From positions 1 to 45,373 of IMG/VR virus record IMGVR_UViG_3300028428_000084: a stretch of 45,373 nt of DNA; one strand, written 5' to 3'. Under the pieces are notes generated by a model that was not told where the DNA came from, ran no database searches, and saw only the letters and a list, made by a program, of their open reading frames with translations. Made by a program: the position numbers and the translations under genes. The stretch is from a virus. Position 1 is the stretch's first letter. Each line of letters starts with the position of its first letter. Of the stretch, positions 1 through 45,373 are shown one piece after another.

Positions 1-29
1 AACAGTAAACAAACATCTCCTACTGACAT
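1..29 (-). CDS. Start of a small membrane protein gene cut by the window edge
   Basis: The ATG at 29-27 follows a strong Shine-Dalgarno (GAGGAGGGTGT) and lies 12 bases after the exonuclease stop. The frame reads MSVGD, then VCLLL, and leaves the window at base 1. Bases 1-16 match 45358-45373 except at one position (A at 2, G at 45359). If these ends are the same sequence, the frame continues without interruption into 45373-45030 and gives a 118-aa protein, described at that entry. The differing base changes one Leu codon to another (TTA/CTA), which is what a real coding sequence with a population variant would show. Confidence 0.75.
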
Positions 30-41
30 ACACCCTCCTCT

Positions 42-998
42 TCAATGACCCATGTTAGCTAATGCCGAACTGTCTAAGTCAGGTTTATGTGACTGGTACT
101 GTTCAGGGTAGTAGTAGTCTGTGACGTACTTTCTAGGTTGGTTGTAGATGTTCTTGCCTTCATAGTAAACGTAATGAATATCTGGGAACTTAATACTAGC
201 AGGGACGTATAACTTAGGTCTCCCTGTTCCCTCCCAACGAGCCACCTGTTTGTTTTTAATTTCCACTGATGGGGGGTGTGGTCTGAATAGGGTGTAGGCT
301 TCATCAAGGCAAGTAAGTGTTCTAGAAGCAGAAACTATTTTTCTGAGTCTTTCTAGTCTCGGCTCATACTTCTCTTTCTCAGCTTTCTCAATGTGGAATT
401 GTTGTGTGTCTTTATGAGTCATCAACCAGTACCCTTGGATGTCAGGATACTTCTCTTTGAAAGACTCAACGTAAGCACCTAACTGAGTAAGGTAACCTCG
501 CTCATCGTTAGTACCACGCTTCTCGCACTGGTCAAAGTAAAATGAACAGGCTGTCTTAGTCTCTAATACAAACACCTCCCCATCAGTGGGGTCTTGACAT
601 AGGAAGTCAATATGCCCTCCTATTCCACAGTAGTTAACTGTTGACTGAGACTCTAGTATCGAGTACCCTAACCTTTTAAGGGTAAACACTACCCATGCCT
701 CAAAGGTATCTCCTACATGGAACAAGTATCTTTGTTGTGGGGTTACTGTTTGACTTCCACCTAGAGGGATAACTCCAAAGTGCCGAGCTAGAATCTCTAG
801 TGCAGGCTGTCGCCCTACCTGAGATAGTCTCCAGACAGTTTGATGGGTGTCGTCCTCTACATATTGTCTAACTAAGGACTGCTCAAACACTTTAGCCGCT
901 TCCTTAGCGTACTGTTTCTCTAGTCTTAACTTAGTCTTTGTACTAGCTTTGTAACTATCGTACTCTTTTAGTAACTGGGGGAATGAAACGTTAAACAT
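42..998 (-). CDS. Cas4/RecB-like PD-(D/E)XK exonuclease
   Basis: 318 aa. The central region shows the nuclease signature: GGHIDF supplies the Asp, VLETKTA supplies the E-x-K, and a downstream YLTQLGAY matches the QxxxY motif typical of RecB/Cas4-type exonucleases. Family knowledge predicts a metal-dependent 5'-3' DNA exonuclease for recombination, processing of replication ends or host DNA degradation. It lies two genes downstream of an ERF annealing protein, so the pair probably forms a phage single-strand annealing module. The start at 998 lacks a clear Shine-Dalgarno and is preceded by a perfect hairpin (1011-1031), so translation may depend on that structure. The N-terminal ~80 residues and C-terminal ~100 residues are unassigned. 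Confidence 0.8.
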   Translation of the reverse strand: MFNVSFPQLLKEYDSYKASTKTKLRLEKQYAKEAAKVFEQSLVRQYVEDDTHQTVWRLSQVGRQPALEILARHFGVIPLGGSQTVTPQQRYLFHVGDTFEAWVVFTLKRLGYSILESQSTVNYCGIGGHIDFLCQDPTDGEVFVLETKTACSFYFDQCEKRGTNDERGYLTQLGAYVESFKEKYPDIQGYWLMTHKDTQQFHIEKAEKEKYEPRLERLRKIVSASRTLTCLDEAYTLFRPHPPSVEIKNKQVARWEGTGRPKLYVPASIKFPDIHYVYYEGKNIYNQPRKYVTDYYYPEQYQSHKPDLDSSALANMGH

Positions 999-1010
999 GG
1001 TAGTAGTAAA

Positions 1011-1031
1011 GGGTACACTTATTGTGTACCC
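1011..1031 (-). terminator. Perfect 8-bp hairpin between exonuclease and preceding gene
   Basis: GGGTACAC and GTGTACCC pair perfectly around a 5-base loop. On the minus strand the stem is followed by TTTACT, a weak U tract. It may be an attenuating terminator or an RNA-processing site that sets exonuclease dose. It lies 13 bases upstream of the exonuclease start, where a Shine-Dalgarno would be expected and none is seen. Confidence 0.5.
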
Positions 1032-1043
1032 ATGAAAGGTTGG

Positions 1044-1448
1044 TTAGAATAGCGGCGACACTACTCGTGACTCTTGTTTTTCGTCAAGGTACAGCGTACC
1101 GGTGTAGTCAGGTGCTTTACTGTTTGTCTGTTGTTTCTCAGAGTTATCAAATAAGAACACTACAACACTATCACCGTGAAAGCGTCCTTTAGCGTAAGCT
1201 ACCATGTTTCCTTTTACTTTCTGTTCTACTTCTAGAGAGCCGTGGTTAATCCATTTACCACCTTCTCCTTTACGAGAGAGACGTAAAGTTGACTTACCAG
1301 TTTCCTTGTCTCGGAAAATTGAAAGGTTGAATGGTTCAACAGACTTATCTACAAGGTTCAGTTTACCAGTGGCTATAACGGGAGAACTATCGTCTAAGTC
1401 TTGTTTTGTCCAGAGACTTACATAACCTAATTTCTGTTGAGCAGTCAT
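1044..1448 (-). CDS. Putative ssDNA-binding/recombination accessory protein
   Basis: 134 aa, unrecognised by direct motif. It is rich in alternating beta-strand-like segments, with many Lys/Arg (LRLSRKGEGGKW) and aromatic residues in the middle, and could be an OB-like or DUF736-like fold. It ends in SRVVSPLF. The two-residue hydrophobic end LF recurs at the C-termini of the neighbouring ERF protein and the ParB-like protein. Good Shine-Dalgarno (GAGGATAAAGAT) before the ATG. Its position between an annealing protein and an exonuclease suggests a role in recombination or replication on single-stranded DNA. This is inference from context. Confidence 0.5.
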   Translation of the reverse strand: MTAQQKLGYVSLWTKQDLDDSSPVIATGKLNLVDKSVEPFNLSIFRDKETGKSTLRLSRKGEGGKWINHGSLEVEQKVKGNMVAYAKGRFHGDSVVVFLFDNSEKQQTNSKAPDYTGTLYLDEKQESRVVSPLF

Positions 1449-1483
1449 ATCTTTATCCTCGTGTTTTGTGGAATGTGCGTTGT

Positions 1484-1960
1484 TTAGAACAGTGTAGCTT
1501 TTTTAGTTTGTTGTTGGGTTGGTGTAGTAGCAACTGGTTTAGATGTAGCAGTGGACTTATGACTCACACCGTCATCTTCTGGTTCAGCTTCACCCGTGTC
1601 CAGACTGAACATCATAAGCAGACCATACTTACGACCTCCTGTTTGTGCTTTATACGTCGCCTTGTCTGAGTTTTTATCAAGAGCATAGCCTAGACTTTCA
1701 ACAGACACACTCTCTTTAGTCTCAGCATCGGTAAGTGTAGTAACTACAACACAGGCACACTCAGAATAATAAGCGTCCTGTCTCTCTACTATTTTACTTT
1801 CCCCTGTCTTGATAGACTGAGTTAAAACACAACCCTCTAGATAAGGTCTTAGTGCATTTAGTATGTCTTCAAGTTGCACATAGTTGTACTTTTGAAAACT
1901 ATTGTAGCCTGACTTCTTAACAGACTTAACCTGTCTTTGAATCTCTAGTAGCTTCTTCAT
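1484..1960 (-). CDS. erf: ERF-family single-strand annealing recombinase
   Basis: 158 aa. The N-terminal region (KKLLEIQRQVKSVKKSGYN, SFQKYNYVQLEDIL) and the later YKAQTGGRKYGLLMMF, DTGEAEPED blocks match the ERF superfamily core, whose members anneal complementary single strands in phage recombination and genome circularisation. The last ~35 residues are a Thr/Gln/Ser-rich linker ending in TKKATLF, resembling the flexible tails by which single-strand-binding proteins dock partners. The ATG overlaps the preceding stop by 4 bases (ATGA), with AGAGGGC upstream, so translation is coupled. The exonuclease and the possible ssDNA-binding protein lie downstream in the same unit. Confidence 0.8.
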   Translation of the reverse strand: MKKLLEIQRQVKSVKKSGYNSFQKYNYVQLEDILNALRPYLEGCVLTQSIKTGESKIVERQDAYYSECACVVVTTLTDAETKESVSVESLGYALDKNSDKATYKAQTGGRKYGLLMMFSLDTGEAEPEDDGVSHKSTATSKPVATTPTQQQTKKATLF

Positions 1961-2313
1961 TTGTTACAGCCCTCTTGTCGTCTTAACTGGTATAAGCAAA
2001 ATAAAGCACGGCATACAGCATGGGTTAGTTCCTCATATGCAATGTGTGCGTCGGACTTAGCGAAGTACATACCCATCATAGAATGGTCAACGAGGTGGTT
2101 AATATGACTCTCTAAGTCTAATTTTTTCCAGTTGTCACGAGGGTAGTCACCACCGTACTCGTCACAATTTTCTGTTAGGACTTTAATAATTTCCCGTAAG
2201 TCATAGACAGATGGAAGTAGAGTCCAGTCCGCATTAAGCTTACTGGACTTACCCCCGTTCTCATTGACCTCTAACTCATGACCTAGTACAGATGTTTCAG
2301 TTGTGTTGTTCAT
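1957..2313 (-). CDS. dATP/dGTP diphosphohydrolase-like protein (DUF5664 type)
   Basis: About 118 aa from the ATG at 2313; a TTG 42 bases upstream is also in frame. The segment KLNADWTLLP, then LREIIKVLT, DNWKKLD, HINHLVDHSMMG and EELTHAVCRALFCLYQL follows the pattern of phage proteins annotated as dATP/dGTP diphosphohydrolase N-terminal domain, an all-alpha relative of MazG-type nucleotide hydrolases with conserved His/Glu/Asp. The likely role is to shift or clean nucleotide pools for phage DNA synthesis. Enzyme activity is not proven for most members. There is no clear Shine-Dalgarno; the leader is an AC-rich tract like that of several neighbours. The gene overlaps ERF by 4 bases. Confidence 0.65.
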   Translation of the reverse strand: MNNTTETSVLGHELEVNENGGKSSKLNADWTLLPSVYDLREIIKVLTENCDEYGGDYPRDNWKKLDLESHINHLVDHSMMGMYFAKSDAHIAYEELTHAVCRALFCLYQLRRQEGCNK

Positions 2314-2342
2314 TTTGTGTGCGTGTGTTTGTGTTCTATTGT

Positions 2343-2744
2343 TTAGTAGTTCCAACGAATTTTACCACGTCTCAGGTCAACGTGAACAAAGCCTCTTTTA
2401 GCCCCATAGCCTAATGCCTTGTCTCCCCAGAACGTATCTAACCACTTCTGGAAGGCATGAATGTCACCTCCGATAGGGTAGATGTCAGCCGCCGACCCGT
2501 TTAGGTGCTGTGAGTTACTCACCCCACCGACTGCTTTATTCACGGCGGGAGGTCTGTACCATGAGGTAACACCGATAGGCTTACCCCACGCCTCTCTTAC
2601 TTTATCTAACTCTTTAGCAAGTTTTACGACATTAGCTTTCACAGCTTCTGTTTTAGGGATACGTCGCGCATCTCGTTGAGTAACTTCCCCTACTGTGAAG
2701 TATTCACTAACCTTAGAGTCCCAATTAGTCCAGTCAATTGTCAT
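2343..2744 (-). CDS. Endolysin, M15 family zinc D,D-/L,D-peptidase
   Basis: 133 aa, a complete single-domain M15 peptidase (Peptidase_M15_3 type). Visible signature: TSWYRPPAVN, then SQHLNGSAADI (zinc-binding His and Asp) and FVHVDLRRGKIRW (the final His ligand). These enzymes cut the peptide crosslinks of peptidoglycan, so this is the probable lysis endolysin acting in the periplasm. There is no signal peptide; export would need a holin or pinholin. The start codon directly abuts the stop of the upstream 80-aa gene, with GAGG as ribosome site. The tiny membrane protein two genes upstream is a candidate partner. Confidence 0.9.
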   Translation of the reverse strand: MTIDWTNWDSKVSEYFTVGEVTQRDARRIPKTEAVKANVVKLAKELDKVREAWGKPIGVTSWYRPPAVNKAVGGVSNSQHLNGSAADIYPIGGDIHAFQKWLDTFWGDKALGYGAKRGFVHVDLRRGKIRWNY

Positions 2745-2987
2745 TTAGTAGTCCTCGTCTTCTAGTTTAGTTTGAGTGGTGATAATTACATCACCCTCTG
2801 GGTTCGTGTTTACGTTAAACAGGAGTTCACCGTCAAACATGATGTCCCAGATGTCTTTAGGTATGACAGTTCTGGTACAGAACCCATCCCCATTGCCAGC
2901 CTCACTTGCTTGTAAGTGCAGACCAAAGAGAACAATTCGCAGTATGTCCGACTGTTCTAGTTCGGACAGTTTAAAGCTTCCAGTCAT
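2745..2987 (-). CDS. Hypothetical acidic protein
   Basis: 80 aa, not recognised. It is soluble and acidic, ending in KLEDEDY, with a predicted helical N-terminus (FKLSELEQSDILRIVLFGLH) and a beta-like C-terminal half. GAAGGG precedes the ATG. It lies between a 30-aa membrane protein and the M15 endolysin and is directly coupled to the endolysin. It could be a lysis-associated or regulatory protein, but nothing in the sequence settles this. Confidence 0.7.
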   Translation of the reverse strand: MTGSFKLSELEQSDILRIVLFGLHLQASEAGNGDGFCTRTVIPKDIWDIMFDGELLFNVNTNPEGDVIITTQTKLEDEDY

Positions 2988-3002
2988 AATTTTTACCCTT
3001 CA

Positions 3003-3095
3003 TTACAGAATAATAGAGAAAACCAACGTAAAGAATATGGTGAACATTACGGCTACCATAAATAAAGCTAACAGGGCTTGTAGTGACTCGTTCAT
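3003..3095 (-). CDS. 30-aa single-pass membrane protein, candidate lysis protein
   Basis: This short frame starts at an ATG after GTAGGAG with 6-base spacing. It encodes MNESLQ followed by an almost wholly hydrophobic helix (ALLALFMVAVMFTIFFTLV) and ends in SIIL. The N-terminus is short and polar, and no soluble domain follows. Placed two genes upstream of the endolysin, it could be a minimal holin/pinholin or a membrane accessory protein. The stretch LLALFMV is identical in the N-terminal membrane segment of the 118-aa protein that ends this transcription unit, which suggests relatedness. Confidence 0.65.
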   Translation of the reverse strand: MNESLQALLALFMVAVMFTIFFTLVFSIIL

Positions 3096-3130
3096 AATTT
3101 TTCTCCTACTGTTGTGTTTGTTGTTGTTGT

Positions 3131-4924
3131 TTAGTGAGCATCTTTCCAACTTTTGCCTACTTTGCAGTCACCCTTCATCTTAACATTAGGTAGGAATGAC
3201 TGAGAGAATAACTCCTTTAGGTCAATAGAGAAGTCTGTAACGTACTCGTCAGACACCTCAAATAGAACCTCGTCGTGTACCATTAGGACAAGCTTAGGCT
3301 TAGGTAGGTTAGGGTATTTAGCCCCATAAAACTCACATAGAATGAGTCCCTGTACCATGAGCATCTTCATAATGCTCGCCTCTGTAGCTTGAATAATGAA
3401 GTTAAACATCTGTCTTTGAGCATGAGCGGAGGTCTTTCTGTCCCCTGAGTCTAACTCAGGATACACCCCACGCCGTCCATAGAGGTCATGAACTACTAGA
3501 CCCTGTTTCCAGACAGCTTGTTTTAGTTTGCCTATAGATGGGAATAGGCTTACCATTTTTTGCTGTAGTGCCTCAGCTTCATCTTTAGAACAACCCATCG
3601 TTTTACCCATTTTCTCAGCACCGGAACCGAACATCACCGAAAAATTGAGGGTCTTACCTTGCGTTCTGGACACACCTAAGAGGTCGGCTGTGACTTGATG
3701 GGGGTCGGCACTATCATTAGAATTGAAGTCATTAGCTAGTGCATGACCATCCTCTGTGTCCCCGTATAAGGCATCTAAGTATTGTGCTAAGATGCGAATT
3801 TGGAAGTTAGAGCAGTCACAACCTACTAAGCTAGAGCCTTCCGGTGCTACAAAAGACGACCGAATTAAGTCACCTGTGTCCCCTGACTTAGGTATATTCT
3901 GGAGGTTAGGTGAACTTGAACTATAACGACCAGTTAAGGTAACTGTTGGGTTAAAGTTGGCGTGTATTCGACCATCCTCTTGTACCCGCTTAAGGAAGCT
4001 TTCCCCGTAGGTAGTGACTAGCTTGTTTATCTCTGAATGCTCAACCAGTAGTTTAGGTAACTCCCAGTCCAGTGTGTCCAGTACCTCTACAGTTGTCATG
4101 GGTTTCCCAGTCTCAGTAAACTCTTTTGGTGTCCAGTTATAGAGAAACTTTAACGCCCAATGTATCTGGTCACTAGAGTTAGGGTTAAACTCTACAAACT
4201 TTTTATACAGGTACAGGTCGTCCTCTTTCCCTAGAAACAAATACTCGTCTAGCTTAGGCTGGCTTTTACCGTCCCAGACTATAGATGGGTCTCTTTCATT
4301 CTTAACTTTAGATGGTGTCTTAGGAGCTACGGGGCAAACCTCTAGAATTTTTTCTAGTAATAGTTGAGCCTGTATCTCTAGGTCTTTGTTTTGGCTTTCC
4401 CACTGCTCCTTGTTTATTAGAACCCCGTTAGTCTCTAGGGCTATGGTAGCCTCTACAGCAGGAAGGTCTATCTGCCTGTAGCATTCATAAGCCTTTTGGT
4501 CTGTTTTGAGTTTTTCCAAGAGATGTTGGTAAACCTTGAGACATATTTCTGAGTCACGAACACAGTAAGGAACTAACTCGTCAATGGTAGCTGTCTCGAA
4601 GTTAGGGCAGTCCATTTTAGGTAAGCCTACTTTATCTCCCCAACTTCTCAAGTCATGTGACCCTGCCGGAAACCAGACATAGGACATTATCATTGTGTCC
4701 TCGTACTGTTTAACCGTAAACCCGTGTTTTCTTAGGACAGGAACATCAAAAGAAGCATTGTGGAAAATGGGAGTAGAGTTAGATAACTTATCCTGTAAAC
4801 CGAGGAAGTCCGGTGGTAAGAACACACCAGATGTTCCGTCTTCATGAAAAAAGGAAACGACCGTGAGAACGTTACCAGTTAAGTCAGTTGTCTCACAGTC
4901 GAATGCACATAGGGACTTATTCAT
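3131..4924 (-). CDS. Family A DNA polymerase with 3'-5' exonuclease
   Basis: 597 aa. The N-terminal DnaQ-like proofreading domain starts with AFDCETTDL (Asp and Glu of Exo I). Polymerase motif A is GCDCSNFQIRIL (about residue 365), motif B is RTQGKTLNFSVMFGSG (about 420-435) and motif C is VHDEVLFE (about 547). There is no 5'-3' exonuclease domain, as in T7 gp5. It is the replicative polymerase, working with the primase-helicase encoded two genes upstream. Oddities are CSNFQ in place of the usual YSQIE in motif A, and Phe at both the dideoxy-selectivity position and the following aromatic position of motif B, where Tyr is common in the second. The start ATG follows AGAAAGTA. Confidence 0.95.
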   Translation of the reverse strand: MNKSLCAFDCETTDLTGNVLTVVSFFHEDGTSGVFLPPDFLGLQDKLSNSTPIFHNASFDVPVLRKHGFTVKQYEDTMIMSYVWFPAGSHDLRSWGDKVGLPKMDCPNFETATIDELVPYCVRDSEICLKVYQHLLEKLKTDQKAYECYRQIDLPAVEATIALETNGVLINKEQWESQNKDLEIQAQLLLEKILEVCPVAPKTPSKVKNERDPSIVWDGKSQPKLDEYLFLGKEDDLYLYKKFVEFNPNSSDQIHWALKFLYNWTPKEFTETGKPMTTVEVLDTLDWELPKLLVEHSEINKLVTTYGESFLKRVQEDGRIHANFNPTVTLTGRYSSSSPNLQNIPKSGDTGDLIRSSFVAPEGSSLVGCDCSNFQIRILAQYLDALYGDTEDGHALANDFNSNDSADPHQVTADLLGVSRTQGKTLNFSVMFGSGAEKMGKTMGCSKDEAEALQQKMVSLFPSIGKLKQAVWKQGLVVHDLYGRRGVYPELDSGDRKTSAHAQRQMFNFIIQATEASIMKMLMVQGLILCEFYGAKYPNLPKPKLVLMVHDEVLFEVSDEYVTDFSIDLKELFSQSFLPNVKMKGDCKVGKSWKDAH

Positions 4925-4930
4925 TACTTT

Positions 4931-5038
4931 CTATTTTTGTGGTTGTGTGTGTTTTTTGTAAGTCCAGACCCAATCACTTCTCCAGAAACGGGGTCTAGAC
5001 TTATGCCCGTATATCCACTCGTCATACTTGTAGTTCAT
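4931..5038 (-). CDS. 35-aa Trp/Tyr/Arg-rich small protein
   Basis: A short frame, missed by length filters, encodes MNYKYDEWIYGHKS, then RPRFWRSDWVWTYKK and ends in HTQPQK. It is rich in aromatic and basic residues. The start overlaps the endonuclease stop (TAATG), and AGGAG lies 8 bases upstream inside the endonuclease gene, so it is probably translated by reinitiation. Function is unknown; the basic aromatic character would suit nucleic-acid or protein binding at the replication complex, being sandwiched between endonuclease and polymerase. Confidence 0.55.
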   Translation of the reverse strand: MNYKYDEWIYGHKSRPRFWRSDWVWTYKKHTQPQK

Positions 5039-5499
5039 TAACTATCTCCTGCATGATAACCTAATACTACACCACCATCACACTTTTTGCATTTGTGAGT
5101 GAGTGGTAGTTCCCCATCGGCTACTTTAAACCAACAGTCAGGGACATCATCCCCATCAGTCATCCAAATATAACCGTGTTTGCTCAACCATTCCCCAATA
5201 GTCAGCCCCGTTAAAGGGTTTACAATATGTTTTGGAGAAGCTAGACACACCCTTAAAAGTGGTCTGTCTGAAATGTCTAAATGACCCATCTTCTCTACCC
5301 ATTCCCGTCTCGGATACCCCTTGTACTCGATGTATATCGGATGTTCCTTGCCCGTTATCACAAAGTCGGGGGTCATCGTTTTTACCAACGTCACAGTGAA
5401 TATCTTCTGACGCTGTTTCAACCGAATTAACATTGGGTTCTTTGTGTGGAACTTGTCTTCTGCTTTCGAGTCGTATTTGCTCGTTGTTTGTACTGTCAT
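5038..5499 (-). CDS. T7 endonuclease I-like junction-resolving nuclease
   Basis: 153 aa. Motifs of the T7 gp3 group are visible: an N-terminal KAEDKF, KTMTPDFVI (catalytic Asp) and PIYIEYKGY (E-x-K). Family members cut Holliday junctions and branched DNA before packaging and help degrade host DNA. A C-terminal CKKCDGG may be half of a metal knuckle. The start at 5499 has a clear AGGAGAT ribosome site. Unusually, the first 344 bases overlap the 3' end of the primase-helicase frame, so either the helicase has a tail encoded in an alternative frame or one frame is disturbed. Confidence 0.85.
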   Translation of the reverse strand: MTVQTTSKYDSKAEDKFHTKNPMLIRLKQRQKIFTVTLVKTMTPDFVITGKEHPIYIEYKGYPRREWVEKMGHLDISDRPLLRVCLASPKHIVNPLTGLTIGEWLSKHGYIWMTDGDDVPDCWFKVADGELPLTHKCKKCDGGVVLGYHAGDS

Positions 5500-7114
5500 T
5501 GTTTGTATCTCCTGTCGTTGTTGTTGTCACAAAGCAACCTGTTTTAGGTATGTAAGTTAACTCACATTCACCTAGCTTACCTGTCGCCCTTTGTTTCACA
5601 ATTCTGATAGTTATTGTCTGGTCATCGTTTTGTACGTCTCTAGCTAAAGATATGACATTGTGTGAGAACCGTTCAATACTACCAGAACCAAAACCGTCGA
5701 ACATTGAAGGGGCTAGTTTTCTGTCTTTGCTCTCACGTCTCTTAGTGTGAGACACCACCAATGAATGATGACCAAACTCTTTACTGAGTTGTAGCATGGT
5801 AGATAGTGTCTGAGACAGTCTTGTAGCTACCTGTGCATCATCAGCGCAAGCCGCCGTTATATTGTCTAATACGACCAATTCTGTTCCATCTGCCCTCACT
5901 GAGTATTCAATGAGTGTCCGTAGCTCATCTACAGACACTGCACCGTTTATGGTACTAACCCGTGCGTACTGAGACACCCTTTCTGCCAAGTCTTTAGCCT
6001 GACTATCAGTCACTTTACTCTCACCTAGACACCCTATAATAGGACGACCTAGAAGCATCCCTGCTACCTTCGTGACCCATTCTCTTGGTGTTTCCTCTAA
6101 CGCCAGTATAAGTACCTGTTTCTTCTGTTGGATAAGGTTCTTAACTATCCATCGGACAGCCGATGACTTACCAACTGAGGGGTCAGCGAACACTGTAGTC
6201 AGTTCACTCTTTCTCAAGGTGAATAATTTGTCAAGGTCTGGGATACCAGTAAGCCCAATGCCCTCATATACACTGGACTTACCTGACATTTCCTCTAGTA
6301 ACCAGTTAGTTACTTGTTCCTGACTTACAATTCCATCATAGTCAGCCTGTTTAGCCTTCTCAAAGTCAGCCTTAAATAGTCTTGAAGCTTCTAGGTTATC
6401 AGTGTGCTGAGTTAGGTACTCATTAGCGTCCTTGTACTGTAACTGTACTCGATAAGCTTGACCCTTCCTGATAATAGACATGACTGCATCGGTAGCGGTC
6501 TCACCTGCCGAGTCATTGTCGAAACACAAATAAATACACTTGAAAGTTTCAACAAACTTAAGGTGCTTCTTAATGAAGTCCTTTGCAGAACCTGCCCCGT
6601 TGGGAACTGAGACAACCGTGTACTCACTACCGAGCATTTGTCTCGCCGCTAGTGCGTCAAACTCGCCCTCAGTTATCACAAGCTTTGTACGCTTACTTGT
6701 GACTGTATTGAACCCGAAAAACTGAACACTCTTATTATCCCCTTCCCAGTAGAACTTCTTTTCAAGGGCATTACGCACCTTCCGAGCTACGGGTTGTCCT
6801 TCCCCGTTGTAATAGGGGAAGACATACTCACTGTGTTCAGCGTCAACCATCACCCCGTATTCTTTACAGACAGTCTTAGTCAGGTTTCTTTTAGCTAAGG
6901 CTTTACACTCTAATTCACGGGGTTCAAAGACCGTTGGCTTAGGTTCTATTCCCCGTATAGCGGCTTCATCACTTAGACTATTGGTACAATTTGGTGTGTA
7001 GCAATGGTGACTGGTTACACCATAGTCTGTGAGACGGTACTTTACCAAATTATCCTTAGAACCACAACTAGGGCATGGAAAATGTCCTATTATTTCTTTG
7101 TTGTACTCAACCAT
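5156..7114 (-). CDS. Primase-helicase (T7 gp4-like)
   Basis: 652 aa by the open frame. Domain order: N-terminal zinc-binding primase (CPSCGSKDN and CYTPNC), TOPRIM (VITEGEFDALAA; LCFDNDSAGE), then a RecA-like hexameric helicase with Walker A ADPSVGKSS (about residue 315) and Walker B ELVVLDNI. It unwinds the fork and makes primers for the family A polymerase. Helicase similarity ends near residue 535 (YIPKTGCF). The remaining ~114 residues lie wholly over the endonuclease gene in another frame and do not look like a helicase tail. A conserved 22-bp element lies 50-70 bases upstream of the start. Confidence 0.92.
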   Translation of the reverse strand: MVEYNKEIIGHFPCPSCGSKDNLVKYRLTDYGVTSHHCYTPNCTNSLSDEAAIRGIEPKPTVFEPRELECKALAKRNLTKTVCKEYGVMVDAEHSEYVFPYYNGEGQPVARKVRNALEKKFYWEGDNKSVQFFGFNTVTSKRTKLVITEGEFDALAARQMLGSEYTVVSVPNGAGSAKDFIKKHLKFVETFKCIYLCFDNDSAGETATDAVMSIIRKGQAYRVQLQYKDANEYLTQHTDNLEASRLFKADFEKAKQADYDGIVSQEQVTNWLLEEMSGKSSVYEGIGLTGIPDLDKLFTLRKSELTTVFADPSVGKSSAVRWIVKNLIQQKKQVLILALEETPREWVTKVAGMLLGRPIIGCLGESKVTDSQAKDLAERVSQYARVSTINGAVSVDELRTLIEYSVRADGTELVVLDNITAACADDAQVATRLSQTLSTMLQLSKEFGHHSLVVSHTKRRESKDRKLAPSMFDGFGSGSIERFSHNVISLARDVQNDDQTITIRIVKQRATGKLGECELTYIPKTGCFVTTTTTGDTNNDSTNNEQIRLESRRQVPHKEPNVNSVETASEDIHCDVGKNDDPRLCDNGQGTSDIHRVQGVSETGMGREDGSFRHFRQTTFKGVSSFSKTYCKPFNGADYWGMVEQTRLYLDD

Positions 7115-7155
7115 CTTTTTACCTGTGTGTTTGTGTTCTCTCGTTCAAAAAAGAT

Positions 7156-7194
7156 ATGTCCCGTTGCAAACTTGTTAAGAACGACACAGGACAT
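7156..7194 (-). promoter_or_regulatory. Conserved 22-bp element in a hairpin, copy 1
   Basis: The core (7161-7182, plus strand CCGTTGCAAA, base, TTGTTAAGAAC) matches 12649-12670 at 21 of 22 positions. Here it is enclosed by a 6-bp stem, ATGTCC with GGACAT. It lies in the short gap upstream of the primase-helicase, where an internal promoter, operator or RNA-processing site would be useful. It does not contain a good sigma70 -35/-10 pair. Confidence 0.5.
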
Positions 7195-7203
7195 TCATTA
7201 TTA

Positions 7204-7695
7204 CTACATCCGTTTAGCTAGAACCAAACGGAGGTTATCCGGGTCAAAGTGAAGGTCTAAGTCCAGTAAACATGACAGAGTAAAGCTACAACAAGTAGGT
7301 GAGCTTGGGGTGTAGGCTATAATGTTCCAGAGGCTAGGTAATACACTTGACCAGTGAAACTTATCCTCACTCTTTGTGAACGCTTTGACTCTCGATAGAA
7401 CACTGTAGTCTTTTAGGACACAGACCAAAGCATGAGCCACTGGTCTTCGAGGCTCTTTCTCAAAGTATATCTGGGTTCCACCACAGTTATAGTCAACCTG
7501 TAAAGTCTCACCTACTTTAAAGCAGACATGAGTTACCATTGAATTTGAGCGTCCTAACACGAACGCTGTAAGTCCTGCTATCCAACCCTTCCAGTCTTCT
7601 GGGTAACAGAAGTAAACCGTAACAGGGGTGACGGCTAAACCAGTTAGGTCTGCATGACTTCCACTAAGACCACGTTTGTCCAGTATCTGCTTCAA
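7204..7695 (-). CDS. Putative permuted papain-like (NlpC/P60-type) hydrolase
   Basis: About 163 aa from a TTG at 7695. The open frame reaches an ATG at 7845, but that would overlap the upstream gene by 182 bases. Segments TPVTVYFCYPEDWKGW, NSMVTHVCFKVGE and, near the C-terminus, PTCCSFTLSCLL resemble the His-first, Cys-last order of permuted papain/YiiX-like amidases found in phages. If so, the His of THV and a Cys of TCCSF are catalytic, and substrates could be cell-wall peptides or protein/lipid amides. The match is by pattern only. The start codon is uncertain because no good ribosome site is seen. Confidence 0.45.
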   Translation of the reverse strand: MKQILDKRGLSGSHADLTGLAVTPVTVYFCYPEDWKGWIAGLTAFVLGRSNSMVTHVCFKVGETLQVDYNCGGTQIYFEKEPRRPVAHALVCVLKDYSVLSRVKAFTKSEDKFHWSSVLPSLWNIIAYTPSSPTCCSFTLSCLLDLDLHFDPDNLRLVLAKRM

Positions 7696-8344
7696 TGTTT
7701 TCGAGGAAACCTTCGGGCAAGTCTGTTGATAACGTAGCGGATGTGACTGACTTGCTTTGCTGATATTGGTGATACCTCGACACAAATAACGATAAACGTC
7801 GGTAAGTTGGAAATTTACCAGTAGCTTTGTAAGTAATGTAGGCATAATGTTCTACTACCTCCTTAAGTGTCTTGTCTGTACCTATCTGTTTGTGTATCCT
7901 TGAAGCTGTAACGATGTCACGGATAGCCGGTTGAGTGTGTGCCTTTTTCACATCACCTAACTCTAAGTTAATACCTAGAGTCTTAGCTTCTAGAACTAAC
8001 TCTACCCAAGTTACCCGTGCCTTTAGTCTTGCTATGACTAGGTTTATCTCATCATCAGGGTAGCCCTTTAGAAAGTCAAGGACTACCATCATTCTTTCAG
8101 TGTGTTTATAGTAGTCCTGTTCATCGTAAGAACTAGGTGGTAGGTACCACGCTTCTTTAGGACACCACTGTTTCCTTTTGTAATGTCTTCTAGCTAGGCA
8201 GGACGCTAAGTCTGATAAGCATACCCAAGCGGCATTCTTCTCGTCCTTAGACATAAAGCTACCAGACCGTAGTTTGTCTAGTAGCTTATTTCTATCCTCT
8301 AGCTTAAAGGCATACTCTTTTCTTAGTTCCTTAGCTAGTTTCAT
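7664..8344 (-). CDS. Hypothetical helical protein
   Basis: 226 aa, not recognised. It is mainly charged helices, with many Lys/Arg in the first 60 residues, a CLSDLASCLARRHYKRKQWC patch with three Cys, and a Ser/Thr-rich C-terminus. No enzyme motif is visible. It starts 9 bases after the stop of the preceding gene, with no clear Shine-Dalgarno but a small GTTGT/ACAAC dyad there. Its position between ParB-like/unknown genes and the primase-helicase suggests a role in early takeover or replication. Function unknown. Confidence 0.75.
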   Translation of the reverse strand: MKLAKELRKEYAFKLEDRNKLLDKLRSGSFMSKDEKNAAWVCLSDLASCLARRHYKRKQWCPKEAWYLPPSSYDEQDYYKHTERMMVVLDFLKGYPDDEINLVIARLKARVTWVELVLEAKTLGINLELGDVKKAHTQPAIRDIVTASRIHKQIGTDKTLKEVVEHYAYITYKATGKFPTYRRLSLFVSRYHQYQQSKSVTSATLSTDLPEGFLENIEADTGQTWS

Positions 8345-8353
8345 GTGTGTTGT

Positions 8354-8668
8354 TTACAACCCGTAGTTAGGATGGTCTAAGTATTTGAGGTTAAGAGGTG
8401 CTGAGTGTACCCGTTGGGATGAACCCCCTGCTCGTTTAGGTGGTAAGGACTTCATACTTCCATCCTCAACCATTTTTGCAAAGACACTATCCATTATAGA
8501 GTCCATTATGTTACGTTGTTCTGGAGTAAGTCCATCTTGATAAGGCAACTCAGGTAGGTTTAGTAACTCTTGAATCTCTTTGCTAGAATAAGTCTTCGTC
8601 GGGTTCACCAATTCCATCATCCGTTGTTGGTTCGCTTGTCTGTTCCGTATTCTGGTGTAGTTGTCCAT
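8354..8668 (-). CDS. Hypothetical small protein
   Basis: About 104 aa from the ATG at 8668, chosen because AGAGG lies 9 bases upstream. It overlaps the 3' end of the ParB-like gene by 86 bases; other in-frame ATGs lie at 8713 and 8620. The N-terminus is basic (TRIRNRQANQQRMME), a TYSSKEIQELLNLPELP stretch could be a short helix-turn motif, and the C-terminus has KRAGGSSQ. It might be a transcriptional or partner-binding protein. No known family is recognised. Confidence 0.6.
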   Translation of the reverse strand: MDNYTRIRNRQANQQRMMELVNPTKTYSSKEIQELLNLPELPYQDGLTPEQRNIMDSIMDSVFAKMVEDGSMKSLPPKRAGGSSQRVHSAPLNLKYLDHPNYGL

Positions 8669-9656
8669 TTTCCTGTACCTCTGTGTCTTGTTGTTGTGTG
8701 TCTTGTTGTTCAACTGTAACGGTAACGGTAGGTTTCAAAGACCCTACATTGTCTCTTAAGTTAAGTAGGTCTGTTACGTCTATGTTTTCAAAGACTTCCT
8801 TACCTACAGAAGTGGCATAACGGGCTATGTTAGATTGGCTAGTCGTTTTTAGGATACCTGCAAGAGATGAAACAAACAGCTTTCCAACTGTAGTTAAGAC
8901 ATCTACATCAGAGAACCAAGACAGCATCCCTTTATGTTTAGTAGAGAGGCGTTTAAGGAATGAGCGGGCTACGCTGGCTATAGTGTTACGTTGCAAGCCT
9001 AGCTTCTCAGCTACCGAAGGACTAGCTACCGTTAAGATGAAAGCTTCTTTAGCGTGTTTGGTTGAGTCAACGCTATTAGCTAACGATTTGAAGTCCTGAG
9101 TGTCTATCTGCTGGCTCTGTTTTGTGACGTTAAGCTTCTCAGTAGGGGTCATGGTGCGACTACCATTAGCGGCAAGCACTGCCAATGCCGCATCTTCCCA
9201 TGTTAGATGATAGGACACAGTGACGGGTACCATTACATCTTTGGGGTCAATACCGTTTGCATATGCCCATGTTAGAAGACCAGTAATACGGTGGCGACCA
9301 GACACTGTGAATATAAACTCATTGTCTGTCTCATCCTCTGTAACTTCGGGTAAGTCCTCTTGGCAGTCAACGTCAGCATCTGAATAGACTACACCAACCT
9401 CAATAGGTGTGAGGATTTTACCAATAACTAGAACACCAATCTGAGGGTCTAGTAAGAAGTTCAAGGCTTTCTTGGGGTTAATCTCAAACTGGTTTAGTAG
9501 TCCATCACCTAATGCTAGGTAAGACAACCGTTCGAGACTTAGCTGTTTATGGAACCGTAAGTTGTCACTGATACCAAAGCTTAGTACAGCTTTAAGCTTG
9601 TTAACCACGGTCGGGGTTAGAGCATTGGCTTGGAGTCGTGTGTATTGAGTAGTCAT
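8583..9656 (-). CDS. ParB/Srx-like protein with acidic C-terminal tail
   Basis: 357 aa. FTVSGRHRITGLLTWAYA matches the GxxRxxA phosphate/CTP-binding motif of the ParB/sulfiredoxin fold (about residues 117-134), followed by VPVTVSYHLTWEDAALAVLAANG and RTMTPTEKLN, as in ParB-like proteins where a helix-turn-helix follows. The middle is helical. The last ~60 residues are Gln/Thr/Glu-rich and end in GEPDEDLF, resembling the acidic hydrophobic tip of ssDNA-binding proteins. Phage ParB-like proteins act as DNA-binding regulators, nucleases or partition-type clamps; which applies here is not clear. AGAGG precedes the ATG. Confidence 0.7.
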   Translation of the reverse strand: MTTQYTRLQANALTPTVVNKLKAVLSFGISDNLRFHKQLSLERLSYLALGDGLLNQFEINPKKALNFLLDPQIGVLVIGKILTPIEVGVVYSDADVDCQEDLPEVTEDETDNEFIFTVSGRHRITGLLTWAYANGIDPKDVMVPVTVSYHLTWEDAALAVLAANGSRTMTPTEKLNVTKQSQQIDTQDFKSLANSVDSTKHAKEAFILTVASPSVAEKLGLQRNTIASVARSFLKRLSTKHKGMLSWFSDVDVLTTVGKLFVSSLAGILKTTSQSNIARYATSVGKEVFENIDVTDLLNLRDNVGSLKPTVTVTVEQQDTQQQDTEVQENGQLHQNTEQTSEPTTDDGIGEPDEDLF

Positions 9657-9710
9657 GGTATCCTCTTTGTGGTTGTCTGTAGAAAAATGACACGTAGTGT
9701 AGCAAAGACC

Positions 9711-9929
9711 TTAAGACTTTTCCCCCTCAGTGACTAGCTGACTAGCCAAATTGTAATAAGGCATTACGCTAGGGTGAGTATAGTGGTCATCCAGGGTGTG
9801 CGACGACTCAAGGTTACACAAAACCGTTGAGTTCTCGTATATTGTGAAGCTACCATTAGCTTCATAAATACCAGTGTACTCGACTCGGTTACCTGAATAG
9901 TAACCATCGAGAAGTTTAGCATAGAACAT
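9711..9929 (-). CDS. Hypothetical 72-aa protein
   Basis: 72 aa, Tyr-rich (YAKLLDGYYSGNRVEYTGIY), probably beta-rich; no motif recognised. The ATG follows an AC-type leader and the conserved hairpin element at 9968-10006. It belongs to a run of small leftward genes of unknown role at the upstream part of the early unit, typically host-takeover genes. Confidence 0.6.
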   Translation of the reverse strand: MFYAKLLDGYYSGNRVEYTGIYEANGSFTIYENSTVLCNLESSHTLDDHYTHPSVMPYYNLASQLVTEGEKS

Positions 9930-9967
9930 TGTGTTTATCTACCTAGAGTCATCTAGAAAAATTAAAG

Positions 9968-10006
9968 ACTCTATTCGGATAAGTTTTAAGCTTATCCGGT
10001 ACAGTC
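9968..10006 (-). repeat. Intergenic hairpin element, copy A
   Basis: Plus strand: ACTCTATT, then CGGATAAG, 7-base loop, CTTATCCG, then GTACAGTC. The 8-bp stem is perfect. It follows the 46-aa gene's stop by 5 bases in the direction of transcription. Three other copies (B, C, D) share the flanks (ACTCTA and TACAAT-like) but have different, equally paired stems. The outer GACT/AGTC can also pair. Confidence 0.7.
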
Positions 10007-10011
10007 TCTCT

Positions 10012-10152
10012 TTAGTAATGCCAATAACCCCAATGAGCGGCAAACTTAATGTCTTGGGGATTGACATTAAACTCTAAGGCTTTCTTTACTATGTTAGTGT
10101 AGAACCGACTGTAATGTCTGTACCCAAACTCGTCTCTAAAGTAGTACATCAT
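10012..10152 (-). CDS. 46-aa Tyr-rich small protein
   Basis: A short frame with the strong ribosome site TTAGGAGGTGTTCC before ATG at 10152; a second ATG follows directly. It reads MMYYFRDEFGYRHYSRFYTN, then IVKKALEFNVNPQDIKFAA and ends HWGYWHY. It is basic and aromatic with no known family. It sits 10 bases after the endonuclease VII stop and is followed by hairpin element A. The strong ribosome site makes it a credible gene. Confidence 0.7.
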   Translation of the reverse strand: MMYYFRDEFGYRHYSRFYTNIVKKALEFNVNPQDIKFAAHWGYWHY

Positions 10153-10162
10153 GGAACACCTC

Positions 10163-10462
10163 CTAAGAATATTCCTCGTAATATTTAACTAAGGTAGCTG
10201 TACCTACCATATCTACATAGGCTAGGCTCATGTTACAGTTGTGACAAATAACCCCTCGTGTTTTCCCAGTCTTATGTGAGTGGTCTTGAACCTTACGTTG
10301 TCTCCCTGTAGGTTCAAACGGACGACCACAAATTACACAGTGAGAAGCTGAGTTATACGCTTCAAAGTCACCGTCAGGGTATCTCAAGTTATAAACACGC
10401 CGACGATGATAGTCAGGGTCACTTAGCTTTCTAGCTTCATAAGCTTCTTTGTTGTAAGACAT
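10163..10462 (-). CDS. Recombination endonuclease VII family protein
   Basis: 99 aa. The family signature is plain: CVICGRPF, then VQDHSHKTGKTRGVICHNC and NMSLAY, that is, two CxxC zinc knuckles around the DHxHxTGxxRG His-Asn-metal core of T4 endonuclease VII. Such enzymes cut Holliday junctions, or act as HNH-like nicking or homing nucleases. The ATG overlaps the preceding stop (TAATG), and AAGGAGGT is an ideal ribosome site. It is the second potential junction nuclease in this genome, besides the T7-type enzyme at 5038-5499. Confidence 0.88.
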   Translation of the reverse strand: MSYNKEAYEARKLSDPDYHRRRVYNLRYPDGDFEAYNSASHCVICGRPFEPTGRQRKVQDHSHKTGKTRGVICHNCNMSLAYVDMVGTATLVKYYEEYS

Positions 10463-10674
10463 TATACCTCCTTACCAGATACTAACCAGAGACCTATTGT
10501 GTGGTACTTCCAGTTATCAGGGTGGAACTTTGTACGACCCTCAGAGTCACTCAAAGATACGCTTGATGCTAAGATATACACGTCTCCGAGATAGGTAAGC
10601 TTTACCCAAGAGTCACTGAGGACTACAACAGTTCCTATCTCTGCACTATCCCAAGACTGACGAATAATTTTCAT
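10462..10674 (-). CDS. Hypothetical 70-aa protein
   Basis: About 70 aa from the ATG at 10674, chosen over an upstream in-frame start because GGGGAG precedes it and it leaves a normal gap after the preceding gene. It reads MKIIRQSWDSAEIGTVVVLS and is predicted beta-rich (a small SH3-like barrel is possible), with IGLWLVSGKEV at the end. No known family. Translationally coupled to endonuclease VII. Confidence 0.6.
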   Translation of the reverse strand: MKIIRQSWDSAEIGTVVVLSDSWVKLTYLGDVYILASSVSLSDSEGRTKFHPDNWKYHTIGLWLVSGKEV

Positions 10675-10705
10675 GTCATTATATCTCCCCGTTGGTTGTT
10701 GTATG

Positions 10706-10987
10706 TTAGAACTCAATGAACGAAGGACACCAGTCAGCCTGTTTGGTATGGGTAACAGGTTCTAGTTGGTTTCCTTGTTTACTTGACGTTAAGGTAATTA
10801 CTTCCCCACCATTGTAGATAGTACGGTTAGCATCTTGTTCATGGAACAGGGGAGACAGAGTGTAACACCAACCATCCTTAATAATTGTGGTGTGGTTAAG
10901 GTCATCATTCATCTCTACCCAACGTCCTAAGCTTACTGGTAAGTTACTAAGCTTAATTTTAGACTCAACACTATAAGTATTAGGCAT
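10706..10987 (-). CDS. Hypothetical 93-aa protein
   Basis: Start at ATG 10987 (MPNTYSVESKIKLSNLPVS), with AAAGGTAAACACA upstream; the frame stays open further upstream but only through the AC repeat and hairpin B. Contains WVEMNDDLNHTTIIKDGWC and a C-terminal WCPSFIEF. Likely a small beta protein. Function unknown. Confidence 0.6.
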   Translation of the reverse strand: MPNTYSVESKIKLSNLPVSLGRWVEMNDDLNHTTIIKDGWCYTLSPLFHEQDANRTIYNGGEVITLTSSKQGNQLEPVTHTKQADWCPSFIEF

Positions 10988-11031
10988 TGTGTTTACCTTT
11001 GTTGTGTGTGTGTGTGTTAGAGTTGTTTTAA

Positions 11032-11070
11032 ACTCTAGCCTGCCTACCCGATAAGTAAGCAGGTACAATT
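11032..11070 (-). repeat. Intergenic hairpin element, copy B
   Basis: Plus strand: ACTCTAG, stem CCTGC-C-TAC with GTA-A-GCAGG (one mismatch), 7-base loop, then TACAATT. It begins 3 bases after the stop of the upstream gene (11074) and precedes the (AC)n leader of the next gene. Same flanks as copies A, C and D, different stem sequence. Confidence 0.65.
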
Positions 11071-11073
11071 TAA

Positions 11074-11358
11074 TTACCCTACTATAGACCAATGGTCTTT
11101 CCGACTACTGAAAGTTCCACCTAAGACATAGTGCAGACACTCGTCTAGAGACTTTAAGCTTCTCGTTGGTGTGTTATCCCCATAGACCTGCCAGCTACCA
11201 TCACCATCTTTATATTCAATGGTGGCATCATGCTGTCTGTAAGCATTAGGGTCATCGTCAACGTGGTAGAACGTAACACCATGATAAGCTAGAGTCTGTT
11301 CATCGTAACGGGTATTGGTTCTGGGATACCAAAGTCTTAGGTTAGTTGAAGTAAACAT
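11074..11358 (-). CDS. Hypothetical 94-aa protein
   Basis: 94 aa: MFTSTNLRLWYPRTNTRY, then DGSWQVYGDNTPTRSLKSLD and a Gly/Ser/Arg end. It has a mixed alpha/beta look with no known motif. The leader has AGGAG followed by an ACACACACAC tract before the ATG. Member of the small early gene cluster. Confidence 0.6.
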   Translation of the reverse strand: MFTSTNLRLWYPRTNTRYDEQTLAYHGVTFYHVDDDPNAYRQHDATIEYKDGDGSWQVYGDNTPTRSLKSLDECLHYVLGGTFSSRKDHWSIVG

Positions 11359-11409
11359 AGTGTGTGTGTGTCTCCTATTGTTGATAAGTTTGTGGTGTTG
11401 TCTGTCTGT

Positions 11410-11691
11410 CTAAGCTTTGATGAGAAGGGCTAGGTATTCTTCTCGTTCAAAGGCTTCCCCTCTTTTAATACCGTAGCCAGTACACTCGTTACAGTAAGCT
11501 TTGTGGTTTAGCCAACCATCATAGACTGATATCTCACGACGGTTTACCCGTTCGGCATTATGGTACATTAACTGATAAGCCCAAGTTGCTAACTTTTCTG
11601 CCCGGTGTTTGTTACCAGTGACCACAGAGTCTTTGAGGATACGCTCAAAGTTACGTCTGTTGTCTTCTATCTGACCGTTGTATTCTAACAT
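11410..11691 (-). CDS. Hypothetical 93-aa protein with a CxxCxGxG motif
   Basis: 93 aa. Helical N-terminal half (NRRNFERILKDSVV, HRAEKLATWAYQLMYHNAER), then AYCNECTGYGIKRGEAF. The latter is half of a DnaJ-type CxxCxGxG zinc finger, common in small phage and cyanobacterial proteins. GGGAGAG precedes the ATG. It lies after hairpin element C. A nucleic-acid or protein adaptor role is possible; nothing firmer can be said. Confidence 0.6.
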   Translation of the reverse strand: MLEYNGQIEDNRRNFERILKDSVVTGNKHRAEKLATWAYQLMYHNAERVNRREISVYDGWLNHKAYCNECTGYGIKRGEAFEREEYLALLIKA

Positions 11692-11741
11692 AGTGTGTAT
11701 CTCTCCCTAATAGGTGTGTTTCTGTAGAGTTAGTATGATAA

Positions 11742-11786
11742 ACTCTATTCAGTCAGCACAGGATAAGCTTGCTGACTGATACAATT
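11742..11786 (-). repeat. Intergenic hairpin element, copy C
   Basis: Plus strand: ACTCTAT, perfect 9-bp stem TCAGTCAGC / GCTGACTGA with a 13-base loop containing AAGCTT, then TACAATT. It lies 7 bases after the stop of the 127-aa gene. Strongest stem of the four copies. Confidence 0.7.
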
Positions 11787-11793
11787 CATCAAC

Positions 11794-12177
11794 TTACAAC
11801 CGGATACAGTTACCTGTCTCTAGTTCATAGACAGCTAATTGGTTGTGCTCTTTTCCGAGTGCCAAAGCCTCATCTTTTGTCTCAACCCATTGGCTAAGGT
11901 CAAAGTAGAAGGTGTCATCCTCTGATTTAAACCATGCCCCTAAGTATTTATTGGTTTTTACAGATAACTCAGCACGGACTTTAATGAAGTGTTTAGCCCA
12001 ATGCTTATCGGTACACTCAGAAGCCGGTACTTTGTACTCGTAATTAGGTAAGCTTACTAGGTATCCTTTAGTGTGTTTGATACCGTGAGTATAACCACCC
12101 ATGTCTTTAATTTGTTGAACAGTAGGTAGGGTAGTTCCATCGTTCCAGTATTCGGCTGTGTTTTTATTGTTAGACAT
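11794..12177 (-). CDS. Hypothetical 127-aa protein
   Basis: 127 aa, no known family. Contains YTHGIKHTKGYLVSLPNYEY and LGAWFKSEDDTFYFDLSQWV, suggesting an alpha/beta fold with exposed aromatics. Ribosome site GAGGTTACT after an (AC)n tract. Flanked by hairpin elements D (upstream) and C (downstream). Confidence 0.65.
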   Translation of the reverse strand: MSNNKNTAEYWNDGTTLPTVQQIKDMGGYTHGIKHTKGYLVSLPNYEYKVPASECTDKHWAKHFIKVRAELSVKTNKYLGAWFKSEDDTFYFDLSQWVETKDEALALGKEHNQLAVYELETGNCIRL

Positions 12178-12216
12178 AGTAACCTCAGTGTGTGTGTGTT
12201 GTTTAGTAGAGCCTAG

Positions 12217-12253
12217 ACTCTATCAGGTAAGCCCTTAAGCTTACCCGTACAAT
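12217..12253 (-). repeat. Intergenic hairpin element, copy D
   Basis: Plus strand: ACTCTAT, stem GGTAAGC / GCTTACC with a 6-base loop, then GTACAAT. It touches the stop codon of the 116-aa gene (12254). Same arrangement as copies A-C: stop, TTGTAC-type flank, hairpin, TAGAGT flank, AC-rich leader, next gene. Confidence 0.7.
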
Positions 12254-12604
12254 CTAGTTGAAGTAGTCGAACGGATTTTCTAGCATAAGCTCACCGTCTT
12301 TATACCAGTCCTCGTTGTCTAGTGAGTAACAGGGTTTATTTGGTCTTGATTCCTCAGACCACACCATCTCTTGTATATACCATCCGTACTCAGTACAGCA
12401 AACAAACACCAGTGATTCATCTAGGTAGTTCTCGATGTACTCAATTACATCGGTTTCTGTACCACGTTCACTATCTATAAACTCTTGGGATATAGGAGTT
12501 AACCAACCAGTACGCTTAGGACAATTGTGAGCGTACCTGCTATCCGTGACATCGTTTCTGTACTTCTCAGCCTTTTTCAGTAAGTCTTGTGGACTGTAGT
12601 TCAT
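12254..12604 (-). CDS. First gene of the leftward early unit, hypothetical 116-aa protein
   Basis: 116 aa, acidic (ends in LMLENPFDYFN), with MNYSPQDLLKKAEKYRNDV at the start and FVCCTEYGWYIQEMVW in the middle. No known family. It is the promoter-proximal gene of the leftward unit, about 270 bases from the predicted start of RNA from promoter P1, so it is probably among the first proteins made. GAGGTTATT precedes the ATG, downstream of an (AC)6 tract. Confidence 0.65.
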   Translation of the reverse strand: MNYSPQDLLKKAEKYRNDVTDSRYAHNCPKRTGWLTPISQEFIDSERGTETDVIEYIENYLDESLVFVCCTEYGWYIQEMVWSEESRPNKPCYSLDNEDWYKDGELMLENPFDYFN

Positions 12605-12642
12605 AATAACCTCTATGGTTTGTGTGTGTGTGTTTCCTTAGT

Positions 12643-12673
12643 TGTGTTCCGTTGCAAAATTGTTAAGAACACA
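12643..12673 (-). promoter_or_regulatory. Conserved 22-bp element in a hairpin, copy 2
   Basis: The core 12649-12670 matches 7161-7182 at 21 of 22 positions. Here a different 6-bp stem (TGTGTT / AACACA) encloses it. The change of stem sequence with pairing kept suggests a structure whose loop (CTTAACAA.TTTGCAAC on the minus strand) is the conserved part. It lies just downstream of the second inverted-repeat arm in the early leader. Confidence 0.5.
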
Positions 12674-12674
12674 C

Positions 12675-12704
12675 TAGAGAAAAGACAGAGACACACACAA
12701 AAGA
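12675..12704 (-). repeat. Inverted repeat, 3' arm in the early leader
   Basis: This 30-base arm (starts TAGAGAAAAGACAGAG, ends CACACACAAAAGA on plus) is a perfect reverse complement of 12837-12866. In the leftward RNA the two arms would form an uninterrupted 30-bp duplex. Confidence 0.85.
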
Positions 12705-12836
12705 AAAGTAAACCTGAGAGTCTGGTCAGTAGCTGTCTAGTATAGCGGCTTGCTGAGACATTTATCTCTCTTATGACCATCCTACTGTTTATAGGTCTCA
12801 TTCTACAGGAGCGTCTTTCCGCTTGTTATTCAGTTG

Positions 12837-12866
12837 TCTTTTGTGTGTGTCTCTGTCTTTTCTCTA
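12837..12866 (-). repeat. Inverted repeat, 5' arm at the predicted start of the early RNA
   Basis: Perfect 30-base partner of 12675-12704, separated from it by 132 bases. The -10 box of promoter P1 is at 12874-12879, so the RNA would start at about 12867 and this arm would be its first 30 bases. Confidence 0.85.
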
Positions 12867-12921
12867 CTCTTTCAGTCTAACTAACTTTTTCTGTTTTGTC
12901 AAGCGTTCGTTTGTACTATTT
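12857..12921 (-). repeat. Promoter-bearing direct repeat, copy 1
   Basis: About 65 bases closely matching 13076-13141: both contain TCTCTACTCTTTCAGTCTAA, then a variable stretch, then TTTTGTCAAG and GTTC.TTTGTACT. The conserved blocks are the -35 and -10 boxes, the first transcribed bases and the region just upstream of -35. A weaker third version covers about 13166-13182. Confidence 0.75.
12874..12902 (-). promoter_or_regulatory. Leftward sigma70-type promoter P1
   Basis: On the minus strand: TTGACA (12902-12897), 17-bp spacer, TAGACT (12879-12874). The -35 is perfect and the -10 is 4 of 6. It drives the leftward early unit and would be read by host RNA polymerase. The transcript would start at about 12867. 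Confidence 0.75.
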
Positions 12922-13075
12922 TTTGAGGGTTGACTTTTGGCATTTCTTTTCCTCTAGGAGAGAGTAGTTGGTGGTGAAGTTGAGAGAGGTTTTGTTTTGG
13001 TTCTCGTCATGTAGGTTAATTCTAATTTTAAGCTTACCTAATGCTTTCCCTAACTCGTCTTCTCTTTCTTTACCT

Positions 13076-13141
13076 CTTTTCTCTACTCTTTCAGTCTAAC
13101 CAATGTTTTGGGTTTTGTCAAGGGTTCATTTGTACTTCTTT
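13076..13141 (-). repeat. Promoter-bearing direct repeat, copy 2
   Basis: Second copy of the repeat at 12857-12921. The spacer between -35 and -10 differs in sequence but keeps its length of 17, showing that the boxes are the conserved part. Confidence 0.75.
13093..13121 (-). promoter_or_regulatory. Leftward sigma70-type promoter P2
   Basis: Minus strand TTGACA (13121-13116), 17-bp spacer, TAGACT (13098-13093), followed by GAAAGAGTAGAGAAAAG exactly as at P1. The RNA would include the P1 region as leader. Confidence 0.75.
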
Positions 13142-13176
13142 TTCCTCTGTTCCCTTTTCCTTTCCCTCACTCTTTC

Positions 13177-13182
13177 ACTATA
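13177..13182 (-). promoter_or_regulatory. Possible third leftward promoter P3 (-10 box)
   Basis: Minus strand TATAGT followed by GAAAGAGT, matching the -10/start region of P1 and P2. No good -35 is found at 17 bp, so it would be weak or need an activator. Confidence 0.4.
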
Positions 13183-13209
13183 ACAAGTATTCACTTTTTG
13201 TGGGAGGGT

Positions 13210-13252
13210 AGTGTGACACTTTCCTAACTGTCCTCGTAGTTCTGATGTACTA
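13210..13252 (+). repeat. 43-bp direct repeat, copy 1 (with GTTCTGATGTACTA)
   Basis: Matches 13403-13445 at 36 of 43 positions. The last 26 bases, beginning AACTGTCCTC and ending GATGTACTA, differ at only one position. The 3' part (GTTCyGATGTACTA) recurs alone at 14419 and 14557. Confidence 0.75.
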
Positions 13253-13402
13253 CTTTACTTACCCCCACACGATAAGCCTATGAAGGTGAGGAAATTGTAC
13301 CAATCCCTGTACCAGTGCATCACATACACTCTCATCTCTTTCAAGGAATATTTCTATTCTAGCATATATTTAGGAGGAATGTCAAGAGGGTACATTAGAA
13401 CT

Positions 13403-13445
13403 ACTGTGCCACTTGAGCAACTGTCCTCATAGTTCTGATGTACTA
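13403..13445 (+). repeat. 43-bp direct repeat, copy 2, upstream of the rightward promoter
   Basis: Ends 24 bases before a TATAAT box (13469-13474), that is, at the -35 position, where an activator or repressor binding site would act. Confidence 0.75.
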
Positions 13446-13468
13446 ACACAACACCAGAAAAAATAGTG

Positions 13469-13474
13469 TATAAT
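13469..13474 (+). promoter_or_regulatory. Rightward promoter (-10 TATAAT) of the 90-aa gene
   Basis: TATAAT preceded by TG; no TTGACA-like -35 is found at 16-18 bp. RNA would start at about 13481 and soon carries AGAAAAAGACAGAG, nearly the same words as the 30-bp inverted-repeat arm of the early leftward leader. Confidence 0.55.
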
Positions 13475-13508
13475 AAAGAGGTACACAGAAAAAGACAGAG
13501 GTTACACC

Positions 13509-13781
13509 ATGAACGCTACCACTACACACACATACTACAGTCAAGACAAAGTGAACGCAAAACAACTTATAGACTTATGGAAAGGATACATGGAACGCCA
13601 AATAACCTACAGTAACTTAATTGACTTTGCTTATGGACACGGACTGGTTAACTTACTCGATGTGCTGAACGCCATGTTCGGTGCAGGTTATATAGACTGC
13701 CGCCAATGGGAAGATGGACATTATGACTGGTGGTTCACATACCCTAAATGCTTCCTTTCTGCTAAACCAGACACTCACTAA
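13509..13781 (+). CDS. Hypothetical 90-aa protein, isolated rightward gene
   Basis: 90 aa: helical N-terminal part (DKVNAKQLIDLWKGYMERQI), LVNLLDVLNAMFGAGYID in the middle and an aromatic C-terminus (HYDWWFTYPKC). No known family. It has its own TATAAT promoter, a good ribosome site (GAGGTTACACC) and an intrinsic terminator 20 bases after the stop, so it is a monocistronic unit in the control region. By analogy with other phages it could be a regulator of the early/late switch or an antiterminator. This is inference from position. Confidence 0.75.
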   Translation: MNATTTHTYYSQDKVNAKQLIDLWKGYMERQITYSNLIDFAYGHGLVNLLDVLNAMFGAGYIDCRQWEDGHYDWWFTYPKCFLSAKPDTH

Positions 13782-13800
13782 GTAGAACACTAGAACTAAC

Positions 13801-13830
13801 AGGACACTCTATAAAGTGTCCTTTTCTTTT
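13801..13830 (+). terminator. Intrinsic terminator after the 90-aa gene
   Basis: AGGACACT / AGTGTCCT, a perfect 8-bp stem with 6-base loop, followed by TTTTCTTTT. Confidence 0.85.
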
Positions 13831-13851
13831 GGATAGACACACAGAATATAA

Positions 13852-13891
13852 AGAGAATATTAAGACTTATAGGCTGAAACCCTTATTCTCT
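13852..13891 (+). other. Hairpin between terminators
   Basis: AGAGAATA pairs perfectly with TATTCTCT across a 24-base loop. There is no U tract, so this is a structural hairpin rather than a terminator. Confidence 0.5.
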
Positions 13892-13913
13892 CGTTGTCTA
13901 GTACAGATATATT

Positions 13914-13946
13914 GTACGGTTTACTCGGTTTACCGTACCTTTTTTT
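13914..13946 (+). terminator. Intrinsic terminator 2
   Basis: GTACGGT / ACCGTAC stem (7 bp, 11-base loop) followed by CC and seven T. Confidence 0.8.
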
Positions 13947-13950
13947 CATC

Positions 13951-14173
13951 GGACACCTCGTCTCTTATGTGTAAGTAGTCTTTAGAATAAAGCGACGAAG
14001 AAGGTCTTAAAACCTTCGAGACGCAACCAAAGAACCACTAACGGAGAATGCCTCCAAAGCATTCGGAGTGATGTAAAGCTACAATACATTCACTCAAGGG
14101 TATAAAAACCCTCTCGTGAATTATAGTACAGAGTATAGAATGTGCGGAAAGGGAAGCTCTATACTCTTTTTTT
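13951..14173 (+). ncRNA. Structured RNA candidate ending in a terminator
   Basis: Consecutive paired segments: CGTCTC (13959) with GAGACG (14018) enclosing GAAGGT / ACCTTC; GAATGC (14046) / GCATTC (14059); GTGATGTA (14068) / TACATTCAC (14085, one bulge); AGGGT (14097) / ACCCT (14108), with an outer TCAC / GTGA that competes with the preceding hairpin; then terminator 3. No open frame of note. It may be a small RNA or the sensing part of an antitermination leader. The 5' end is not defined. Confidence 0.5.
14130..14173 (+). terminator. Intrinsic terminator 3
   Basis: AGAGTATAGA / TCTATACTCT, perfect 10-bp stem with 18-base loop, running straight into a seven-T tract. Confidence 0.85.
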
Positions 14174-14302
14174 GTGTCTGTGTGTATATAGAAACACTTA
14201 TACCTTTAGCTGAACTATATAATATTTACTTATCAGTTATGTCTTGACTATCTGTGTCTGTGTGTACTCACATAGTTACGAGTAGTACAAAGCAATAGAA
14301 AC

Positions 14303-14328
14303 CAAGACAATGCAAGACAATGCAAGAC
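14303..14328. repeat. Tandem 10-bp repeat
   Basis: CAAGACAATG twice in direct succession, followed by CAAGAC. An iteron-like array, but short. Confidence 0.7.
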
Positions 14329-14344
14329 TTTCACTGTGTACTCT

Positions 14345-14386
14345 CCTATAAAAAGATACTCGTACCTATAAAAAGAAACACTTGTA
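14345..14386. repeat. Tandem repeat of CCTATAAAAAGA
   Basis: Two adjacent units of 20 and 22 bases, each CCTATAAAAAGA followed by a variable part ending in GTA. AT-rich; could be a protein-binding or melting site. Confidence 0.65.
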
Positions 14387-14418
14387 CCCTACTACCTCTT
14401 TCCCCGTGTTATAGAGAT

Positions 14419-14434
14419 AGTTCCGATGTACTAC
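14419..14434 (+). promoter_or_regulatory. GTTCCGATGTACTAC site, copy 3
   Basis: AGTTCCGATGTACTAC, the same word as the end of the 43-bp repeats (there GTTCTGATGTACTA). It is preceded by ATAGAGAT. Confidence 0.5.
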
Positions 14435-14556
14435 TATGTGCCTGTGTTTAAATATAGGTGCACAAACCTTGACTAGCCTGTGTTCTATAGAGATAGTGTA
14501 CCTGTACTCTAGTATGTACTATGGTATAAACGTACTACCTAGTGTTTAATAGAGAA

Positions 14557-14572
14557 CGTTCCGATGTACTAC
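14557..14572 (+). promoter_or_regulatory. GTTCCGATGTACTAC site, copy 4
   Basis: CGTTCCGATGTACTAC, preceded by ATAGAGAA. Together with copy 3 it suggests a repeated module of about 70-140 bases in the leader. Confidence 0.5.
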
Positions 14573-14709
14573 TTTGATACTAATTACTACAGTACGTACC
14601 TAGTACAAAGGGGGGGAACTCGCGCACGCACCAACAGCCTAAGACAATTCGTACAAAAATGTAACTAACCCTTACTGTGTCTAGTGTCTAGACTTCACCT
14701 ATAAGGATA

Positions 14710-14757
14710 AGCTCGCTGAGGCTGTTCTGCTGTATAAAAGACCGGAACAGATGAGCT
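14710..14757 (+). ncRNA. Second structured RNA candidate
   Basis: Nested stems AGCTC / GAGCT and CTGTTC / GAACAG, immediately followed by a terminator. A short RNA or antiterminator-like leader module. No coding potential seen. Confidence 0.4.
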
Positions 14758-14760
14758 AGG

Positions 14761-14795
14761 CACTAAGCACGGTAGGGCTTAGTGGTCTTCTTTTT
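14761..14795 (+). terminator. Intrinsic terminator 4
   Basis: CACTAAGC / GCTTAGTG, perfect 8-bp stem with 8-base loop, followed by GTCTTCTTTTT. Confidence 0.75.
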
Positions 14796-14966
14796 ACCTA
14801 AACCCTTGCTGTGTCTAGTGTTCGTCTATCAATACTACAGTCCGCTTACCCGGTACTAGCTGTACTACCCTAGTTGTGTGTTTTAGAGCGTGTGAAGAAG
14901 GCGTGTGTAACTATAAAAGTGTGACCTCCGTGTGGTCGTGTGTGTCGTGTGTATTGTGTGTGAAAG

Positions 14967-15031
14967 TAGAGAGCAGCAGCAGCAAGTGGTGTAACGAGAA
15001 CACCCAGCCACTGTCTCTCTATTTTTTTTTT
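14967..15031 (+). terminator. Intrinsic terminator 5, abutting the first late gene
   Basis: Outer stem TAGAGAG / CTCTCTA (7 bp) and inner stem GGTGT / ACACC with a 7-base loop, followed by ten T (15022-15031). The next ATG is at 15039, so the T run occupies the ribosome-site position. This would stop late transcription unless overridden. Confidence 0.8.
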
Positions 15032-15038
15032 GTACCCT

Positions 15039-15281
15039 ATGAGAACACCAACTAAAGAAAGACTGAAAGACACAGCCCTACACGGTGTGTGTGAGACACT
15101 AGACTTCTATGGTCTAACTGTAGAAGACATTACTGAGTACAAGGCTCGTGTCCCTGTAGTTAAACAGAAGCTACTCAGTCACAGAACGAAAGCCGAGAGA
15201 GAACGGAAACGAGTAGAAGGTTTAGAGAAGGCAAGACAAGCAAAACGAGTTACAACTAAGGAGAGTAATAATGGGAGCTAG
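15039..15281 (+). CDS. First late gene, small basic helical protein
   Basis: 80 aa from the ATG at 15039. The N-terminal part (LHGVCETLDFYGLTVEDITEY) is helical. The C-terminal half is strongly basic with a coiled-coil look (HRTKAERERKRVEGLEKARQ). It could be a small terminase-like DNA-binding protein or an assembly factor, but no family is recognised. There is no Shine-Dalgarno; ten T and GTACCCT precede the start. It overlaps the next gene by 11 bases. Confidence 0.7.
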   Translation: MRTPTKERLKDTALHGVCETLDFYGLTVEDITEYKARVPVVKQKLLSHRTKAERERKRVEGLEKARQAKRVTTKESNNGS

Positions 15282-15648
15282 AAGCGTAGATACCAGTAAG
15301 TCACAAGCTGTCGTAGAGAAAAAGAAGCTTAACGTTCAAAAGTCAGCAGATGCCTTTGAAGACCAACTGTACGAAATGCAGACTCAGCTTTCTAACCAGG
15401 GTCTAGAGGCTACACTAGGCATCGGTAAAAAACAGACAGAGATAGGTGGGCTACAACTAGACCAGCTTAAGGATAATACCAAAGTCCTTACATCATTCTT
15501 CGACTCTATAGATACCCTTAACGAGGAACGTCGTAATCGGAACACTGCGTCGTTAGGTAACCTAGATGCCTTATTCAGACCTGTGAATGCCCCAGTTGAC
15601 GCTAACTTTAGTATCCTACAGAAATTCCTAACTGGAGGGCAGGAGTAA
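15271..15648 (+). CDS. Hypothetical coiled-coil virion or assembly protein
   Basis: 125 aa. A helical region (KKLNVQKSADAFEDQLYEMQ, then TQLSNQGLEATLGIG) is followed by LKDNTKVLTSFFDSIDTLNEER and a C-terminal segment SILQKFLTGGQE. AAGGAGAG precedes the ATG. No family recognised. Its position upstream of terminase would also suit a small terminase or head-completion role, which cannot be distinguished by eye. Confidence 0.7.
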   Translation: MGARSVDTSKSQAVVEKKKLNVQKSADAFEDQLYEMQTQLSNQGLEATLGIGKKQTEIGGLQLDQLKDNTKVLTSFFDSIDTLNEERRNRNTASLGNLDALFRPVNAPVDANFSILQKFLTGGQE

Positions 15649-15650
15649 CT

Positions 15651-16559
15651 ATGAGTACAAAGAGTTCTAACCTGTACAGACAGATGCTTGGGTATGACCC
15701 AGAGACACTTAAAAAGCTTGAAGGGGGTAGTGCTTGGAGTATCTTTTCCTCGAACCCACTTAACCCAGACGGTACATTAGACACAGAAGCTAGTTGGGAA
15801 AACCAGTGGATGCGTTCTGCTTATCAGAAGTGGGCATCTACAGAGGAAAAGAAACGACAAGAAGAAGAAGCTGCACTAGCTGCACAGAGCGCAGTGAATA
15901 ATGAGGCAGCAGCTGCTAGAGCGGCGACAGAAACAACAACAACCACACCAGCTACTACTACTGCTCCCGTTGCTGCTCCTACAACTACTACTGCTCCCAC
16001 TGCTGCTACTGTCCTCCCCACTGCCGCTACCCCTACTAATTCTACTTCTCTAACCACAACCCCCTCTATTTATTACCCCTCCACGTCGTCTGCTGCTCCT
16101 GTAGCTACTTCCTCTACTACTTCACTCTTTACTACCCCCCCATCCCAGTCAGGGACTCTAGGGCAGTCAATTAACAACAGTAACACAGAAGTACAAGGGT
16201 ACTTAACTACGCTAAATGATGCTGCTGCGTCTAGTTTAGCTAGTGCGGGGAACACGGTTAACAGCCTTAATACCAGCTTTCAGAATGCAAACACCATAAC
16301 AAACCAAGTCCTTGCTGATGAGCAGGCGGCTAGAGAAAAGCAAGCTGCGGAACTACGAGCGGCAGAACTTGACTCGTCAGCTTCAATGCTACAAAGCTTC
16401 TTCATAGAGGAAGGGGCTAGACAAAAAGCTGAACAAGACCAAAGGAACCTTGACATGAGGTTGGCAGAACAGAGAAAGCGTCTAACTTCTAGTAGGAGAA
16501 TGCTGTCTAATAATACTTCGGGTATGAGTAGTGGTAGCTTCTTTGGTTCTGTTTCTTAG
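15651..16559 (+). CDS. Thr/Ala/Pro-rich putative virion protein
   Basis: 302 aa. Ordered N-terminus (NLYRQMLGYDPETLKKLEGG, then SAWSIFSS), then ~90 residues of Thr/Ala/Pro/Ser low complexity (runs of TTTT, APVAAPTTTT), then a helical region with charged coiled coil (EQAAREKQAAELRAAELD-like) and a Ser/Gly end. The low-complexity segment is a likely flexible linker. Such proteins often sit on or inside the virion. No family recognised. Confidence 0.7.
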   Translation: MSTKSSNLYRQMLGYDPETLKKLEGGSAWSIFSSNPLNPDGTLDTEASWENQWMRSAYQKWASTEEKKRQEEEAALAAQSAVNNEAAAARAATETTTTTPATTTAPVAAPTTTTAPTAATVLPTAATPTNSTSLTTTPSIYYPSTSSAAPVATSSTTSLFTTPPSQSGTLGQSINNSNTEVQGYLTTLNDAAASSLASAGNTVNSLNTSFQNANTITNQVLADEQAAREKQAAELRAAELDSSASMLQSFFIEEGARQKAEQDQRNLDMRLAEQRKRLTSSRRMLSNNTSGMSSGSFFGSVS

Positions 16560-16568
16560 GTGTAAACT

Positions 16569-17186
16569 ATGACATCAAATTGGATAGAAACCTTTAATAG
16601 GTTAAACCCTGTGGCTCAGGAACAGTATAAGAGGTATTCCGAATACCGGGATAAAAATATGTGGAGTGAAGTACCTACCGGTCAAGGTGGTGACTCCTCT
16701 GACATAGACACAAAACAGTGGAAAGCTGACTCTGGGTCAAAAGCCTTTTACCTATCCCCTGCTAACTACAACCAGTACGATGAGTGGTATAAGCAGGAGC
16801 AGGCTTGGAAAAAAGAGCAGCAGCAACAGCCAGCTAAGACAGCAGAACAAGGGGTGAAGCAGGAACTCCCTACTCGTACAACTATGCCGGCGGCTCCTAT
16901 GCCCACTCAGGCTCCCCCTACTAATTTCCAGTACACTCCTACTACTCCAGTAGCTTACCCTACTAGACCCCCAGGTGGTACTCCCCCTGCACCTCCTTCT
17001 GTTTATACCCCGCAGGCTGCTGTACCTCCCTCTGTGTTTGCTCCTCAGTCTGCTGTACCTTCTAATGTAACCAATGCCCCTTTAATGTCTGTTTCTGGTG
17101 CTGATATTAATACGCAGGTAAACAGCCTTCTAGCACAACTAGCCGGACTGTTGAGTAGTTCAAACAACCAACAAAACCCTAAATAA
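16569..17186 (+). CDS. Pro/Gln-rich putative virion protein
   Basis: 205 aa. N-terminal ~75 residues ordered and aromatic (NWIETFNRLNPVAQEQYKRY, FYLSPANYNQYDEWYKQEQ), then ~100 residues of Pro/Thr/Ala repeats (for example PPSVYTPQAAVPPSVFAPQS), then a short helix (VNSLLAQLAGLLSS). Similar design to the preceding gene, an ordered head and disordered tail, so the two may be partners. Function unknown. Confidence 0.7.
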   Translation: MTSNWIETFNRLNPVAQEQYKRYSEYRDKNMWSEVPTGQGGDSSDIDTKQWKADSGSKAFYLSPANYNQYDEWYKQEQAWKKEQQQQPAKTAEQGVKQELPTRTTMPAAPMPTQAPPTNFQYTPTTPVAYPTRPPGGTPPAPPSVYTPQAAVPPSVFAPQSAVPSNVTNAPLMSVSGADINTQVNSLLAQLAGLLSSSNNQQNPK

Positions 17187-17190
17187 AACC

Positions 17191-17703
17191 ATGCCTATTC
17201 AATACCCCGCAGACCAATTTTCTTCATTCCAGTCACAAGACCATACCCTGTTCTCAACTAAAACCAACTGGAGCCGCCTGTTCTACGCTGCTGGTACCGT
17301 GGATAACTCCCCTAACGTTGACTTCTACCTGAAAGATGAGAAGGGTAGTCAGGCTATCTATGTCCCAGAAGGTTCTTCTTGTGTCGTTCGATGGACAGCT
17401 ATCTATAATATCGGTGGAACTCTGGTTGCTGGTGAATCTGAAACCGGAACCATTACCCGTGCGAGTGGTGGTAACACAACGTACACCGGTGCTGCTATCG
17501 GCTCCGGTTCTGGTAACTTCACCGTTACCCCCACTGCGAATACCACTGTTCAGTGTGTCGAGCTAGTCGCCAGTGACTCTGACTCCGAACAGGCTACACG
17601 GGTTATTGTGTTTGCTGAATTTTTCAACCTCCCCTTCTACATGGAAAGCTCTGGAGGGGCTGGGGCTATCTCTACTGCCGCACTAACCACAGCCGAAGTA
17701 TAA
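17191..17703 (+). CDS. Probable head decoration/major virion protein
   Basis: 170 aa, beta-rich and Gly/Thr/Ser-rich (GGTLVAGESETGTITRASGG, FTVTPTANTTVQCVELVAS), ending in a flexible Ala/Thr tail. Codon choice shifts to C-ending codons (ACC, AAC, TTC) as in the capsid gene and unlike its neighbours, suggesting high expression. The fold type and composition recall small capsid decoration proteins. The protein at 23555-23989 has a similar look. No precise family. Confidence 0.55.
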   Translation: MPIQYPADQFSSFQSQDHTLFSTKTNWSRLFYAAGTVDNSPNVDFYLKDEKGSQAIYVPEGSSCVVRWTAIYNIGGTLVAGESETGTITRASGGNTTYTGAAIGSGSGNFTVTPTANTTVQCVELVASDSDSEQATRVIVFAEFFNLPFYMESSGGAGAISTAALTTAEV

Positions 17704-17725
17704 ACTAGAGAAACAACACAAAACC

Positions 17726-19456
17726 ATGCCTAGAGTCACTAAAGAAAGACGAGTACCGACTAAACAGGAGTTAATTGGGAGCATTACAGACCTCTGGAAA
17801 TTTGCTGACCTAATTAATTTTCATGGTGGCTCTAAAGCATTCGGTGAGTGCCACAAAGAACTCTCAGAACTACGATGGGAAGGTAAACAGGTTTGTACCA
17901 TCTTCCCTCGTGGTCATTTAAAAACTACCTTAAGCATCCTCAAGTATCTACATTTAATATACGTCAACCCAAACATTAGAATATTTATAGGCACGGGTAG
18001 GAAGGAACTAGGACAGGCTATCATGCGGGAGATGCAACAGTACCTAGTTGACCCGTGGAACCAAGAGAATATTTGGAATAACAGACCTCACTACCCTGGT
18101 GTTCGTCTTATCCCTTTAATGGAGAAGGCTTCTGGGGTTACAGCACGTCAACAGTCTCGTAATGCCCTGTTCGTGGCAGACGAAGATGAAAGTACGTACA
18201 ATACAGAGGCTATAGATAAGAAAATTATCTGGAACCAGAACCAAATACAGGTATTAAGGGACATTATATCTAAAGACCCCACTATTGGTGTCGGTTGTGC
18301 AGGGTCTGCCTCTACTGGGTTCCACTATGACGTTATTCACATTGACGACATGATAGACTTTACCAACTACGACACCACAGCTAAAAAGGAGAAAATAGAC
18401 ACTTGGAAAAATGACTTATTCTCTGTAGTTGACCCAGAGTTCTTTGACCAGGAACTATATGAAAGACTAAAACCCCTCAGTAAAGCTAAACAGTACCAAG
18501 ATAGAATACAGTTTCTGTGTCGTGTAGGAGATGAAGTCGGGGTTAACGGGACTCGTTATTTCCGATGGGACTGGTATCAGGAGATAGAAGACGACGTTAA
18601 AACCGGCGACTCTTGCTGGTTATACTACGAAAAGAACATTTATAAAAACGGTGAGGATAACACAGACGGATACCTCTGGGGAGAGCGTTGGAATGATGAT
18701 GTAGCCAATAAAAGACGTAAAAGTATGTCTAATAGGCACTGGTACGCTCAGTACCTGAATAAAGTCTTAGTCACTGAGGACATTACTCTAACTTGGGACA
18801 GCGTACAGTTTATTAGACCTGGTTCTCTACTTAAAGAGAAAAATACTAACTACTGGTTGTACAAATTCGGAGACACAGACGAGGCTCACCGTATATTCCC
18901 AAGACTTGTAATTGACCCTGCTGGTAAAGCTAATAAAAACAGTGACTACACAGCTATAGGTATAGGAGGTATCGTTGAAACACCTGACTGGACTAGACTA
19001 CTCATATTTGACCTTAAGTTCGGTAGATGGTCGCCTGAGCAGTGGGCGGCGCAAGTCATAGAGTTAGCCCAAAGGTGGGAATGCTGGTCTGTGTACCTTG
19101 AGTCAGTAGCCTTCTCGTTTGCCCTCTCTACCTATATTAAACAGGCTTCTATTAGGGTGGGACACCAGGTAATGGTAAAAGAGTATAACCCCCCTAGAGA
19201 CAAGTCTAAAAAGGAAAGGATAGAGGCAGGCTTACAACCCCTAATATTTAATAAGGGGCTTTACCTACCAGCCTACACGGGTTGCCAGAAGGAACTTATA
19301 GATATGTTTAACCTGTTCCCATCAGACACCGTGAAGGATGACCCCCTGGACGTTATTGAGATGATACGGGAGATAGGAAAACCTGTGAAGCGACAGTCAG
19401 CAGAAAACAAGACACCCCCTAGACCAGTTAATAAAATGTTCGGAGGATTAAGATGA
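17726..19456 (+). CDS. terL: Terminase large subunit
   Basis: 576 aa. The ATPase motor has a divergent Walker A, FPRGHLKTTLS (about residues 59-69), and Walker B, VIHIDDMI (about 204-210). The C-terminal RNase H-like nuclease shows RLVIDPAGKANKNSDYTAIG (first Asp, about residue 395), YLESVAFSFAL (Glu) and DDPLDVIEMI (third Asp). It packages DNA into the prohead through the portal encoded next, with which it overlaps by 4 bases (ATGA). No small terminase is clearly recognisable; the 80-aa and 125-aa genes upstream are candidates. Confidence 0.95.
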   Translation: MPRVTKERRVPTKQELIGSITDLWKFADLINFHGGSKAFGECHKELSELRWEGKQVCTIFPRGHLKTTLSILKYLHLIYVNPNIRIFIGTGRKELGQAIMREMQQYLVDPWNQENIWNNRPHYPGVRLIPLMEKASGVTARQQSRNALFVADEDESTYNTEAIDKKIIWNQNQIQVLRDIISKDPTIGVGCAGSASTGFHYDVIHIDDMIDFTNYDTTAKKEKIDTWKNDLFSVVDPEFFDQELYERLKPLSKAKQYQDRIQFLCRVGDEVGVNGTRYFRWDWYQEIEDDVKTGDSCWLYYEKNIYKNGEDNTDGYLWGERWNDDVANKRRKSMSNRHWYAQYLNKVLVTEDITLTWDSVQFIRPGSLLKEKNTNYWLYKFGDTDEAHRIFPRLVIDPAGKANKNSDYTAIGIGGIVETPDWTRLLIFDLKFGRWSPEQWAAQVIELAQRWECWSVYLESVAFSFALSTYIKQASIRVGHQVMVKEYNPPRDKSKKERIEAGLQPLIFNKGLYLPAYTGCQKELIDMFNLFPSDTVKDDPLDVIEMIREIGKPVKRQSAENKTPPRPVNKMFGGLR

Positions 19457-21513
19457 TAAAGCAGACTAAGGACGACCTTTTAGTACAGTTTATAGAGGAG
19501 ACAGACAATACCTCTGTTGAAAAGCGGAAAGAGTGCATCGTTAGGTACGTTACCGAGACTTTACAGGACTGGTCTTCTAGACGACAAGAGGTAGAGACTC
19601 TCTGGACAGCAGAGTGGGCGCACTACTTCTCTACTCCTCAGTCAGCTTCTTGGTTAAGAAGACAGGCTCTAGACTTAGGGCAGTCTGTTGATGAAGGCTC
19701 CTGGAGACACCAAATACACACAGGCAAGGGTTTTGACCTTGTAGAGACGGTGAACTCCTATATTCAACAGGCTACATTCCCTGCTCAAGACTGGTTTGAC
19801 CTTATCCCACAAATGCCTAATGCAGGTGGCGGCGGAGGTGAAGACGACAACTGGTTGATGAGACTTGAACGGGTTAAAAAGCTTATTCAGAAGAAGCTAA
19901 ACCAAGCTAACTTCGAGGACTGGTGGGATGTGTTTGTCCGTCAGCTTTGTGTAGTAGGGACTTCCGTCATGGCTCTCCCGTATAGGTATGATGTAAAACC
20001 TACCTTTAGAAAGGTAAAAGTAAGACAGCCTGATGGTAGGGAGTCCTTTACTACCGTACCCATTGAGAAGGTAATTTATGACGGTATTGACTTAGAGGTT
20101 ATTGACCTTTATGACTTCTACCTAGACCCTTCTAGTGGGTTTTCTGGTACTGTTGACTGTGCCTGTATCCGCAGAATAACCAAGACTAAAGCAGAAGTAA
20201 TTAGGTTAGTAGAAGAAGGTGTGTACCCCTTAATAGACGTTGAGGACGTTAAAGGAGCTACAAGTACAGACCTTTCAGTCTCCCGTGTGTTTAAACAAGA
20301 CATTAATGAAATGGTCGGTCTAATTCCAGATACTACCTTCAACGCTAACCAGTCATTAGAACTATATGAATACTGGGGAGACATCTACTTAGATGACATT
20401 GTGTACCTAGACGTAGTTTGTACCATTATGGGAACCAAGCTTCTAAATATAGAAACTAACCCATTCTGGGATGGTAAACCTTTTATAGTCGGAACCTATG
20501 TTAATACACAAGGCTCACCCTATGGTGTGTCCTTACTACAACCCGTCATTGGTCAACTTCATCAAATGTTTGAGGTACAGAACCATAGACTAGACTGTGA
20601 CGAGTTAACGGTTAACCCTATGTACGCTGTCGTTGACGATGGGGTTATAGACTTTGAAAACTTGTACAGTGAACCCGGTAAGCTCATCCGTGTAGAAACA
20701 CCCGACAATATCCGTCCTATTCCTATTGAGAGAACCAATAACATCTCGGTAAGGGATGAACAGATACTAGACGAGAGGATAGAAAAGACTACTGGAGTAG
20801 GTGCTTACTTAGGCGTGAACTCTGGACGTGACGGAGAACGGGTTACAGCAGAGGAGGTTAAAGCTCAACGTAGTGCTGGCGGTAATAGACTTAACCGTAT
20901 TCACGGGCATATTGAGAGTACAGCCCTCTACAAGTTTTTAAATAAGATGTACGCTCATCTTCAACAGTTCCAAGAGAATGAAGAGGTAGTTCGTGTCCCT
21001 TCTAGAAAAGCCAGTATAGTTTATGACTTCTGGTTAGTCGGACAAGAGGAACTAGCGGATAGCTACACTGTCTGCCCTCTTGGTTCTTCTCATGTAGCCG
21101 ATAAAGAGTACGACGTTAAGAATGCTGTGGACTTCGTGTCCGTTATGTCTCAAAATGAGCAACTGTCCAGTAGAGTTAATTGGGACGCAGTAGCGGAACA
21201 TCTAACCTCTAAGTTTATGCGGAGAGATAATTGGCACAAGTTCTTAGCCGCACCTGCCACCCCTGCTGCTGCTGCCCCTCCTCTCCCTACTGATGTCCCT
21301 GTGTCGGCTCCTCCACAAATGCCCCCTATGCCCCCACAAATGTCTCCGGGTGCTATGGGTGCTAGTCCAGAGGTGAATGAGCTAATGGATAAAGGTTTAA
21401 TTACAGGAGGCAAACCCGGACAGCGTGTAGCCCAAGCTATAGCCAGCAACCCAGAAGAGCTACAGAAATTTCTACAGTTAAAAGCACAACAGACATATGC
21501 AAAACCAAAATGA
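19453..21513 (+). CDS. Portal (head-tail connector) protein
   Basis: 686 aa, matching the podovirus connector family by length, position and features: FDLVETVNSYIQQATFPAQD near the N-terminus, LYDFYLDPSSGF, LLQPVIGQLHQMFEVQNHRL and GENRVTAEEV-like segments (here GERVTAEEVKAQRSAGG). It forms the dodecameric DNA gate between head and tail. The C-terminus is a Pro/Met/Ala-rich linker (PPQMPPMPPQMSPGAMGAS) followed by a short helix. It overlaps scaffold by 17 bases. Confidence 0.92.
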   Translation: MIKQTKDDLLVQFIEETDNTSVEKRKECIVRYVTETLQDWSSRRQEVETLWTAEWAHYFSTPQSASWLRRQALDLGQSVDEGSWRHQIHTGKGFDLVETVNSYIQQATFPAQDWFDLIPQMPNAGGGGGEDDNWLMRLERVKKLIQKKLNQANFEDWWDVFVRQLCVVGTSVMALPYRYDVKPTFRKVKVRQPDGRESFTTVPIEKVIYDGIDLEVIDLYDFYLDPSSGFSGTVDCACIRRITKTKAEVIRLVEEGVYPLIDVEDVKGATSTDLSVSRVFKQDINEMVGLIPDTTFNANQSLELYEYWGDIYLDDIVYLDVVCTIMGTKLLNIETNPFWDGKPFIVGTYVNTQGSPYGVSLLQPVIGQLHQMFEVQNHRLDCDELTVNPMYAVVDDGVIDFENLYSEPGKLIRVETPDNIRPIPIERTNNISVRDEQILDERIEKTTGVGAYLGVNSGRDGERVTAEEVKAQRSAGGNRLNRIHGHIESTALYKFLNKMYAHLQQFQENEEVVRVPSRKASIVYDFWLVGQEELADSYTVCPLGSSHVADKEYDVKNAVDFVSVMSQNEQLSSRVNWDAVAEHLTSKFMRRDNWHKFLAAPATPAAAAPPLPTDVPVSAPPQMPPMPPQMSPGAMGASPEVNELMDKGLITGGKPGQRVAQAIASNPEELQKFLQLKAQQTYAKPK

Positions 21514-22297
21514 GTCCGTGGTGGATAACACCCTACAACAACAGACAGCAGACGCACCTGTGGACTACGGGTACTTAAACGGTAGCTACACTATGGGTGT
21601 AGATGACCCCCAAACTTTACAGGACAATGCAGACGCTGAGGCTTCATCCTCTGTGTCCTCGGAAGAACTAGCCTCTATAGCCTCTAAACTAGGTGTAGAT
21701 GTGGATGCTTTGGCAGGCTTACTCGGCGTAGGACAGCAGCCAGCAGCAGAAGAAACACCCCCAGAGGCAGCACAGGAACCAAAAAAAGAAGAGGAAGAAG
21801 AGGAACCCGAAGACGAGAAGAAGCTTAGAGAACGTCTCCTTTATGTAGATAAGGAGGTTAAACAACTTCTGGGTGTAGGGTTACACGACGTTTACGGGCT
21901 TCTCCAAGAACTACAACAGTTTAAAGCCCAGTATGTAGTAGAGCAGCAGACAAATATTCTAAAACAGGAGTGGGGTGACGACTACCAAACCACCCTTCAA
22001 GAGGTTAAAGGTTACTGGGAAAAACTACCAGCACCTCAGAAAAAGGCACTTGACAACGTTGAGGGAGCTAGACTTATATATGCCCTACTTACAAAAGATA
22101 AGGCTACTAACCAGTCTGCCTCTGTTCGTCAGAACCCTCAGTACATCCGTCAAGGGTCTGTTAAGCCACGTTCGGGGGCTACAGCTAAGTACCGAATGAG
22201 TGAAGTAGTCAAGCTCTCGGAAGCCGAGTATATTCGCATTCAGCCTCAACTAGAGGAAGCCTTCCGTCGTGGGCAAGTTGTTAATGACATTAGATAA
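21497..22297 (+). CDS. Scaffolding protein
   Basis: 266 aa between portal and capsid. Acidic, with a Pro/Glu run (KKEEEEEEPEDEKK) in the middle, helical elsewhere (LLQELQQFKAQYVVEQQTN), and a C-terminus with basic and charged segments (PQLEEAFRRGQVVND) of the kind that contacts capsid protein. It would organise prohead assembly and then leave. The start lies inside the portal gene; the short overlap favours coupled translation. Confidence 0.82.
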   Translation: MQNQNESVVDNTLQQQTADAPVDYGYLNGSYTMGVDDPQTLQDNADAEASSSVSSEELASIASKLGVDVDALAGLLGVGQQPAAEETPPEAAQEPKKEEEEEEPEDEKKLRERLLYVDKEVKQLLGVGLHDVYGLLQELQQFKAQYVVEQQTNILKQEWGDDYQTTLQEVKGYWEKLPAPQKKALDNVEGARLIYALLTKDKATNQSASVRQNPQYIRQGSVKPRSGATAKYRMSEVVKLSEAEYIRIQPQLEEAFRRGQVVNDIR

Positions 22298-22313
22298 TTC
22301 TTAGGAGACAATT

Positions 22314-23324
22314 ATGGGTTTATATGGTTCAGCCCCTCAAGGCGCACCCTTCACTAATGCTACTTCTGGTGTGTTTATCCCAGAGGTATGGTCAACAGAC
22401 GTTATCCGTTACCGAGACGCTAACTTTGCAGCTAAAGAGTTAGTTAGTATGATAAACTTTGCTGGTAATAAAGGGGACACGATTTATATGCCCTTTATCA
22501 GTCGGTTAGCTGTGGAGAGTAAGACCCCCGGAAACCCCGTCACCTACCAGGCACTCTCTGAAAAACGTTGGTCTATGGTAGTTCGACGGTACAAAGACGT
22601 TGCGTTCGCTATTGATAAACTCTTAGAAATTCAAGCTAACGTTAACCTCCGTGCCGAATACACTCGTGAAGCCGGTTATGCTTTAGCTCGTGACTTAGAC
22701 AATGCTGTCTTAGCTGAACGGGCAACCATCAATGGGTTTAATAGTGGTTCTAACGTTGTAACTTCTTCTGTTCCTCTATCGTTCTCAGACATTCTATCTG
22801 CTTACGAAATTCTTTTACAGAATAACATCAATACTAATGAACTCGTTCTGCTGATGTCTCCCCTACAGTGGACTTCCTTAATTAGTGACCCCCTGTTATC
22901 CAACAAAGACTTCACTAAAGGTGGTTCTATTGAGAGTGGGCAACCTCTCTCTCCTCTGGGTATCTCTATGAAGATGTCCACAAACATTGGTTTAAACAGT
23001 ACAACTGGTTACACCAACGGTGAGAATGGTTTAGCTTCTCCCACCCCTGGTATGTCCACTGCACCCTACTTCCCCACGCAGAACCCTGAGTTACGTTCTG
23101 GTAGTAGCGTTACAGCTTCTGCTTTAACAGCGGGCTATCACACAGCTATCTTAGCCCACAAAGACTGGTGTAAGATGGCTATCCAGAAAACTCCTTCCGT
23201 TGACTACGAGTGGTCTGTTGACTACCAAGAACACCACGTTGTACTAACCCAAATTTACGACGTTAAAGTGTTCCGTCCAGACCACGCAGTCATCATAAAC
23301 ACTGACGAGACTGGTGCTGTGTAG
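22314..23324 (+). CDS. Major capsid protein
   Basis: 336 aa, HK97-fold capsid of the podovirus type by length, position after scaffold and segments such as GVFIPEVWSTDVIRYRDANF, DTIYMPFISRL, AIDKLLEIQANVNLRAEYT and YDVKVFRPDHAVII near the end. TTAGGAGACA precedes the ATG with ideal spacing. Codon use favours C-ending codons, consistent with the highest-expressed structural gene. Confidence 0.92.
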   Translation: MGLYGSAPQGAPFTNATSGVFIPEVWSTDVIRYRDANFAAKELVSMINFAGNKGDTIYMPFISRLAVESKTPGNPVTYQALSEKRWSMVVRRYKDVAFAIDKLLEIQANVNLRAEYTREAGYALARDLDNAVLAERATINGFNSGSNVVTSSVPLSFSDILSAYEILLQNNINTNELVLLMSPLQWTSLISDPLLSNKDFTKGGSIESGQPLSPLGISMKMSTNIGLNSTTGYTNGENGLASPTPGMSTAPYFPTQNPELRSGSSVTASALTAGYHTAILAHKDWCKMAIQKTPSVDYEWSVDYQEHHVVLTQIYDVKVFRPDHAVIINTDETGAV

Positions 23325-23347
23325 GGTAGATACGTAGGAGTAAAAGA

Positions 23348-23551
23348 ATGCCAAAGTCATTCCAGTTACGAGAAGGACAACGAAGCAGAAGTAACACTCC
23401 TACTTCTAATACATCTGTTCGTGTAGAAGTAGGGGTTAATGAAGTTGAACTTAGTAAGCGACTAGCTAATCTTGAGGCAGAACTTAAGACTTACATAACA
23501 GATGAGTTCACTAAACTAAAAGCAGAAATTCAAGCTAAAGGAGGGAATTAA
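23348..23551 (+). CDS. Small coiled-coil virion protein
   Basis: 67 aa. Disordered, basic N-terminus (QLREGQRSRSNTPTSNTS), then a charged amphipathic helix (NEVELSKRLANLEAELKTYI, DEFTKLKAEIQAKGG) likely to oligomerise. TAGGAGTA precedes the ATG. Its place between capsid and a decoration-like protein suggests a minor head component. No family recognised. Confidence 0.7.
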   Translation: MPKSFQLREGQRSRSNTPTSNTSVRVEVGVNEVELSKRLANLEAELKTYITDEFTKLKAEIQAKGGN

Positions 23552-23554
23552 ACC

Positions 23555-23989
23555 ATGGCTGCTATCACAGTCACTAAACTGAACCTATTAGGTTCCGAAA
23601 ACAGACAAAAAAACAACAGACCTAGAATTGGGCAGCTAGGTTCTAGTAATTTTACCGCTGTACCGTTTATCGTTAATTCAGGTAATACTGCTGCTACCAG
23701 TACAGACACCTTTACTGTAACTCTTAATGCTAAGACCTGCTTTGTTCTAGTATCCATGTTCTCAACTACGGGAACTATAACTCGGTCTAGTGTCGCACTG
23801 CAAGCTACTGATACCGTTGGTGTTCCTCTCCCCCCGTTAGCTGCTGGTGGTGCTTTCCACTCAGAGCTTCTCCCCGTAGCTGGGGGTGAGACACTGGTTG
23901 TAACCACGGGTACTCTTGCCACAGCAGCAAGCACTATTGTCGTGCATGAGTTCGGTTTACGAGGGGTTCAAGAAATTAACGTAGTGTAA
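23555..23989 (+). CDS. Probable decoration-type virion protein
   Basis: 144 aa, almost entirely beta-like, rich in Thr/Val/Ala (TDTFTVTLNAKTCFVLVSMF, GGETLVVTTGTLATAAST). N-terminal tail MAAITVTKLNLLGSENRQKN. GGAGGGAATTAAACC precedes the ATG. Likely an outer capsid decoration or head-fibre base protein by position and composition; similar in style to the 170-aa protein at 17191-17703. Confidence 0.6.
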   Translation: MAAITVTKLNLLGSENRQKNNRPRIGQLGSSNFTAVPFIVNSGNTAATSTDTFTVTLNAKTCFVLVSMFSTTGTITRSSVALQATDTVGVPLPPLAAGGAFHSELLPVAGGETLVVTTGTLATAASTIVVHEFGLRGVQEINVV

Positions 23990-24025
23990 ACCTATCGGAG
24001 AGGATAAACACCTCTCCATCTTACT

Positions 24026-24325
24026 ATGAATAGACGTAATTTTCAGCATGGACTTTATCCCATTGGCGCACATTCAGAACTCACAACTTCCGGTTCTGTT
24101 CAGACACTAACCAGACCTTCCGGTGCTGACGGGATAATTATTCAAAACGTTGGCTCGGCTATACTCCTCTACACGCTAGACGAAAGTAACCCCGATGCTG
24201 ATACTGGGTTTAGGCTTTACGCTAGTAGTTATGAATTAAGGATAGACCTTAATGAACTAGACATTAAAGTATGGTTAGTTAGTGGGGCTGTCTTACAATA
24301 CCAGTGGTTTAGATACTTGGGGTGA
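24026..24325 (+). CDS. Small virion protein
   Basis: 99 aa: YPIGAHSELTTSGSVQTLTR, then ADGIIIQNVGSAILLYTLDE and DTGFRLYASSYELRIDLNEL. This pattern, a beta sandwich with GADGIIIQ and FRLYAS, is common in small phage proteins near tail or head-completion genes, often of unknown role. No clear Shine-Dalgarno directly before the ATG. The gene ends 8 bases before the next ATG. Confidence 0.65.
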   Translation: MNRRNFQHGLYPIGAHSELTTSGSVQTLTRPSGADGIIIQNVGSAILLYTLDESNPDADTGFRLYASSYELRIDLNELDIKVWLVSGAVLQYQWFRYLG

Positions 24326-24332
24326 GTGTCCT

Positions 24333-24707
24333 ATGTTTATGATGAAAGTAACCTCAGAGGTTGCAGATATGCGAGAACTTTCTATGCTGTGCATGGATTG
24401 GGTATCAGGTGTACCGAGAGAGGAGAGAGAAACTAAGTTCCTATTTTATGCACCGAACACAAAGACAGCCTTTATCCATTCTGATATTTGGGACAAAACA
24501 ATTACCAAACTCAGTAAAGCAAACACAGAGGCACTTAACAAAGTTAGCCCTGTGTATGCCGGCTTGGCTAGAGTTGTAGATGATAGCCCTTCAATAACTT
24601 TAAAAACCCTATATGCAGATTTAAACAGTGCCTCTGATGGTAAGGTTTTTACAGATAAGATTGATAACCTTGATGGTTCGTTTACATACCCAGAAGAGGA
24701 ACAATGA
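24333..24707 (+). CDS. Hypothetical minor structural protein
   Basis: About 124 aa from the ATG at 24333 (MFMMKVTSEVADMREL); the open frame reaches further upstream only inside the preceding gene. Contains KFLFYAPNTKTAFIHSDIW and ITLKTLYADLNSASDGKVF. Mixed alpha/beta, no family recognised. It overlaps the following surface-protein gene by 4 bases (ATGA), so it may be a chaperone or base for it. Confidence 0.6.
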   Translation: MFMMKVTSEVADMRELSMLCMDWVSGVPREERETKFLFYAPNTKTAFIHSDIWDKTITKLSKANTEALNKVSPVYAGLARVVDDSPSITLKTLYADLNSASDGKVFTDKIDNLDGSFTYPEEEQ

Positions 24708-25606
24708 GAACCTTGAGAAAAATTGGTGAGCCTGGTATAATTCAAAACACAGCATCCCAGTTACTTCTGGACACCGGGGGTTTAACTGGAGCATTTGGGG
24801 CATACTCCCTAAGAAAACTTAGAAGTGCTTACTCTGGTAACTGTGTACGTGTTAGGAGGGCTGGTGATAATGTAGAGGCTCAAATTGGCTTCTCTAATAA
24901 CTGGATAGATAAGGCTGCTTTAGATGCACATTGTACGACAAATGATGGTTTTGTTGCGGCTTTTTTTGACCAGTCAGGTAACGGGAACAATCTAGCGCAG
25001 CCCAACGCCCCTCTACAGTTTAAAATTTGGAATGGTTCTACACGAGACTGGGTGGCTACAATAGACGGCAGACCTATCATAGCCCCTCTAGTCACTAACG
25101 GGGTTTATGCTCTGACCGTTATCCCAACAGAAACAACAGCTATGTCTATTTGTTGTATAAGTGGGTGTTTTGGCGCAGTAGCTCCTACGTCTGCACTCCG
25201 AACTGTATATGGGGGTGGAGGCTCACTCTCTGGTATTTACTTCCCTAATCGGGGGTATGACCCAGAAGTACATGAAATACAAACTCCTGCTCAAACTGAC
25301 TTTGTTACAGGGGTTGCACCAGCACTAAACACAAGTTACGTCACTGGATGGTCTGCTACCGCCGGTAGTCCTGCCACAACCAGAGTTAGGTTTAACGGGG
25401 TCACACATCTATCTACAGCAGTACCCTACGCAGTAAACGGTTCTCTTGGTGGGATAGTCATAGGTGGTAGTGGAAGGTTTACCAGTGCGAACCACTCATT
25501 CCAAGAGGCTATCTGGTGGCTAAGGGACATTGGTGATGTCGGTCTATCCCTCTATGCTGGTAATTGTCTCTCAAGTTCACAGTACGGGAATGTAAGCTAT
25601 GTCTAG
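24704..25606 (+). CDS. Surface protein with arabinofuranosidase-B-like (jelly-roll) domain
   Basis: 300 aa. GAFGAYSLRKLRSAYSGNCV, VRVRRAGDNVEAQIGF, FVAAFFDQSGNGNNLAQPNA and ATIDGRPIIAP match the concanavalin-like catalytic fold of alpha-L-arabinofuranosidase B as reused in many phage head-fibre and tail proteins. It probably binds or trims surface polysaccharide, relevant for a sheathed or mucilaginous host. The C-terminal part (FTSANHSFQEAIWWLRDIGD) is the usual last strand region. Activity cannot be asserted. It overlaps tail tubular protein A by 8 bases. Confidence 0.75.
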   Translation: MRTLRKIGEPGIIQNTASQLLLDTGGLTGAFGAYSLRKLRSAYSGNCVRVRRAGDNVEAQIGFSNNWIDKAALDAHCTTNDGFVAAFFDQSGNGNNLAQPNAPLQFKIWNGSTRDWVATIDGRPIIAPLVTNGVYALTVIPTETTAMSICCISGCFGAVAPTSALRTVYGGGGSLSGIYFPNRGYDPEVHEIQTPAQTDFVTGVAPALNTSYVTGWSATAGSPATTRVRFNGVTHLSTAVPYAVNGSLGGIVIGGSGRFTSANHSFQEAIWWLRDIGDVGLSLYAGNCLSSSQYGNVSYV

Positions 25607-26321
25607 AACTTTACTAACCTCTATAAACAACGTCCTAAACCTAGTTGGGGAAAGGTCTATAACCAGTTCAACCACAGGTATCTTAGGGAGTCTAACAAAG
25701 CAGTGCATAACCCAGGCTATATCTGAGGTCTGTCAGGCTGCCAAATGGGAATGCTTACGGGAACGGGCTACAAGTCCTACATGGACAACCTGTACTGCTA
25801 CCCTGTCGTCTAGCGTGTACCAAATACTTGGTGTTTACTGGTACACATCTCCTACCGGGACAGCAGAAACAGCCTTTGACTACCCCACTGTGTCTCTAGA
25901 CTACGTGACCCCACAAGAGTTTGATAGCTTCTACCTGTACCCTTACTCAGACACGAGTAACCGTCCCAGTGTCTGGACTAAAGATGACTACCACAAAGTT
26001 AAGGTCAACCCGTACCCTACCAGTGCTGGTGAGAGAGCTAAAGTTATCTTTGATGTGTTTGTGTTCCCGTCTTTACCGGCAGCTGATAGTACCAACTGGT
26101 CAACTCCTGACTTCTTTACAGACCTCTTAGAGTTGAAAGCAGCAGCTAATCTATCCATGTCTCACATTCAGGACAGCACTATGTTTCAGAGCCTAATGAT
26201 GAGATACACTAACCTCTTTAAAGATATAAGCAGAAACAACAACCAAATAGGAGACACAGGGTACACAATGTACCGGAACAACAGAACTAGAAATAGAGGT
26301 ATTAACTATGGTCGCAGGTAA
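25599..26321 (+). CDS. Tail tubular protein A (T7 gp11-like)
   Basis: 240 aa. INNVLNLVGERSI at the N-terminus, AISEVCQAAKWECLRERATS, then YVTPQEFDSFYLYPYSD and LLELKAAANLSMSHIQD are typical of podovirus gatekeeper/tail tubular A proteins, which form the ring between portal and nozzle. Size and order (directly before tail tubular B) agree. The Arg/Asn-rich C-terminus overlaps the next gene by 14 bases. Confidence 0.88.
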   Translation: MSRTLLTSINNVLNLVGERSITSSTTGILGSLTKQCITQAISEVCQAAKWECLRERATSPTWTTCTATLSSSVYQILGVYWYTSPTGTAETAFDYPTVSLDYVTPQEFDSFYLYPYSDTSNRPSVWTKDDYHKVKVNPYPTSAGERAKVIFDVFVFPSLPAADSTNWSTPDFFTDLLELKAAANLSMSHIQDSTMFQSLMMRYTNLFKDISRNNNQIGDTGYTMYRNNRTRNRGINYGRR

Positions 26322-29300
26322 TAACACAAATGACTATTATGGTCTAGTCAACCCTGCTAGTGAGTCTGATAATGGTGACTTAGTGACTACAGTTATCGGG
26401 GGACTAAACACAGAGTCTAACCCTATGGGTATGCCTACTGGAGACTCCCCTGATATGTTAAATATTCAGATAAGCCCAGCAGGTACTCTAACTAAGCGTC
26501 CCGGAACTATAATTAGAGATGAGTCTCTATATAGTAATACTGCTGCTGCCCCTAAAGGTAATGGTTTAGTAAGCCTAAATATAGCTAATGGACACACAAT
26601 TATAGTAGGTAAGGTTGGTAGAGACTTACTTTGTGAACTTGTGTGTTTCCATGAGAAGATGGGTAGAAGTAACCTAACATATCCACGTCTAGTTTTTGAA
26701 GACATATGGACAGCAGATGCTACTTTAAAACCTAGTTTTACTGTAGTGCCTTCCGCTATACCTAGAGTGCTTATAGCTACGGGAAACAATACAGTAGTTG
26801 AGTGTGTAGTCTATACTAAAACTATAACTGTGTCTTCACCTACATCAAGTGTAGCTATAGAAGACAAACCCTTTGCTGAAATACCCACTTTTTTACTACT
26901 GGATGCGGGTAGGTCTAATACTGTAGATGTAGAAACCATCCTATTTATACCTAACTACGTTACAGATGAAGAGAACTGGGTAGTGTATAGAGCGAACACT
27001 AAGTCAACAACCACGAACACAGTTACGTTCTCTAGTGGTTTTAGGTCTGTCATGTCAACGGGTGCTTATGGTAATCTACCTGCTGGCTCATACACCGTTC
27101 TCCGGTTCGGCTGGGTAATGTGGACTGAGAGCATTATGATAGATGCAAGTCAAGCAACTCAACCTCTCCTACTCTCTCCTGATTCTTACGCTATACTGGT
27201 TCCAGAAGAACAGGGTAGAAATGCTGCTGAGGATAGACGACTTAACGCCGGGGTTTCTGGGGCGTTTAGGTACAGTCCTTTCTCCTTATCAAGAACTAAC
27301 GATACCGAAGCCACTCAACAATGGTTCGCCCCTTTTAGCCAATTTCCAGATACTGGCGTTGGTGCTACTGAGTGCATCTTTGCAGTATCCGAAACCCAGG
27401 TGTACACAGAGACTATTACTGACCCTATAGAGGAAAAATGGTTCCCAGTTGGTGATACCTATGTTATTCCAAGAGACTTGTCTTCGCTGTCGTCTAATAC
27501 TTTCTATCTTCACAGGCACTACCGAAATTGGTTACACAACAACGCTGGTCTAATGGACTCCAGGGATGTAAGGTGTACTTTTAACCCCTACACAAGTGAG
27601 GAAGTAAACCTAGCATTACTAACCAGCTACACCGATGGCTACACCTTCCCCCAAACACCAGATAGACCCAACCCTACCAGCTGGCTTACAGGTACAAAAA
27701 GTTACGCTGCTTCTGTAGATGCTTTGTGGTTCACACCAGCTAAGGCAAACACCACGGACTATAACTATTGGGCTTTTACAGGGTCATATCCGTTGGGCTT
27801 ACCATCTGGGTATGGTTCCCTCTCAAACTACATTTCTTTTGTGTCTCACTCTTACATTGGAGATGAGAACACAGTAGATGATGCAGGTACTGGGGGAACT
27901 GGTTATACTGACCACGGGAAAGTTAGGTTTAGAAACAAGTCTAAAGTACCTGTAGGTGGTCTTTATGAGTTTTCAACATTCTCTGATGATACCTCCACTA
28001 GAGACTTCGGAAGGCTAGTATCTTACTTCCAAAACAGAATAGTTTTATCGGGGTTCTCTAAATACCCTAACTTACTTGCCTTCTCTAACTCAAGTTATGA
28101 GTATGAGTGGGATGTAGGAGGTAACTTGCTTGCTTCAAACCGTAATTTCCAAACGTGGTACAGTGACCCCAACTTAGCGTTCAACCCTCTACAGGTACAG
28201 ATAAGCACCGATAGTGGAGAGTACATAACAGCTTTACTACCTGCGGAAAATACTCTTCTAGTGTTCACAAATAGAAGCGTCCATATAGTAACGTCAACGG
28301 AGAACTCAGGGTATGTAACTCCAACAAGCTACGTAACTTCAAAGTTACTGGACATTGGGAGTTTTAATCAGAACACCGTAGCAACCACAGAAGCGGGTAT
28401 AGTGTTTCTATCTAAGTCTGGTTTATACCTTCTAGTTCCATCTACAGATACAACGGGAAGATACACACCTATCCCTTTATCTAGTAAGGTTAAACGGATA
28501 TTCAATGATATGAGCCTAGAAGCTACAAGCAACCATTGGATAACCGTTGATAAAGACCAAGTGCTTTACGTCGGTATATGCACTCAAGGCTCGAACGTAG
28601 CTACGAGACTACTTACTTTTGATATGAGACTACGGGCATGGTCTGAGTATGCTACATCTAATGGTTTCTGGTTCTCTACAATGGGGTTATGTCTCCCATC
28701 GGGAAGAGTGTTCGTTGACTTTATAACCAGCACTAACTTACTTCTAGGGACAGCAGGTAGTACACACTTACTTGTAGAGTTCTCTAAGTACGCTAAGTTA
28801 GACTTTGTGGTAAGTAAGACCGGCGCAACGTCGTACTCGTCTATTTCACCAATACCCAGTTTTGTTGCTGCTCTACCCTATAATGCTTCCCAACAGTTCT
28901 ATAATTATGACCTTAGAACAGTGAACTCTACCAATGTACTAAGAACAATAGACATTTACGATGTAGTTGACTCTGTTTCCACTTTAAATGGTGGTACTCA
29001 GGAGGCAAGACCAATAGACCCTAGAACCTCTCTTTACCCTGTGTACGCTAACGTGGACAACGTATGGGTGGACTGGAACTCCGGTATATCCGGTATTAAT
29101 GCTGCTTCAAAGGTTTTACTAGGTTCTGGGTTCCCTGTATGGGTAAGGTCAGCAGTAATAACCCGTGCGTATATGTCCGGGGTTAGACAGGATAACCATA
29201 GTAAACGGTACTCCCACTGTATTCTACACTTTAGGAACCCTGACAACTCCCAGTTCATACTTTCTGACTTAAACACTGCTGCGAGCCAAGCAGCCTCTAC

Positions 29301-29604
29301 AATTGTGGATAAGTACAAAACCACATATGACGCTAACCTGTCACTAATTTTTGATGGTTCACACGCAACTACACAGTACCTCGTGTACGACAATACGACT
29401 AACGTAGATACCTATGGTTCACTAACCTTACCTAAAATACGGAGAGACACAACGAGTAGGATAGTCTTACCTTTTCTTGGTGTTAACCATTCAGCGCAAA
29501 TTTGTGTGTTTTCTTACGGATACCACGAATTTGAGCTTATAGGGTATCAGTTAATATCTAGGAGGGTAGGTAGTAAACACAGAAGCTGGCAGGACTTGTA
29601 CTAA
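26308..29604 (+). CDS. Tail tubular protein B (T7 gp12-like nozzle)
   Basis: 1098 aa. The family start is clear: TTVIGGLNTESNPMGMPTGD, SPDMLNIQISPAGTLTKRPG. Beta-propeller-like segments follow (for example GRLVSYFQNRIVLSGFSKYP, TALLPAENTLLVFTNRSVHI, IVFLSKSGLYLLVPS). It builds the tail nozzle and contacts the host surface. It is longer than T7 gp12 (about 794 aa), and the extra ~300 residues in the C-terminal part may carry host-binding loops, since I see no separate long tail fibre. Confidence 0.88.
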   Translation: MVAGNNTNDYYGLVNPASESDNGDLVTTVIGGLNTESNPMGMPTGDSPDMLNIQISPAGTLTKRPGTIIRDESLYSNTAAAPKGNGLVSLNIANGHTIIVGKVGRDLLCELVCFHEKMGRSNLTYPRLVFEDIWTADATLKPSFTVVPSAIPRVLIATGNNTVVECVVYTKTITVSSPTSSVAIEDKPFAEIPTFLLLDAGRSNTVDVETILFIPNYVTDEENWVVYRANTKSTTTNTVTFSSGFRSVMSTGAYGNLPAGSYTVLRFGWVMWTESIMIDASQATQPLLLSPDSYAILVPEEQGRNAAEDRRLNAGVSGAFRYSPFSLSRTNDTEATQQWFAPFSQFPDTGVGATECIFAVSETQVYTETITDPIEEKWFPVGDTYVIPRDLSSLSSNTFYLHRHYRNWLHNNAGLMDSRDVRCTFNPYTSEEVNLALLTSYTDGYTFPQTPDRPNPTSWLTGTKSYAASVDALWFTPAKANTTDYNYWAFTGSYPLGLPSGYGSLSNYISFVSHSYIGDENTVDDAGTGGTGYTDHGKVRFRNKSKVPVGGLYEFSTFSDDTSTRDFGRLVSYFQNRIVLSGFSKYPNLLAFSNSSYEYEWDVGGNLLASNRNFQTWYSDPNLAFNPLQVQISTDSGEYITALLPAENTLLVFTNRSVHIVTSTENSGYVTPTSYVTSKLLDIGSFNQNTVATTEAGIVFLSKSGLYLLVPSTDTTGRYTPIPLSSKVKRIFNDMSLEATSNHWITVDKDQVLYVGICTQGSNVATRLLTFDMRLRAWSEYATSNGFWFSTMGLCLPSGRVFVDFITSTNLLLGTAGSTHLLVEFSKYAKLDFVVSKTGATSYSSISPIPSFVAALPYNASQQFYNYDLRTVNSTNVLRTIDIYDVVDSVSTLNGGTQEARPIDPRTSLYPVYANVDNVWVDWNSGISGINAASKVLLGSGFPVWVRSAVITRAYMSGVRQDNHSKRYSHCILHFRNPDNSQFILSDLNTAASQAASTIVDKYKTTYDANLSLIFDGSHATTQYLVYDNTTNVDTYGSLTLPKIRRDTTSRIVLPFLGVNHSAQICVFSYGYHEFELIGYQLISRRVGSKHRSWQDLY

Positions 29605-29605
29605 T

Positions 29606-29935
29606 ATGACGACAGAAGATGGTAAAGATGATAAACTGAAAAGGGTTACAGCGTTGATAACTGCTGTACTCTTTGCTATAGCCACAGCACTAGGAATACC
29701 CATATCAGAGGATGCAGGACGGAAAAGGAGTAGTATCAGCCTATCCCTATCAGATGACTGTGAGACAGAGGTAAAGGACATCCCTATTTACGGGGATATA
29801 TCCGAACCATGTGAGAAAGAACTTACGAATTTACTCAGAAGACTAAATTATATTGAGAACAGCCTACGTAAGGATGAGAGGGGAGAAGATATTGAGGACA
29901 ATCAGCGTAAGGATGAGGGAGCAGAAGAAAACTAA
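29606..29935 (+). CDS. Single-pass membrane protein with acidic coiled-coil tail
   Basis: 109 aa. Hydrophobic segment ALITAVLFAIATALGIPI at about residues 16-33, then a soluble acidic region with DLLRRLNYIENSLRK-like helix (here TNLLRRLNYIENSLRK) and a repeated KDERGE / KDEGAE end from a duplicated GTAAGGATGAG. One membrane helix plus a helix suits a holin, an inner spanin or a virion membrane-tunnel accessory. It follows the nozzle gene with a 1-base gap and is coupled to the next small gene by TAATG. Confidence 0.6.
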   Translation: MTTEDGKDDKLKRVTALITAVLFAIATALGIPISEDAGRKRSSISLSLSDDCETEVKDIPIYGDISEPCEKELTNLLRRLNYIENSLRKDERGEDIEDNQRKDEGAEEN

Positions 29936-30045
29936 TGCTAGAGTTAATTTATGCTGTCTTTGTGTTTGTTTTAAGTCACACAAAGACTAACGTTCGGTTA
30001 CAACGAGAACTAGGAGATAAAACGTCATGGGTGCTTTACCAGTAG
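29935..30045 (+). CDS. 36-aa small protein with hydrophobic N-terminus
   Basis: A short frame beginning at the TAATG overlap with the preceding gene: MLELIYAVFVFVLSHTK, then TNVRLQRELGDKTSWVLYQ. Hydrophobic anchor followed by a charged tail. It overlaps the 711-aa gene by 19 bases in another frame. It could be the partner of the preceding membrane protein, as in spanin or holin pairs. Gene status rests on the coupling and composition. Confidence 0.45.
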   Translation: MLELIYAVFVFVLSHTKTNVRLQRELGDKTSWVLYQ

Positions 30046-32162
30046 TATTCGGGGCTTTAGGCTCTGTTGCCTCCACTGCATCTAGCTTTAGTGGGGGTAC
30101 TTCCTATAATACTAACGCTATGCAGCAAGTAAGTCTTGACCAAGTAGCCTACCTAGAGGAGAGACAGAAGCAGAAGGAGGCTTTAACTCTCCAGATGATG
30201 GAGACAGCCAAGAACTTCGCTAATGCTAATTTCGACTCCGAACTGTCTCAGTTAGACCTAATGAGGCAGCAGCAAGAGGTACAGATAGAACAACAAGGGC
30301 TTTTAGCTAATTACAACTATAATAATACCCAAGCAGCCCTACAGAACCAGGAGTACCTGTATAACGTACAAAGACAGTACGAGGACTACCAGAAGGAACA
30401 AGCTTACACATCCCAAATGTACGGGGTGCAGACAGGGATGGACGCTAGGTCTATTCAGTTACTTGCTGAGGAACAGGCTAGAACACAAGGACTTAACTAC
30501 GGGAGCCAACAAAGAGAACTAGAGTACAACGCTAACCAACAACAAAGAGACCTACAGTATAATGCTAACCAGCAACAAAAAGAACTAGACTACAATACTA
30601 CCCAACAACAGAGAGCCTTAAATTTAAGTACCTCCGTACAGGGGAGAGCGTTAGGTTTAGATAATGCTGAGAAAGAGAGAGAGTTCACCAGACAACAAGG
30701 TGAAGCGGCATACAACCAGACCCTACAGGAGTCACAGTTTAACCAAGCTGTCGGTAAACAACAGTTTGACATGGGGGAACAGAGCAGAGCATTAGGTATG
30801 ACTGCGGCTTCTGGAAACTCTCAGTTAGGCAGGACACAGAAACTTGTAGAACTTGAAAGACAGTCTGGGGAACTAGACCAAGCAGAGACACAACTAACTC
30901 AGAGTGGTCTAGATGCACAACAGTCAGGGTCTGCTCAAGTTGCACAAACTCTCATGTCTCTGAGTAGTGACTTAAACTCCTTGAGTGAATCTAGTGAGCA
31001 AGCCTTATCTGAGGCTTCTAAACGGATGATAATGGGAGGTAGTTCTAGTTCAGATAGTATTAGTGCTTTAAATGACCAGAAAATTAACGAAATACAGGAA
31101 GCTAACCAACAAGCATCTATTCAGAATGCTGTGTCTCGTGGTCTAATAGATGCCTCTACCGGTTCAGCGTTAGCTTCTGTTAGAGCATCTAAAGCTGGTC
31201 TAATTACAAAGAGACAAGCTATACTCTCTGATAGTAAGCTAGATGAGGTTAGTCGGGCTGTAGCTCTGTCACAACTGTCTGCTGAACAGAAGCTTACATC
31301 TTTAGCTGAGAGTTTCTCATATTTAACCGTTCCATTTGTTCAAGGAGGCATTAATAACTCCATCTCCAAACTACAGAACGTTGACTTTGTAAACACCAGA
31401 AACCAAATAAGTCGAGACTACGGTCTGTCCATGTACAACTTAGAGAATGCGTACGACACATCTAACTATAACTTAGAAAGTACACGGGACACTTCTGCGT
31501 ACAACTTAAGCAGAAACTTAGATGCTTCTATGTACAACTTAGGTAGTAACTTAGACGCTTCTATGTATAACTTAGCTAATGAAAATGCACAAAGTCAGTA
31601 TGACCTAGCTAACAGAACAGGTCGGTCTATGTATGACCTTCAAAATACAGCTGACCAGTACAATATGGACGTAGCCACCGGTGCGTACAATGCAGACGCA
31701 GGCTACTCTAACATTATGAGACAGCAAGACTACGATGCGCTTAACTCCGCTAACCAACAAGCCTATGCTGAGTACCTACAGGCACAGTCAGATGTGAACT
31801 ATGGAAGTCAGTTAACTCAAAAGAACTATGAGTTGGGTAAGTACGCAGCAGAGCAGAATAGACTAAGTACAATGTCCGCTACTGACTTACAACAAGCATC
31901 GTACCTAGCTCAACAGAGGGCTGCCCTATCCCAGGCTCTGTCAGGCATTCAAACTGGAATGCTATCTAGTGGTACGGGTGGTGGTACTAATTGGGGTGCT
32001 GGCTTTAATAGTCTATTCGGCAGTCTGGCAGGTCTCTTTAGTAGAAACCGAGGCTACCAGTCCCAAAACAACTACTTAAATAGAATGAGTAATTTAGGAA
32101 GTTCTGGTGTCTCCGGTACATCTTCCGGTACTTGGAACTCAGGCACATCAGGTAGTTGGTAA
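30027..32162 (+). CDS. Internal virion protein with hendecad repeats
   Basis: 711 aa, very rich in Gln, Asn, Ala and Tyr, almost wholly helical. N-terminal Gly/Ser/Ala stretch (MGALPVVFGALGSVASTAS) may insert in membranes. Two arrays of 11-residue repeats are visible: LEYNANQQQRD-type (about residues 170-205) and seven units of S-x-Y-(N/D)-L (31428-31658, about residues 468-544). The C-terminus is Gly/Ser-rich. Position matches T7 gp14, the ejected core protein that lines a channel through the outer membrane. TAGGAGATAAAACGTC precedes the ATG. Confidence 0.75.
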   Translation: MGALPVVFGALGSVASTASSFSGGTSYNTNAMQQVSLDQVAYLEERQKQKEALTLQMMETAKNFANANFDSELSQLDLMRQQQEVQIEQQGLLANYNYNNTQAALQNQEYLYNVQRQYEDYQKEQAYTSQMYGVQTGMDARSIQLLAEEQARTQGLNYGSQQRELEYNANQQQRDLQYNANQQQKELDYNTTQQQRALNLSTSVQGRALGLDNAEKEREFTRQQGEAAYNQTLQESQFNQAVGKQQFDMGEQSRALGMTAASGNSQLGRTQKLVELERQSGELDQAETQLTQSGLDAQQSGSAQVAQTLMSLSSDLNSLSESSEQALSEASKRMIMGGSSSSDSISALNDQKINEIQEANQQASIQNAVSRGLIDASTGSALASVRASKAGLITKRQAILSDSKLDEVSRAVALSQLSAEQKLTSLAESFSYLTVPFVQGGINNSISKLQNVDFVNTRNQISRDYGLSMYNLENAYDTSNYNLESTRDTSAYNLSRNLDASMYNLGSNLDASMYNLANENAQSQYDLANRTGRSMYDLQNTADQYNMDVATGAYNADAGYSNIMRQQDYDALNSANQQAYAEYLQAQSDVNYGSQLTQKNYELGKYAAEQNRLSTMSATDLQQASYLAQQRAALSQALSGIQTGMLSSGTGGGTNWGAGFNSLFGSLAGLFSRNRGYQSQNNYLNRMSNLGSSGVSGTSSGTWNSGTSGSW
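31428..31658 (+). repeat. Seven tandem 33-bp coding repeats (11-residue units)
   Basis: Units read SMYNLENAYDT, SNYNLESTRDT, SAYNLSRNLDA, SMYNLGSNLDA, SMYNLANENAQ, SQYDLANRTGR and SMYDLQNTADQ. The period of exactly 11 predicts a right-handed coiled coil or alpha-barrel wall. Confidence 0.85.
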
Positions 32163-32187
32163 ACAGCACAGTAGGAGATAAAACAGC

Positions 32188-35100
32188 ATGGCGAGTAGTA
32201 GAAATATAGGTAGCTTACTAGACCCGGAGAAACAGTTGCATACGGTGTCTCTCCCAGACCCAGCTTCTCTAAGTCAAAACGTCGGTAAGCACCTAGAGAG
32301 TATTCAGTCTAATGTAATGACTGGGTACGCCAATGTAATGCAGACTATACAAGCCAACGACGAGGCTCGTTCAGCAGACTATAACTACAGAATGAAAAAA
32401 GCCCAATTGGAGGCTGAGAAGAATGGTGCGTCTGGTGGTATAGGGTCTGCATTAGCCGATATTAGTAAAACATTACTAGAGGCTTATAGTAGTTTTCAGG
32501 AAGCTGACCTTGTAGGTAAGGAACTAGACCTTAAAGCTACACAAGCCGAACGAGCGTATGCAGCAAGTCAACAAGATGCAGAAGCTAGACAGGCAGCAGC
32601 ACAACAAAAAGCTGAGATAGAGGCAGCTAAACAACAGTCTGAGGCTACTAAGGCAGCACTAATTGGAACCATTGACCAGATGGTGACCCAAACACAAGGC
32701 TTTATTAGAGACTACGGGTACACTGAGGGCGTGAATAAAGCACAAACTCAACTAGAAGCCCTGTTCCAGTCAGATGTGTTTAAAGGTCTAACCCCAGAAG
32801 ACCAGGTACAGGTTAGAACATACTACAGGAGTCACTTTGGGGACATTCAACAGAACCAAACAACTCAGGCTGTTCAGCAACAAAAAGAGTATGAAGCCCA
32901 GCAAGTTGACACTGACATAGCGTACATCCGTATTAACTACGGTGCCGCTGCATTTGCAGATATTGAGAATGGAGTTGACCCTAATGCCGCTGTAGCCAAA
33001 CTAGAAGAAGGAGTAGCTGCCTGGAAAAAGTCTGTAGAAGAGCGTACGGGGAAACCTATGGACGCTACCTACATGATGAAGGTGGTTAACCCCATCTATG
33101 CTGACTTAGCCACCAGACTAGAGAAGATGTACGGGTCACGTGCGTCTAGCTTTAGTACAGCCGGTAAGTACAAGGAACTATCTGAGTACGCCCAAGGGAT
33201 GTGGTTAGCTCAACAACAACAAGTAGTTAACCCCAATACTGGACAACCGTTTACTCAGGCAGAAGTAGCTACTCTAATTGAACAGAAGGGGATAGGTTTA
33301 GGTATTCCTTCCTACGTTGATAGACTTGAAGTTACCCCCTCTAAAATTACGGAGCGGCAGATAACACAGCTAGAGCAAGCTAAAAACCTAGAAGCACTGC
33401 TTAATTCCAACGATAGCCCTATTGACCCAGACTCAATTATGGGTAAGTCCGCTATAGGTGCTTCTACAGGGTCTGTCTTGTTCTCCTACATGAACCGTGA
33501 CCCCGGTACTCTAGCCTATGTGGCTCATATTAAAAATAATAGAAACCAGTACCCAGTCCACTTACAGAACATCCCTGAGTTAGCTGATAGCTTTGCTGCG
33601 GATAGACAGAGCTACACAGACCTCGGAAAGCAACTTCTAGCATTAGAACAGAGAGCATTCGCCTTAACTCCAAAGGTAGAGCCTGAAACTCTAGGACAGC
33701 GTAGAACATTAGTTCCCCCTAATCCTGAGTTAGGGACTGGTGGTGGTTTCGTAGATGTATCAGGTTCTCCGTCACCTACAGCCTTAAAAGAAGAGAGAGA
33801 GAGTATCCTTAAGCAGATGGATGCTCTAAAGTCTCAACAGGTAGAATTACAGAGTAAGTGGATGAGTTTCGGGTTAGATGTAACTAACCCAGCAAATAAG
33901 AAGTACCTAGAGGAGTTGCAGGTACGGGCGGCTGGTGTTCAAGCTAAGGCTGACCAAGATGGTGTAGGAAGACTAAACACGAATCCAAACAGAACACCGG
34001 GAGTAACCATTACCGAGCCTAGAGATGCTCAAAGTATCAGAAACCGAGCAGTAAACAACGCCTCTAGACGAGCTAGAACAGGTAGGTTCGATGACAGAGG
34101 TAATGAAGTACCTATGTCTGTGAGAACAAGAGCTTTACCTAGTGAACTACAGGTAAGTGAGGCTCAGGAAGGGCTTGCCAAAGTTGACTCTCACCTAAAC
34201 CAGTTAGAGAGGACATTGGCTCAAGGGGTTGACCCCGATGAAGCTCTGAAACAAATGCAGCAGAGTTACAAAAACACGCTAACAACTCCTAGAGAAGGAC
34301 AGGAGGTAATTGGGAATAGGCTTAATACTTATTTTCAAAGAGAGTTTAATAGGCAGTCCGCACAATTAGTGAACTCCTACAAGCACTTCCTTAAACAGTT
34401 CCAAACAGTTAGACCTGCGGAGGAACCAAGAAACCCTTCGGGGGGTAGTACGACCGACACTCCTACTCGTAACTACCCTTTATCTAACGGAGAATATGAA
34501 AGACGAAACGGTATTGTAACCCCCTTTAAAGGTAGTAACCATCAGATAGCCTCTACCCCAGACACTTCCTTTGGGATACCTAATGCTGTGACGTTCGACG
34601 TTACTGGTAAACAGAATGTTCATGCTCTGTCTGACGGAAAGGTAGTTTACATCGGGACACAGAACGGAAAGCCTGTAACCATAGTAAAAACACACAATGG
34701 GGTTTATGAAGGGTACATAGGCATTACAGAACAGTACAGAAAAGTAGGAGACAGTGTTACAGCTAACTCTCCTCTTGGTTCTGTAAACTCTAACGAGAGC
34801 AGGCTAGATAACTACAAACCTATTGGTCTAGCCTACGCTCCCAATAAAAACCCAATGTCTGACAAGATAGAACAAGAGTTCGACACTATATTGAGTAACT
34901 CTGGTAACAGGGGGGTTTCAGTTACGAGTACACATAGAACACCAGAAGCGCAAGTCAACGCTATGGTAGCTAACATGAACAGTATGGGATTACAGTCTCA
35001 GCTAAACCTTTACGGGGCTGGTGGTGATGCTGTTCTTCTAGCCTACTCTAATGCTAGAAAGTCTGGTATGTCAGACGCACAAGCTAGACAGGCAGCAGTA

Positions 35101-36243
35101 GCTAAACTAAAAGAAGTTGGCTTTAACAGTGTGTCTGCTCACCTATCTGGTAGGGCTTTAGATGTGTCCCCAGCTTCTGTTAAAGACCGACAAGCTTTTA
35201 TTAGAGAACTAGAGGCAGCTAAACAGAGAGGGATTGTTACTAAATACATACTTCCCGGAGGTGGGGAGCCTGTAATTCATATTGAGTTCGCTGAGAACTT
35301 ACTAGGAACTTCTGGTAATCTATCTATGGTTACATGGGGTTCTAACCCTGTGTACCAGAATGGTATTTTATCCACTAATACTACACCTACCCAACAGTAC
35401 CTACAAACAAAGACTGGTGCTTACTACCCCCCAAATAACAGAAACAGACAAGGACAGTCATCTAACAATATATTCAAGCTAACCAAAGACACCTACTTAC
35501 TATCAAACGGTAGAATTTTAGACTTGAGAACAAACACAGTTAGAGAAGCTACACAGTCCGAAGTAGCTACTACAGCTAGTGGATACAAGCCTAGTGTAGT
35601 TAGTACAAACGGGTTTCTTAGTACCAACTCAGCGGACTACGGTGCTGGTAAAAATAACCCCGATGAGGACTATGGTTATAAAATTCTTAAAGATGACCCT
35701 GAGTTCCGGAAAGAGTTGGCTAATTTAGCTGATGAATTAGGGATACCCGCTGTGTTCTTAGCTGACGTAATGCAGGTAGAGACAGGAAACTGGACGCACA
35801 CTAGGAGAGCAAACCAATGGGGTTACTATGGGTTAATTCAAATAAGTCCTACAAATGCCAGAGCTTATGCTAACATGACTACTGAACAGATAGGAAAACT
35901 ATCTCTAGGGCAACAAGTTAGGTTAGTAGTAAGACCCTACTTACTAGCTATGCAGAGAGAGGCGGGGAAACCTATTAAGACAATGGAAGACCTTCTGTTT
36001 TCTATCTGGAGAGGAAGTCCCGGTCTAAGAATGAATAACCAACGTAGGGCATCTACACGAGATGGACTTAACGGGACGACAGCAAGTCAGTATTTAAACC
36101 AGTTGGGGCAGGCTGCTGGTAGGCAGTACGGACACTTCATGAGACAAAATACAGGTAGAGCCTTACACAAGGAGTCTCGTGGTGGTTGTCCCACTTGTCA
36201 AGCTATGAAACAGAAAGGAACATTTGTGGTACATTATGGGTGA
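32188..36243 (+). CDS. Internal virion protein with three wall-active domains
   Basis: 1351 aa. The N-terminal ~750 residues are helical and Gln/Ala-rich. An M23-like barrel follows (about 783-870; VHALSDGKVVYIGTQNGK, GDSVTANSPLGSV) but lacks the usual HxH ligand pair. Next is an M15 peptidase (about 905-1037) with STHRTPEAQ, SAHLSGRALDVSP (His/Asp) and VIHIEF (His). Last is a lysozyme-fold lytic transglycosylase (about 1164-1320; DVMQVETGNW with catalytic Glu near 1198, YYGLIQISPTNA). A CPTC motif sits near the end. It is likely injected to open peptidoglycan during entry, the role of T7 gp16 transglycosylase. Confidence 0.82.
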   Translation: MASSRNIGSLLDPEKQLHTVSLPDPASLSQNVGKHLESIQSNVMTGYANVMQTIQANDEARSADYNYRMKKAQLEAEKNGASGGIGSALADISKTLLEAYSSFQEADLVGKELDLKATQAERAYAASQQDAEARQAAAQQKAEIEAAKQQSEATKAALIGTIDQMVTQTQGFIRDYGYTEGVNKAQTQLEALFQSDVFKGLTPEDQVQVRTYYRSHFGDIQQNQTTQAVQQQKEYEAQQVDTDIAYIRINYGAAAFADIENGVDPNAAVAKLEEGVAAWKKSVEERTGKPMDATYMMKVVNPIYADLATRLEKMYGSRASSFSTAGKYKELSEYAQGMWLAQQQQVVNPNTGQPFTQAEVATLIEQKGIGLGIPSYVDRLEVTPSKITERQITQLEQAKNLEALLNSNDSPIDPDSIMGKSAIGASTGSVLFSYMNRDPGTLAYVAHIKNNRNQYPVHLQNIPELADSFAADRQSYTDLGKQLLALEQRAFALTPKVEPETLGQRRTLVPPNPELGTGGGFVDVSGSPSPTALKEERESILKQMDALKSQQVELQSKWMSFGLDVTNPANKKYLEELQVRAAGVQAKADQDGVGRLNTNPNRTPGVTITEPRDAQSIRNRAVNNASRRARTGRFDDRGNEVPMSVRTRALPSELQVSEAQEGLAKVDSHLNQLERTLAQGVDPDEALKQMQQSYKNTLTTPREGQEVIGNRLNTYFQREFNRQSAQLVNSYKHFLKQFQTVRPAEEPRNPSGGSTTDTPTRNYPLSNGEYERRNGIVTPFKGSNHQIASTPDTSFGIPNAVTFDVTGKQNVHALSDGKVVYIGTQNGKPVTIVKTHNGVYEGYIGITEQYRKVGDSVTANSPLGSVNSNESRLDNYKPIGLAYAPNKNPMSDKIEQEFDTILSNSGNRGVSVTSTHRTPEAQVNAMVANMNSMGLQSQLNLYGAGGDAVLLAYSNARKSGMSDAQARQAAVAKLKEVGFNSVSAHLSGRALDVSPASVKDRQAFIRELEAAKQRGIVTKYILPGGGEPVIHIEFAENLLGTSGNLSMVTWGSNPVYQNGILSTNTTPTQQYLQTKTGAYYPPNNRNRQGQSSNNIFKLTKDTYLLSNGRILDLRTNTVREATQSEVATTASGYKPSVVSTNGFLSTNSADYGAGKNNPDEDYGYKILKDDPEFRKELANLADELGIPAVFLADVMQVETGNWTHTRRANQWGYYGLIQISPTNARAYANMTTEQIGKLSLGQQVRLVVRPYLLAMQREAGKPIKTMEDLLFSIWRGSPGLRMNNQRRASTRDGLNGTTASQYLNQLGQAAGRQYGHFMRQNTGRALHKESRGGCPTCQAMKQKGTFVVHYG

Positions 36244-39200
36244 TATTCTTAAACCGAACACATCTGAAAGTCTTGTAGAGCAGGCTAGAAGACGACGCAT
36301 TCCTACCATCGGTAATGCTGGCTATCCTTCCCCTGAACCTGCTCTTCCTGTACCTACTGCACCTGTAGTAGAACAACAACAGCCTACTGCTCCTCCTGTA
36401 CCGGAGGAAGCGGCAGCACCTGTAGTAGAACAACCTGTATCCCCAAGTTTACAGGAGCAACCAGAACCCTCAGTTCCACAGGAGCAACCTGTATCCCCAA
36501 GTTTACAGGAGGCACCCCCAACTCTACAGGAGCAACAGGCTCTTCCTTCTGTGTTCCCTTCTGACGGAGGGTTTCAGGTAGAGGAGCCGAGACAACCAGA
36601 CGCTAACTTTGGGGATATTCTTACAGCCCCAACACTAGAGCCTATCTACCAACAGAGTGCTGAGACACAACGTCGGGCGCAACCAGAGGAGATGGTAGAG
36701 GCTCTACAGTCTATTCAAGTTCCTCAAGTCCAGTTCGCCAATGTCCCTGTTACGAGCAGAAACACTATTACGTCTCGTGTAGAAGCCCTGAGAAAGGCTA
36801 ATGAACACATAGTAAGACAGAATAGAGGAGGCTTACAAGACTTCTCGGTAACTCCTGGAGGTGGAGAGAGAATATTTAAAACGTCGGCTATAGACAATGC
36901 CTTAGCCGGTACAGGTCTAACGTCTATTATGGGTACAAACCTACAAGATAGGCTAGACCCCAAGAGAGAACAGAACACAGCTACGGGGTTACTAGGCTGG
37001 TTACAGCAAGTGGGCGAATACTCTAGAAGTCTAATAGACCAAGACAGACGCAACAGAATAGGTGGTGCTGGCTTTGACCAAATTCCCGGTCTAGCCCAGG
37101 GTGTCCTTGGATGGATAGTTTCTAACCCTGCTTTCCATCCCTTACCAATAGACAAGACTCCAGAAGGACAAAAAAGACGTGAGGCTTGGGAACAGGAGGG
37201 TTGGCAGAAGTGGAGAGAGAGCGGAGGGCTAGACCAACTAACGAATAATACTGTTGCTGAAACTCCTACAGGTCAACTAACCCTAGAACAGTATGGTACT
37301 GTGTTTGACCCCTCTAGAGGTTACTATGGAGACGCAGGTAAGAACCCCCTGTTGTCCCCTCTTATCTACCTGCTTAACCTCCCTGAGAATATATTAATGG
37401 GTCTGGTTTACGACACAGCAGACGCTTTAGGTGGGGATAAAAGTAAGTCATGGGATAACCGGACTAGAACTCTTGGGGCATTAGCTGGGCGTGACTGGGG
37501 TGTTTCTAACCGTTGGTCAGAAGAACGGTACATAGCCTTACAGGAACCGGCAGGACAGGTAGCAGGGAACAGAACCGGAAACCCTTATTGGGACTTACCA
37601 GAGAACATAGCTAAGACGTTCGGACAGCCTGAGAGTGGGGCTTTTAGTAAAAACATCCATATAGCTCTCCAGACTATACCCGCTATGGTAGGTGAGGTAA
37701 TTACTGGGGGTGTAGCTGACCTAGGAGTAGGTGGGCTGTTGAAGCTTCCAAGTAAAGTTGGGGATGTGACCAATCTAAGAAGACAGTTAGATGACCTCGA
37801 AGCTACCATTCCAAACTTAAATGTACCTGGTGTCCGTCAAGGTGGAGATGAAGCTGTACCCTATACCAGCGTGGTGTCCGGTAACTCTATTGAAGTTCCT
37901 ACCCCAAACGTTGACCTTACTACCGGAAACCCTGTAGTAGTTAGAGTAAACACTAAACCAATACTAGAAGAAACACCACCGGATAATGCCGCTGTCCCAG
38001 CATTACCTGACTTAAACACACCAGAACCAGGACTACCAAAAATAGAAGTAGGAGATGGTCAAATAGTTAAAGTTAAAGACATCCCTTCTGGTCGTCGTGT
38101 GTCTGATACCGTGGTTGAGGGTGTAACTACACCAAAAGTAGAAGTACCCCCATCTGCTGAGAACCTAGTAAGAAGACCTCTTAGTGACGTTGAGGGGACT
38201 GAATTAGCTAGACGACAGGGTATTGTAGAACCAGAGTTTAAAAGAACCCTGAGTGAGGGAGAGTTAGCTGAACTAGCTAGACAACAGGGTAGGCTGTTTG
38301 ATGGTCAGACAACTATTCACCCTGACTACCCCAGAGCGTCCTATGTTACTTTAGAGGATGGTACTGTAAGAGAAATTGTTCTAAACAACACCAGTAAAAC
38401 TCTTATTAAAGAAGGACTACCTACTGTTGATGTCCTAGTTAACCTACGTCGAGAACTAGATGACCTAAGTAAACAGTACAATGTGTCTCCAGGTGAGGGC
38501 AAGCTTGAAAAACTACTAGAACTCTACAGAAAGCGTAATGAGACACTACTAAGCCACGCAGCAGAGCCGGCTGAGTCTGCTTACACAACAAGACTTCTAG
38601 AGAATGAATTACCTAGTACACAAGAGAGCCTATCTACCACAGCTAAAATTGTAGGGAATGATGTGGTTAATACCGAGAGAGCTTTAACCTCTCAGCGTGT
38701 TGTAATTGAACAGTTAATTCAAGAAGTTGATGAGATAAAGGTAGTCCGAAACCAATTAGAAGATACAGCACCTACCATCAAACCTGTAGGAAGACAGAAC
38801 GTAGAAGAAGCTTTAGGAACCTTTGAGGTGTACAGTGGACAGGATGTCCCTGAAATGGGCTTCAAAGTGTCTGAGGCAGACCAGTACGCTGACTTAGCTG
38901 GGACTGGTTTTAACCCAGCAAAGGCTACTAATTCAATGGACGACTGGTTAATTGGTAAGCTACCTCCAACTGAGTTCACAAAACAAAACTCAGAGATGAC
39001 TTTGTGGTACCATGGTACATCCTCTAGTGTACCTATTCCAGACATGGATATTCTTAAAGGGGCTACACCGTCTGAGTATGGGTTAGGTGTGTACTTAACT
39101 AAAAACGAAAATGTAGCAGACCAAGCGGCACTAGCATTACCTCAAATTAACCGTCCACCTAGACCTGAGAGTGTGGATACTGTTCCGGTTAGATACACAG

Positions 39201-41536
39201 TAGATACCTCAAGGGTTACTCGTTTGTTTGACCTTGATGCTCCCATGCCCAAGGACATAGATGAACTGTTCTATCAGACAACGGTGAGTATCTTTGGGAA
39301 AAACGTAGCTGATGATGCTTTCAGACAGTCCACTACAAACGTTAAGCTTAGACAGGCATGGGACTCTGTACGGGACAGCGTGTATAACGTAGCGGGTACG
39401 CCTGCGTCTGAGAAGCAGATAAGAGAATTTCAGCAAATTATCTTGGAAGGGTTTAAAGAACGTGACGTTCAAGCTGGTCTTCTAAAGAATGGGGACAACC
39501 CAGTTCTGGTTGTGTATAACCCAAAACTTTTAACCACCTCCAATGTCCCACAAAAACTACCAGCCCCTCCGTACATCAAACAGTATGAAGCACGAGGCTG
39601 GCTGGATAAGCTTACAAGACAAACTGAACCGTCTAACTCAAACATCCACAACGCAATGCAGTCTAACCTAGACTATGCAGAGCAGGCTACTAGAGAGGCG
39701 GCAGAAAACTTGGCTGTAGAGTTAAACAGACAAAAGGAAATGCTTGAGGAATATATAGTTAAAAAGGATAACCTTGAGACTATAGTTAGAAAGGAGCAAA
39801 AAGAAACGGTTAGACAGCTAGAAGCTACTGGTGATACCGTAGAAGCTGTGCGCTCTATAGTACGGAATGACTTAGTTGAGTCAGCACGGGTTCGCCGGTG
39901 GCGGGCTAGAAAGACTAGCGAAGCTAAGGACTACAGTGTACCTAAAGCTAAACGGGGGAAAAACCCGCCGGCAGTCTCAGATAAGCCAATATCTAATGAT
40001 GTACTACCCAGGTTTGGTAAATTAATTAGTACCTTAGAAACTAACCAAGTAGCAGAGCAGAGTAACTTAGTTGACTTACTCACGGTAGCTACACGGTTAG
40101 AGCCTGATAATAAGGACTTCCAGAGAGCATTGGAGTTAGCCAAACAAGGTAAGACTGTAGAGGTACCACCTACTAAGCCTAGAAAACTAAGAGATATAAT
40201 TTCTGACTTAGAGGGTACACAAGCTAGAGGTATTAAGGTAGATGCTGAGATGTATGGTAAGGTTGCAGAAGCCTACGTTAAGAAGTACGGTTACACAGAT
40301 GACTTATCTAGTACACTACCCGATGCTACTGTTTCTAGTGGTAAGTCTTTAGGAGCATCAGTACAAGCTGACCTGTCTGAGACATTAAAACCAGAACCCG
40401 AAGCTGTACCTGTAGAGGTAGTGGTAGAGCCTATTGGAGTACCACTAGAAGGAAAGAGAATACCACTAGGAGATAGAATTAGAGCAGAGGCAGATAAAAT
40501 TAGAGAGGCAACAAAACAGGAGGCTGAGGCTCTAGTTAAAATACTAGACAATGCAGGTAAAATAAGTGAGAACTATGAAAACCTAGTTACTGAGGTAAGT
40601 CAAATGGTTCAAGATGACCTTGATGAAGCCGCTTTAAAACTTGGTACAACATCAGAGGGTGTGCCTTCCTTTAAAGTAAAAGCAAGCACACAGAAATCGG
40701 ACATTAAAGACTGGCAAGCGGCAGGTCAGGCTGGTGTTTATAAATTCGGTGACAAAACTGAGTTTAACCTGAAATACGGTAGAACAGAAGACGCTATGGA
40801 TAGGTTCACAGTGGACGCTGGTGAAACTGGGCAAGACTTAAACTTTGTCGAGAACACCTTTGAAAACCAAAGAAACTTCCAGAACATTCTAGACGGTAAG
40901 AACCCAGTCTTTGACCACAAGCCTTTCCCTGAATGGGTTCCTAGTACAGGTGAGCTTACTGACTACTATGACTGGGCTGACTACGCTAAACAGTACACCA
41001 ACGAGAAGTACATTATAAACAAGGAGGTAGCTACTAAGAAGACTTCTAAGGGTAATGGTGGTGTAGCTGGTTATAAAGGTGAGTTTGTTGACCTGGGTTC
41101 CCGTAAATTGTTTCAAGACAGACAAGATGAGTTTCTTATTAAATACGCTGACGCTAAGACACCCGATGGTGCATCTGTACCTTCAGAGATGTTAGAGAAT
41201 ACACACTGGAACCTAGAGTCATTCAAGAGACTTAAAGAAGGGAAGAAACCATTAGGAGACTACAACGGAAACCCTGCCACTGAATGGGTTCCTAGTACAG
41301 GGGAACTAAAAGCCTACAAAGGCTGGGATGACTATGCTGACCAATACTCGGTTAGTAAGTACACCTCCCGCCCAACGACAGCCCCTGTCAGTCCTAAAGT
41401 GAAAGGAACAAAGACAGACAAAATGGTAGATAACCTCCTGAAAGACTGGGATGATATTGACCTAGATGATGTCCGTAGTGCCAACAAGCAAGCTAAGAAG
41501 TTCGCAGTACCGGAGTTAGATGACCCCTGCTTATGA
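36236..41536 (+). CDS. Giant injected protein with ADP-ribosyltransferase-like domain
   Basis: About 1766 aa from ATG 36236; an in-frame TTG at 36224 has the better ribosome site (AAAGGA) and could be the true start. N-terminal ~110 residues are Pro/Glu/Gln repeats (PVSPSLQEQPEPSVPQEQ). At about residues 918-1095 it shows LWYHGTSSS, SEYGLGVYLTKNENVADQA, SVDTVPVRYTVD and NPVLVVYNPKLL, the pattern of H-Y-E-type ADP-ribosyltransferases found in polyvalent phage proteins. Long charged helices follow. Near the C-terminus EWVPSTGEL.. occurs twice. It starts inside the 1351-aa gene. Probably packaged and injected. Confidence 0.72.
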   Translation: MGDILKPNTSESLVEQARRRRIPTIGNAGYPSPEPALPVPTAPVVEQQQPTAPPVPEEAAAPVVEQPVSPSLQEQPEPSVPQEQPVSPSLQEAPPTLQEQQALPSVFPSDGGFQVEEPRQPDANFGDILTAPTLEPIYQQSAETQRRAQPEEMVEALQSIQVPQVQFANVPVTSRNTITSRVEALRKANEHIVRQNRGGLQDFSVTPGGGERIFKTSAIDNALAGTGLTSIMGTNLQDRLDPKREQNTATGLLGWLQQVGEYSRSLIDQDRRNRIGGAGFDQIPGLAQGVLGWIVSNPAFHPLPIDKTPEGQKRREAWEQEGWQKWRESGGLDQLTNNTVAETPTGQLTLEQYGTVFDPSRGYYGDAGKNPLLSPLIYLLNLPENILMGLVYDTADALGGDKSKSWDNRTRTLGALAGRDWGVSNRWSEERYIALQEPAGQVAGNRTGNPYWDLPENIAKTFGQPESGAFSKNIHIALQTIPAMVGEVITGGVADLGVGGLLKLPSKVGDVTNLRRQLDDLEATIPNLNVPGVRQGGDEAVPYTSVVSGNSIEVPTPNVDLTTGNPVVVRVNTKPILEETPPDNAAVPALPDLNTPEPGLPKIEVGDGQIVKVKDIPSGRRVSDTVVEGVTTPKVEVPPSAENLVRRPLSDVEGTELARRQGIVEPEFKRTLSEGELAELARQQGRLFDGQTTIHPDYPRASYVTLEDGTVREIVLNNTSKTLIKEGLPTVDVLVNLRRELDDLSKQYNVSPGEGKLEKLLELYRKRNETLLSHAAEPAESAYTTRLLENELPSTQESLSTTAKIVGNDVVNTERALTSQRVVIEQLIQEVDEIKVVRNQLEDTAPTIKPVGRQNVEEALGTFEVYSGQDVPEMGFKVSEADQYADLAGTGFNPAKATNSMDDWLIGKLPPTEFTKQNSEMTLWYHGTSSSVPIPDMDILKGATPSEYGLGVYLTKNENVADQAALALPQINRPPRPESVDTVPVRYTVDTSRVTRLFDLDAPMPKDIDELFYQTTVSIFGKNVADDAFRQSTTNVKLRQAWDSVRDSVYNVAGTPASEKQIREFQQIILEGFKERDVQAGLLKNGDNPVLVVYNPKLLTTSNVPQKLPAPPYIKQYEARGWLDKLTRQTEPSNSNIHNAMQSNLDYAEQATREAAENLAVELNRQKEMLEEYIVKKDNLETIVRKEQKETVRQLEATGDTVEAVRSIVRNDLVESARVRRWRARKTSEAKDYSVPKAKRGKNPPAVSDKPISNDVLPRFGKLISTLETNQVAEQSNLVDLLTVATRLEPDNKDFQRALELAKQGKTVEVPPTKPRKLRDIISDLEGTQARGIKVDAEMYGKVAEAYVKKYGYTDDLSSTLPDATVSSGKSLGASVQADLSETLKPEPEAVPVEVVVEPIGVPLEGKRIPLGDRIRAEADKIREATKQEAEALVKILDNAGKISENYENLVTEVSQMVQDDLDEAALKLGTTSEGVPSFKVKASTQKSDIKDWQAAGQAGVYKFGDKTEFNLKYGRTEDAMDRFTVDAGETGQDLNFVENTFENQRNFQNILDGKNPVFDHKPFPEWVPSTGELTDYYDWADYAKQYTNEKYIINKEVATKKTSKGNGGVAGYKGEFVDLGSRKLFQDRQDEFLIKYADAKTPDGASVPSEMLENTHWNLESFKRLKEGKKPLGDYNGNPATEWVPSTGELKAYKGWDDYADQYSVSKYTSRPTTAPVSPKVKGTKTDKMVDNLLKDWDDIDLDDVRSANKQAKKFAVPELDDPCL
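40929..41301 (+). repeat. Duplicated segment within the giant protein gene
   Basis: The bases TGAATGGGTTCCTAGTACAG occur at 40931 and 41281 in the same frame. They encode EWVPSTGELTDYYDWADYAK and EWVPSTGELKAYKGWDDYAD, so a module of about 117 residues is duplicated with divergence. Confidence 0.75.
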
Positions 41537-44500
41537 TGAACAAACTACACTGTTACATTCCAGACCTAGAGGGGGAGGCGTTCGAGAACTCCCTTAAACG
41601 AGCATTTGAAAATGATGCTGATGGTATGACCGATATGCAGAAGCGGGTTAAGGAGTTACAGGGAGTGATGAGCCTGCAAAGAGGGATAGTGTCTGGGACT
41701 GACTTACAGGCAGACACTGCCACAGAAATTCTGTATAAAAGAATGCAGAAGACACAGGACTTACTAGGACAAATTAACGTCACTCCTGCTCCTAGTAAGA
41801 GAAGTGCCTCTTATAAGTTTTTCCTAGACGTTAAGCGGAGGGGGCGTGGCAGACTCGATGAAGCACTAGCGTCCATAGAAGCTGAGTTAAGGTTGCAGAC
41901 TGTAGATAACTTAGTTAAACCATTTAAGAAGACGTATGGACTTACTGATGGGGAACTAGGTCTAGCTAAAGTATGGGCGGCACAAATAGGCTGGCAACCG
42001 TTTATAAGTGACTACGATAGTGTTACTGCCAACGGGTTTATTTACCTTAAGTCAGAACAACAGAGACTATATAAATACCTATCAGAAGAATTAGGCTTTT
42101 CTGATGCGGATGTAGAAAGCTTTGTAGATATAGTGAGTGAGGTTCCAAAGGTTTACCATGAAGTCCTGCTTATAGCCAATGACTTAGGGTTAAACATAGA
42201 CGACTTATCAGCGTCTGGTAAAGGTTATGTTCCCTATCAACTCTCAAAAGACTTCCGTCGTCGTATGACATGGAACTGGGAAGACGAGAAACTAACTAGC
42301 GTAAACTTAGGAGGTGACGACGCTATACCCATTCAGAGGGCATTAGAGAAAAGTCGGGAGTCCTACGAGTTTGTTGTAGAGGATGAAGTTGTCTTAGACT
42401 GGATGCTTAGAACGGGTCACCGTGGTAAGAATCAGGAAGGTTCTGTGTATGAAGCACTAACTAAACTTTCAGGACAGAAGGTAAAAGAGGTGTCCGACTT
42501 ATTCAGTGACTCTGTTATGAAGGAAGCTGTGGTTAATGTGTTTACTGATGCACAGTTAGAACACCTAGTACAGACTGGGGTAGTATCTAAGTTTCCTTTG
42601 AGTACAGATAAGTTCTATAAGAACCTCATATCTGGAATGAAGCTACCCTACTCGTCTATTAATGACTTAATGCAGACCGACTTCGCTAGAGGGATGAACC
42701 TATACAAGAAACAGTTAGAAACTCTAGCTACCGATGCTCAGGTAACATGGGCATTCCTTAAGTCGTCCACAGATGGGGGTTGGGGAATACCAGCTTCTGT
42801 AGTCAGAGCAGACCCCGGTAAGTACCAGGACTTTGTTAGGCTATCAGAGGCATTCCCTCCTGAGATGGTTACTAGGTACCACCTTGACGGGGTAGGTAGC
42901 GTTCTAACCAATACCTTAGAGGACACCTATGTTCATAAAATAGTAGTTCAACAGTACGCCGCTGAGATGAAGTTATCCCAGTCCCCAGAGTTGTTGGGTG
43001 TTTTAGGACATGGGTTACAGTTCCTGAAACGGTTTAATACAACCATGTGGCTGTCATCTTCTCAGTTCTTAGGGAGACAGTACATTAACAATGCTACCCA
43101 ACTATTCTCTGCTGGGGGAAACATATTCCACTACGTTGAGGACACAGTAAGACTGACATGGGCAACGGTAGGAGGTAAGCACTTCATAGATGTACTAGAC
43201 GACACAAAGCCCCTCTATAAAATTGGTGGTGAGGCATTCACAGAAAAGGGTCTGTTTAAAGAACTAATTAAAGTAGGGTATATTAATGACTACACTCAAG
43301 CTATAACGGAAGCTTCTAGTAAGGCTTATGTACCCAACGATAACATGGTTAGACAGTTTATACGGACATCTAAACAGTTAAAGAAAACGTGGGATATGTA
43401 CCCTGAATGGTTCCAGAAAATAAATAGACTATCCCAGACAGGCATGGACTATGTAGATGAACTGGTTAATGGTAGGATAGGCGCACCGTTTAGATGGGGG
43501 AACGTGCAGTTCGAGAACCTATCAAAGCTTAACCTAGCTAAGTCTGTGTTCTCTAAGGACAAGTCTATGATGCTCACTGGGGCATTATCTAACTTCAACA
43601 TAAACTCTATGGACGAGTTTATAGAATACTCGGCTAGGTACTTTTACTGGTACGATGAAACAAGCTTAGGGGTTATAGGTGATGCGGCTAGTTACGTCTT
43701 ACCGTTCTTTAACTACAGGGTAAAAAACATAAATGGTACGTTTCGTCAGCTAATACACAACCCCACCAGGTTCGGGAACTACCTACAGTTATACGCCGCA
43801 CTCAATGCCCCTATGCAGAAGGAAGACTTCCCTAATGGGGCTGTACCTGAGTACATCTGGGGACAACAGCCTGTGTTCTTTAAGCTAGACAAAGAGAGTA
43901 CAGGTCTTGAGAAGGACACATTCTTTTACTTTCCCACAGCTTCTCTCGTGCAACAGATGGGGGCATTGTCCGACTTACAGAGGTTGGGTGAGCTAATGGG
44001 TGTGAGCATTCAGCAACAACAACAAACACCACTAGAACAAAACCCTGCCGCTAAGAGAAGCAATGTAGTTCAACAAATTCTAGACGAGGAGAGTTGGGGA
44101 TGGTTGAAGCTAATGAAGGCAGTAGCTACAGGTGTTGACCCTGACACAGGTTATGAAATAGACAAGTGGGGAAGTAAGGCAACTACCTTCCTAGGTGTTG
44201 AGACTACTATCTGGACAAAGTATGCACTAGCTTCTATATTCCCCCCTCTGGATAGGCTAGATAAGTGGAACCCTGCTAGAGTGTTCGGTCAACAAGCCTA
44301 CTATGACCCCTATAAACAGGAGTTTGTAGAGGGAACGCCTAGCTACATGGGAGTAGAGAGAAATAGGAAGTCATCTACAGACCAACCTGTACGGTTCACC
44401 AATGACTTAACTGAGTTCTTTGGTATAAAAGGGAACTTCATAGACGTAGCCTTTAACATGGGTGGTACGAGAGATGACATTAAACGGACTATATACCAGA

Positions 44501-44799
44501 ATAGGGATATAATGAAGTCTCTGAGACGTAATATGCTACAAGCTACCACAGAGCGGGATAAGGCTAGATACGAGGCGCAGTTCTACCTTCTTAGAGACTA
44601 CACTTTAGCCTTACGAGTAGAGTTTCAGAAGGTTGACAATTGGATGAAGGTGAATGGTTTCCCAACTAGAAAGGGTTTACGGTACTTGAAGGAGCAAGGA
44701 CTTAGAACTCAGGACTTACCCGATATACCTGACGACGAGTATAAAAGAATACAGCGTGAAGTTTACAGTGACAATGATATGAAGTGGACAATAGACTAG
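41533..44799 (+). CDS. Large internal virion protein
   Basis: 1088 aa, the last gene of the late unit, overlapping the preceding stop by ATGA. Mostly helical, with aromatic/hydrophobic stretches (TTMWLSSSQFLGRQYINNAT, YFYWYDETSLGVIGDAASYV, LPFFNYRVKN) that recall the membrane-interacting C-terminal region of podovirus gp16-like ejection proteins. No enzymatic motif seen. With the 711-, 1351- and 1766-aa proteins it probably completes the internal core and trans-envelope conduit. Confidence 0.7.
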   Translation: MMNKLHCYIPDLEGEAFENSLKRAFENDADGMTDMQKRVKELQGVMSLQRGIVSGTDLQADTATEILYKRMQKTQDLLGQINVTPAPSKRSASYKFFLDVKRRGRGRLDEALASIEAELRLQTVDNLVKPFKKTYGLTDGELGLAKVWAAQIGWQPFISDYDSVTANGFIYLKSEQQRLYKYLSEELGFSDADVESFVDIVSEVPKVYHEVLLIANDLGLNIDDLSASGKGYVPYQLSKDFRRRMTWNWEDEKLTSVNLGGDDAIPIQRALEKSRESYEFVVEDEVVLDWMLRTGHRGKNQEGSVYEALTKLSGQKVKEVSDLFSDSVMKEAVVNVFTDAQLEHLVQTGVVSKFPLSTDKFYKNLISGMKLPYSSINDLMQTDFARGMNLYKKQLETLATDAQVTWAFLKSSTDGGWGIPASVVRADPGKYQDFVRLSEAFPPEMVTRYHLDGVGSVLTNTLEDTYVHKIVVQQYAAEMKLSQSPELLGVLGHGLQFLKRFNTTMWLSSSQFLGRQYINNATQLFSAGGNIFHYVEDTVRLTWATVGGKHFIDVLDDTKPLYKIGGEAFTEKGLFKELIKVGYINDYTQAITEASSKAYVPNDNMVRQFIRTSKQLKKTWDMYPEWFQKINRLSQTGMDYVDELVNGRIGAPFRWGNVQFENLSKLNLAKSVFSKDKSMMLTGALSNFNINSMDEFIEYSARYFYWYDETSLGVIGDAASYVLPFFNYRVKNINGTFRQLIHNPTRFGNYLQLYAALNAPMQKEDFPNGAVPEYIWGQQPVFFKLDKESTGLEKDTFFYFPTASLVQQMGALSDLQRLGELMGVSIQQQQQTPLEQNPAAKRSNVVQQILDEESWGWLKLMKAVATGVDPDTGYEIDKWGSKATTFLGVETTIWTKYALASIFPPLDRLDKWNPARVFGQQAYYDPYKQEFVEGTPSYMGVERNRKSSTDQPVRFTNDLTEFFGIKGNFIDVAFNMGGTRDDIKRTIYQNRDIMKSLRRNMLQATTERDKARYEAQFYLLRDYTLALRVEFQKVDNWMKVNGFPTRKGLRYLKEQGLRTQDLPDIPDDEYKRIQREVYSDNDMKWTID

Positions 44800-44853
44800 A
44801 AGAGTAGGAGGTGTTCTTTTAACCTAGCCCAGCCGTAATAGACACAAAAAAAT

Positions 44854-44907
44854 GGGGGGAGACCAGACGTGGACGGGTGTGAACCTATCCAACGCCTATC
44901 TCCCCCC
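44854..44907. other. Long-range stem downstream of the late unit
   Basis: GGGGGGAGA pairs with TCTCCCCCC (9 bp) across a 36-base interior, followed by a CT-rich run. Possibly a structured 3' end or processing site. There is no proper U tract. Confidence 0.45.
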
Positions 44908-44940
44908 TCTCTCTCTCTGTTATAATTCGCTTTAAAACAA

Positions 44941-44977
44941 TAAAACCACACCCTCTCTCAGTTTTAGTGTGGTTTTA
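44941..44977. terminator. Bidirectional terminator between converging units
   Basis: TAAAACCACAC / GTGTGGTTTTA, perfect 11-bp stem with 15-base loop. The A side and T side give U-rich tails on both strands (TTTTA rightward; TTTTATTGTTTT leftward). It separates the end of the late unit (44799) from the end of the leftward unit (45030). Confidence 0.85.
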
Positions 44978-45029
44978 GTGCGGCAGTCATACGACTACCC
45001 CTGAGCCAAGCTCTATTTATAGTTTAACA

Positions 45030-45373
45030 CTACTCCTCGTGGTGTTGTTGAATGAGAGCCTCAAAGGTACTCATTAACTGCTCCCTGTAGTCACCGAACG
45101 TAAAATACTCAATGCAGATACTACGATGGTTTCTCAGACCCTGTGCATGAGTAGCCAAACCGTTGGATACCCGTTTTGCATTACTACTCAGTAGTGCTGT
45201 AGCCTCAGCTTTAAGGCTGTCCTCATATTGTGAATTACCAAGCGGGGTGGTTTCTTTAACCAAATGCTTAAGGTTACGTTTGTAAGCATCTAAGTTTCTG
45301 AACTCGTCTAGCATAATTAAAACTCCTGTGAATACTAGGAAAACCATGAACAAGGCTAGCAGTAAACAAACAT
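45030..45373 (-). CDS. Last gene of the leftward unit, N-terminally anchored protein (window-edge part)
   Basis: Continues from 29-1 if the ends overlap. The joined protein is 118 aa: MSVGD, membrane helix VCLLLALFMVFLVFTGVLIM (about residues 6-25), then a soluble charged domain (LDEFRNLDAYKRNLKHLVKE, SLKAEATALLSSNAKRV, FGDYREQLMSTFEALIQ) ending in HHEE. If not joined, an internal ATG at 45314 with ACAGGAG upstream would give 94 aa without the anchor. Single helix plus helical domain suits an inner spanin or membrane effector. No family recognised. Its helix shares LLALFMV with the 30-aa protein at 3003-3095. Confidence 0.65.
   Translation of the reverse strand, partial: VCLLLALFMVFLVFTGVLIMLDEFRNLDAYKRNLKHLVKETTPLGNSQYEDSLKAEATALLSSNAKRVSNGLATHAQGLRNHRSICIEYFTFGDYREQLMSTFEALIQQHHEE

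Follow-up and report, generated by a model that had tools for sequence, protein, structure and literature searches.

The window analysed here is the entire 45,373-base record of a virus. Its early and replication genes are read leftward (1-12.6 kb), its packaging and structural genes rightward. Between its capsid and portal proteins and their counterparts in podoviruses that infect filamentous cyanobacteria (Mastigocladus CHP58, Arthronema TR020, Anabaena A-4L, Cyanophage PP, Pf-WMP3 and LPP-1), identity is 28-38%. Most of these podoviruses are placed in the Saffermanviridae; judging from these sequences, the virus is a distant relative of this family. A related viral contig, L004, encodes a primase 79% identical to that of the window, and the contig of a third virus, L069, was picked up by a pattern scan. 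Scanning genome contigs for the primase returned just distant relatives, in other bacteria, and the hairpin region gave no blastn match among phages and plasmids. The phage encodes an ERF recombinase, while most of its early proteins matched no family. A short endonuclease VII-like protein is encoded inside the early gene block (10163-10462), and a protein of the structural region matches the catalytic domain of arabinofuranosidase B (24704-25606; PF09206, E 2.5e-9).

Four hairpins lie between genes of the leftward early operon:

12874..13385, minus strand: three sigma70-like promoters, consensus matches only (TTGACA at 13385, 13121 and 12902)
12254..12604, minus strand: early gene, 116 aa, preceding Element D; no Pfam match
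12213..12257, minus strand: Element D, between genes 12254-12604 and 11794-12177; lower stem CUAGAUU/AGUCUAG, G.G, UA/UA, bulged A, upper stem of 10 bp
11736..11791, minus strand: Element C, between genes 11794-12177 and 11410-11691; lower stem of 9 bp, G.G, UA/UA, bulged A, upper stem of 10 bp plus extra loop pairs
11028..11073, minus strand: Element B, between genes 11074-11358 and 10706-10987; lower stem UUAAAUU/AGUUUAA, G.G, UA/UA, bulged C, upper stem of 11 bp
10706..10987, minus strand: early gene, 93 aa, following Element B; absent from L004
9964..10009, minus strand: Element A, between the 46-aa ORF 10012-10152 and gene 9711-9929; lower stem AGAGACU/AGUCUUU, G.G mismatch, UA/UA, upper stem CGGAUAAG/CUUAUCCG

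Architecture and position of the elements

The initial annotation had placed four hairpins in this region, and all four are indeed there. They follow a common plan, in which a lower stem of 7-9 bp leads through an invariant G.G and U-A pairs to an upper stem of 8-11 bp, most copies also having a 1-nt bulge; the total is about 17-23 bp per element, broken by the G.G and the bulge. Read in the gene sense, the 5' side consists of the lower strand (7-9 nt, ending in AYU), G, UA and the upper hairpin, and the 3' side of a usual 1-base bulge (A or C), UA, G, AGU and the lower strand. The same annotation described ACTCTA and TACAAT as conserved flanks on either side of the stems. Their recurrence holds, but an unpaired, flanking role does not: given the order of the element, the two 'flanks' pair mutually across the invariant G.G, AYU-G-UA with UA-G-AGU in the gene-sense RNA. 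This pairing extends into the lower stem, which itself covaries, and the elements are larger than first described.

The lower stem starts 0-5 nt past the upstream stop codon or takes the stop in, as in window D, in the second L069 copy and, if a 15-codon ORF is real, in L004 A. A placement right after a stop, as originally proposed for all four hairpins, thus applies to A-C, but D differs, its lower stem including the UAG stop of the upstream gene 12254-12604. The positional exception is L004 B, about 20 nt past the stop. The next start codon is found roughly 20-50 nt further on, mostly behind an AC-rich leader. Some early intergenic gaps have no element.

All four elements belong to the operon downstream of the three sigma70-like promoter matches; similar promoters are present in L004 (two) and L069 (three). 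A promoter scan found none inside the elements, the same-strand promoter-like sites lying upstream of the first gene, save a weak one within gene 10163-10462. TTGTA/TAGAGT, considered as a -35/-10 pair, was rejected because of its variable spacing and because in L069 TAGAGT varies in step with its partner. Terminators had been among the roles first suggested for these hairpins, but no U-tract follows them and a terminator scan detected none of the four; Element A has a U-rich stretch, but past the lower stem only. Neither the terminator nor the promoter reading is supported.

Other repeats were noted in the region. The non-coding sequence before the early operon (12856-13252 and 13402-13445) contains repeated promoter-like blocks (69 nt at 87% and 44 nt at 84%), and a 38-nt inverted repeat (12675-12712/12829-12866, 92% complementary, 116 nt spacing) surrounds the presumed start of the early transcript. 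AAGCTT occurs about 13 times in the 2.7 kb at 9577-12242, in genes and hairpins alike, where about one is expected (41 against 13.6 expected in the whole window). A further intercistronic hairpin, without the core motif, lies immediately upstream of the gene for DNA polymerase (4959-5003, minus strand), and was not found in the matching L004 stretch.

Occurrence in the window and in other genomes

Fold z-scores against dinucleotide shuffles were -5.2, -3.7, -6.5 and -4.5 for A, B, C and D, respectively. The flank-gap-flank pattern was seen 6 times in the window against 1.6 expected, and no shuffle got to 6. A paired descriptor gave four matches, each with 7 of 7 pairs formed in the lower stem and 8 or more in the upper; its chance level, at a looser cut-off, is 0.17 per first-order Markov genome. 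Chance would not be expected to produce four elements of this kind in 45 kb. With filters off, a covariance model (R2) returned exactly the four window copies, all on the early gene strand, at 48.7-63.4 bits, scores that arise by construction since the model was built from those very copies. Its sole other match in the window was the reverse strand of Element A (12.7 bits, E 1.4). No Rfam family matched in the window at the gathering threshold.

Seven additional copies were found in two related viral contigs, four in L004 (5052-5100, 5512-5570, 6230-6278 and 7117-7179, all four corresponding places being occupied) and three in L069. Searching relatives, as the initial annotation proposed, has thus produced further copies, whose absence was the first half of what it gave as a refutation. 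The same set of four is present in near-identical contigs from the window's virus. Among eight complete related phage genomes, the model found no copy, and other repeated flanked hairpins never exceeded two to three copies there.

Besides L069, known contigs and one further record, the pattern matches listed were chance-like and were set aside. That record, also from the matches listed, is L184 (IMGVR_UViG_2703719304_000002), a 44-kb low-GC sequence without recognisable kinship to the window virus. It has two strong intergenic hairpins on the minus strand (5829-5883 and 8546-8602), with flanks AAATTGT..TAGAGTTTA, a long lower stem, a G.G, a bulge and upper stems that differ between the two. 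We do not claim homology, since the search pattern imposed part of the likeness and the bulge is placed differently. A scan of 398 Bacillota genomes for the L184-type pattern gave one match, apparently due to chance. L184 also has a gene for an actin-like protein.

Covariation and the selected molecule

In an alignment of the 11 copies (10 distinct, from three viruses) fitted to the model, and so biased towards structure, 96.5% of cells are paired against 74.2% in shuffles, and two-sided changes occur at 12 of the 17 pairs. Covariation scored 0.693, compared with 0.246 in shuffles; none of 500 shuffles scored as high, a count that is not a probability since the shuffles ignore relatedness. When the partner was shifted by one to three columns, every measure of pairing and covariation collapsed. 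A MAFFT alignment of eight copies, not fitted to the model, gave a like picture. At position A, the copies of the window and of L004 have corresponding gene neighbours and very different stems with pairing intact. The original argument that stems which differ yet still pair point to selection on structure is strongly supported by these covariation statistics.

The core is much more conserved than the stems: the G.G mismatch is present in 11 of 11 copies and two stem pairs are invariant. A variant in L069 (12975-13027) has AA/UU instead of UA/UA in the core and retains the G.G and the bulge.

Is the selected molecule RNA or DNA? A U.G wobble is found within the lower stem in 8 of the 10 distinct copies and would be A.C on the other strand, for which reason we take the RNA of the early transcript as the selected molecule. 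From the wobble, the G.G and the strand scores, this RNA, in the mRNA sense, is probably what selection acts on; it may instead act on single-stranded DNA of that sense in a folded form.

Gene-plus-hairpin units

L069 contains two tandem paralogous genes (70% DNA identity), each with a hairpin of its own. The first shares 96% identity with an L004 gene and its trailing hairpin has the L004 loop, and the second is 87% identical to window gene 12254-12604 and is followed by a hairpin that equals window D letter for letter. An extra gene with its own variant hairpin is also present (12778-12972). The hairpin at the B position of L004 is of the D type, being 85.7% identical to L004 D and 61.7% to window B. 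These differences among viruses suggest that a gene and its 3' hairpin tend to move together and that the hairpin type is replaceable at a fixed position. They lend support to the earlier proposal that the elements are boundaries of shuffled cassettes. The view that the hairpins do not stem from recent duplication stands for window A, B, C and D among themselves, but not for the D-type copy at the B position of L004, which indicates that copying or conversion between positions happens. Ordinary homologous recombination is a sufficient cause for the unit changes, since the phage has the ERF recombinase. The L069 gene after the second D hairpin (13866-14030) has opening codons nearly equal to those of window gene 11794-12177 and then diverges, which places a mosaic junction within the start of the gene.

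Likeness to known systems

The early RNase III processing sites of phage T7 (R0.3, R0.5, R1, R1.1 and R1.3) offer a close parallel. Both there and in the window, several related hairpins lie between podovirus early genes behind tandem host promoters (A1-A3 in T7, consensus matches here), and an upper and a lower stem surround an internal irregularity, with partly conserved neighbouring sequence. We folded the T7 intercistronic regions and found repeated hairpins with conserved sequence adjoining the stem. However, the T7 stems resemble each other in sequence whereas those of the window do not, and the T7 sites have larger internal loops and, by eye, other conserved letters. Since the sequences differ, membership of the T7 site family is not claimed, and cleavage is suggested here by analogy only.

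Integron attC sites likewise follow the stop of a cassette gene, keep their structure while their sequence is free and have mismatched or extrahelical bases. The window elements lack the typical R boxes (RYYYAAC/GTTRRRY) at the base, and the evidence favours RNA. No integrase or tyrosine recombinase was recognised among the proteins scanned, which left out the large tail proteins; a host integrase is possible. REP/BIME elements are also repeated extragenic hairpins after genes and can protect mRNA 3' ends. The window, in contrast, has few copies, in one operon, with unconserved stem sequence and no GTAG at the foot, and no RAYT transposase was recognised. The PeSL elements of T4-type phages, which we compared by description, are reportedly intergenic stem-loops tied to modular shuffling of small genes (attributed to Arbiol et al. 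2010). Both they and the window elements are associated with gene insertion, loss or exchange; PeSLs, however, carry an early promoter, which was not found in the window elements, and belong to a different phage group.

Possible function of the hairpins

We tentatively propose, with somewhat less than even confidence, that these intercistronic hairpins mark cutting and/or end protection of the polycistronic early mRNA, most likely via a host RNase III-type enzyme and in the manner of the T7 early sites. This reading draws on their intercistronic placement at stop codons, among the first of the early genes, downstream of tandem sigma70-like promoter matches, as well as on the covariation, the universal G.G, the mRNA-sense wobble and the low score of the lone reverse-strand match. 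The host enzyme would cut the leftward early mRNA at the hairpins, and the fresh ends would be shielded there. While a ribosome sits on the stop codon it would mask the 5' lower strand, leaving the hairpin to fold once the ribosome has gone. With a hairpin at the 3' end of each gene, units could be duplicated, lost or exchanged while their neighbours stay unharmed, which would account for the pattern seen among the three viruses. Cyanobacteria usually have one to three RNase III genes, and two RNase III enzymes of Synechococcus 7002 cleave many E. coli RNase III substrates (PMC10989914). Rho is absent from cyanobacteria, and canonical intrinsic terminators end only 22% of transcription units in Synechococcus elongatus (PMC13289151).

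RNase III reportedly has no conserved target sequence, and some copies of our element have just 17-18 bp, with a mismatch and a bulge, near or below the minimum double-stranded size of 22 nt used in the same study (PMC5371410). The invariant core exceeds the needs reported there, so that a specific RNA-binding protein stays the strongest rival. The core (the G.G, two A-U pairs and the bulged base) would then be a site through which a phage or host protein controls translation or elongation of the early operon, in the manner of an operator or a put/nut site. Proteins are known to recognise purine mismatches next to bulges, as in HIV Rev-RRE, and such a site would fit a core that outconserves its stems and whose L069 variant flips U-A to A-U. 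We nevertheless find it rather unlikely: the searches recognised no RNA-binding protein of the phage (most early proteins, however, lack a family match), and an antitermination site typically acts a single time, close to the promoter, and is rarely repeated along one operon. It is unlikely, too, that we are dealing with a new class of structured RNA, defined by the G.G/bulge core, ending early-operon cassettes, read by a specific protein and reaching beyond this virus group to L184. If the hairpins just blocked 3'-to-5' exonucleases, fixing upstream mRNA 3' ends without being cut themselves, their position directly at stop codons and their free stem sequence would be accounted for, and REP hairpins protect mRNA 3' ends in this way in E. 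coli (PMC13289151). This would leave the invariant core unexplained, however, and transcript ends without U-tracts in S. elongatus are mostly unstructured (PMC13289151), which makes simple end protection quite unlikely.

The differences in gene-plus-hairpin blocks among viruses and the swapped hairpin at the B position of L004 could also be expected of DNA recombination sites, acting as a folded single strand or inverted repeat and moving cassettes in an attC-like or IS200/IS605-like manner. The attC sites, too, are found after stops and conserve structure rather than sequence. But the scan that failed to recognise an integrase recognised no transposase either, loops and flanks have no fixed cut site, and ordinary homologous recombination is enough with ERF present; we judge this very unlikely. 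A translation-linked switch, in which UAGAGUY of the 3' arm pairs with either the 5' lower strand or a downstream ACUCUA box, appears highly improbable. A RACUCUA box, the 7-nt perfect complement of UAGAGUY, does follow A, B, C and L004 C, D-type copies have GCUCUA (5-6 bp), and the L069 variant has changes in arm and box alike, with pairing retained. Yet the alternative fold is mostly about 5-7 kcal/mol worse, and window B and L004 D are the sole copies in which it is at least equal; no box follows L004 A, neither fold hides a ribosome-binding site, and 7-nt runs with G-U allowed arise by chance at 8-12% of places. As a second feature, the downstream box is no more than suggestive.

If the processing reading is true, the elements would be a small, testable RNA motif tying mRNA processing to the modular way in which early genes are gained and lost, in relatives of viruses of filamentous cyanobacteria, where phage mRNA processing has been little studied. 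Mutants and compensatory mutants offer a simple test of the motif, thanks to its invariant G.G and covarying stems.
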